Of a stretch of 39,345 nucleotides of DNA, positions 1 through 39,345 are shown one piece after another; position 1 is the stretch's first letter, and every line of letters starts with the position of its first letter. The stretch comes from Myxococcales bacterium (GTDB lineage: Bacteria > Myxococcota_A > Polyangia > Fen-1088). The stretch is taken from positions 1 through 39,345 of the forward strand of contig JANXXE010000194.1 of NCBI GenBank assembly GCA_025350815.1, written 5' to 3'. Made by a program: the position numbers and the translations under genes. The notes under the pieces are model-generated. The model searched no databases, had not been told where the DNA came from, and saw only the letters and a program-made list of their open reading frames with translations.

Positions 1-248
1 TCAAGCGCGAGGGCACCTGCAAGCGGACCGAAACCGGCAAGGCGATCAAGCAGTACCGCGACGTCGAGGCAGACGACAAGGGCAACGCCTATGGCGTCGA
101 CGTTTTCTCATTGGATCGCGACAAGACCTGTGCGGTTTTCCTGCGCATTCGCAGCGACAAACAAGACCACGCGACCATCAGCGAGGCCCCCGCCTGCGCC
201 CAGGCATGCCAGTTTTATTCCAACGGTCCAATGGAACGGGTCAAGTAG
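1..248 (+). CDS. C-terminal fragment of a Cys-containing hypothetical protein
   Basis: An open frame runs from base 3 to a TAG at 246-248, giving the last 81 residues of a protein that begins before the window. The piece is charged and hydrophilic. It contains four cysteines, including a CxxxC pair near the end (PACAQACQF), which would suit disulfide formation in an exported protein. No family is recognisable. It is followed 33 bases later by a lipoprotein gene on the same strand, so both may belong to one envelope-protein transcription unit. The frame is open across the edge and codon use matches its neighbours, so I treat it as real. Confidence 0.6.
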   Translation, partial: KREGTCKRTETGKAIKQYRDVEADDKGNAYGVDVFSLDRDKTCAVFLRIRSDKQDHATISEAPACAQACQFYSNGPMERVK

Positions 249-281
249 CCAGCCGAAAATCCCGATGCTTTTCCAGTGTCT

Positions 282-3200
282 ATGCGCACGACTGGTCAAG
301 CCACGTTCGCGGGCCTGACCGCACCCCTTGTCATCTGCGCCCTCCTGCAACCGCTCTGTGGCTGCGGCGGCGGCGACACGAAGCCGGAAGGCCCGCCGAT
401 CGACGCCGCACCGAAGGCGGATACGGGTGCGAATGATCGCACGCCCGACGCCACGCCGCCCGGCGAGCTGACGCTGTCGGATGGGCCAGCCTTCGATTTC
501 GGCGCGCGGCCCCTGGGCTCGCGTACCGACAAGTCCTTCACCGTACAAAACGTGGGCGCCGGCCCCGCACTGGGCATCGCCGCGCGACCCGCGTTGCCGT
601 TGCCGTTTCGCTTCAAGGGCGGCGCCTACCCGGGCACGGGCGGCACCTGTGGGTCGACCCTGGCGCCGGGCGCATCGTGTGCGTTGGTCGTCACTTTCGA
701 GGCCGCGACCGAGCCGATGGTCACGGCCACGCTGTCCTTGGTTTATGGCAGCGCCCGAATGGTCAGCGTCGATCTGACGGGCACCGGTGTGAAACCCGCG
801 CTGCTCACCATCTCGGACGGACCCACTTTCGATTTCGGGCCACAAGCTGTCGGCGCCGCGCCTGAAAAGACCGTGACGGTCAGCAACGTCGGCGGCTTTC
901 CCGCGATGGGCCTGGTGGCTGTGCCTTTGCCGGCGCCGTACGCGTTCAAGGGCGAAGCCTACCCGGGACAGAACGGCACTTGCGGGGCGGCACTCGACGC
1001 GGGCGCGACCTGCACGATCGTCATCACCTTTTCCCCGACGATACCGGGGCCGAAGACCACGATGTTGGCGCTCAGCTACGCTGACGGCGCGCTGGTTCGT
1101 GGGGCCGCGCTGGCGCTGGCTGGCCGCGGCGTGCTGCCCGCGCTGCTGGCGTTTCCCACGGGCAATCGCCACGACTTCGGCAAGCAGCCCGCAGGTTCGA
1201 CGACCGAATACGTGGTCACGATCATCAATCAAGGCGGCAGTGCCGCCACGATGATCACGCCAGGCGCGCTGCCCCTGCCCTTTGCCTTCAAGGACGGCGC
1301 GTATCCCGGCAAGGGCGGGACGTGCGGCGCGACGCTGGCGCTCGGCGGCAGTTGCACCGTCGTGCTTCTGTTCGCCCCGACGACGGCCGGCGCAAGCCTG
1401 GCCACACTGACCTTCGACTACAAGAACGACGGCGTGGCGCGCGCCGCCAGTCTCGATCTGGCGGGATCGGCTGCGATGGCGGCGCTGCTGGTCGTTTCGG
1501 ATGAACAGGGTTTTGCCTTTGGCGACGCCGCCCTCACGGGCTCGCTGACGCACCTCTTTGTCGTCGCCAACGCAGGCGGGTTTCCCGTCAGCAATCTGCG
1601 GCCGGGGCCGCTGGTGGCGCCCTTCACCTACCGGGGCGGCGCGTTTCCCGGCACAGGCGGCACCTGCGGCGCGACGATTCCAATCGCCACCACCTGTCTG
1701 GTCGTCGTCACCTTCTCGCCCAGAACATCCGGCGCGTTCCAGGGCGACATGACGTTGGCCTACGACGACACCGTCAACCCTGACAAGATGGTGACCCGCG
1801 CGCTGTCCGGTGGCGGCACCACGTCGGGCTTTCTGTCCGTCAGCGATCGGCCGGCACGCCACTACACACAGTTCGGCGCGCCGGGGGATGCCGCCGCATA
1901 CGACTTCGGCACGGTCGGCCTCGGCCGTTCGACCCGGCATACGTTTGCAGTCACGAACACCGGAACGGGCCCCGTAACGGCCATCGCGCCTGCCGGCCCC
2001 GCCGACCCCTTTGGGTTTGCGGCCGGCGCCTTTCCGGGCGACACGGGAACCTGCGGCGCCAGCCTGGCCGCCGGTGACAGCTGTACCGTCGTCGTCGGCT
2101 TTTCACCCGCTGCCGCCGGCAAGACCGCGGGCGCGCTCGCTCTTCGTTACAACGACGGCAGCGCCACCAGAACCGTCACCCGTCCCCTCAAGGGCACCGG
2201 CACCCCGGGCGCCCAACTGGTCATCGACGATTATCCCGGGACGCCCGTCGCAGGCGCCTGGACCTTCGGCCAGACCGGGGTGGGCGCCCGCACCGTGCAC
2301 AACTTTCGAGTGACGAACACGGGCGCGCTGACCGCCACCGGCCTGATCGCCACCACGGCGGGATCCGCGTTCGGATTCCCGGGCGGCGCCGCGCCTGGCA
2401 TTGGCGGCTCCTGCACGGGATCGCTCGCCGCGCAGGACAGCTGCGTCCTGGCGGTCAGCTTCACGCCCAGTGCGCCCGGGCTTGCGGCGGGGGCGTTGAA
2501 TCTGGCGTACGGCAGTGGGACGGGCACTACGAACGCGACAGCCAGCCTGGCCCTGGTCGGCGCGGGGATCCTTCAGGCGCTGGTCGACATCTGGGATGCC
2601 CCCGACGAGCCCGGCGGCGTCAGCTTCGACTTCGGCACGCGCGGCACCAGCACGACAACCGAGCACACGTTCACTCTGGTCAACCGGGGCGCAGCCACAG
2701 CCATAACCATCACCCCTGGGGCAATGGCCGCCCCCTTCGCCTTCAAGGGCGGCGCGTTCCCCGGACGGGGCAGTTGCACGGCCAGTCTGGCAGCGCAGGC
2801 CACGTGCACCTTCACCGTCACGCTGACGCCGGGCGCGGCCACCACAGGGTCCGACGCCCTTCGCTTCGACTACCGCGACGGCAGTGGCCTGCTGCAGACC
2901 GTTCGTCGCCCCTTGTCGGCAACCGGCACAACGCTGCCGGTGCTGGTCATCCACGACGGGCGGGCGCCCACGGGACGCGACGACATCGAGGATCTGCACG
3001 ACGACGCCTACGACTTTGGCTATGACTTCGGCAGTGCGGGAACGGCCGCCGACCATACATTCTTCGTCACCAACGTCGGCGGACAGACAGCGCTGGGCAT
3101 GACCGGCGTCGGCCCGGCGTCCCCCTTCTCATTCAAGGGCGGCGCCTACCCGGGCGCGGGCGGCACCTGCGGCATCTCGCTGGCCGTCGGCAACGTCTGT

Positions 3201-4436
3201 ACCCTGGTCGTCAGTTATTCGGGTGCGGCCAGCGGTGCCAGTCGCTTTGGCGTCAGCCAAGAGTTGGATCTCGGCGCCAGCACCGTGGTCACCACGCGCG
3301 CGGTGCTGGGCATCAGCAGCGATCGCGCCTTGCTGTTGATCAATGACTGCGCTGGCTGCGCCCTGAACACCGCAACGCCGTACGACTTTGGCGCAGCCGG
3401 CATCCCCACCTCGCACGCGTTCACACTGGCCAACCGCGGCCGCCGCGCCGCCACGGCCATCGCCCCCGCGGGTGCGCTGGGCACCGATTACGCTTTCCCC
3501 GGCGGCGCCTATCCGGGTACCGGCGCCAGTTGCAGCGTCACCCTGGCGCCCGGGGCGACGTGCACGATCATCGTGACCTTGACCCCGCGTGGCACAGGCC
3601 CCCGACCCGGCCTGCTGGCCTTGGCGTATGCGGACACCGTCGGCTCCGGTGCCGGCGCGACGCGCACCCTGACCGGCACCGCCACCGACGGCGCCGTGGT
3701 GACCGTTCGCAACTGGCCGGCCGTCGGTGCGCCTTTTGATCCCGTGTTCGACTTCGGCAGCGCCGGCATCCCGGTCGACCACACCTTCACCCTGTCGAAC
3801 GGCGGCGCCCGCAGTGCGACTGCGCTTGGCGACGGCGGCGGGCTGACCAATGGTTTCGGCTACAAGGGCGGCAACTACCCAGGCCAGGGCGGCACCTGCA
3901 CGACGCTTTTGCCCGCCGGCGCCAGTTGCACGGTGGTGCTGGCCTTCAGTCCGCTCGGCACAGGTCAGCGCAGCGGAGCCGTGTCGTTCACCTACAACGA
4001 CGGCAGCGCCACCCGCCGCGCCACCCACGCGCTGACCGCGACCGCCACCACGCGCGCCAGCCTTGTCATCTGGGACGGCACGACCCCGACCAGTTGCGGG
4101 GAAGACTGCGGCCCGCGCGACTTCGGCCCCGTCACCGTGGCCACGACGGCCGAATTCACCTTCACGGTCGTCAATACCGGCGCAATCCCCACGACCTCGA
4201 TAGCCAACCCCACGGCCCCCGACCCGCCGTTCGCGTGGAAGGGCGGCACTTTTCCGGGCGACGGCGGCAGTTGCATCAGCGCCGTGCTGGCCCCGGCCGC
4301 CACATGCACCATCATCGTCACCTTCACGCCGACAGCACCGGGCGCGGTGATAGACACGCTGTTACTGGACTACGAGGATGCGGGCGGCACCGAGGTCACG
4401 CGCGCGCGGCGGTCGCTGCGCGGCACCGGTGAATGA
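282..4436 (+). CDS. Lipoprotein with 11 tandem ASH-like (choice-of-anchor D) repeats
   Basis: This is a large exported protein of about 1384 residues. It opens with a lipoprotein signal peptide ending in the lipobox-like PLCGC, followed by a Gly/Asp/Pro linker. The rest is about 11 repeats of 105-130 residues. Each begins with a hydrophobic strand plus DxG/DxP, then F-DFG, then a strand ending in a variant of VTNxG. Later come FKGGAYPG and GGTCG, then a second Cys in GxxCT, and finally VVTFxPxxxG. This is the Ig-like pattern of choice-of-anchor D/ASH (HYDIN-type) domains, which are usually adhesive or structural. Two conserved cysteines per repeat suggest one disulfide each. I chose ATG 282; a GTG at 276 is in frame two codons upstream, and neither has a strong ribosome site. 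The binding partner is unknown. Confidence 0.9.
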   Translation: MRTTGQATFAGLTAPLVICALLQPLCGCGGGDTKPEGPPIDAAPKADTGANDRTPDATPPGELTLSDGPAFDFGARPLGSRTDKSFTVQNVGAGPALGIAARPALPLPFRFKGGAYPGTGGTCGSTLAPGASCALVVTFEAATEPMVTATLSLVYGSARMVSVDLTGTGVKPALLTISDGPTFDFGPQAVGAAPEKTVTVSNVGGFPAMGLVAVPLPAPYAFKGEAYPGQNGTCGAALDAGATCTIVITFSPTIPGPKTTMLALSYADGALVRGAALALAGRGVLPALLAFPTGNRHDFGKQPAGSTTEYVVTIINQGGSAATMITPGALPLPFAFKDGAYPGKGGTCGATLALGGSCTVVLLFAPTTAGASLATLTFDYKNDGVARAASLDLAGSAAMAALLVVSDEQGFAFGDAALTGSLTHLFVVANAGGFPVSNLRPGPLVAPFTYRGGAFPGTGGTCGATIPIATTCLVVVTFSPRTSGAFQGDMTLAYDDTVNPDKMVTRALSGGGTTSGFLSVSDRPARHYTQFGAPGDAAAYDFGTVGLGRSTRHTFAVTNTGTGPVTAIAPAGPADPFGFAAGAFPGDTGTCGASLAAGDSCTVVVGFSPAAAGKTAGALALRYNDGSATRTVTRPLKGTGTPGAQLVIDDYPGTPVAGAWTFGQTGVGARTVHNFRVTNTGALTATGLIATTAGSAFGFPGGAAPGIGGSCTGSLAAQDSCVLAVSFTPSAPGLAAGALNLAYGSGTGTTNATASLALVGAGILQALVDIWDAPDEPGGVSFDFGTRGTSTTTEHTFTLVNRGAATAITITPGAMAAPFAFKGGAFPGRGSCTASLAAQATCTFTVTLTPGAATTGSDALRFDYRDGSGLLQTVRRPLSATGTTLPVLVIHDGRAPTGRDDIEDLHDDAYDFGYDFGSAGTAADHTFFVTNVGGQTALGMTGVGPASPFSFKGGAYPGAGGTCGISLAVGNVCTLVVSYSGAASGASRFGVSQELDLGASTVVTTRAVLGISSDRALLLINDCAGCALNTATPYDFGAAGIPTSHAFTLANRGRRAATAIAPAGALGTDYAFPGGAYPGTGASCSVTLAPGATCTIIVTLTPRGTGPRPGLLALAYADTVGSGAGATRTLTGTATDGAVVTVRNWPAVGAPFDPVFDFGSAGIPVDHTFTLSNGGARSATALGDGGGLTNGFGYKGGNYPGQGGTCTTLLPAGASCTVVLAFSPLGTGQRSGAVSFTYNDGSATRRATHALTATATTRASLVIWDGTTPTSCGEDCGPRDFGPVTVATTAEFTFTVVNTGAIPTTSIANPTAPDPPFAWKGGTFPGDGGSCISAVLAPAATCTIIVTFTPTAPGAVIDTLLLDYEDAGGTEVTRARRSLRGTGE

Positions 4437-4449
4437 ACCGCACGCGCTG

Positions 4450-5130
4450 CTACAGCGATTGAATCTTGATATCGCGCAGGGCCGCGGTCGTCATCCATGT
4501 CGCAATGCCGAGGGGCTTGCACAGATCGACCTCCGGGCGGATCGAGATCTTGTGCCCCTTGGTGGCCAGTGCCACGACGCGGTCGGTGTCGATCCACGCT
4601 TCGATATTCCCCGGGGTGACCCGCACGCGGATGCGGTACCAGCGATTCTTGGGAAAACTTCGGCCGCTCGACGTTTCATTTTCCGACGCGTCCTGCCCGT
4701 CGATGCTGGACAGGCCGACCATGGACCCGCCCCAGCCGCCCACAATCAGGCTGCACGGGGCGTCGGCCACCGGGAAGGTCAGCGCGCAGAAGAAATCGTC
4801 GCCCAGCAGCTTCATGGCCTCCAGGCTGATTTCGTAGTTCATGCGCGGGATCTCGCCGCCGGTCCACGTGATGCCCGTCAGCGTCACGCCCCGCGACAGC
4901 ACGATTTGCCCCTTGGAAACGCGAACGTCCCCTTCGCCGCCGAAGTTCGCGGACTTCCAGCCTGCCAGCGTGCGGCCGTCGAACAAACTGCGCGCCGCCG
5001 GCGGGGCTGCCGCCGGAAGTAACGCCGGCTGGGCCCCCCAAAGCGGCCGATGCCCCCAGTTGCTGAACAAGCCGGCCAGCGCAACCGCGCCGGTTCTCCC
5101 CAGAACAACTCGTCTTTGAATGCGCGACAT
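4450..5130 (-). CDS. DUF1080 (3-keto-disaccharide hydrolase-like) secreted protein
   Basis: This 226-residue protein has an N-terminal signal with a QRRVVLG stretch before the hydrophobic core, which resembles a twin-arginine signal. The mature part begins with the family hallmark LFDGRTLAGWK. It continues as a beta-sandwich-like sequence with NYEISLEAMKLLGDDFF and a late RWYRIRVRV strand, as in DUF1080/laminin-G-like domains. Members of this family act on 3-keto-glycosides or bind carbohydrate; the substrate cannot be told here. The gene is convergent with the repeat lipoprotein (13 bases between stops) and divergent from the TonB-like gene. The domain is of normal length and stands alone. 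Confidence 0.8.
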   Translation of the reverse strand: MSRIQRRVVLGRTGAVALAGLFSNWGHRPLWGAQPALLPAAAPPAARSLFDGRTLAGWKSANFGGEGDVRVSKGQIVLSRGVTLTGITWTGGEIPRMNYEISLEAMKLLGDDFFCALTFPVADAPCSLIVGGWGGSMVGLSSIDGQDASENETSSGRSFPKNRWYRIRVRVTPGNIEAWIDTDRVVALATKGHKISIRPEVDLCKPLGIATWMTTAALRDIKIQSL

Positions 5131-5309
5131 GGCGCCAGGATTCTGCCACGGGCGGGGGCCGTCAAGCCGATGACGGTGACAACGGCGACGACGATCCCGC
5201 CGCGCTGCATTTTTGGGCGGTTTCTGCCGATTTCATCCTGCGCAACCGGGTGCAAGGTGGCAGAATGTAGGAACAGTCGTCGCCCGGGCCAGCGAGGTGA
5301 AGCGGTCGG

Positions 5310-6134
5310 ATGTTATTCGATTCATTTCTCGGACACGCGAAGGCGAGGCCCAGCCGGGTCAGGCAGGGTTCCTACGCCTTGTCGGCGGGCCTGCACGGGT
5401 TGCTGGTTCTGGCCTGCGTGTTGTCCTGGCTGCACCAGCGCCACATCAAGATGGGGCTTGGTGAAGAATCGCGCAGCCCGGCTGTCGCTGTCTCGTTCTT
5501 CGGGCACGCAGGAGGGATCGGCAGCGCCAGTGGGTTGGTGGCGCCGGGTCTCGACCGGCCGAAGCCGGCGGCGCGCGGACAGAATCACCCCTCCCCACGC
5601 CGACCAACGATTCTGACACGACCCGTGCTGGCCACGGTGGAACCGCCGAAGCGCAGCGCCATCGACGGCGAAGCCGAGGACGACAGCGAAGTCGAGGGTG
5701 CCCACGGCGACCAGAACGCAGACAGCGACAACGACAATCCCCAAGATGGGACAACCGGCGCCATTGCTCGGACTGGTGCGGGTGGTCCCGGCGCGGGTGG
5801 CGAGGGCCAAGCTGCAGCGGCGAGCCCACGCCGATCGCTGACGGGCGCCCCGTACGTCTCCACCGAGGAAGCGACCTACCTGCGAACCTTCGAGGACATC
5901 CCCGGCATTCCCGATCAACTGAAGGTGCCCAACAGCACCTATCTGGTCGCGCTCGAGGTCTGCGTGTCCCAAGATGGCCACGTCGACGAGGTGGCGGTGC
6001 GCGAGCGGGCCGCGCCCGCGCTGGATCAGCTGCTGGTAATGAAGGCCATGACCTGGCGTTACCGCCCGCGTCTGATTGGCGGCATCGCCTCGGCCTTCTG
6101 CCACACGATGCGCCTGCGCTACGAAACGCAGTGA
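5310..6134 (+). CDS. TonB-like energy-transducer protein
   Basis: The 274-residue protein has a short cytoplasmic N-terminus and one membrane segment at about residues 23-41. A long, low-complexity periplasmic linker rich in Asp, Gly and Ala follows (about 60-180). The C-terminal domain at about 185-274 ends in MTWRYRPRLIGG and CHTMRLRYE, the pattern of the TonB C-terminal fold that touches outer-membrane receptors or other partners. The ATG follows a GAGGTG ribosome site. No ExbB, ExbD or TonB-dependent receptor is encoded nearby, so this is an orphan TonB-type protein and the partner is unknown. Its TGA overlaps a possible GTG start of the next gene, so the two may be cotranscribed. Confidence 0.78.
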   Translation: MLFDSFLGHAKARPSRVRQGSYALSAGLHGLLVLACVLSWLHQRHIKMGLGEESRSPAVAVSFFGHAGGIGSASGLVAPGLDRPKPAARGQNHPSPRRPTILTRPVLATVEPPKRSAIDGEAEDDSEVEGAHGDQNADSDNDNPQDGTTGAIARTGAGGPGAGGEGQAAAASPRRSLTGAPYVSTEEATYLRTFEDIPGIPDQLKVPNSTYLVALEVCVSQDGHVDEVAVRERAAPALDQLLVMKAMTWRYRPRLIGGIASAFCHTMRLRYETQ

Positions 6135-6160
6135 CCCCGAAGCGCGCTAAACTGCAGGGC

Positions 6161-6394
6161 ATGAGCAAGGACGCGGAACGGCGACAGCGCGCCCAGGCGA
6201 GACGGTCAACGGCCATTCTTCACAGGTCGCATCTTGGACCCAGAGAGGCCGACCTATCGCCGATCGATGGCGCCGAGGCCATCTCGTTGGTTGCCCGCCT
6301 GACGCGCGAAAGCTGGAGTCTGGCGGGACTGCCGAACCCGACATACACGCGACGGGAGATCCCTTGCCGACTGGTTCCCGGTCGCCTGACATGA
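6161..6394 (+). CDS. Small conserved protein paired with a nucleotidyltransferase (antitoxin-like)
   Basis: This 77-residue basic protein has a charged, probably helical N-terminus (MSKDAERRQRAQARR) and a second part with the pattern GAEAISLVARLTRESWSLAG. Its stop codon overlaps the ATG of the nucleotidyltransferase gene (ATGA at 6391-6394), which implies translational coupling. From memory, small proteins with this second motif tend to lie directly upstream of nucleotidyltransferase-fold genes, and I infer an antitoxin or partner role. The start at ATG 6161 is my choice; GTG 6131, which overlaps the TonB stop by GTGA, would add 10 residues. The biochemical function is unknown. Confidence 0.65.
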   Translation: MSKDAERRQRAQARRSTAILHRSHLGPREADLSPIDGAEAISLVARLTRESWSLAGLPNPTYTRREIPCRLVPGRLT

Positions 6395-6861
6395 TCGATC
6401 TTCCGCAAGATTTCTGTGACCTCCTGGTCGAACTGCACGACGCGGGGGCGGCATTCGTCGTGGTCGGGGGCCATGCCGTCGCGTTTCACGGACACCCCCG
6501 CGCCACCAAAGACCTGGACGTCCTGGTGCGCGCGGATCCGGCGAATGCCGTGCTGGTATACAAAGCCCTGGCCGCTTTCGGGGCGCCGCTCGAAACCGTC
6601 GCGGTCAAGGCGTCGGACTTTGCTACATACGACGGCGTGCTGCAGATCGGCCTGCCTCCGCGGCGCATCGATGTTCTCAATCGTGCCACCGGCATCACCT
6701 TCGCAGAGGCGCTGGCTGGGGGTGCCGCGTTCCCGCTGGAAGGCAGAATGATTCCGATCATCGGCCTCGACGCCCTCCTGAGAAACAAGCGAGCAGCGGG
6801 TCGGGAACAAGACATCGCCGACGTGGCCGCCCTCGAGGCGGCAGCCGCGCGACACCGGTAG
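6391..6861 (+). CDS. MNT-type nucleotidyltransferase (DUF6036/AbiEii-like)
   Basis: The 156-residue protein has the minimal nucleotidyltransferase fold. The GG of VVGGHAVAFHG (G26, G27) is followed by ATKDLDVLV with the metal-binding pair D41/D43. A third carboxylate, D94, lies in RRIDVLNR. The C-terminal helix keeps the LLRNKRAAGREQDIADV pattern of AbiEii/DUF6036 relatives. All three catalytic acids are present, so nucleotidyl transfer to RNA, protein or a small molecule is plausible. It is coupled to the small upstream gene by a 4-base overlap, the usual layout of nucleotidyltransferase toxin-antitoxin pairs. I start at ATG 6391, not the earlier in-frame TTG or GTG codons, because of this overlap. 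The target is unknown. Confidence 0.8.
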   Translation: MIDLPQDFCDLLVELHDAGAAFVVVGGHAVAFHGHPRATKDLDVLVRADPANAVLVYKALAAFGAPLETVAVKASDFATYDGVLQIGLPPRRIDVLNRATGITFAEALAGGAAFPLEGRMIPIIGLDALLRNKRAAGREQDIADVAALEAAAARHR

Positions 6862-7049
6862 CATCGCGCCGGTGCTACGCTTGAAACCATGTCCGGTGTC
6901 CCGGCCCGGCGGCCCGCCGTGCACCACGCGGTAGCGGCGTCGAACCAGAACATCATATGGTTGCTCAGGTACTGGTCCCCGACCTCGGCCGTTGACAGCG
7001 ACGGCCCCCGCTGCGAACGTCCGCTTCCCCCGCTACCGAAGGAGTCACG
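6862..7049. other. Intergenic stretch, nothing convincing
   Basis: These 188 bases between the nucleotidyltransferase and the epimerase hold only the epimerase ribosome site (AAGGAG near 7038-7044). A 54-codon open frame (6889-7053) ends in an ATGA overlap with the epimerase start but has no recognisable product or ribosome site. Confidence 0.5.
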
Positions 7050-7901
7050 ATGAAGATCGGCATCAATCTGTTGCTGTGGTCGGGCGACGTCACCGACGAA
7101 AAATTCCTACCGCTGCTCGGCCGCCTGAAGGAGATGGGCTTCGACGGGGTCGAGTTGCCCATCTTCGACATGCAGCCGAAGAAATTCGCGGCGCTCGGGC
7201 GTCGGCTGGACGATCTGGGCCTGGCGCGCACGGCGGTGACGGTGCGAAACATCAACGACAATCCCATCGGCGCCGATCCGAAAAGCCGCGCCGCCGCGGT
7301 CCAGAATTCGAAACTGGCGCTGGAATGCTGCCAGGCTTCGGGCGCGACCCACCTGGTCGGCCCCCTGTACGCCGCGCTGGGCGTGTTCAGCGGCGAAGGC
7401 CCGACGGCCGACGAGTGGCGCTGGGGCGTGGAAACCATGTCGGCCATCGCCGACCACGCCGAGACCTACAAGGTGACCCTGGGCCTGGAATTCCTGAACC
7501 GCTTCGAGATCTACCTGCTGAACACCGCCGCCGACGCCACCCGCTTCGTGCGCGACGTGAACAAGCCCCGCTGCAAGATGATGTACGACACGTTCCACGC
7601 CAACATCGAGGAGAAGAACATCTCGGTGGCGATCGAGACCTGCGCGCCCGAACTGGCGCACGTGCACATCTCGGAGAACGATCGCAGCACGCCGGGCAAG
7701 GGTCAGGTCAACTGGACCGAGACCTTTGCCACCCTGAAAAAGATTCACTACGACGGCTGGCTGACCATCGAGGCCTTCGGCCTGGCGCTAAAGGAACTGG
7801 CCGCCGCGACCAAGATCTGGCGCCGCATGTACGTCGACGAGGAAACCCTGGCCCGCGAGGGCCTCGCGTTCATCAAACGCTCCTGGAACGACGCCGCGTA
7901 G
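7050..7901 (+). CDS. Sugar phosphate isomerase/epimerase, ketose 3-epimerase-like
   Basis: This 283-residue TIM-barrel protein belongs to the xylose-isomerase-like/AP-endonuclease-2 superfamily. The four metal ligands expected for D-tagatose/D-psicose 3-epimerases are all there: E147 in LGLEFLNRFE, D180 in MMYDTFHAN, H206 in HVHISENDR and E241 in TIEAFG. Each sits five positions earlier than the numbering I recall for the Pseudomonas cichorii enzyme (152, 185, 211, 246), so spacing is conserved exactly. It probably epimerises a free ketose or related polyol at C3; the natural substrate cannot be read from the sequence. The ATG follows an ideal AAGGAG site. The gene appears monocistronic. Confidence 0.88.
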   Translation: MKIGINLLLWSGDVTDEKFLPLLGRLKEMGFDGVELPIFDMQPKKFAALGRRLDDLGLARTAVTVRNINDNPIGADPKSRAAAVQNSKLALECCQASGATHLVGPLYAALGVFSGEGPTADEWRWGVETMSAIADHAETYKVTLGLEFLNRFEIYLLNTAADATRFVRDVNKPRCKMMYDTFHANIEEKNISVAIETCAPELAHVHISENDRSTPGKGQVNWTETFATLKKIHYDGWLTIEAFGLALKELAAATKIWRRMYVDEETLAREGLAFIKRSWNDAA

Positions 7902-8035
7902 GGCGCGCCCGGAACGAGCGGTGCGACGCAGGCGGCGGTGCGCCTCGTCCTTGGTCTGTCGGGACGGGACCTGCGCGGAGCGCTGACGCCAACGACGACA
8001 AGGCCCGCGTCCGAGCGGGCAGAGAGGAGAGCCTG

Positions 8036-8674
8036 ATGCGAAACGCTCCAATTGTGACTACCTTATTGATCATGCTGCTCGGTGCCGGCTGCCCGTCCAG
8101 CGGGGGGACGAACGACGCCGCAGGCGGCGCTCCCGAGCGAACGGACGGGCGCGTTGCCGACGGCGGATCGCCGACCGAGGTGGGCGGACCAGCGAAGGTA
8201 GACGCAGGAGACGCTCCGGACACGACGTTCGCTTCGGACGCGCCAGACGGCGGCGGCGGAGACACGCCACGGCCGGAGACTGGCGACGCGACGGACGCGG
8301 CATTCGCGCCGCCCGCCATCTGCGACGGAATCACGGTCCGTGGCTCGCAGGTGACTGCCGTCGTTGAGGCGACGGTAACCGCCGAAGGTTTCGGACCCAC
8401 AAACGGATGCGAGGGCGACCTGCCGCGCGTCGTTCAAGTGAAGCGCACGATGTGCGGCTCCGTGCCCACGGAGGCAAAGGTGGTTGCGCTAACGGATCCG
8501 TCGCCCGTCCACACCGGCCTGCTCACCGTGGGCGAAAGGCGAATCCTGCTGCTCGACCTATCGAGCTGCCCTGCTTACGCCCCCAAGTCGGTTTACGTCG
8601 TCGTCGAGAACCGACCGCCGAGCGACTGGGACTCCCTCGCAGTTATGCTTCGTCCGCGCGACGGAGGGAACTAA
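8036..8674 (+). CDS. Hypothetical lipoprotein
   Basis: This protein of 212 residues begins with a short lipoprotein signal peptide (LLIMLLGAGC, lipid-accepting Cys about residue 19). A Gly/Asp/Ala/Pro-rich linker of roughly 70 residues follows. The globular C-terminal part (about 95-212) has four cysteines and beta-rich stretches such as VEATVTAEGF and ERRILLLDL. No family is recognised. The architecture (lipid anchor, disordered acidic linker, small domain) is shared with other exported proteins in this window. A purine-rich AGAGAGGAGA lies just before the ATG. A much longer open frame extends upstream on this strand, but only as a shadow of the epimerase gene. Confidence 0.75.
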   Translation: MRNAPIVTTLLIMLLGAGCPSSGGTNDAAGGAPERTDGRVADGGSPTEVGGPAKVDAGDAPDTTFASDAPDGGGGDTPRPETGDATDAAFAPPAICDGITVRGSQVTAVVEATVTAEGFGPTNGCEGDLPRVVQVKRTMCGSVPTEAKVVALTDPSPVHTGLLTVGERRILLLDLSSCPAYAPKSVYVVVENRPPSDWDSLAVMLRPRDGGN

Positions 8675-8915
8675 CCGGCGTCCTGGCATCGCGGCCGGGC
8701 CTGGCTCTCGTACGTGGGTAAGGTTGCCGCGCGGGGCCGTTTTTTCTTCGGGCGCTACGCCCCCGCTGGCCCGGATCCCGGGCCGAAGAGCCCACTGTCG
8801 GGCACGCGGCGCGCGACACGGCCCATGGGGCCTGGGGCCTCAACTTCGGCTTTACCTGCGGACCCTGCTTGCCCTTGACCTGCCGCCGCGCGCGCTGCAA
8901 GGTCAGCGTCGATTC
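8675..8915. other. Intergenic stretch with a hairpin, no gene seen
   Basis: These 241 bases hold a T6 run (8740-8745) and a near-perfect inverted repeat ggcccgg/ccgggcc (8768-8784). Their order does not make a standard terminator. Open frames here are low-complexity Arg/Pro/Gly and unlikely to be coding. Confidence 0.45.
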
Positions 8916-9776
8916 GTGACCAGCCCCGCTTTCATAAAGGACGTTGCCCAGAACGACTTCGCTGCCAGTGTGCTGGCGCGGTCGGTCGAGGTGCCGGTCG
9001 TCGTCGACTTCTGGGCCGAATGGTGCGCGCCGTGCCGGATGCTGGGGCCGATTCTGGAAAGCGAAATCGGCGCGCTGGGCGGCCGCGTGGAACTGGCCAA
9101 GGTGGACACCGACGCCAGCCCTGCTCTGGCGGGACAGTTCGGCATCCAGGGCATTCCCGCGGTGAAGGCGTTTCGCGACGGGCAGGTCGTGGCCGAATTC
9201 GTGGGCGCCAAGCCCGTCGCGTTCATCCGCAAGTGGCTGGCCGATCTGTTGCCGTCGCCGGCGGCAGAGGGCATGGCGCGGGCCGAGGCGGCGTTGCGCG
9301 CGGGCCAGCCCGACCTTGCGGAGGCGGCCCTGCGCCCGCTGCTGGATGATCCCGCCGTCGGTGATCAGGCGCGCCTGATGCTGGGCCGCGTGCTGGTGAC
9401 AAGTTCCCGGCCCGACGAGGCACGGACCGTCCTCGAAGCCCTCGACCCCCGCAGCCCGCTTGCGGACGCGCTGCCCCCGCTGATGCGGCTACTATCCTTT
9501 GCCGACGACGCCCGCGCCTACGGGGGCATCGACGCCGCACGCGCCGCGCTCGACAAGAACCCCCGCGATACAGAGGCCCGCTACGCCCTGGGTTCGGCCT
9601 TGGCCGCGGCGGGCGATCTGACGGCGGCGCTGGAACAGTTTCTGGAACTGGTCACGCGCGATCGCAAGTTCCGCGCGGATGCCGGGCGCCTGGCGATGCT
9701 GGCCATCTTCGAGCAACTGGGCGCCGACAGCGACGTGACCCGCGATTTCCGCCGACGGCTACAGATCGTCCTGTGA
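8916..9776 (+). CDS. Thioredoxin-TPR protein (CnoX/YbbN-like)
   Basis: This cytosolic protein of 286 residues has an N-terminal thioredoxin domain (about 1-110) with active site WCAPC (C37, C40) and the cis-proline at P81 (GIQGIPAVKAF). A C-terminal set of TPR-like helices (about 120-286) includes AEAALRAGQPDLAEAALRPL and a late RYALGSALAAAGDLTAALEQF. This is the layout of CnoX/YbbN, which holds unfolding proteins during oxidative stress. Unlike E. coli YbbN, both redox cysteines are kept, so it may also be an active oxidoreductase. I start at GTG 8916; an open extension to 8724 is low complexity and matches no thioredoxin N-terminus. Confidence 0.85.
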   Translation: MTSPAFIKDVAQNDFAASVLARSVEVPVVVDFWAEWCAPCRMLGPILESEIGALGGRVELAKVDTDASPALAGQFGIQGIPAVKAFRDGQVVAEFVGAKPVAFIRKWLADLLPSPAAEGMARAEAALRAGQPDLAEAALRPLLDDPAVGDQARLMLGRVLVTSSRPDEARTVLEALDPRSPLADALPPLMRLLSFADDARAYGGIDAARAALDKNPRDTEARYALGSALAAAGDLTAALEQFLELVTRDRKFRADAGRLAMLAIFEQLGADSDVTRDFRRRLQIVL

Positions 9777-9779
9777 GCC

Positions 9780-10997
9780 TCAGCGCACCAGCCACAGCTG
9801 GTGGGACTCGAAGGCCGCCGGCGGCACGGGCGCGAACGATCGCTGCGGCTGACCGAAGAAATAGCCCTGCATCAGATCGCAGCCCAGATCCGCCAGCGTG
9901 TCACGCTCGCCGCGCGTCTCGATGCCTTCGCAAATGACACCGATGCCCAGTTCGCGACACAGAGTACTCATCGACTGGACCAGCTTGCGCTTGGTGGCGT
10001 CCTGGTCGACGTCGCGCACGATCGACATGTCCAGCTTGACAATGTCCGGGTGAATCAACGCGAAGGTCGACAGCCCGGCGTAACCCGCGCCCAGATCATC
10101 CACCGCCAGCCGGAAACCGAGCGCCCTCAACTGTGCGAGGCGCGGCCGCAGATCGGTGAAACGGTCCAGCGACGCGCGTTCGGTGATTTCCAGGACCACG
10201 CGGGCCGCGACCTGCGACAGCGGCGCCCCGGCGGCAAACAGGTCGTCGTCAGCCAGATCATCCGGATGCAGGTTGACGAACAGGTCCACACCGGCGGGCG
10301 CCCGATCCGCGGACGCCGCAACTGCCTGGCGAATCGCACGGCCGAGTTCCAGTTGCCGACCCAGACGTTCTGCGACTGCGAACAGCTCGTCGGGGCGGGC
10401 CAGGGACGGCTCGCCATTGCGGACCAGCGCCTCGTAACCCAGCACCGATGCCTTCGACCAGCGCACGATGGGCTGATACACCATGCCGATCGACGCGACC
10501 GCCCGATCGAAACGGCCGCTCTCGCTGGCGCGATCCTGCATCTGGCTTGCGGCGTGACCGTACAGCTCGTAGGCCAGCCGTTGCGCAGCGGCGATTCGTC
10601 GCAGCCGGACGCCTTCTTCGACCACCTTCAAGAATGCCTCGGGCTCGAAGGGTTTGACCAGGTACCGAAGGGCGCCGTACTCGACGGCCTTCATGGCGGT
10701 GTCCAGCGCCGGCCCGCCGGTCATCAGCACCACCGGCACGTCAGGCGCGCGCTCGCGCACCATCTTGAGAACCGTCAGGCCATCCGTCCCCGGCATGGCG
10801 ATGTCGCAAATCACGACATCGAAGGATTGCGACAGCAGCCGCTCGGCAACCGCTGCCCCGTCCGACACGCAGTCGACCTCGTAATCGCGCAACGCCAGGG
10901 TCCGCTGGTAGGCGCGCAGGAAATTGGGGTCGTCATCGACCAGCAGCACGCGCCCCTTCGTCGCAGGGCTATCTGTGGTTTGTGCGCTGTCAGGCAA
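9780..10997 (-). CDS. REC-EAL response regulator, cyclic-di-GMP phosphodiesterase
   Basis: This 405-residue protein has two domains. The receiver (about 15-130) has acidic residues D21-D23, phosphoacceptor D65 in VVICDIAMPG and K115 in YLVKPF. The EAL domain (about 165-395) keeps the residues needed for cyclic-di-GMP hydrolysis: E189 of the EAL motif, N242, E270 of EITER, D300/D301 of DDLGAGYAG, K321, E357 of EGIET and Q377. It should therefore be an active phosphodiesterase controlled by phosphorylation. The start is TTG 10997, preceded by GGAG at a good distance. No partner histidine kinase lies beside it; the kinase-like array at 23122 is on the other strand about 12 kb away. It faces the thioredoxin-TPR gene tail to tail with three bases between. 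Confidence 0.9.
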   Translation of the reverse strand: MPDSAQTTDSPATKGRVLLVDDDPNFLRAYQRTLALRDYEVDCVSDGAAVAERLLSQSFDVVICDIAMPGTDGLTVLKMVRERAPDVPVVLMTGGPALDTAMKAVEYGALRYLVKPFEPEAFLKVVEEGVRLRRIAAAQRLAYELYGHAASQMQDRASESGRFDRAVASIGMVYQPIVRWSKASVLGYEALVRNGEPSLARPDELFAVAERLGRQLELGRAIRQAVAASADRAPAGVDLFVNLHPDDLADDDLFAAGAPLSQVAARVVLEITERASLDRFTDLRPRLAQLRALGFRLAVDDLGAGYAGLSTFALIHPDIVKLDMSIVRDVDQDATKRKLVQSMSTLCRELGIGVICEGIETRGERDTLADLGCDLMQGYFFGQPQRSFAPVPPAAFESHQLWLVR

Positions 10998-11078
10998 GCG
11001 GTCTCCGACCCGAACCCGCTGGGGTACCGGTCGGCAGTGTCATCGACGGCCGGGGGCCGGATCTTGAGCGGCCGGCTG

Positions 11079-11993
11079 TCAGCGGCTGGTCTTGGGGCTT
11101 CGCCACGGCGGGTCTGACGGCAAAAGGGCCATGAACCCTTTCAGCAAATCCGCCTCGTAGGCGCCGGCGAACTGGCCGGCGAAGAACTTCTCCAGCCCTT
11201 CTTTCAAGAAGCGATCCCAGGATTCGGTCTCGAAGCCCGGATTGATGGGAAAAAACAGCGCCCCGACGTCGCGCGCCGCCTTCAGATCCCCGGGCGCATC
11301 GCCCATCATCAGGACCCGTTCGGGCGCGTACTTGCCCTTCGCCGCCAGGGTCAGGTGTTCGGTCTTCGAGCCCATCTCCTGGCCGGCGATCAAAGCGACG
11401 AATCCATCGATCTTCTGTTCGGCCCATTCGCGGCGCAGGGCCTCCTCGGGCGTCGCGGACACCACCATCACGTCGGCGCGGCCGCGCAGGCGTTCCAGGC
11501 TGTCCCGTACGCCCGGGAACGGCGGCAAGTCGTGGACGATTTCCTCGATGGTCTTGTTGACCGCCTTGCTCCACGCGTAGACCTTCGCCAGTTCGTCGTG
11601 CTGCGCGTTTGTGGTGCTGGCGACCAGTTCCTTCAACCGCGGATTGCCCAGCTGCGATTCGGTCTTCACCCACTGGCGCAGATGCGGCAGCGACGGAATC
11701 TCGATGCCCGATTTCACGACGGCGGGCATCTGCTGAAGCTCGTCGGAGACCGCCAGAATGGCCTTGAACCGGTTGCATCCGCGCGTCTGCGAATACAGGT
11801 TCACGAAGTCCCACGCCTGGTGCACCTGGCGCGACAGGCTTTGCAGCCCGAAGTGCACGATCAGATTCACGCTGAAGCTATCGTTGTGCTTCACCTCCAT
11901 CGAGTTGAAGGCACATCCGTCGGAATCGATGCCGACGAAATAGTCCTTGGTGGGTGCAAAGGCTTTCAGCGGGGCCTGTGGATCTGTGCTCAT
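11079..11993 (-). CDS. HAD-family hydrolase
   Basis: This phosphatase-like protein of 304 residues has the haloacid dehalogenase motifs in order: GIDSDGCAF (nucleophile D23, acid/base D25), VVSATPEE (motif II), a lysine in GSKTEHL (motif III) and MMGDAPGD (motif IV). A helical cap insert of roughly 130 residues separates motifs I and II. The substrate is unknown. I start at ATG 11993, preceded by AAGGAG; a longer frame to 12032 exists but skips that ribosome site. Another HAD gene lies 53 bases upstream on the same strand, so the two probably share a transcript. Given the oxidoreductase and transaminase nearby, a sugar or polyol phosphate is a reasonable guess. Confidence 0.82.
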   Translation of the reverse strand: MSTDPQAPLKAFAPTKDYFVGIDSDGCAFNSMEVKHNDSFSVNLIVHFGLQSLSRQVHQAWDFVNLYSQTRGCNRFKAILAVSDELQQMPAVVKSGIEIPSLPHLRQWVKTESQLGNPRLKELVASTTNAQHDELAKVYAWSKAVNKTIEEIVHDLPPFPGVRDSLERLRGRADVMVVSATPEEALRREWAEQKIDGFVALIAGQEMGSKTEHLTLAAKGKYAPERVLMMGDAPGDLKAARDVGALFFPINPGFETESWDRFLKEGLEKFFAGQFAGAYEADLLKGFMALLPSDPPWRSPKTSR

Positions 11994-12046
11994 GCGAACT
12001 GGTCTCCTTGCCAGGCCCGCCTTTTCCCACACCCCGCGCGGCCGGT

Positions 12047-12817
12047 CTAGCGGGCAGCGGCGGACGGGACCGCCAAAATGCGACCGGCCAACTCGACGAA
12101 ACCGGCCGCCCCCTCACCGTCGGTGATGTAGCGCGGGCGATCGCCGCCCAGCTCGGACAGAAAGCGCGTGACGTTGCGAACGCCGACGCTGGCGTCCGGC
12201 AAGGCACCAAACAACGAACGATCGTTCGCGCTGTCGCCGATGAACACCACGGGCGCGTCCGCCAGCTTCCCGGGACACAGATCCCGGGTGGCCAGGGCCG
12301 CGCGCAGCCCCTCGGCCTTGCCCCAGCCGCGCGGCCGCACGTGCAGGTGGATCGAGCTTGCCAGGACCTCGCAGGACGGGTCGACCAGGGTCTGGCATTC
12401 GACGACGGCGTCCTGTCCAAAATCCGCCGGACGTTCCAGCGTGCGTTCGAACAGACGAAAGGCGTCGTCCCCGGTGCTGTTCAAGCCGAATCGGACGCGA
12501 AGGCGTTCGGCCCCCTGTTCCAGAATCGCCGGGGCGACCGTGGCGCGCGCCTCAACGCCGAGATCGCGCCTGGCGCCCGAGGCCTCGAACATCACCATGC
12601 CGTTTTCGCCAATCGCCAGGGCCACCCCGGGTAGGTAGTTCGCCAGCGCCTGGACCCAACCGGCGGGCCGCCCGGTCACCAGTACGACCAGGACACCCCG
12701 CGCCTCCAGCGCCGCGAAGGCGGTCGGCGTCTCGGCGGGAATTTTGCCGCCCAGCGTTATCGTATCGTCGATGTCGGCTGCAACCACGCGGACGGTCCGC
12801 AGGAAGGCATCCGGCAT
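12047..12817 (-). CDS. HAD-IIB (Cof/sucrose-phosphatase-like) phosphatase
   Basis: The protein has 256 residues from this start. Its HAD motifs are AADIDDTIT (D15, D17), VLVTGRP, the lysine of WGKAEGL and VFIGDSANDRSLF. The cap lies between motifs II and III, with ENGMVMF just after motif II as in Cof-type, sucrose-phosphate and mannosyl-phosphoglycerate phosphatases. A sugar phosphate substrate is therefore likely. ATG 12817 places the nucleophile at residue 15, which fits the family. A GTG at 12859 would add 14 residues; neither start has a clear ribosome site. It is divergent from the oxidoreductase gene and upstream of the other HAD gene. Confidence 0.8.
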   Translation of the reverse strand: MPDAFLRTVRVVAADIDDTITLGGKIPAETPTAFAALEARGVLVVLVTGRPAGWVQALANYLPGVALAIGENGMVMFEASGARRDLGVEARATVAPAILEQGAERLRVRFGLNSTGDDAFRLFERTLERPADFGQDAVVECQTLVDPSCEVLASSIHLHVRPRGWGKAEGLRAALATRDLCPGKLADAPVVFIGDSANDRSLFGALPDASVGVRNVTRFLSELGGDRPRYITDGEGAAGFVELAGRILAVPSAAAR

Positions 12818-12892
12818 GCAGGCCAAGGGCAGGATATCGTCGGCGTTCGGGGATACCACGCGAAAGAAACGCTAACCGACAGGGGGCGATCC

Positions 12893-14056
12893 ATGGTAGC
12901 CATTTCGGTCAATATGTCTCGTCAGTTACGAGGGGCCGTCATCGGCTACGGGTTCATCGCTTCCCATGGCCATGCCCCGACGTATCTGCGGGGAAACGGG
13001 GTGAAGATCGTGGCGGTGGCGGACCTGTGCGAGGACCAGCGCCGCCGCGCCCAGCGCGACATCCCGGGCGTTCGCGTCTACCCCGATCACCAGTCCCTGC
13101 TGCAGGCCGAAGTGGGCCGCGATCTGGGCAAGCTGGACTTCCTGGACATCGCAACACCGCCCTGTGACCACGCGCGCGTCGCGCACGCGGCCTTCGACCA
13201 TGGCCTGCACGTCATCTGCGAAAAGCCGCTGGCCACGACCGTCGAAGAAGGCCGCGCGATGCTGGACCACGCGCAATCCGCCAGGCGCGTGCTCTACCCC
13301 GGTCACAACTACAAACACGCCCCGGTGGTGAAGTCGGTACGGCAGGTGATCGAGTCCGGCGTCATCGGCCCCGTGCACCTGGTGACGCTGCAAACCTTTC
13401 GCAACACCCACGCCAAGGGCGTCGCGTCGTGGCGGCCCGACTGGCGGCGTGACCGCGATCTATCGGGCGGCGGCATCGCGATGGACCACGGCAGCCACAC
13501 GTTCTACCTGGCGTTTGAATGGATGCGGTCCTACCCAAGCGCGGTGACGGCGTATTCGTCGACCCGCAGTGGCTTCGATACCGAGGATGAATTCGGCTGC
13601 ACCCTGACCTTCCCCACGGGCATGGCGACGGCGCACCTGTCCTGGACGTCCGGCATGCGCAAGGTCCTGTACACGCTGCACGGCGCGCGCGGGGCCATCC
13701 GCGTCGACGACGAGGACATCGAGGTGTCCGTGCTCGAAAAGGGTCCGGGCGTGGCGGCTGCGGGATCGCCGGGGGTTTGGCGCATCGAGCGCGGCGTGGC
13801 CCGTTCTGACTGGATGGACGCCAGCCACGCCGGTTGGTTCGGCTCGCTGTTCGAGGAATTCCGCGGCGCCATCGACCGTCGCGAATATGTCGGCAAGGAC
13901 GCCCGCGAGGCGCTGCTGTGCATGCAGGTGATCACGCGCGCCTATGCGTCCGCGCGCGAGTCGTCCCGTCAGCTGTCGCTGGGCGAGGCCTTGCTGCCGG
14001 ACAGCCGGCTATTCCCACAAGCGCTCGCGGGCGACAAGCTCGAACACTTCGCGTAA
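12893..14056 (+). CDS. Gfo/Idh/MocA family oxidoreductase
   Basis: This NAD(P)-dependent dehydrogenase has 387 residues. The N-terminal Rossmann fold carries IGYGFIASHGHAP (G18, G20). The family signature ICEKPLA follows, with catalytic-type lysine K111. The C-terminal alpha/beta domain has SGGGIAMDHGSH (D198, H202), which lines the substrate pocket. The family oxidises sugars, inositols and related polyols. The ATG follows AGGGGG at good spacing; a second ATG lies eight codons in. The 3' end overlaps the convergent transaminase gene by 48 bases, so the two transcripts are complementary there. With the neighbouring phosphatases and transaminase it could make an amino-sugar or amino-polyol. 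Confidence 0.87.
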   Translation: MVAISVNMSRQLRGAVIGYGFIASHGHAPTYLRGNGVKIVAVADLCEDQRRRAQRDIPGVRVYPDHQSLLQAEVGRDLGKLDFLDIATPPCDHARVAHAAFDHGLHVICEKPLATTVEEGRAMLDHAQSARRVLYPGHNYKHAPVVKSVRQVIESGVIGPVHLVTLQTFRNTHAKGVASWRPDWRRDRDLSGGGIAMDHGSHTFYLAFEWMRSYPSAVTAYSSTRSGFDTEDEFGCTLTFPTGMATAHLSWTSGMRKVLYTLHGARGAIRVDDEDIEVSVLEKGPGVAAAGSPGVWRIERGVARSDWMDASHAGWFGSLFEEFRGAIDRREYVGKDAREALLCMQVITRAYASARESSRQLSLGEALLPDSRLFPQALAGDKLEHFA

Positions 14057-15373
14057 GACCGCGATACCGTTGCGGGCCGTCGCCTCGTCGATGGTCAACG
14101 CCGGCTGGATGCGGAAGCTTGCCGCGTAGGCCATGGTCAGCAGGCCGCGCTTCACGCACTCGGCAAAGATGCGTTCGGTCGCGGGTCGTGACAGCGGCTG
14201 CTTGGTCACACGATCCTTGACCAGCTCGATGCGCAGGAACAGGCCCGCGCCCTGCACCAGCCCCACGAAGGGGAAGCGTTCGACGAAATCTTCCAGCTCG
14301 CGCAACATGGCGGCGCCCACATGGGCCGCATTCTCGGTCAGCTTTTCTTCCTCGATGATCCGCAAGGCCGCCGCGCCGGCCGCCGCGCCCAGCGGATTGC
14401 CGCCGTAGCTCGACGAAGATCCGGACGGGACGCTCCACGGTTTGGCCTGTGCAATCTCGTCGGTGGTCAGCACACCCGACAGCGGAAAGCCGCCGCCGAA
14501 GGCCTTGCCCAACGTGACGATGTCCGGCGTGACCCCGGTGTGGTCGACGCCCCAGGTGCGCCCCGTGCGGCCAAGACCCGTGATCATTTCGTCGGCTATC
14601 AGCAGCGCCCCGTGCTCGCGGGCCAGATCTTTGACCGCCGGCAGAAATTCCTTGGGCGGGACGATGTTGCCGGCCGTGCCCTGCATGGGCTCGACAATCA
14701 CCGCTGCCACGGCGCCGGCGGTCGCCGTCTTGAGATGCTTGCGCCCCACCTCGACGCAGGCCAGGCCACACCCTGGATATGCGGATTTCACCGGGCAGCG
14801 GTAACAGTCGGCGTACGGGATGCTGTGCGCGCCCGGCACCATGGGTCCAAGGCCCTGCTTGAAGGTCGACCCCATCAACGACAGGGCGCCCATGGTCTTG
14901 CCGTGAAAACCGCCCCAGAAACTGACGAATTCGTATTTGCCGGTGTGGCTTTTGGCCAGGCGCAGCGCGCTTTCGACGGCCTCGGCGCCACCGGAATAAA
15001 GCTGCAGGCGGCGCAGCTTCGGTGACGGCGATCGCGCATTCAGACGTTCCAGCAGTTCGACACGCGCCTCGGAGGTGAAGGAACCGACGGATGCCTGCGC
15101 GACCTGATCCTGGACGGCCTTGACGAACTTCGGGTGCGAATGCCCCAGCGCATTCACGTTGATGCCGCCGATGAAATCCAGGTGCACGTTGCCGTCGACA
15201 TCCGTGACGGCGCTGCCGCGCGCCTCCGCCACACCGATGCCCGCCAGGACCGCGTAGCCCTGCAGGCCAGGCGCGGCCAGGGCGTCCTCACGCTTGCGCA
15301 AGGCGATGCTTTTCGGACCCGGGATGGGCGTCTTGATGACGGGCTTTTGGTCCTTGGGCTGCGACGGGTTCAT
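14009..15373 (-). CDS. Class III PLP-dependent aminotransferase
   Basis: This 454-residue protein belongs to the acetylornithine/4-aminobutyrate transaminase superfamily. It has the PLP phosphate-cup region YSGGAEAVESALRLA, the D261/E262 pair of LLIADEMITGLGR and the Schiff-base lysine K290 in VTLGKAFGGGFP. The sequence DCYRCPVKSAYPGCGLAC holds four cysteines (C190, C193, C202, C206) that could bind metal. Its ATG overlaps the TGA of the upstream CDP-alcohol phosphatidyltransferase gene by four bases (15370-15373), which implies coupled translation. The amino acceptor is unknown; context points to a lipid head group or aldehyde intermediate, but this is inference. Confidence 0.87.
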   Translation of the reverse strand: MNPSQPKDQKPVIKTPIPGPKSIALRKREDALAAPGLQGYAVLAGIGVAEARGSAVTDVDGNVHLDFIGGINVNALGHSHPKFVKAVQDQVAQASVGSFTSEARVELLERLNARSPSPKLRRLQLYSGGAEAVESALRLAKSHTGKYEFVSFWGGFHGKTMGALSLMGSTFKQGLGPMVPGAHSIPYADCYRCPVKSAYPGCGLACVEVGRKHLKTATAGAVAAVIVEPMQGTAGNIVPPKEFLPAVKDLAREHGALLIADEMITGLGRTGRTWGVDHTGVTPDIVTLGKAFGGGFPLSGVLTTDEIAQAKPWSVPSGSSSSYGGNPLGAAAGAAALRIIEEEKLTENAAHVGAAMLRELEDFVERFPFVGLVQGAGLFLRIELVKDRVTKQPLSRPATERIFAECVKRGLLTMAYAASFRIQPALTIDEATARNGIAVLREVFELVARERLWE

Positions 15374-16140
15374 GCGCGCGACTCGCGTTCGCGCACCAGG
15401 CCTGCGGTCCGGTAAAGCCGGCGCACCGCCGAGATGTTGGCGACCAGGGCGACCAGGGTCATGGCCAGCAGTATGGGGAAATCATGCACGTAAAGCGACC
15501 CCGCCCGCGGCCCCGCGACGGCCGCAACGACGGGAACGAAGGCGGCGCCGACCAGCAGATACATCGCGCGTTCGGGGCGACGCATGGCGCCTTTTGGTGG
15601 TTCAATGCCCAGCGATTCGGCCTTCGCGGTGGCATAACTGACCATGAACGATCCCAGGATGGCGGCCAGCGCCACCAGTTCGCACAGGACCGTGCCGCGG
15701 TAGCGCAACACCAACCCGGCCAGCAGGAAGAACTCGACGTAGCGATCCACCGCGGCGTCGAATACCTCGCCTGCGTCCGACGAGACGCCACTGCGCCGGG
15801 CCACGATCCCGTCCAGCATGTCGCAGAAGGCGGACAGCGTGGCCAGAAGCGCGCCCACACCCATATGCCCCGTCGCCACCGCGACACCGGAACCGAACGC
15901 CGGCACCAGCGACGCCGCCGTGATCATGTTGGGCGTCACCCGCAAGCGCAACAGCACGCGAACCAGCGGCTCGAAGGTCCAGTACGCCATCTCCATTATG
16001 AAGCGGCCAAGCAACACGCTGCCGGCGCCGTCCAGTCGCTGATTGCGCGTACCCCCGAACAACACCGACCGGGCCAGGTACACGGCCAGCATGATCACCC
16101 CGAAGGCGAGCAGCAGCAGCGAGCAGCCAAGGTCAAACAT
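15370..16140 (-). CDS. CDP-alcohol phosphatidyltransferase family protein
   Basis: This 256-residue integral membrane enzyme has about six membrane segments. The full catalytic signature is present: D107, D110, G111, A114, R115, G124, D128 and D132 (from CDMLDGIVAR to FDAAVD). Such enzymes transfer an alcohol onto CDP-activated lipid, or a CDP-activated polyol onto an acceptor, with metal bound by the Asp residues. Compared with phosphatidylglycerophosphate synthases there is an extra hydrophobic N-terminal segment of about 60 residues. The coupling to a transaminase gene suggests an amino-alcohol head group, though this is not shown by the sequence. The ATG is at 16140. Confidence 0.87.
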   Translation of the reverse strand: MFDLGCSLLLLAFGVIMLAVYLARSVLFGGTRNQRLDGAGSVLLGRFIMEMAYWTFEPLVRVLLRLRVTPNMITAASLVPAFGSGVAVATGHMGVGALLATLSAFCDMLDGIVARRSGVSSDAGEVFDAAVDRYVEFFLLAGLVLRYRGTVLCELVALAAILGSFMVSYATAKAESLGIEPPKGAMRRPERAMYLLVGAAFVPVVAAVAGPRAGSLYVHDFPILLAMTLVALVANISAVRRLYRTAGLVRERESRA

Positions 16141-16230
16141 AGGCGCCCATTGAGCAACATCGGGGCACGGCGATCAACTACTGGTGCGACCGGTGGCAGC
16201 CCGACGACACCGCGCGTCGGCAGGATGTGC

Positions 16231-16746
16231 CTAGTCGCCCCTCGCGCCTTGCTCGATCCACGCCTTGACCAAAGCGATGGCCGCCGGATCAAGGGGCTGG
16301 TCAGGGGGCATCCTTTTGCCCGAGGCGGGCGTATCGGTGGAAATCTTTTCGAACAAGTAAGAACGGGCTGGATCTCCGGGGACCACGCGCAGCCGTGTCG
16401 GAACCTCTGTGGACGGCTGACTTACCAACGTCGCGTACGTCGGCGCCACCAGACTCATGCCCTTCTGCGGACTGCCATCGCCGTGACAGACGCTGAACGT
16501 GCTGCAACTGGTGGCGAACAGGCGCCGTTCGACATCCGACAGCCGAACTGTGACCACGGGAACAGACGCGTCGACGGCAACGCTGCTGTTCGCATCGGCG
16601 ACGTGCGAGACCCCATCCGCGCCGCCATCGAGGCCGGCGTCCTTTGTGGCCCCGCATCCGGAACCACCAAGGAGCGCCGTCCAAACTACAAGACCCCGCG
16701 CCAGGCGAAGGCCCAACCGCTGCCTACTGGCAGGCCTTGCCGACAA
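16231..16746 (-). CDS. Cytochrome-c-like (planctomycete-type) lipoprotein with atypical C-x5-CH motif
   Basis: This small exported protein has 171 residues from the longest start. A signal peptide ends in GGSGC, a weak lipobox, and an Asp/Ala linker follows. The C-terminal domain (about 70-171) resembles the planctomycete-type cytochrome C domain: SCSTFSVCHGDGS, RVVPGDPARSYLFEKI, RMPPDQPLD and a final LVKAWIEQGA. The heme site is not CxxCH but C-x5-CH, so covalent heme attachment is uncertain. The longest start is TTG 16746, overlapping the upstream stop by 23 bases. A second TTG at 16716 lies just after that stop and leaves a compact signal peptide, so it may be the true start. It is the last gene of the operon. 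Confidence 0.75.
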   Translation of the reverse strand: MSARPASRQRLGLRLARGLVVWTALLGGSGCGATKDAGLDGGADGVSHVADANSSVAVDASVPVVTVRLSDVERRLFATSCSTFSVCHGDGSPQKGMSLVAPTYATLVSQPSTEVPTRLRVVPGDPARSYLFEKISTDTPASGKRMPPDQPLDPAAIALVKAWIEQGARGD

Positions 16747-18178
16747 GACCTTTGATCAGCGGCGTGCACTGGGTCGCCGTGCAGGCGTCGCAGCCGGACT
16801 TGTCAGCCCCGGTGCATTCGGCGATGCACTGGCCGGTGCTGATTCCGTGGGTCGTCAGGCAGCGCGCTGCGGCCGAAACGTCGACGCTGATCTTGGGGCA
16901 AGCGTCAACCACGCAACCATAGATTCCCGCCCTCGTCCCGGCCATCGCGGCGGCACCCAGGCACACCGCGGTCGCCGTCCCGTCGTGGGTGTTGTCGCCG
17001 TCACCGACCCAGTTGCCGCCAAACGCCACGCCCGAAAAATCCTGGGTGAAGCTGCAGTACTCGGTCTTCTTGTCGCGCGGGTAGTACAGGCCCCAGAACA
17101 CGCACATCTCGTCCTTGGTCGTGAAGCCCTGGGTCACCACCTGGTCCTTGGTGTCCTTGTTGGTGACGTTGTTGTACGAGCACTTGAAGTCGAAAACCTC
17201 GCCGGCCTTGACGACCATCGGGGGCGCCAACGTCCTGGCCGAGACCTCGGACCAGTCCTTGCCCGCGAACAGCAGATCAGCCTTGCCGTCCTTGGTGACC
17301 CGGTTGGCCACGTAGTCCACGCCGCGGGCGTGCATATGCGACTGCGCGTTCAACACGTTGATGTCCGTCGCGGCCGGGCACTGCATGCGGGCGGTCGCGG
17401 TGCCGTGCGCGGGAACGCGAATCATGGGGTTGTAGAGAAACAGGATGCCCGCCTCGGTCTTGACGTCCGCCGTCTTGATGGTGTGCAGGTTGATCGTCAA
17501 CTGGGCATTCAAGGTATTGGCCGAGGCGTTCAGGTAGTGCGTGTTGATCAACAGCAGCGCGTTGCCGGGAACCTTCAACGCCACGCCCTCGGGCAGGCCG
17601 TTCACCGTCGCGGGCCCGTCGGCCACCTGGTGAACCGCCACCAATCCGGTGACGTCCCAGACACCGAAGACGCCCTTGCCACAATCGAACACCTTGCTGG
17701 TGTTCACGGCGGTGCCGTTCTTGTCCATGACGGGGATTTCCGTGTAGCTGGTCATCCACAACACTGCGTGGTGACTGCCGGGGCTGTACTTGATTTCCTC
17801 CCTGACGATATTTAGGCCCTCGGCGGGAGCCCGGTAGAACGCGCACCGTTCCGTCTCAAGGCCAGGGTCCAGTACCGAAGCCATGGTGACCTGCACGCCG
17901 GCACCCGCGGCCGGGGGCGCCAGAACGGCCGCGGCGCCGACATCACCTACGGGCGCGTCCCCGACGCCGGTCGCGGCGGCATCAGTTGCGGCGGCATCAG
18001 TTGCGGCGGCATCTGAAGTTCCGCCGTCCTTGGCAGGGCCGTCCCCCGCGGTCCCAGCATCGGATGTGCCAGCGGCACCGTCGGTGAGACTGGCGCTGCC
18101 GTCAGCTGACTTGCTGCCCTTGTCGTCACTGCATCCAACAAGAAGAACAATGGCCAGGGCGCTGAATCGTTTTGTCAT
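16724..18178 (-). CDS. Copper type II monooxygenase-like lipoprotein (PHM/DBH fold)
   Basis: This protein of 484 residues has a lipobox at C16 (LLVGC) and a long Asp/Ala/Gly linker to about residue 90. The core contains the copper ligands of peptidylglycine/dopamine monooxygenases in the right order: H136-H137 (SPGSHHAVLW), H214 (INTHYLN), H281-x-H283 (QSHMHARG) and M358 (TKDEMCVFW). Both copper sites appear complete, so an ascorbate-dependent hydroxylation of an exported or small substrate is possible. The last about 80 residues form a Cys-rich module with at least eight cysteines. The ATG overlaps the stop of the propeller gene by four bases and follows AAAGGA. The substrate is unknown. Confidence 0.82.
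   Translation of the reverse strand: MTKRFSALAIVLLVGCSDDKGSKSADGSASLTDGAAGTSDAGTAGDGPAKDGGTSDAAATDAAATDAAATGVGDAPVGDVGAAAVLAPPAAGAGVQVTMASVLDPGLETERCAFYRAPAEGLNIVREEIKYSPGSHHAVLWMTSYTEIPVMDKNGTAVNTSKVFDCGKGVFGVWDVTGLVAVHQVADGPATVNGLPEGVALKVPGNALLLINTHYLNASANTLNAQLTINLHTIKTADVKTEAGILFLYNPMIRVPAHGTATARMQCPAATDINVLNAQSHMHARGVDYVANRVTKDGKADLLFAGKDWSEVSARTLAPPMVVKAGEVFDFKCSYNNVTNKDTKDQVVTQGFTTKDEMCVFWGLYYPRDKKTEYCSFTQDFSGVAFGGNWVGDGDNTHDGTATAVCLGAAAMAGTRAGIYGCVVDACPKISVDVSAAARCLTTHGISTGQCIAECTGADKSGCDACTATQCTPLIKGLVGKACQ
17973..18012. repeat. 15-bp in-frame tandem repeat
   Basis: The 15-base unit gcggcggcatcagtt occurs about 2.7 times. On the minus strand it encodes repeated Thr-Asp-Ala-Ala-Ala in the linker of the copper-monooxygenase-like protein. 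The unit is a multiple of three, so gain or loss of copies would change linker length without a frameshift. Confidence 0.85.
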
Positions 18179-19584
18179 CGTGGGTCGTCCTTTCGTGAGG
18201 CGCGCAATCTAGCGCAATAGAACCGTCGACGCACGCGTCCGGCGCAGCACGTTGCCATAAGAAGGAACAGGCAGCCCCCCGACGGGCCGCGGGCGCATTT
18301 GTCCCGCCCCAGCCGACAGCCGCACGCACCAGCACCAGCCCGGGGCGCCGGCGCCGCGTCCCCGCCAATGTCGACCGCAGCGTCAAGTGGTTGCGACGGG
18401 GCGGCGCAGATCGATTGATCCCACAGGGCCAAGGTGGCCTTGGCAGCGCAATCGGCCTGGCAGCTGGTCCGGCCGCAGGCGCGCACCGACAGGACGCTCG
18501 CGTAATTCATCAACGGCCGCCACGGACCGTCCTCGTCAGTCGCCACGGCCACCGCCATGCCGTCAAGAATGTTGTCGGCCGCCGCGTACATCCTTCCCGA
18601 TCGCTGCCGCAGACTGCGCATGCGCATCTGCGGATTCCAGGGCTGGAAAGTCTGGCCACCGTCGCGCGAACGAAAACCGACCGGGGGATCGCGCGGACTG
18701 GCCCTGACGCCGGCGGCGAGAATCGTGCCGTCGGGGCGGTGCAGAAACGCTGTCAGGCGCCCGTCAGACACGACGACGGGCGTGGTCACGCTGATCGCGT
18801 CGCCGTGATCCGTCACGACCGCCAGCGTCTCTGACACCACCCCGTCGGGTGCGCGGCCAATAACGCGCAGAAAGGTCTGGCGGGCGTCACCTGGATTGAC
18901 GGCAATGATCCGCGCCTCGCGCGCGCTGACAAAGGGCTGCAAGTCGAAGGTCGTCCACGTCCTGCCGGCGTCGAGCGAGCGGACAAGGCGTGGGTGATTG
19001 TCCCGCGCGTCCAGCGTGGTGACAACGATGACACGCGGATCGCTGGCCGCCGTTTCGAGGCCGGACACATCCACCAACGGCGAAAGCCGCAGCAGCGGTT
19101 CGCCAAACGTCATGCCCCCGTCCAGGGATTCGAAGACAGCAAACGACGTCGACGCGTCCCCGGCGCGCCAGGCCGCCGCCAACACACGCCCGGGTTGCAC
19201 GGGATCCGGGAAAGCGTCGACCACGGACAGCCCGGTAAGGGCCCCGCCCGCAAGATCCCAGGTACACCCCCTGTCATCACTGCGCGCAAGACCCTCGCGA
19301 GAAACCGTGAACAAGCGCCGGGAGGGCACGGCCGCCAGGCTGAAAAAATGCGCCCCGGTGGTCATGGGTGATTCGCAGATCCAGCGCCACGTCGCGCCGT
19401 CGTCCTCGGAGATCACCAGACCGAAATTCGTGCCCAACACCACCTGGTGCGGGTCTTCATCGGGAAGAAGAATCGCTTCGGAATCCGGAAAGGCACCATT
19501 CGCACGCGCGGTGCCGGCCAGGGCCAAAATGCCAGGGCACGCCATCGCGGCACAGACGAACAGACGACCTGCGAACCGAAACAC
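18175..19584 (-). CDS. Asp-box (BNR) beta-propeller protein with MYXO-CTERM-like tail
   Basis: This exported protein of 469 residues has a signal peptide ending near GTARA. Five Asp-box motifs recur along the chain: SEDDGATW, SDDRGCTW, SLDGGMTF, SLDAGRTW and SRDGGQTF. They mark blades of a sialidase/VPS10-like beta-propeller. After a Cys-containing stretch the C-terminus shows ACGC, a hydrophobic segment (GCLFLLMATCC) and an RVRRR cluster, like the MYXO-CTERM cell-surface sorting signal, though about 15 residues longer after the arginines. No sialidase catalytic residues are evident, so binding or sensing is more likely than hydrolysis. The start is GTG 19584. It overlaps the copper-protein gene by ATGA. 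Confidence 0.78.
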   Translation of the reverse strand: MFRFAGRLFVCAAMACPGILALAGTARANGAFPDSEAILLPDEDPHQVVLGTNFGLVISEDDGATWRWICESPMTTGAHFFSLAAVPSRRLFTVSREGLARSDDRGCTWDLAGGALTGLSVVDAFPDPVQPGRVLAAAWRAGDASTSFAVFESLDGGMTFGEPLLRLSPLVDVSGLETAASDPRVIVVTTLDARDNHPRLVRSLDAGRTWTTFDLQPFVSAREARIIAVNPGDARQTFLRVIGRAPDGVVSETLAVVTDHGDAISVTTPVVVSDGRLTAFLHRPDGTILAAGVRASPRDPPVGFRSRDGGQTFQPWNPQMRMRSLRQRSGRMYAAADNILDGMAVAVATDEDGPWRPLMNYASVLSVRACGRTSCQADCAAKATLALWDQSICAAPSQPLDAAVDIGGDAAPAPRAGAGACGCRLGRDKCARGPSGGCLFLLMATCCAGRVRRRFYCARLRASRKDDPR

Positions 19585-19641
19585 GAGGCCACAGCCTACC
19601 TGAGACCGAAGCGCGGTCGCGATCTCAGGCCGAAAGCGCGG

Positions 19642-21021
19642 TCAGAGATCTTTGGCGCAGCGGAAACCGTGGGTCATGGCATTGGCATCGTCACCGGCCG
19701 CGCGTGCGGACACCCGCAAGCCGACGTCGTCGGTCGCAAATGATCCACCCCGGCGAATCTTCATGGTCCCCGTGGTCGGCCCGGTCGGATCAGCGCTGGG
19801 GGCACTGCCGTAGAAATCCGCGGCGTACCAATCGCTGACCCATTCGGACACGTTGCCCGCCATGTCCTCGGCCCCGAAGGGGCTGGTGCCCGTCAACACA
19901 CCCACAGGAACCACGTCGGCCAGACCGCAGCCGGAAAACTGCACACGCTGACAATCCGGCGACGCCCCTGTCCAGGGGTAAGGACGCGCGTCATCCGCGC
20001 CGCGGGCGGCCTTTTCCCATTCGGCCTCGGTCGGCAAACGCTTGCCGGCCCACTGGCAATACGACTGGGCCATCGACCAACTGATATTCGTCACCGGGTA
20101 GCGCGGCCGACCCTGTGGGTCGAAAGCCGTCGGTGGCGTCGGGCAGACATTGGCGCGGACACATTTGTCGAAGGCCTGTTGCGTGACCTCGGTACGATCA
20201 ATCTCGAAGGCAGAGATCAGCAGCGACCGGGCGGGCTGCTCGTCGGCGCGACAATTCGGATCGGTCGCCGGCCTGCAACCGCGGGTGAACATGCCCGCAG
20301 GCACCACGACCATGTCTGGCGAGGCACAAAACTTCCCCGCCAAGCTTTCGGCACAGCGTCCGCCGCCGCAGGCCTCGTTCGCGGCACAGGGCCGCCCGTT
20401 GGGCAACTTGGCGTCCGTGGGCGGGGCGGCCTCCATTCGGGGATCGGACGCGCCATCAGGAACCACGCCCGGGGCGACGTCCGCGGCCCCTGCGCCCATC
20501 CCATCGCGCGGCCCCGCTGCGTCCCGACCCGCATCGCCCTGCGCGGGACACGCTTCTTGACCTGGGTTCTTTGTGGCGGGGCAGTTATCGACAATGTCGG
20601 GGATCCCATCCTGATCCGCGTCCGCCAGAAGACCGGCCGTCAGACGAAGCGTCACAGCCGTCTGGACGCCCGCCGTGATGCGGACCCGCACGGCCCCCTG
20701 CGAGACCGTCTGGTCGTCGATCAAGCCACTCACCACGATGGTGCGCGACGCCTGGTCGGCCGAATCCGGCAGCGCGATGCTCAACGTGCCAAGGTGCGTG
20801 CCCTGCGCGTGAATCGTCCCGGACGCCGGAACCTGCCGATCCTGCGCCAGAACACGTCCGTCGCCCACCCAGGTGACGGCCACTTTCTGCGGCGTCGCAA
20901 CGCCGTCGGAATTTTCGATCGTCACAAGGATGCCGGTGCCAGGGGCGGCGGCGCCACCACGACACCCCACAGCCAACGCCGTGGCCAAGATCAAGAAGGC
21001 AACAACGCGGCGGTCATTCAT
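19642..21021 (-). CDS. Lipoprotein with a formylglycine-generating-enzyme-like domain lacking the catalytic cysteines
   Basis: This protein of 459 residues has a lipobox at C20 (ALAVGC). A beta-rich N-terminal part (about 30-130) is followed by a thrombospondin type-3-like calcium repeat, DADQDGIPDIVDNCP (about 134-148), and a disordered linker. A SUMF1/EgtB/PvdO-type domain (about 230-459) carries MVVVPAGMF, RLPTEAEWEKAARG, DMAGNVSEWVSDW, GGSF and the final GFRCAKDL. The segment after GGSF is ATDDVGLRVSARAAG; active formylglycine-generating enzymes have two cysteines there (YxYRYRC pattern), and both are missing. It is probably a binding or structural member of the fold. It overlaps the upstream TPR gene by eight bases. 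Confidence 0.83.
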   Translation of the reverse strand: MNDRRVVAFLILATALAVGCRGGAAAPGTGILVTIENSDGVATPQKVAVTWVGDGRVLAQDRQVPASGTIHAQGTHLGTLSIALPDSADQASRTIVVSGLIDDQTVSQGAVRVRITAGVQTAVTLRLTAGLLADADQDGIPDIVDNCPATKNPGQEACPAQGDAGRDAAGPRDGMGAGAADVAPGVVPDGASDPRMEAAPPTDAKLPNGRPCAANEACGGGRCAESLAGKFCASPDMVVVPAGMFTRGCRPATDPNCRADEQPARSLLISAFEIDRTEVTQQAFDKCVRANVCPTPPTAFDPQGRPRYPVTNISWSMAQSYCQWAGKRLPTEAEWEKAARGADDARPYPWTGASPDCQRVQFSGCGLADVVPVGVLTGTSPFGAEDMAGNVSEWVSDWYAADFYGSAPSADPTGPTTGTMKIRRGGSFATDDVGLRVSARAAGDDANAMTHGFRCAKDL

Positions 21022-21850
21022 TGAGACAGCCCAGACTTGCGTGACAAGACGCCGCAGGTGACGAGTGCGCCCATAGCGCGGCGCCGGTTCCGGCGATCAC
21101 GACCGCACCCACCGCCGGCCAGAACCACCAGCGTCCCAGCAACGAATGCTGTGGGGCATCCGCCTCCGTGCGACCCGGCGGTGGCGCCTGCACGGACAGT
21201 CCTGCTGGCTCGGGTCGGGGGATCCGCGCGACCAGGCGCGGCTCGACCCGCTCGGCCGGCGCGGCCTCGATGACGGCAGGGCGCGACACAGGCTTGGCCG
21301 GCAGGCGCACGACCACGGGTGGGGGCAAAGCCGCTGCCAGGGATCCAGGAGCCGGACCGGGCGGCGTGAGGGGAACAGCGGGCGCGGGTTCAGCGCCGAC
21401 CGGCGGCGCGACGACAACCTTGGCCGCGTCGTTGTCGAGACTGACGCCGTCGGCGCCGATTTCCTCTATGGCGCGTAGGTACTCGAGCGCCGCGGGACGC
21501 GACGGGTGATTCGGCGGGGCTGCCTCAAGAAAGCGCCAGTAATACTGCCGCGCTTTGCCGAGTTCCCCGAGCTTGCGGTAGCAGTTGGCGATATTCAGCA
21601 GGAACCCTGCGCGCGGAGAAGCCGCGTAGCCCGCCTCGAAGGCCTGTGCGGCCTCGCGGTACTTGCCCTCTTCCAGCAACTTCTCGCCCAGCTTGAACTG
21701 GCGGCGACCCTCTTCGTCGTTGGCGGCGGCCCCCTTGGCCGCAGCAGGGGCGACCCTCGCCTTCGGGGCCCCGTGCGCGGCCGGCGCCGGGCGCGCGATC
21801 ACAACGATGATCGCCCCCATCGCACAAAGCCGCGTCAGCCGCCGAAGCAT
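21014..21850 (-). CDS. TPR-containing membrane-anchored periplasmic protein
   Basis: The 278-residue protein has a signal peptide or N-terminal anchor (1-30). TPR helices at about 45-130 include RRQFKLGEKLLEEGKYREAA and LLNIANCYRKLGELGKARQY. A Pro/Ala-rich linker and one membrane segment near the C-terminus (WWFWPAVGAVVIAGTGAALW) follow. Two cysteines lie in the last 11 residues. Such proteins are common scaffolds in envelope complexes of myxobacteria and relatives. It is the first gene of the five-gene minus-strand run; its ATG follows a strong GAGGGGG site, and no closer upstream gene exists on this strand, so the operon promoter should lie between 21851 and 21899 or within the DCC gene. 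Confidence 0.78.
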   Translation of the reverse strand: MLRRLTRLCAMGAIIVVIARPAPAAHGAPKARVAPAAAKGAAANDEEGRRQFKLGEKLLEEGKYREAAQAFEAGYAASPRAGFLLNIANCYRKLGELGKARQYYWRFLEAAPPNHPSRPAALEYLRAIEEIGADGVSLDNDAAKVVVAPPVGAEPAPAVPLTPPGPAPGSLAAALPPPVVVRLPAKPVSRPAVIEAAPAERVEPRLVARIPRPEPAGLSVQAPPPGRTEADAPQHSLLGRWWFWPAVGAVVIAGTGAALWAHSSPAASCHASLGCLNE

Positions 21851-21899
21851 GTCCCCCTCTCGTCAGATCTGCGTCGCCGCTTTAGCCGCACCGCGTCCA

Positions 21900-22427
21900 T
21901 CACTCCAGGAACCGATCTTGCCATTCGGGCGGCGCCGAAGGGCAGCTGTCGTACTTGCCCCACACGCGGTAGCGCAGGCGAGCGAACACCCGGTAGCCGG
22001 CGTCGCGGATGAACCGCGGTAGCAACAACAGGACGGCCAGAGCGGACCACGGCGGCGGCAGGTGCCGACACAGCGTCAGGGCGGCCGTCGACCGCGACAG
22101 CAACCGTTCGCCGGGTTGCTCGAAACCATCGACCACGTACATCGTGTCGAGATCGTGCCGCGTCTGACCGTGGCGGGCCAGCACCGTTGCGGCCACGTCG
22201 CCCTGTAGCGGGGCGAAACGAAAAACGCGGCGGGCGTCCCGCGCCGCCACAAAACGCACCAGCCCGTTGCAAAATCCACAGATCCCGTCGTAAAGGACAA
22301 CCAAGGCCCGGGATGGAGATCTTGCGATCACACCGCGACAATAGCGGCTCGGCAGGCGCGCGGCCAGGTGCCGCGTCATGACAATCGCGATGCGCGGATG
22401 ATTCGCCCCCAGTCCCACCGGAGACAT
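21900..22427 (-). CDS. DCC-family thiol-disulfide oxidoreductase-like protein
   Basis: The frame gives 175 residues. The family signature YDGICGFCN contains the CxxC pair (C50, C53 of the longest form). It is followed by the usual pattern VRFVAARDARRVFRFAPLQG and, in the C-terminal half, RHLPPPWSALAVLLLLPRFIRDAGYRVFARLRYRVWG, all typical of DCC (DUF393) proteins. These are predicted thiol-disulfide oxidoreductases of unknown partner. The true start is uncertain: ATG 22427, ATG 22379 and GTG 22331 are all in frame and none has a good ribosome site. The family usually begins close to the YDG motif, which favours one of the later starts and would end its overlap with the GluQRS fragment. Confidence 0.83.
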   Translation of the reverse strand: MSPVGLGANHPRIAIVMTRHLAARLPSRYCRGVIARSPSRALVVLYDGICGFCNGLVRFVAARDARRVFRFAPLQGDVAATVLARHGQTRHDLDTMYVVDGFEQPGERLLSRSTAALTLCRHLPPPWSALAVLLLLPRFIRDAGYRVFARLRYRVWGKYDSCPSAPPEWQDRFLE

Positions 22428-23054
22428 GCACTTTGGCTACTGGCGACGGGTCGTGCGTTTCCGTGCGCCTGTTCCCGCGGCGACGTCGGTCGCGCCGTCT
22501 CTGCGCCGCACGACAACGAAGAAGGGCCCCGGTACCCCGGCACGTGTCGGGCACTGGGGCCGGACGAGGTGACAGGCCGGGCGCGCGCGGCGGGTCGACG
22601 GCCCGCTATCCGTTTCGTCGGCAACGGCGAGCGCATCGCCTTTGAGGACGATTTCGTCCTGCGCCGGGCTGACGGCGTGGCCGCCTACCAACTGGCGGTC
22701 GTCGACGACGACGGCGCCATGGCCATCGGTCAGGTGGTGCGCGGTAGCGATCTGCTGCGATCCACGCCCCGGCAGATTGCGATTTATCGCGCGCTCGATC
22801 TGCCTGTCCCCCGCTTCGCCCATGTGCCGCTGGTCCTGGCGCCTGGTGGCAAACGGCTGGCCAAGCGGACACGCCCGTCGTCGCTTGCCGAGCTGCGCGC
22901 CGCGGGCATGACGCCCGAGGAAATCATCGGGGCGCTGGCCGCGTCGGCGGGACTGGGCGACGTGGCAAGACCGGTCCGACCGCGCGATTTGATCAAGGGA
23001 TTCGCATTGCCACGCGTCCACCGCGAGCCGGTCGCGTTGCGACTGCCGCGCTAG
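22368..23054 (+). CDS. GluQRS-like protein lacking the N-terminal HIGH half (probable pseudogene)
   Basis: The frame gives 228 residues from GTG 22368 (ATG 22398 is also in frame). It matches the second part of glutamyl-Q tRNA(Asp) synthetase: the zinc ligands C33, C35, Y56 and C60 (PCACSR, YPGTC), the motif FVLRRADGVAAYQLAVV, VVRGSDLLRSTPRQ, HVPLVLAP and KRLAKR in the KMSKS position. A complete enzyme has about 290-310 residues and starts with a Rossmann half bearing the HIGH-like motif. Here about 80 residues are missing, and no plus-strand frame upstream supplies them; the region is occupied by the DCC gene on the other strand. The stretch between QS and GRAFPC is also about four residues short. 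It is therefore probably inactive. Confidence 0.72.
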   Translation: MPRHDNRDARMIRPQSHRRHALWLLATGRAFPCACSRGDVGRAVSAPHDNEEGPRYPGTCRALGPDEVTGRARAAGRRPAIRFVGNGERIAFEDDFVLRRADGVAAYQLAVVDDDGAMAIGQVVRGSDLLRSTPRQIAIYRALDLPVPRFAHVPLVLAPGGKRLAKRTRPSSLAELRAAGMTPEEIIGALAASAGLGDVARPVRPRDLIKGFALPRVHREPVALRLPR

Positions 23055-23121
23055 CGGCCGGGCCGTCGGAAAGACAGCGTTTGTTGTCACCCGTCGCGCG
23101 GATCTGGCACGATCTCGCCCG

Positions 23122-24351
23122 GTGGAGACTTCGACCGCGCACCCGTGGTTCGAAACGCTCCGGGGATTGGGCGTGACTTTACCCGGGCATCGCCGGGTCT
23201 TGCTCGTCGACGACGAGGCGGACAATCTGGATGTCCTGCGCCTGCTACTGGACGAGGAATACGAAATTCACGTCGCCACCAACGGGCACGAGGCGCTGGC
23301 GACGCTGGAGCGCGTGGGCGAGTTCGGGGTGATCATCAGCGATCAGCGAATGCGGGGCATGACGGGGGTCGCGTTGCTGACCGAGTTTTCGCGCCGCGCC
23401 CCCGACACCGTGCGCATGATTCTGACCGCGTATTCCGACGTCGAGCCCATCGTCGCCGCGGTGAACGAGGGCAGCGTGTACCGCTTCTTCCTCAAACCGT
23501 GGAATCCGCATGAGATGCGCGCGGCGGTCGCGGACGGACTGTGGCTGTACCAGTCACGCGCGGCCCTGGAACGTCTGGTCGATCTGCAGGGCGAGCGCAA
23601 AAAGGCGCTGTCAGAAACGGTCGAACGCCTGCGCCGCACCGAGGCCGAACTGGTCGCCTCGGAGCGTATGACCACCATGGGGCGTCTGACGTCGGGGATC
23701 ACCCACAACATCAGGAACAGTCTGACCGTGATGATGAACCTGCTGGAGATGGTGCAGCAGCAACCGACTGAAACGTCTGTGCTGTGGGCGGCGCAGAAGG
23801 CGTTCCGGAAACTTGGGGCCCTCATCAATCTGGTCGGCGACATCAATTCACTGGCCCGGGGCGAGTTGCACAAGGTCGTGCGCCTGCCGGTTGAAGTGGG
23901 CCCATTCGTCGAGCAGTTGCTGCGCCTGTTTCGGCTGGAGCCACAGGGGCATTCCCGCCCCGTGCAAGTGACCATCGCCGCCGGTGCCCGCGTGCTGGCG
24001 ATGGATCCGACCAAAGTCAGACAGGCCACAATGGCCCTGCTGCGCAACGCCGCTCAAGCCAGCCCCGAAGGCGCGGGGATCGAACTGGGCATCACGGCGG
24101 ACGCCCCGACAAACACCGCCATCTTCGAGGTTCGCGACAACGGTGGCGGCATGGACGCTTCCACGGTGACCCGCGCGGCACAGCCCTTCTTCAGCGCGTT
24201 CGAGCCACGCGGCCTGGGACTGGGATTGGAAATCGCGCGCGTCGTCGCCGAAGGGCACGGTGGACGCCTGGAACTGCTGTCGGCGCCAGGCAGCGGCACG
24301 ATTGCCCGCCTGCATCTCACCGCGATCGATCCCCTGGCGGACAATCCGTGA
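23122..24351 (+). CDS. REC-histidine kinase hybrid (array gene 1, intact motifs)
   Basis: This soluble protein has 409 residues. The receiver (about 24-140) has D30/D31, phosphoacceptor D74 (IISDQRM) and K125 (FFLKPW). A coiled coil (about 145-185) leads into a DHp-like segment with the phosphoacceptor-type H195 in TSGITHNIRNSL. The ATPase domain (about 290-400) has N309 (LLRNAAQA), D339 (DNGGGM) and the G2 box GLGLGL. All key residues for phosphoryl transfer are present. There is no sensor or membrane segment, so input probably comes by phosphorylation of the receiver. The start is GTG 23122. Its stop overlaps the GTG of array gene 2 by four bases, implying equal, coupled synthesis. Confidence 0.86.
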   Translation: METSTAHPWFETLRGLGVTLPGHRRVLLVDDEADNLDVLRLLLDEEYEIHVATNGHEALATLERVGEFGVIISDQRMRGMTGVALLTEFSRRAPDTVRMILTAYSDVEPIVAAVNEGSVYRFFLKPWNPHEMRAAVADGLWLYQSRAALERLVDLQGERKKALSETVERLRRTEAELVASERMTTMGRLTSGITHNIRNSLTVMMNLLEMVQQQPTETSVLWAAQKAFRKLGALINLVGDINSLARGELHKVVRLPVEVGPFVEQLLRLFRLEPQGHSRPVQVTIAAGARVLAMDPTKVRQATMALLRNAAQASPEGAGIELGITADAPTNTAIFEVRDNGGGMDASTVTRAAQPFFSAFEPRGLGLGLEIARVVAEGHGGRLELLSAPGSGTIARLHLTAIDPLADNP

Positions 24352-25550
24352 GCGCCAACGACGCGCGCGCCGCCGTGGGGGCGTACCTGGCGGCCGCCCC
24401 CCTGCCTTTCAGTGTCCTGCTGGCACCGGCGGCCGCCCCGGTATGCGCGGAGGCGCTGGCGCTGCGGGGCGCCCCGCAAGGAATGTCGGTGCGGACGTTC
24501 GAGGTGGGTCGGACGATTCTGGACGGGCCCACCATCGTGGTGCTGGCCCCGGAAGATTTGCACGGGCCGCATCGGGAGGCCCTGGCCAGGCTGGCCCGCG
24601 CGGCGCTGCCCGGACGATCCATTCTGGTCGGCGGCGGGCAAGACCGCGACATTCTGCTGCACGCTATCAACAACTGGCGCGTGTACCGGGTCGTGCCGAC
24701 GAGAACCCTGCCGTCGGGTTTGCTGGATGCGCTTCAAAAGACCTACGAGGCCATGCAGGTCGAACACGGCCTCGAACGCGCGGCAACGGCCCTGCGCGAG
24801 GAGAACGCCCGTCTGGAGGCTGCCCTCGCCACCCTCGAGGAAACACAGGGCGAGCTTCTACACGCCGAACGACTGGCGACGCTCGGCCGGGTGACCAGCG
24901 GCCTCATCCCGGTCATTGCGGGGTATCTGGGCGACTTGGAGGAATTTCGAACTGTGATGGGGTCGCGGCTCGGCACCACGGATCCCAGTATCGCCGAGCT
25001 GTTGGGATACGCGTTCACGGGAGTGCGAACGCTGAACGCAATGCTCGATGAGATTCGTGGTTTCGCCGAAAGCCGGCCCGAGTCTTATCGATGGGAGCGG
25101 GAGGATCTCGACCCGCTGGTGAACTTCGCGGTGTCCTTCGGCCGCTTCGATCCCCTGAGCCAGCAGCGCGTGCTGCACGCGGACCTGCGTTCGGGCGCAC
25201 AGATTCGGGGCGACTGTAATCGCCTGTACCAGGTCCTGATCAACCTGTTGCGCAACGCCTTTCAGGCGACCGGCACCGGCGGACGCATTGACGTGCGCAC
25301 CTACGTCGAAGGCGCCGATGCGGTGATCGAGGTCGCCAATCAGGGCGATCCCATCCCTGCCGAGGTCCAGGCGCGGCTGTTCCAGCCGTTCTTCACCACC
25401 AAGGGCGACCGGGGTATCGGCCTTGGGCTATCCCTGTGTCGGGCCACGATCGAGCGCCACGGCGGCACCATAACCTGCACCAGCGCCCCGGGCCTGCCGA
25501 CCTGCTTCCGCATCCGCCTGCCGACCGCGCAAGAAATTGATGCCGCCTGA
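24348..25550 (+). CDS. Pseudoreceiver-pseudokinase (array gene 2, Pro in place of His)
   Basis: This 400-residue protein is a paralogue of array gene 1 throughout. The receiver-like N-terminus aligns (compare SILVGGGQDRDILLHAINNW with MILTAYSDVEPIVAAVNEG of gene 1), but the acidic pair is replaced by LLAPAA, the phosphoacceptor region reads VVLAPEDL and the lysine site is RVVPTR. In the DHp region, GRVTSGLIPVIAG has P188 where H195 should be. The ATPase domain looks usable: N303 is kept, F-box LFQPFFTTK and G2 box GIGLGL are present, though the DNGGG motif is NQGDP. It may bind ATP and act as a non-phosphorylated partner, for example in a heterodimer with gene 1. A GTGA overlap couples them. 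Confidence 0.83.
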   Translation: MSANDARAAVGAYLAAAPLPFSVLLAPAAAPVCAEALALRGAPQGMSVRTFEVGRTILDGPTIVVLAPEDLHGPHREALARLARAALPGRSILVGGGQDRDILLHAINNWRVYRVVPTRTLPSGLLDALQKTYEAMQVEHGLERAATALREENARLEAALATLEETQGELLHAERLATLGRVTSGLIPVIAGYLGDLEEFRTVMGSRLGTTDPSIAELLGYAFTGVRTLNAMLDEIRGFAESRPESYRWEREDLDPLVNFAVSFGRFDPLSQQRVLHADLRSGAQIRGDCNRLYQVLINLLRNAFQATGTGGRIDVRTYVEGADAVIEVANQGDPIPAEVQARLFQPFFTTKGDRGIGLGLSLCRATIERHGGTITCTSAPGLPTCFRIRLPTAQEIDAA

Positions 25551-25574
25551 TTCGGCGCCTAGACTTCCCGCCGC

Positions 25575-26792
25575 ATGGAAGAGGGCGATTCGCAGTTCTG
25601 GCAGGAGGTGGTCGACGGACTCGGCATCCCCCTGCCCGCGCCCGGGCCTGTTCTTCTCATCGATGACGACCCGGAGAACCTGAGCGTCCTCGGGGCCGTG
25701 CTCGACGACGATCACGAGGTCCACCTGGCCGCCAGCGGGCCCCAGGCGCTGGCGATGCTGGAACGATTGGGTGATGTCTCCGTTGTCCTCAGCGACCAAC
25801 GCATGCCCGAGATGACGGGGCTTGAGGTTCTCGCGCAGTTCGCCCGCCGCGCGCCAGAGACGGTTCGCATGCTTGTGACCGCGTACTCGGATGTGGAACC
25901 CGTCGTCGCCGCCGTCAACCAGGGGCTGGTCCATGCGTTCTTCCTCAAGCCCTGGGATCGCCACGAGGTGCGTGCCGCTGTCGCGGATGCCATCGGCCAG
26001 CACCGGGCTCGTTCCGCGCTCCACACCCTGCTGCACACGCTGGTCGGCAAGCGCGAGGATCTTGCCCGGACGCAAGTCGAGCTCGAACGCGCGCAAGACC
26101 GTCTGCTCGGCGCAGAACGCGTCAACACGCTGGGACGCTTCACGACCGGCGTTTCCCACAGCGTGTGCAACAGCCTGGCCCTCATGTCCAGTCTGATGAC
26201 CTTCGTTCGAAAGAAGCCGCTTGGCCCCAACGCGGTCGCCACCGTCGAGCACGCCACCACTATTCTTGAGTCACTGTTGCCGGTGATTGCTGACGTGCAG
26301 ACCTTCTGCCGGGGCGAACTGGGACAGATCCACCGTTCGACCGTCGAGCCGCACGGCTTTCTTGAACGGGTGCGTGGCGCCTTCGCAGGCACGTCCCTTG
26401 GGCGTGGGCGCCGCCTGAACACGTCGGTGGACGGCAACGTGGCCTCTGTCGTCATCGATGCCGGGCGCGTGCAGCAGGCGCTGATTGCGGTGCTCGCGCA
26501 CGCCGCGGACGCCAGCGACCATGACAGACCCCTTGCCCTGCATCTGCGGCGCGGGGCAGACAACGGCTGCCGGTTCGAAATCACCTACGGCCCGGCATTT
26601 CGTTCGGACGCCAGCCGCGCCGCCGACGACGATAACGAATCCGTCACGCCCGGCCTCGGTTTCGGCATCGAAATGGCGCGAGAGATTGCCCTTGCCCACG
26701 GCGGCCGCCTGGAACTGGGCGCGCAGGTGACCCACGAGGCGCGCACGTCGCTGTGGCTGGGGCCGGCCGCCCCTAATCAGGATCGCAGGTGA
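25575..26792 (+). CDS. REC-histidine kinase-like protein with decayed ATPase (array gene 3)
   Basis: This 405-residue protein is closest to array gene 1 and shares its residue numbering. The receiver is intact: D30-D32, D74 (VLSDQRMPEM), K125 (FFLKPWD). H195 is kept in TTGVSHSVCNSL. The ATPase domain is damaged: the conserved Asn is H309 (VLAHAADA), and the adenine-binding DNGGG stretch is replaced by ITYGPAFRS, although GLGFGIEMA remains at the G2 site. It can probably receive a phosphoryl group on its receiver or histidine but not bind ATP normally. It starts 24 bases after array gene 2 and is coupled to array gene 4 by a GTGA overlap, repeating the arrangement of the first pair. Confidence 0.82.
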   Translation: MEEGDSQFWQEVVDGLGIPLPAPGPVLLIDDDPENLSVLGAVLDDDHEVHLAASGPQALAMLERLGDVSVVLSDQRMPEMTGLEVLAQFARRAPETVRMLVTAYSDVEPVVAAVNQGLVHAFFLKPWDRHEVRAAVADAIGQHRARSALHTLLHTLVGKREDLARTQVELERAQDRLLGAERVNTLGRFTTGVSHSVCNSLALMSSLMTFVRKKPLGPNAVATVEHATTILESLLPVIADVQTFCRGELGQIHRSTVEPHGFLERVRGAFAGTSLGRGRRLNTSVDGNVASVVIDAGRVQQALIAVLAHAADASDHDRPLALHLRRGADNGCRFEITYGPAFRSDASRAADDDNESVTPGLGFGIEMAREIALAHGGRLELGAQVTHEARTSLWLGPAAPNQDRR

Positions 26793-27967
26793 AAGATCTC
26801 GGCGGGATCATCGACAATTTCCTGCTGCGGCGGCCAATCCCGTTCGTCGTGTTCGTCGCACCCGCGGCGGAAAAGATGGGCGCCGCTGCCCGGGCCGCAA
26901 GCGCCGACGGACAGATCGAGGTCCGCGCGTTTGATGCGGCCAAGGCGCAGCCACCGTCGTCACCCAACATCCTGGTTCTTGCCCCGAAAGATCTCGTATC
27001 GGGCGACACCACGCGCGCGCTTCTGGCCCATGCGCGCGCCGCGCGGCCGGCACGTCCGGTGCTGTTCGGCGGCGCACGCAATCGCGACGTCCTGGTCGAC
27101 GCCATCAACACATGGCGCGTCTTCCGCGTCGTCCCCGAACAAACACCCGAGGTGCTGCGCGACGCCCTGACCCAGGCTTACCAGGCCATGTGCGTCGAGC
27201 TGACCCTGAAGCGCCTGGGCGGCGACCTCGTCGACGAGACGACGCAGCTTGAGCAGACGCTCGCCAACCTGCGCGCCACCCAGCAAAGGGTCATCGAGCT
27301 TGAACGCGGCAATGTCCTCGGGCGCGCGGCCAGCAGCCTGATGCCGGTCATCACGTCACACCTCAATGCGCTGGAAACCTTCAAGGTGATCGCATCGGCC
27401 AGTTTGCACCGCGACGATCCCGAGCTGCGCGATATGTTGACCTCCGCGTTCGAGGGCGTTGCGGCCCTGCGCACCATGCTTGAGGATCTGCTGACGTACG
27501 CAGAAAGCACCCCCGCACCTGGCAATCCAGCGGTGGTCAATCTCGACGAGACGGTGGCATCGGCGCTGGCTTTCGGTCGCTTCGATCCCTTGGCCAACGG
27601 CCGGCCGGTTCAGACCACGCTGCAATCGGGGATCGCTGTTCTCTTCGATCGCGATCGCCTGCGACAGGTCGTGTTGAACCTGCTGCGAAGCGCGTACCAG
27701 ATCGCGGCGCCGAAGGAACCGCTGACGGTGCGCACCCTGAAGAAGGGCCAGGACGGCGTGCTGGAGGTCGAAAGCAACGGCGCGCCGATCTCCGAGGACG
27801 CCCGCGCCCAGCTCTTCGATCCCGCGTTCAGGCTCGGGGGCGACGCGGGCCTGGGCCTGTCGCCCTGCCGCCTGATGGTCGAACGCTACGGTGGCTCGAT
27901 AAGCTGTATCAACGTTCCGGGTCGTGGCCCCTGCTTCCGGGTGCGGCTGCCCCGGGCGCCGTCGTAG
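26789..27967 (+). CDS. Pseudoreceiver-pseudokinase (array gene 4, Pro in place of His)
   Basis: This 392-residue protein is a paralogue of array gene 2. The receiver-like domain again lacks every catalytic residue (VFVAPAAEK, LVLAPKDL, FRVVPEQ). The DHp segment GRAASSLMPVITS has P186 at the histidine position, the same substitution as gene 2. The ATPase domain is more decayed: the Asn is S301 (LLRSAYQ), the G1 box is SNGAPI, and the G2 box is shortened to AGLGLS. ATP binding is doubtful. Retention of an open frame, GTGA coupling to gene 3 and the shared LAPxDL and LxPVI motifs suggest it is maintained as a regulatory or structural partner. Confidence 0.8.
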   Translation: MKDLGGIIDNFLLRRPIPFVVFVAPAAEKMGAAARAASADGQIEVRAFDAAKAQPPSSPNILVLAPKDLVSGDTTRALLAHARAARPARPVLFGGARNRDVLVDAINTWRVFRVVPEQTPEVLRDALTQAYQAMCVELTLKRLGGDLVDETTQLEQTLANLRATQQRVIELERGNVLGRAASSLMPVITSHLNALETFKVIASASLHRDDPELRDMLTSAFEGVAALRTMLEDLLTYAESTPAPGNPAVVNLDETVASALAFGRFDPLANGRPVQTTLQSGIAVLFDRDRLRQVVLNLLRSAYQIAAPKEPLTVRTLKKGQDGVLEVESNGAPISEDARAQLFDPAFRLGGDAGLGLSPCRLMVERYGGSISCINVPGRGPCFRVRLPRAPS

Positions 27968-27986
27968 CCACGTCGGGCAAAGGGGC

Positions 27987-28029
27987 AAAAAAAACCGGCG
28001 CTAGTCGTTGGAACACGACAGGCGCCGGT
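27987..28029 (-). terminator. Intrinsic terminator of the small secreted-protein gene
   Basis: Read on the minus strand, an 8-base stem ACCGGCGC / GCGCCGGT (28022-28029 with 27994-28001) encloses a second 5-base stem GTCGT/ACGAC with a short loop, and eight U residues follow (27987-27994). It begins 30 bases after the stop at 28059. It may also slow transcripts coming from array gene 4 on the plus strand, but there is no U-run in that direction. Confidence 0.85.
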
Positions 28030-28058
28030 GTTGTCTTCCAGAAGGAAGGAAGTCGCGG

Positions 28059-28520
28059 CTAGTTCCCGCGCTTCGCCTCCCACGGCCTCGACTGATCCTG
28101 CCCGCCGAAATTCGACGTCTGTGTCCCCTTGATCAGGGTCCCGTCGAACTTACCAACGTAGCTGGCGACCATCTTCGTGCCGTTGCGATCGCGCTCGACC
28201 TTGAAGGACACAGCGCCGTCCTTGGCCGTCTTGCCTTCCGAAATGGCCGTGTCGCCATTGCGGCCGGAGATCGTGCCGGTCAGCTTCTCCCCTTCAACCT
28301 TGAGCGTCAGCTTGGACTCGCGAACCGCGCCGTCGCGACCTTCCATGGACCAGGTCCAGGTGCCGTTCAGGTCGGCCTTGGCGGCCCCCTTCTTGGCGTC
28401 GCCCTTGGTGTCGCCTTTGGCCTCGCCCTTTTCGGCCGGCTTCTTGTCAGCGGTAGGGGCGGCGTTGGCACGTCCGCCCAATGTCACAGCAACCATCACT
28501 ACGAAAAGACCTCTCAACAT
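28059..28520 (-). CDS. Small secreted beta-barrel-like protein
   Basis: This protein of 153 residues has a clear signal peptide (cleavage near GRANA). A Lys/Ala/Gly/Asp-rich linker (about 23-50) includes a repeated GD(T/A)K pattern. The C-terminal domain begins LNGTWTWSMEGRDG and continues with alternating strands (LTLKVEGEKLTGTISG, VSFKVERDRNG), a pattern seen in small lipocalin-like or DUF-type barrel proteins of unknown ligand. The gene has a good ribosome site (GAGGAGG), its own promoter and its own terminator, so it is monocistronic. It is divergent from the M16 peptidase gene, with 89 bases between the two starts. Confidence 0.8.
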   Translation of the reverse strand: MLRGLFVVMVAVTLGGRANAAPTADKKPAEKGEAKGDTKGDAKKGAAKADLNGTWTWSMEGRDGAVRESKLTLKVEGEKLTGTISGRNGDTAISEGKTAKDGAVSFKVERDRNGTKMVASYVGKFDGTLIKGTQTSNFGGQDQSRPWEAKRGN

Positions 28521-28558
28521 GGGAACCTCCTCTTCGGGGTCATCAGACCCGCAAGACA

Positions 28559-28587
28559 GCTATAGGTTAGAGATAGGTTAGTGTCAC
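28559..28587 (-). promoter_or_regulatory. Sigma-70-type promoter for the small secreted-protein gene
   Basis: On the minus strand, GTGACA (28582-28587) and TATAGC (28559-28564) are separated by exactly 17 bases and lie about 40 bases upstream of the ATG at 28520. The region is notably AT-rich for this genome. The spacer contains most of an 11-base-period direct repeat of ataggttag (28562-28570 and 28573-28581), which could be an operator. Confidence 0.55.
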
Positions 28588-28609
28588 GCCTTCTCCTGGA
28601 GGATTTCCC

Positions 28610-31474
28610 ATGCGTTTTGGCTCTGGCCGTTCGACCCTCGCCCTGTTGGCTTCGTGGCTGTTGCCGCGGCTCGCCGCCGCCGAGGCGCCGTCCAAAACCA
28701 TTGCGGCCCCGCCTGTGCGACCGCCCACTCCCACCGCTCGCTCCGTCGTGACGACTGTCACGCCACCGCTGGCCATTCGCACCGTCGAGGGGATCACCGA
28801 GTACCGTCTGGACAACGGCCTGCAGGTCTTGTTGTTTCCGGACCAGTCCAAAGCGACGGTCACGGTCAACATTACGTACTTCGTGGGCTCGCGCCACGAG
28901 GGCTATGGCGAATCCGGGATGGCCCATTTGCTCGAACACATGGTGTTCAAGGGCACACCCACGCATCCCGAGATCTGGAAGACGCTGCAAACCCACGGCG
29001 CCAACTTCAACGGCACGACCTGGTTCGACCGAACGAACTACTACGAAGAACTGCCCGCCACCGCCGACAATCTCGACTTCGCGTTGCGACTCGAAGCCGA
29101 CCGCATGGTGAACAGCCATATCGCGGCCGACGATCTCGCGAAGGAATTCTCGGTCGTGCGCAACGAGTTCGAATCCGGCGAAAACAGCCCCGGACGCGTG
29201 CTGGACGACAAGATGCTGTCGGTCGCGTTCCAGTGGCACAACTACGGCAAGACCACCATCGGATCGCGCGCGGACATCGAACGGGTGCCAGCCGACAATC
29301 TGCGCGCTTTTTACAAGAAGCACTACCAGCCCGACAACGCGATGCTGATCGTGGCCGGCAAGTTCGATCCCAAGGCGACGCTGGCGCTGATCACGCAGTA
29401 CTTCGGCACCATTGCCCGCCCCACGCGCAAGCTGACCGCGACCTGGACGCAAGAGCCCATACAGGACGGCGAGCGCAGCGTGACCTTGCGACGCACGGGC
29501 GACGTGGCGCTGGTTGGACTGCTGTATCACGGCGCGGCCGGGGCCGACCCCGACTGGATCGCCGAGGACGCGCTGATGGACATCCTGACCAACAAGCCCG
29601 CCGGACGTCTGTACAAGGCGCTGGTCGAAAAGGGCCTGGCCACCGAGGTCAGCGGCTACATTTATCCCCTGGCGGAACCTGGCGTGATGATTCTGGGCGC
29701 CAAGGTCGGCACCCGCGGGACACCCGAAAAGGTCCGCGAGGTCATGACGACCGTCGTCGAGGGAATCGCCGCCAGCAAAGGCACCGCCATCACCGACGAC
29801 GAGTTGGAACGTTGGCGCGCGAAGGCCGCAAAGGAATTCGAGCTGGCACTGACCGAGACGGCCACCGTGGGCGTCTCACTGTCCGACTGGGCGGCGATGG
29901 GCGACTGGCGGCTGTTCTTCCTGACGCGCGACCGGGCAAAGACCTTGACGACCGCGGATCTCAAGCGGGTCGCGGGCAAGTTCCTGAAACAATCGAACCG
30001 CACGGTTGGGCTGTTCTTGCCGACGGCCACTCCGGATCGCGCGGCGTTGGCTGAATTGCCCGATGTGGCGGCGATGATGAAGGGCTTCAAGGGCGGCGCC
30101 GCCGTAGCAGCCGGCGAGACCTTTGCTGCCACCATCGAAAACGTGGAGAAGCGCACCACCCGAAGCGAGCTGCCGGGCGGCCTGAAGCTGGCGCTGTTGC
30201 CCAAGAAGACCAAGGGCGGCGCCGTGAAAGTGGCTCTGACGTTGCGCTACGGACGCGAGGCCGACTTGCGGGGCCAGGTCTCGGCCTCGGAAATCATCAC
30301 GCAGATGCTGCTTCGTGGAACAAAGAAGCACACCTTCCAGCAGCTAAAGGACCAGTTCGATCGCCTGAAGGCCGAGATCAGCTTCAGCGACGGGCGGATG
30401 TCGGTCAATCCGGCCGGCGTGGCCAGCGTACGCATCAAGGCGATGCGCGAAAATCTGCCGGCGGTCCTGACCTTGCTGGCCGAGGTGCTGCGCGAGCCCG
30501 CCTTTCCGAAGGCCGAATTCGAAACCCTGCGCAAAGAAGCCCTGTCGCAGCTTGAGGAAAAGCTACAAGATCCCCCAGCCAACGCCTTCAAGGTGATGCT
30601 GCAGAAACTGTTCCCGGCGCCCAAGGACGATCCGCGCTACATCCCCACCATCAAGGAAGGCATCGAACGCCTCAAGCAACTGCGCCTGGCGGACGTGGCC
30701 AAGTTGCACAAGGATCTGTGGGGCACAAGCCACGCGCAGCTGGCCATCGTCGGGGATTTCGACGCCGCCGCGACCAAGGCGCTAATCACAAAAACGCTGG
30801 GCGACTGGAAATCGCCGAAACCGTACGAACGAATCGTTCGCCCGTTTTTGGCCCTGCCGCCGTCCGACAACGTCATCAACACGCCTGACAAGCAGATGGC
30901 ATTCGTCGGAGTGGCGCACCCGCTGGAACTGCGCGACGACGATCCTGACTACCCGGCGCTGCTGATGATGAACTACATCCTGGGAGGCAGCGCAGATTCA
31001 CGTCTGTTCAATCGCATTCGGCAAAAGGAAGGTCTGTCCTACGGAACGTTCTCGGGCCTCAACGCTTTCCCGCTTGAACGCAACGGGTATTTCTTCGCTG
31101 GCGCCATCTGCGCGCCTGCCAATGCCGACCGGGCCATGGCCGTCATGCTGGAGGAGCTGAACAAGCTTCTGAAAGAAGGTGCCGGCGTGCAGGAGATTGC
31201 GGATGCCAAAAAGAGCTACGCCCAGGGCTGGGATTCCAACATGGCCGAGGATGAATTCCTCGTCGGTGAGCTCGTGCAGGGCCTATATCTCGGCCGCACC
31301 TTCGCCTACTGGAAGGACATCAACGACAAGATCCAGAAGCTGACCGCGGCTGATGTCACCGCGGCCGCGCGCCGGTACATCCAGCCGGCCAAGCTATCCA
31401 AGGTGAAGGCTGGCGATCTCAAGCCGGCGGCGGAATCAGCACCGCCGCCAGTGCGGAAGCCGTCCCCGCGATGA
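28610..31474 (+). CDS. M16 (pitrilysin/insulinase family) zinc metallopeptidase
   Basis: This exported protease has 954 residues and a signal peptide (1-24). The N-terminal M16 domain holds the inverted zinc motif HLLEH (H106, E109, H110) and the third ligand E186 in VVRNEFE, 76 residues later as expected. The C-terminal M16 domain (about 510-940) lacks the zinc motif, as usual for the second half of single-chain family members; it keeps SADSRLFNRIRQKEGLSYG. The likely role is digestion of peptides in the periplasm. The ATG follows GGAGG at ideal spacing. The last 56 bases overlap the convergent MFS gene. Confidence 0.92.
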   Translation: MRFGSGRSTLALLASWLLPRLAAAEAPSKTIAAPPVRPPTPTARSVVTTVTPPLAIRTVEGITEYRLDNGLQVLLFPDQSKATVTVNITYFVGSRHEGYGESGMAHLLEHMVFKGTPTHPEIWKTLQTHGANFNGTTWFDRTNYYEELPATADNLDFALRLEADRMVNSHIAADDLAKEFSVVRNEFESGENSPGRVLDDKMLSVAFQWHNYGKTTIGSRADIERVPADNLRAFYKKHYQPDNAMLIVAGKFDPKATLALITQYFGTIARPTRKLTATWTQEPIQDGERSVTLRRTGDVALVGLLYHGAAGADPDWIAEDALMDILTNKPAGRLYKALVEKGLATEVSGYIYPLAEPGVMILGAKVGTRGTPEKVREVMTTVVEGIAASKGTAITDDELERWRAKAAKEFELALTETATVGVSLSDWAAMGDWRLFFLTRDRAKTLTTADLKRVAGKFLKQSNRTVGLFLPTATPDRAALAELPDVAAMMKGFKGGAAVAAGETFAATIENVEKRTTRSELPGGLKLALLPKKTKGGAVKVALTLRYGREADLRGQVSASEIITQMLLRGTKKHTFQQLKDQFDRLKAEISFSDGRMSVNPAGVASVRIKAMRENLPAVLTLLAEVLREPAFPKAEFETLRKEALSQLEEKLQDPPANAFKVMLQKLFPAPKDDPRYIPTIKEGIERLKQLRLADVAKLHKDLWGTSHAQLAIVGDFDAAATKALITKTLGDWKSPKPYERIVRPFLALPPSDNVINTPDKQMAFVGVAHPLELRDDDPDYPALLMMNYILGGSADSRLFNRIRQKEGLSYGTFSGLNAFPLERNGYFFAGAICAPANADRAMAVMLEELNKLLKEGAGVQEIADAKKSYAQGWDSNMAEDEFLVGELVQGLYLGRTFAYWKDINDKIQKLTAADVTAAARRYIQPAKLSKVKAGDLKPAAESAPPPVRKPSPR

Positions 31475-32567
31475 TGAACACCGGCGGATAGCCCGCGGCG
31501 TCCGCCAGGGCACCAAACAGCGGCACGAAGGCCGAGCCCGCCGCAAAAGCGCCGCTCATCAGCATCAGGGGCTGCGCACGCTGCCCCGACCGCGAATCGA
31601 CCGCCAGGGCCATGACCGCGGGATAAAAGAACCCATGGGCGATCCCGAACGAGCCGCCCACGACGGCCAGCCAACCCGGCCTCAGAGCCGCCGTCGAGGC
31701 CACGACGAGGCCCGACAGCACAAGGGCCATTCGGGCACTTCGCTGGTGACCAGCGCGATCCATCAGCCGCCCGGCAGCCAGGCGAATCCCCAGCGCGCCG
31801 ACGCTATACGCGATGAAGAAACCACTGACGTTGCGCATGCCCAGCGCCAGCGCGAAAGGCTGGTGGAAGGTGAAGATCACGCCGAAGCCCAGGCCCGAAA
31901 CCAGGCCGACGACCAGCAACCGTTGATAGCGCGGGCGGCGCAACAGGGCCTGAATGCTTTGTGTCGGCTGCGCGGCGGCGCTGCGGTCGGCCGACGGTTC
32001 AACCAGCCGCCGGCCCAACGCCCACGCGACGACCGCGATGATGGCGCTGGCGGCAAAAACCGGTCGATAGCCGACCCTGTCGATCAAAGGTTCTGCCAGC
32101 GCCGGGGCCAGCGCGTTGGTCAGGATGTTGGCGCTGCCGTACACCCCGATGGCTTCGGCCATGCGATCAGCAGGCGTGATCATCGTGGCCAGCGTCATCC
32201 CGGCGCTGAAGACCATGTTCCAGGCCAGGCCATGCATCGACCGCGACAGCAGCGCCAGCGGTCCCACCGTCGTCACCAGTACAAAACCCAGGGCGCCGAC
32301 GCCCAGGGCCAAGTTTCCGGCCATGATCGATCGCCGACAGCCGTAGCGGCTCACCCAGGCACCCGCGAACGGCACCGCCACCACACTGGCTGCGCCGAAC
32401 ATCGACGACACGAGACCAATTTCGAAGGCGCCAGCGGCAAGCTCGGTCTTCAAGAACTTCGGTAGCAGCAGGAAGATCGACAGCGAAAATCCGAACGCCA
32501 CCATCATCGCCAGCAACGCCACGAAAGGCGGCGTGTACAGGGGCTGCCGATCAGACGCCGGCGTCAA
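31419..32567 (-). CDS. MFS transporter
   Basis: This membrane transporter has about 382 residues and 12 hydrophobic segments. Features of the major facilitator superfamily include GAWVSRYGCRRSIMAGN after the second segment (loop 2-3 motif) and the matching GRLMDRAGHQRSARMAL in the second half. Substrate is not predictable. The start is uncertain: I use TTG 32567, which gives a short cytoplasmic N-terminus (PASDRQPLYTPPF) before the first segment. The frame stays open to an ATG at 32675, but that would overlap the start of the DNA polymerase IV gene by 20 bases and add an atypical Arg-rich leader. The 3' end overlaps the peptidase gene. Confidence 0.8.
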   Translation of the reverse strand: MTPASDRQPLYTPPFVALLAMMVAFGFSLSIFLLLPKFLKTELAAGAFEIGLVSSMFGAASVVAVPFAGAWVSRYGCRRSIMAGNLALGVGALGFVLVTTVGPLALLSRSMHGLAWNMVFSAGMTLATMITPADRMAEAIGVYGSANILTNALAPALAEPLIDRVGYRPVFAASAIIAVVAWALGRRLVEPSADRSAAAQPTQSIQALLRRPRYQRLLVVGLVSGLGFGVIFTFHQPFALALGMRNVSGFFIAYSVGALGIRLAAGRLMDRAGHQRSARMALVLSGLVVASTAALRPGWLAVVGGSFGIAHGFFYPAVMALAVDSRSGQRAQPLMLMSGAFAAGSAFVPLFGALADAAGYPPVFIIAGTASALAAVLIPPPA

Positions 32568-32655
32568 CGTGTCGTCGCCCCGGACACGACGCCGTACAAC
32601 TTGCCGCTCACCCTGGCGTAGATAGCATTTTCCATGGATGGGAGATACTTGACCC

Positions 32656-33834
32656 GTGGCCGCCGCAGCCATCATTCACGTCGACATGGACGCCTTCTAC
32701 GCGTCGGTCGAGCAGCGCGACCACCCCGAGTTGCGAGGGCGCCCGGTGATCGTCGGTGGCCACCCAACCCGCGGGGTGGTGCTGGCCGCGTCCTACGAGG
32801 TGCGCCCGTTCGGGGTCCGCAGTGCTATGTCGATGGTTCAGGCCCGGCGTCTCGCGCCCAACGCCGTCGTTGTACCGCCCCGCTTCGACGCCTACAGCGC
32901 GGCCAGCAACGAGATCTTCGCCATCTTCGCGGCGGTGACGCCACTTGTGGAACCGCTGTCCTTGGACGAGGCCTTCCTCGATGTGACAGGCTCGACGACT
33001 CTTTTCGGCCCACCATCCGCAATCGCAACGAACATCCGGCGACGCATCGCCGAGGAGGTTGGTCTGCCCGCCTCCGCCGGAATCGCCAGCGTGAAATTCG
33101 TGGCCAAGATGGCCTCCGACCTGGCCAAGCCCAACGGCCAGAGGGAGATCGCGGCGTCAGAAATAGGCGCCTTCCTCGCGCCCCTGCCCGTTCACCGCTT
33201 GTGGGGCGTGGGCCCGAAGACCGAGGCGGCCCTCCATGCGCTGGGCCTGCGCACCATCGGCGATATCGCATCACAGGATCCGAAACGCATAGAACGCCAC
33301 GTCTCCGGGGCGCGCGATCTGTGGACACTGGCCCAGGGCATCGACCCGCGCCCGGTCGTGCCGGATCGCGCCGCCAAGAGCATTGGCGCCGAGGAAACTT
33401 TCGGCGAAGATCTCCGCGGTGCCGACGCCGTGCGCCCGCACATCCAGGGCCAGGCCCTGCGTGTGGGTCGCCGCCTTCGCCAGGCGGGCATCAAGACACG
33501 CGTCGTCCAGCTCAAGGTCAAATTCGACGATTTCTCGCTCATCACGCGGCAGCAGACGCTGGAACCACCGACCGACGACGGACAGACCCTGTACCGCGTG
33601 GCCATGGAACTTCTGACCGTGGCGGCGCCGAACAAGAAAATCAGACTGACTGGTGTGTCCGCACAGGCTCTGACCGGCCCGCAGCCCCAACTCGCGTTGT
33701 TCGCGCCACCGCCAAGCCGTCCCGACCGTCTGAACGCGGCGCTTGACCGCATCGCCGAAAGATTTGGCGGCGACGCGGTGGTGCCGGCCGACGTTCGCAA
33801 TCAGCGACGCCGGGACGACGCGGACGATTCGTGA
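32656..33834 (+). CDS. dinB: DNA polymerase IV (Y-family translesion polymerase)
   Basis: The 392-residue protein has the Y-family palm motifs HVDMDAFYASVE (D10, D12) and SLDEAFLD (D104, E105), and the finger-domain ASYEVRPFGVRSAM. A helix-hairpin-helix thumb region (HRLWGVGPKTEAALHALG) and a little-finger domain follow. A clamp-binding motif, QPQLALF, lies near residue 345. It copies past damaged bases and is usually error-prone. GTG 32656 is the start, giving the standard N-terminus. The gene is divergent from the MFS transporter. About 40 charged residues after the clamp motif form an extra tail. Confidence 0.93.
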   Translation: MAAAAIIHVDMDAFYASVEQRDHPELRGRPVIVGGHPTRGVVLAASYEVRPFGVRSAMSMVQARRLAPNAVVVPPRFDAYSAASNEIFAIFAAVTPLVEPLSLDEAFLDVTGSTTLFGPPSAIATNIRRRIAEEVGLPASAGIASVKFVAKMASDLAKPNGQREIAASEIGAFLAPLPVHRLWGVGPKTEAALHALGLRTIGDIASQDPKRIERHVSGARDLWTLAQGIDPRPVVPDRAAKSIGAEETFGEDLRGADAVRPHIQGQALRVGRRLRQAGIKTRVVQLKVKFDDFSLITRQQTLEPPTDDGQTLYRVAMELLTVAAPNKKIRLTGVSAQALTGPQPQLALFAPPPSRPDRLNAALDRIAERFGGDAVVPADVRNQRRRDDADDS

Positions 33835-33837
33835 AGG

Positions 33838-35442
33838 TCAGGGGCTACCGCTGTCGGCGGCAGGACCGTTGAACTTCGCCTCCAGCCAGGCCCAACGATC
33901 CTTGATCCACTGCCGCATGTAGACCACCTCACCGTCGAACGTGGTGAAATCGGTTCGATCCGCCCAGCGTGTGAACGTCAGATAATGCGGCCGCCACTTC
34001 TTCTCGTCGCGCCGGGCGCTGGGCGCAATTTCCGCAATCATGCCCTCGTACAGCGCCAGGATCGTGGCGACACGGATCTCGTTCTGCACGACGGCCCGGT
34101 ACCGCGCCCGGGTGGCGGGGCCCAGCACCTCATCGTGCATCAACCGGTCGAACAGCACGTTCCACGCGGGCGCAATTTCGTCCGGATCGCCCGTCGGGGG
34201 CTCGCGTGTGGTGTTCCAGTTCTGCCCGAAGGATGCATTGAAATCCCAGGGAACGACCCGCCACAATCCCTGCTGCGGGTCGTGATAGTGGAACGAATTC
34301 TTGCCGAAACTGTCCGTACCCAGGACGGCGGTCGTCATGATGACCCAGGCGCGGTAGTCACCGAGATCCAGCCGCCCCCTGACGTTGCTCTGAAAGTCGC
34401 CGGGCTGTGAATTCGCAACGAAGCCGACCATGTCCTTGAGATCGTCGTAGGCGCCCGGTTGCCCGTCCGCCGGGACGCCCTCGGTCTTGAGGTAACCCTC
34501 TGCCAGGTCCGGCTTGGCGGCGAAGTTCGCGGCGTGGGTCAGCGCCTTGTACAGATTCCCGTCCTTGGCCAGGCCGCTGTCCTCCATGAGGTTGCCGTCA
34601 ATCCAGTCGGTCACTTCATAAAGGCCGATATATTGCCCGTTGCCGAACAGCACCGCACTGAACGACTGCATCTTGACGGGCCCCGGCGTGACGCGGTTCC
34701 ACACCTCGTACGCCATCCGGTGGCGCACGTAGCTGTTGTCGTCGAAGGTCGTGGTGATGGCAACCTTGCGCTTCAGCCGAAAACCGTGCGCGGGCTCATC
34801 GAAGCGGTCGTCCTTCGAAAACTTCAAGGTGAAGCTCTTCTTCAAATAATCCAGCGACGAATGCCCCCGGAACTTGCCCTGGCCCTTGTAGACGTGCCCG
34901 CGGAAGGTCACGCGAACGTCGGTGTACGTTTCGATGTTGAAGGCGGGCGACGTCGCCAGATTGATGACCGGCACGCCAAACTCCTCGGGGTAGTCGACGA
35001 ACGAGACGACCGGGGCGTTGTCGGGATCGTTATACCTATCCGCTACACCTATTTTGATGGTCGCCCTTTCGCCGGTTCCGGCCACCGTCAGGACGAGGTT
35101 GTACACCGCTGCCTGATCCAGACCGGGCGTCCAGTCGAACAGGCCCGTCTCAGAATCGTAAACCGCGCCCGCCGGCAAGCTGTCGAACGAAAAACCATCT
35201 GGGCCCAGTTTCAGCCCCGAGGCACACGACACGGCAAAGGTCAGTCGGTCCCCCTCCTCCAGCCAGTACGGCCCACCGGCGATCGGCTGGCAAGGCGCCT
35301 CGGCATCCGGCATTGCCGCTGGCTCGGACCCGCCGGCGTCCCCCTCAGGCGTGCCCCGCCCCAATCCGGTGCCGTGGCATCCGGCAAGCGGGCAAAGAAT
35401 CGCAACTTGCGCAATGCGGCGCACCAGACGCATGAGGTCCAT
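33838..35442 (-). CDS. CotH-kinase-family lipoprotein with Ig-like domain
   Basis: The 534-residue protein has a lipobox (CPLAGC, Cys about 22) and an acidic linker. A putative Ig-like domain (about 50-140) shows YDSETGLFDWTPGLDQAAVY, the He_PIG pattern. The CotH kinase-like domain (about 160-510) has KFRGHSSLDYLKKSFTLKF, a VPWDFNASFGQNW motif with the conserved Asp, and the usual RRDEKKW segment near the end. CotH enzymes phosphorylate exported proteins; in Gram-negative surfaces the target is unknown. I start at ATG 35442 because it leads straight into the signal peptide; 70 more in-frame residues upstream look non-coding. It is divergent from the permease gene and ends three bases after the dinB stop on the other strand. 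Confidence 0.87.
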   Translation of the reverse strand: MDLMRLVRRIAQVAILCPLAGCHGTGLGRGTPEGDAGGSEPAAMPDAEAPCQPIAGGPYWLEEGDRLTFAVSCASGLKLGPDGFSFDSLPAGAVYDSETGLFDWTPGLDQAAVYNLVLTVAGTGERATIKIGVADRYNDPDNAPVVSFVDYPEEFGVPVINLATSPAFNIETYTDVRVTFRGHVYKGQGKFRGHSSLDYLKKSFTLKFSKDDRFDEPAHGFRLKRKVAITTTFDDNSYVRHRMAYEVWNRVTPGPVKMQSFSAVLFGNGQYIGLYEVTDWIDGNLMEDSGLAKDGNLYKALTHAANFAAKPDLAEGYLKTEGVPADGQPGAYDDLKDMVGFVANSQPGDFQSNVRGRLDLGDYRAWVIMTTAVLGTDSFGKNSFHYHDPQQGLWRVVPWDFNASFGQNWNTTREPPTGDPDEIAPAWNVLFDRLMHDEVLGPATRARYRAVVQNEIRVATILALYEGMIAEIAPSARRDEKKWRPHYLTFTRWADRTDFTTFDGEVVYMRQWIKDRWAWLEAKFNGPAADSGSP

Positions 35443-35570
35443 GATGCCGTGCACGTCATCGGAAGTACCGGGCGACAAGTGAAGGAAGGGGATTTCCACG
35501 CCTTGCCCTTCCATTCGTGGTCTACACTGCCGTCGCCTCCGGGGGCAGCCCTCACGACAAAGGACACGCC

Positions 35571-37031
35571 ATGAGCAATCCGTTGTTCGCCACAAAATCC
35601 CTAGATCAGCTTCAGGCCGACGCTGACTCGGCCCACGGCCTGCGCCGCACACTAACCGCCCTGGACCTCACGTTGCTGGGCGTGGGCGCCATCATCGGCA
35701 CCGGCATCTTCGTGTTGACCGGACGCGCCGCCGCCGCGAACGCCGGCCCGGCCGTCGCCCTGTCTTTCGTCATCGCCGGCATCGCCTCGGTATTCGCGGG
35801 GCTGTGCTACGCCGAGATGGCCTCGATGATTCCCATCGCCGGCAGCGCGTACACCTACGCCTACGCCACCATGGGCGAGCTGGTCGCCTGGATCATCGGC
35901 TGGGACTTGATCCTCGAATACCTGGTCGGCGCCGCCACGGTCAGCGTCGGCTGGTCCGGTTACGTCGTCGCATTCGTCAAACACGCCACCGGCATCGATC
36001 TGCCGCCGGCCTGGACCACCGCCCCGGTTATCTGGAGCGAAGCTACCCACCAGATGCAATGGACCGGCGCCATCATCAACGTCCCCGCGATGTTGGTCAC
36101 GCTGGCGGTCACCGCCGTGCTGGTCGTGGGCATCAAGGAATCGGCGCGCTTCAACTCGATCATCGTGTTCGTGAAGCTGGCCGTCGTCCTGATGTTCATC
36201 GCCTTCGCCGCACCCTACGTGCGCACCGAGAACTGGCACCCGTTCATTCCCGAGAACACGGGCGTCTTCGGCAAGTTCGGTTTCTCCGGCGTCATGCAGG
36301 GCGCGACCATGGTGTTCTTCGCCTACATCGGCTTCGACGCCGTCTCGACCGCCGCGCAGGAAGCCAAGAACCCACAGCGGGATCTGCCCATCGGGATCCT
36401 CGGCTCACTGGCCGTGTGTACCGTCCTTTATATCGTGGTGTCTCTGATCCTGACGGGCGTCGTTTCTTACACCAAGCTATCGGTCCCCCACCCGATCGCC
36501 GTCGGCATCGCCGTCACCGGCAAGCGCTGGCTGGAAACCGTCGTCGAGATCGGCGCCGTGGCCGGACTGTCGTCGGTCATGCTGGTGATGCTTCTGGGCC
36601 AACCGCGGATCTTTTTCTCCATGGCGCACGATGGCCTGTTCTCGCCGGTCGCGGCCAGGATTCACCCTCGTTTCGGCACGCCCTACGTAACCACCATCAT
36701 CACAGGCGTCGTATGCGCCGTCGCCGGGGGCCTCCTGCCCATCGACATCCTGGGCGAACTGACCAGCATCGGCACCCTGTTCGCCTTCGTCCTGGTCAGC
36801 GTCGGCGTCATGATCCTGCGCCTCAAGCGCCCCGACGCGCCCCGCGCCTTCAAGGTCCCGGGCGGCCCCTACCTGGTACCGATTGGCGGCGTCGTCACCT
36901 CGGGCGCCCTGATGTACACAGCCACGACACACACCCTGATCCGGCTGTTCGTGTGGATGGCCATCGGGCTTGTCATCTACGCGGCCTACGGGCGCAAGCA
37001 TTCCAAGCTGCGCGCCAGCAACGCGCGGTAG
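35571..37031 (+). CDS. APC-superfamily amino acid permease (cationic amino acid transporter-like)
   Basis: The protein has 486 residues and about 12 membrane segments. The N-terminal half has the APC hallmark GVGAIIGTGIFVLTG in segment 1. Segment 6 shows FFAYIGFDAVSTAAQEAKNPQRDLP, the other family signature, which gives the substrate gate and the loop. The overall pattern is that of CAT/YfnA-like transporters. An AAAGGA site precedes the ATG at 35571; a longer frame to 35517 is open but begins before that site. Intergenic space to CotH is 128 bases and may hold promoters for both. A hairpin 30 bases after its stop may end both this gene and the convergent pilin transcript. Confidence 0.9.
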   Translation: MSNPLFATKSLDQLQADADSAHGLRRTLTALDLTLLGVGAIIGTGIFVLTGRAAAANAGPAVALSFVIAGIASVFAGLCYAEMASMIPIAGSAYTYAYATMGELVAWIIGWDLILEYLVGAATVSVGWSGYVVAFVKHATGIDLPPAWTTAPVIWSEATHQMQWTGAIINVPAMLVTLAVTAVLVVGIKESARFNSIIVFVKLAVVLMFIAFAAPYVRTENWHPFIPENTGVFGKFGFSGVMQGATMVFFAYIGFDAVSTAAQEAKNPQRDLPIGILGSLAVCTVLYIVVSLILTGVVSYTKLSVPHPIAVGIAVTGKRWLETVVEIGAVAGLSSVMLVMLLGQPRIFFSMAHDGLFSPVAARIHPRFGTPYVTTIITGVVCAVAGGLLPIDILGELTSIGTLFAFVLVSVGVMILRLKRPDAPRAFKVPGGPYLVPIGGVVTSGALMYTATTHTLIRLFVWMAIGLVIYAAYGRKHSKLRASNAR

Positions 37032-37060
37032 TTACGCTACAGGCACCCGACGCGCCATAG

Positions 37061-37094
37061 AAAAAGGCCCCGGGGGATTTCCCACCGGGGCCTT
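37061..37094 (-). terminator. Intrinsic terminator of the pilin gene (shared with the permease)
   Basis: Ten-base complementary arms aaggccccgg (37064-37073) and ccggggcctt (37085-37094) flank an 11-base loop. On the minus strand the hairpin is followed by five or more U residues from the run at 37061-37065, and it lies 22 bases after the pilin stop. The plus-strand permease transcript would also form the hairpin but lacks a good U-run. Confidence 0.85.
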
Positions 37095-37115
37095 GATTGA
37101 AACCGGGACGAGCGC

Positions 37116-37655
37116 TTACTCGAGCTCGTTCGTGATGATGGGGGCCATCGAGCCCGTCACGTTCTGCGTGACGGCGTCGATGCCACCAATGCGGCTGAAC
37201 GACGAGGCAATGCCGTCGCAGTCAAGGTCGCCCTGAGCCACGGCGGTAAACGCGGCATTCGTGCCCGTACCTGCCGCAGTGTACGACGCGATATAGTTGT
37301 GGGCGTCGGCCATCGAGAAGTTCAGGTGCACGAACGCCTTGGTTGCGTCGTTCCAGACCGTCCCGTTACCCGGGCACTTGGTGCAGCCGCACAGGGCGCC
37401 CTCGGTCGCGTTCGCGATCGGGAACTGCCGCGGGGCCGCGACCCCGGTTGGCAGGGTGTGGTCCGTCTCGTAGTAGGTGATCGAACCGGCCCACAGCTTC
37501 TCGATAATGCCGAAGGCCTCGGTGGTGCGGGACTTCTTCACGTACCGGGTGAAGGCCGGGATGGCGACCGCCGCCAAGATTCCGATGATCGCGACAACGA
37601 TCATCAACTCCACGAGGGTGAAACCGCCGTCTTTCTTGCGCCCTTTGATCAACAT
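37116..37655 (-). CDS. Type IV pilin-like major subunit candidate
   Basis: This 179-residue protein has a class III prepilin leader [11 protein letters not shown], cleaved before Phe, with the conserved Glu at +5 ([20 protein letters not shown]). The long N-terminal helix runs into [18 protein letters not shown]. The globular domain has a CGCTKC stretch and an Asp/Gly-rich LDCDGI loop. ATG 37655 follows a perfect AAGGAGG site; a longer open frame upstream to 37844 is only non-coding leader. The gene has its own sigma-54-type promoter and a strong terminator, consistent with a highly regulated, abundant pilin. No pil assembly genes are in the window. Confidence 0.88.
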
Positions 37656-37713
37656 TTTTGTATCCTCCTTGTTCCGTTCTTCGAGAGCGCCTTGCCCTCG
37701 CGATGAGGGGTAA

Positions 37714-37730
37714 TTGCAGCCCCTGTGCCA
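37714..37730 (-). promoter_or_regulatory. Sigma-54 (-24/-12) promoter for the pilin gene
   Basis: On the minus strand the sequence TGGCAC-AGGGG-CTGCA matches the sigma-54 consensus TGGCACN5TTGCA with one mismatch, with GG and GC at the required distance. The expected start of transcription is about 12 bases downstream, near 37703, leaving a leader of about 48 bases before the ATG at 37655. In Myxococcus xanthus pilA is sigma-54 dependent via PilR, so this fits known biology. Confidence 0.7.
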
Positions 37731-37919
37731 GCGACACGGCCTCACGCCAGGCGACATCTCCCACTCGCGCAATGGCAATGATTCCGTCGAGAACAACCAC
37801 GCCGCAGGCACCGTCGGAAAAATGACGGCGACGAAAATCGTCACCGAGGGCCAAATTCGCGCCGTCCCGACAAAAAACGTCAGCTCGGCCGGCGCGGGCG
37901 GAACGAGACCCCCGCCGTG

Positions 37920-38543
37920 TTACTGCCCGTCGTTCCAGATTCGCAGGGTGGGCGAATTGCTGCTGAGTCCCAGGATCATCGTGGAACCGGGGTATCCGAT
38001 CGGGGGTGTCAGGCCGCAGGCGGCCAAACTGTAGAACCAAGGGGGGTTCGTCGCTGCGGCGGCCGGAACCAGCGCGGGACCGAAAGTTGCCGGGGGACCA
38101 GCGCCCGGAGGCCCCGAACCCGACCCGCCCGCATTTGTCAGGTATGTGCAGTAAAGAGACTTCTCCCGGGGCCGGAGGCCCACATCACGCCAACACTTCG
38201 GCCATGCGGCTGGATTGGCGATCGACCATGCCGTATGGGCCGAATCGAACTGGGCACTAGCCGGCGAAGTGGGCACGAACACCGTCGCCAATTCGTCGGC
38301 GCTGGGCATGGTGATCACGTTGTCCAGGCGCAGCGGCAGATAGGACGCAAACTCCGAGTAGTAGATGACTTCCTTGCTGGTCATTTCTGCCAGCATGGCG
38401 ACGGCCTCGCCGATGCGCGCACGTCCCACATATTTCCTGTAACCGACGGTGGCGATGGCCGACAAGATCGAGACGATCGCGACGACAATCATCAATTCGA
38501 CCAGGGTAAAGCCACCGTCTTTTCTTCCGACGCGAGTTAGCAC
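37920..38543 (-). CDS. Type IV pilin-like protein, second copy
   Basis: This 207-residue protein carries the same leader type ([12 protein letters not shown]) and N-terminal helix as its downstream neighbour, but the helix has an extra Ser/Thr (IVSILSAIATVGYRKY) and the globular part is unrelated, longer and Pro/Gly-rich (AGGSGSGPPGAGPP), with cysteines in KCWRD, YCTY and AACGL. It may be a minor pilin, an alternative pilus subunit or a pseudopilin. The start is GTG 38543, with only a weak purine stretch upstream. About 264 bases containing the sigma-54 promoter separate it from the other pilin gene, so it is probably expressed separately. Confidence 0.82.
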   Translation of the reverse strand: MLTRVGRKDGGFTLVELMIVVAIVSILSAIATVGYRKYVGRARIGEAVAMLAEMTSKEVIYYSEFASYLPLRLDNVITMPSADELATVFVPTSPASAQFDSAHTAWSIANPAAWPKCWRDVGLRPREKSLYCTYLTNAGGSGSGPPGAGPPATFGPALVPAAAATNPPWFYSLAACGLTPPIGYPGSTMILGLSSNSPTLRIWNDGQ

Positions 38544-38735
38544 ACCCGCATTTTCCGCCGAAAATCACCGCTTCGCAATGAATGCGTTGCACGCACACCT
38601 ACCGACAGGCAAACGACGACTAGTCGGGAGGATGTCGATCAGGTCCTGCATGTGCGCTGTCTTGTCGGCATAACGTTGTGGCGTTAAGCGGCGGGCGGGC
38701 AGCGCCCGTCGGTCTTCAACGCCGGTTAGCCGGCC

Positions 38736-39065
38736 TCATGCCGCCAAACCAAACCATAGCGCGATCGCTCGGTTCACTCGGACCATCGTCTCGTCACCCA
38801 AGCGACCGATTCTCCTGCCCACCTTGTCTCGCCTCACCGTCGTCATCTTGTCGATCATGATCTGCGAGACCGAACGGAGCCCGGTTTCCGATGATGGTTC
38901 AAGCGTCAGCCTGAACAGCGGCGCATCAATGATCGTACTGGTCACCGGCGCCACCGAGACGCTCGCATGCGTCTCGTTGAACAGATCGGACTGCACGACC
39001 AGGGCTGGACGAGGTTTCCCGTAGTCACCGGACAAGGCTACGACCACAACGTCGCCTCGCTTCAC
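38736..39065 (-). CDS. PemK/MazF-family toxin
   Basis: This 109-residue protein has the MazF endoribonuclease pattern: KRGDVVVVALSGDYGKPRPALVVQ at the start, then VSVAPVTSTI, and later SVSQIMIDKMTTVRRDKVG. The family cleaves mRNA at specific short sequences. The start is GTG 39065, which overlaps the antitoxin stop (GTGA), so translation is coupled and the antitoxin is made first. A small inverted repeat (38721-38734) follows its stop but has no U-run, so I do not call a terminator. No other homologue lies in the window. Confidence 0.85.
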   Translation of the reverse strand: MKRGDVVVVALSGDYGKPRPALVVQSDLFNETHASVSVAPVTSTIIDAPLFRLTLEPSSETGLRSVSQIMIDKMTTVRRDKVGRRIGRLGDETMVRVNRAIALWFGLAA

Positions 39066-39286
39066 GCGGTCCAGCCCTCATCGTCGTGACCTGTCTCGAT
39101 CCACTCGAGGACCTCACTGTCCGAACGCTTGTTCTTGGCAGCGGCGCGGCTCTGTCGCCGGCACTCCTCGGCGAAGCCGCGTGCCCGTGTATCCGGGATC
39201 CACAGCTGGACCAGCCGCAATCCGGACCGGCGCATCCGGTCTCGATAGCGCTGAACGTTCTTCCGTACAGCTGTGGCCTTCGACAT
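39062..39286 (-). CDS. MazE-like antitoxin (DUF3018 type)
   Basis: This 74-residue protein pairs with the MazF-type toxin. It has a basic N-terminal helix (VRKNVQRYRDRMRRSGLR), the family motif LVQLWIPDTRARGFAEECRRQS, and an acidic tail (SEVLEWIETGHDDEGW) that probably binds the toxin. I start at ATG 39286; the frame remains open to 39340, but the extension lacks the family pattern. The start codon sits inside an inverted repeat (see the operator entry), so the protein probably represses its own operon. Confidence 0.83.
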   Translation of the reverse strand: MSKATAVRKNVQRYRDRMRRSGLRLVQLWIPDTRARGFAEECRRQSRAAAKNKRSDSEVLEWIETGHDDEGWTA

Positions 39287-39306
39287 GACATGTAATATGG
39301 CATGTC
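39282..39306. promoter_or_regulatory. Inverted repeat over the antitoxin start, likely autoregulatory operator
   Basis: GACATG (39282-39287) and its reverse complement CATGTC (39301-39306) are separated by 13 bases that include an AT-rich TGTAATATGG and a palindromic ACATGT. The repeat covers the antitoxin ATG. A site of this kind in front of a MazE-type gene is typical of repression by the antitoxin or the antitoxin-toxin complex. Confidence 0.4.
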
Positions 39307-39345
39307 GGGATGACAGGCGCCATGGCAACCTGTTCGGCACGTCAG

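Follow-up and report, generated by a model that had tools for sequence, protein, structure and literature searches.

Adjacent receiver–histidine kinase paralogs with complementary active-site losses suggest a kinase of two unlike halves

The window analysed here is a 39,345-nt stretch of DNA from a Myxococcales bacterium, whose gene content also hints at a myxobacterium-like lineage. Four consecutive genes in it (A1, B1, A2, and B2) encode related proteins with the domain order of soluble receiver–histidine kinases. The features of this array are as follows.

23122–24351, plus strand: A1, 409 aa, GTG start; REC, coiled coil, DHp, CA
24348–24351, plus strand: overlap GTGA of the A1 stop and the B1 start, with putative translational coupling
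24348–25550, plus strand: B1, 400 aa, GTG start; pseudo-REC, coiled coil, His-less DHp, CA
25551–25574, plus strand: spacer of 24 bases between the pairs
25575–26792, plus strand: A2, 405 aa, ATG start; layout as A1, CA degenerate
26789–26792, plus strand: overlap GTGA of the A2 stop and the B2 start
26789–27967, plus strand: B2, 392 aa, GTG start; layout as B1, CA also degenerate
27994–28029, no strand assigned: terminator-like hairpin (z −4.0) closing the four-gene run and shared with the convergent gene at 28059–28520

A first-pass annotation, made from the sequence alone, had described four paralogous REC–coiled-coil–DHp–ATPase genes in a row, with GTGA overlaps within the pairs and 24 bases between them. 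The overlaps and the spacer were exact, and the open reading frames, pairwise identities, Pfam, and the alignment all bore out the paralogy. A1 and A2 are 40% identical and B1 and B2 are 42% identical, whereas A1–B1 and A2–B2 share 29% and 23%, and thus the A-B-A'-B' order is real and not due to chance. Pfam detected HATPase_c in all four proteins, and Response_reg was recognised only in the two A proteins. Directly upstream of the array is a gene for a class I tRNA-synthetase-like protein, possibly GluQ-RS (22368–23054, plus strand), and about 12 kb away a minus-strand gene (9780–10997) encodes a response regulator carrying the c-di-GMP phosphodiesterase domain EAL. A neighbouring gene encodes an M16 peptidase; in relatives from the same family, this gene has different neighbours, and the array may have been either inserted here or lost there.

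Both A proteins keep the receiver Asp74 and the DHp His195, and both residues are lost in the B proteins (Pro68 and Pro188 in B1, Pro66 and Pro186 in B2), as had been read at first pass. A1 also has N-box Asn309 and G1 Asp339, together with the changes typical of A proteins, namely replacement of the first N-box Asn by Ala and loss of the ATP-lid Thr/Lys. B1 retained N-box Asn303 and a TTK lid, while its G1 Asp is replaced by Asn331. In A2, the Mg-binding N-box Asn and the G1 Asp are replaced by His309 and Thr337; in B2 they are replaced by Ser301 and Ser329, and the lid is lost. Neither member of pair 2 has an intact ATPase. The first-pass reading that the A proteins keep the Asp and the His is right, but A2 has itself lost ATPase residues.

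A structure of B1 was predicted with the four window proteins as the only input, at moderate confidence (pLDDT 68, with about 55 in the receiver part; pTM 0.45). When this model was compared with the PDB, the top six matches were all full-length LvrB chains (8vc9 first) over about 400 aligned columns, and DivL was also among the matches. In profile comparison, B aligned to A with the pseudo-receiver included. A and B both have the REC-DHp-CA layout of Rec-controlled kinases of the LvrB/PhcR type, which was recognised in A by Pfam and in B by the profile comparison with A and the fold match to LvrB.

Whole-genome searches of about 600 distinct genomes for adjacent pairs, which the first-pass annotation had proposed, found 14 A-B pairs in 13 genomes of six families. 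B is thus not a randomly decaying gene confined to one genome. The pair-bearing genomes are the window's own (G000), G034, three genera of family f11, three genera of f59, four species of one genus of f47, and G477. The distribution is uneven. A pair is present in 3 of the 108 f11 genomes and in 3 of the 52 genomes of the class containing f59, where there is one further, divergent pair, and it is absent from all 17 other members of the family of the window's genome. In all 14 pairs A comes first and B follows immediately. Where the two are separate genes, they overlap by 1–11 bases or are at most 3 bases apart, and in G226 they are fused in one open reading frame of 884 aa (counted from the first ATG). 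A frameshift artefact was considered for this fusion and rejected, since stops near the junction are absent in all frames and a single indel error cannot produce such a fusion. A scan of one named genome with B1 as the single query returned ordinary kinases only, mostly 24–35% identical, and searches of phages and plasmids returned only distant kinases. In NCBIfam, neither A nor B nor the methyltransferase described below matched a specific family.

We compared the active-site residues in an alignment of the 14 pairs. The phosphoacceptor His is missing from all 14 B proteins, where it is replaced by G, A, T, S, Q, V, or P. The receiver Lys is also lost, and the receiver Asp is lost from every B except B_L126, where the corresponding alignment column shows an Asp. 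The Mg-binding Asn, the G1 Asp, and G2 are intact in 10/10 full-length B proteins outside the window (one species cluster is entered as four, and there are 11 rows if the fused copy is included). The A proteins all have the receiver Asp and Lys, and 13 of the 14 have the His. The first N-box Asn and the ATP lid are important for catalysis in the GHKL fold. This Asn is replaced by Ala or Val in 14/14 A proteins and retained in 13/13 CA-bearing B proteins. Similarly, the lid Thr/Lys is gone from all A proteins and kept (as Lys or Arg) in the CA-bearing B proteins, with B2 the sole exception. The unpaired REC-HK relatives L128, L131, and L132 retain both the Asn and the Thr/Lys. HATPase_c scores in five pairs were 55–73 bits for A versus 80–95 for B. 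Most A proteins still have the Mg-binding Asn and the G1 Asp (and G2), so their ATPase may be divergent rather than clearly dead. In canonical pairs, B has an ATPase without a His and A a His with a divergent ATPase, which would be compatible with a split kinase. Neither combines the receiver Asp, the DHp His, and the ATPase motifs in one chain. The first-pass view of B as a pseudokinase stands as far as the His and the receiver site are concerned, but B is not simply dead, since the family keeps a canonical ATPase.

Two pairs stand out. In the divergent pair of G516 (L130, G516:C192, 6216–8752), the first member combines the His with an ATPase that is destroyed, and the second has a canonical ATPase, no His, and Glu for the receiver Asp; fully reciprocal loss was seen in this pair only. 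In G477 (L129, G477:C247, 2963–5225), the His of A is replaced by Gly and B has no CA domain at all. The G477 pair therefore cannot be a split kinase, and it is apparently a non-catalytic version that acts without a kinase step of its own.

In two trees, the A proteins formed one clade (support 88/90 and 94/97) and the B proteins another (100/100), with the second member of the G516 pair as sister to B (98–99/98). A and B are thus two old paralogous clades that separated once, long ago, and not sister lineages within the array, as a duplication of the pair predicts. A_w1 and A_w2, the two A proteins of the window, were sisters (99/96 and 98/96), as were B_w1 and B_w2 (98/95), and therefore the pair was duplicated in this genome later than the split of A from B; the tandem duplication of a pair that had been read from the gene order is upheld. 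The branches of A2 and B2 are about twice as long as those of the first-pair members, which is consistent with the loss of ATPase residues in both. A and B have travelled together as pairs, and in f11 their sub-topologies match. Among four species of one genus, dN/dS was 0.05–0.12 for B and 0.07–0.10 for A. Within B, the pseudo-receiver (0.03–0.15) and the DHp domain (0–0.07) were equally constrained. Purifying selection on B is strong, at a dN/dS of about 0.1.

The absence of a membrane sensor, noted at first pass, did not hold beyond the array. In G034, G482, and f47, two genes come after the pair: one encodes a PilZ-like/SAM-methyltransferase protein (490–523 aa), and the other encodes a membrane kinase of about 890 aa arranged as sensor-HK-REC-HK. 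The window's genome also encodes a methyltransferase and an HK-REC-HK, both on contig C3 and unlinked to the array in the draft assembly, and this HK-REC-HK has kept both of its His residues as well as the receiver Asp. The place of A-B ahead of the same methyltransferase and HK-REC-HK genes is taken in f37 by a single REC-HK, which presumably is the unsplit state. In G226 (L105, G226:C309, 3457–6906), a 1150-aa PilZ/hydrolase-like/SAM-methyltransferase protein is encoded between the fused A-B and the HK-REC-HK genes. In G227 (L104, G227:C556, 9568–13757), genes for an AMP-binding enzyme, a shikimate-dehydrogenase-like protein, and a B12-radical-SAM protein lie between A-B and a convergent HK-REC-HK gene; these enzymes may make a signal molecule. 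In G477, a PilZ-type gene begins within a few bases 3' of B. The linked methyltransferases are 28–32% identical to the enzyme of a P. graminis plasmid operon, which has the order methyltransferase-kinase-regulator-regulator as in Ralstonia phcBSRQ (PMC8578825), and the sensor region of the linked kinase matches the kinase of that operon (best E about 1e-10). Moreover, the HK-REC-HK proteins of the relatives strongly matched the LvrA model, at scores below its curated cut-off. With a PhcB-like methyltransferase and a multi-TM sensor kinase linked to the pair in G034, G482, and f47, and to the single REC-HK in f37, the relatives have a Phc-type linkage, and by homology the linked genes may form a signal-molecule system.

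Histidine kinases work as homodimers, and their activation breaks the symmetry of the dimer. In Leptospira, LvrA (HK-REC-HK) phosphorylates LvrB (REC-HK) and raises its autokinase activity (PMC5863495). Phosphorylation of the LvrB receiver leads to coiled-coil formation and a break of symmetry that frees one ATPase to phosphorylate the His, and the activated dimer ends up hemi-phosphorylated and asymmetric (PMC13269768). LvrB has the full REC-DHp-CA fold in common with A and B, and the HK-REC-HK of the relatives resembles LvrA. However, each chain of the LvrB homodimer carries every site (PMC13269768), whereas A-B distributes the sites over two paralogs and has a linked methyltransferase gene. 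The asymmetry that LvrB reaches only on activation seems to be fixed in two genes in the A-B pair. The phcBSRQ operon of Ralstonia likewise encodes a methyltransferase, a membrane kinase, and the soluble REC-HK PhcR (PMC8578825), three components that are also linked in relatives with A-B. Unlike the paired A and B, PhcR stands alone, and PhcQ is devoid of an ATPase; furthermore, the A-B-linked kinase is an HK-REC-HK and the A-B-linked methyltransferase has a PilZ-like N-terminus.

Phosphoacceptor and catalytic domain are known to reside on separate, complex-forming proteins in CheA3/CheA4 and Hik36/Hik43 (PMC3591291, PMC7656254). The characterised split kinases that we found are of the CheA type and are split by domain loss, whereas A and B both retain the full HisKA-type layout, and what sets them apart is reciprocal loss of single residues. 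B resembles DivL and other pseudo-histidine kinases in being a HisKA-type protein without phosphoacceptor His that is kept as a partner, but it differs from DivL in its canonical ATPase, its REC-derived N-terminus, and its obligate paralogous neighbour. On its layout, A belongs to the Rec-controlled kinases, B falls outside the catalytic definition, and the pair would work like a split kinase. At first pass, no described family with this layout was known; the architecture of A is in fact known from LvrB and PhcR, while for the paired, reciprocally degenerate form we found no description in the open-licence papers searched.

Two neighbouring enzymes with complementary losses that are kept adjacent suggest a kinase of two unlike halves. 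The status of B as the partner of A, proposed at first pass, is well supported, since B is found in 13 genomes, always beside A, with low dN/dS and one natural fusion. The pairing, the joint inheritance, the duplication, the residue losses, and the selection on B are observed, and the heterodimer, catalysis in trans, the direction of phosphate flow, the signal, and the output are inferred. On balance, we lean towards A and B being subunits of one asymmetric, LvrB-like heterodimer in which the ATPase of B phosphorylates the His of A, with Phc-type input. In this model, an ancestral LvrB-like REC-DHp-CA kinase would have duplicated. The input and phosphoacceptor sites (the receiver Asp and the DHp His) would have stayed with A, whose ATPase drifted, and B would have retained the ATPase while its receiver site and His were lost. 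The two would join via the coiled coil and the DHp domains into an asymmetric heterodimer. A membrane HK-REC-HK with a PhcS-like sensor would phosphorylate the receiver of A and thereby release the kinase, the His of A would be phosphorylated by the CA domain of B, and the output would pass to further response regulators. Pair 1 would retain the catalytic half (B1). Since A2 keeps its Asp and His and pair 2 has no intact ATPase, pair 2 probably either works with pair 1 or serves in phosphotransfer, as a phosphatase, or as a decoy. We hold more tentatively the broader idea of an obligate heterodimeric HisKA-type kinase family, derived from a duplicated Rec-controlled kinase by reciprocal site loss, set in a Phc-like operon, and represented here by a four-subunit set with one catalytic half.

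Some observations count against a split kinase. A may still autophosphorylate, since its ATPase retains the Mg-binding Asn, and the G1 Asp is changed to Asn in B1 itself. Moreover, window pair 2 and the G477 pair argue against catalysis in trans being universal. In view of these cases, the main alternative is a non-catalytic role for B as an ATP-binding pseudokinase in a heterodimer with A, in which A phosphorylates its own His and the ATP-loaded CA domain and pseudo-receiver of B tune its switching allosterically. This would account for the persistence of incompetent pairs and for the Mg-binding Asn, G1 Asp, and G2 of most A lineages, and pseudo-receivers and DivL-type pseudokinases act in this way (PMC12632262), DivL being a fold match of B1. 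Nevertheless, we consider it less likely, as it leaves unexplained both the consistent loss from A of the first N-box Asn and the lid Thr/Lys that B retains, and the fully reciprocal G516 pair.

DHp domains usually homodimerise, and A and B might instead be separate homodimers of one operon, with B serving another response regulator as phosphatase or adaptor, and with adjacency reflecting only co-expression. Adjacency by itself is compatible with this, but the invariable A-then-B order, the complementary losses, and the natural single-chain A-B fusion in G226 make it improbable. That the B genes are functionless, decaying duplicates of A, as the loss of several active-site residues might suggest, can be dismissed as refuted for the family by a 100/100 clade in six families, a dN/dS of about 0.1, and frames that are open throughout.

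If two genes encode the asymmetry between A and B, the use of each subunit's receiver, ATPase, and His could be tested directly, as could phosphorylation in trans. Split and bifunctional kinases have been predicted to give switch-like, bistable signalling (PMC3591291). Moreover, Phc signalling has been studied in proteobacteria, and the Phc-like signal system linked to A-B lies outside them. In the f47 genus (L122, G536, 5139–6305), a gene for a REC-HD-GYP-type response regulator is divergent from A, and an output via c-di-GMP is possible there.
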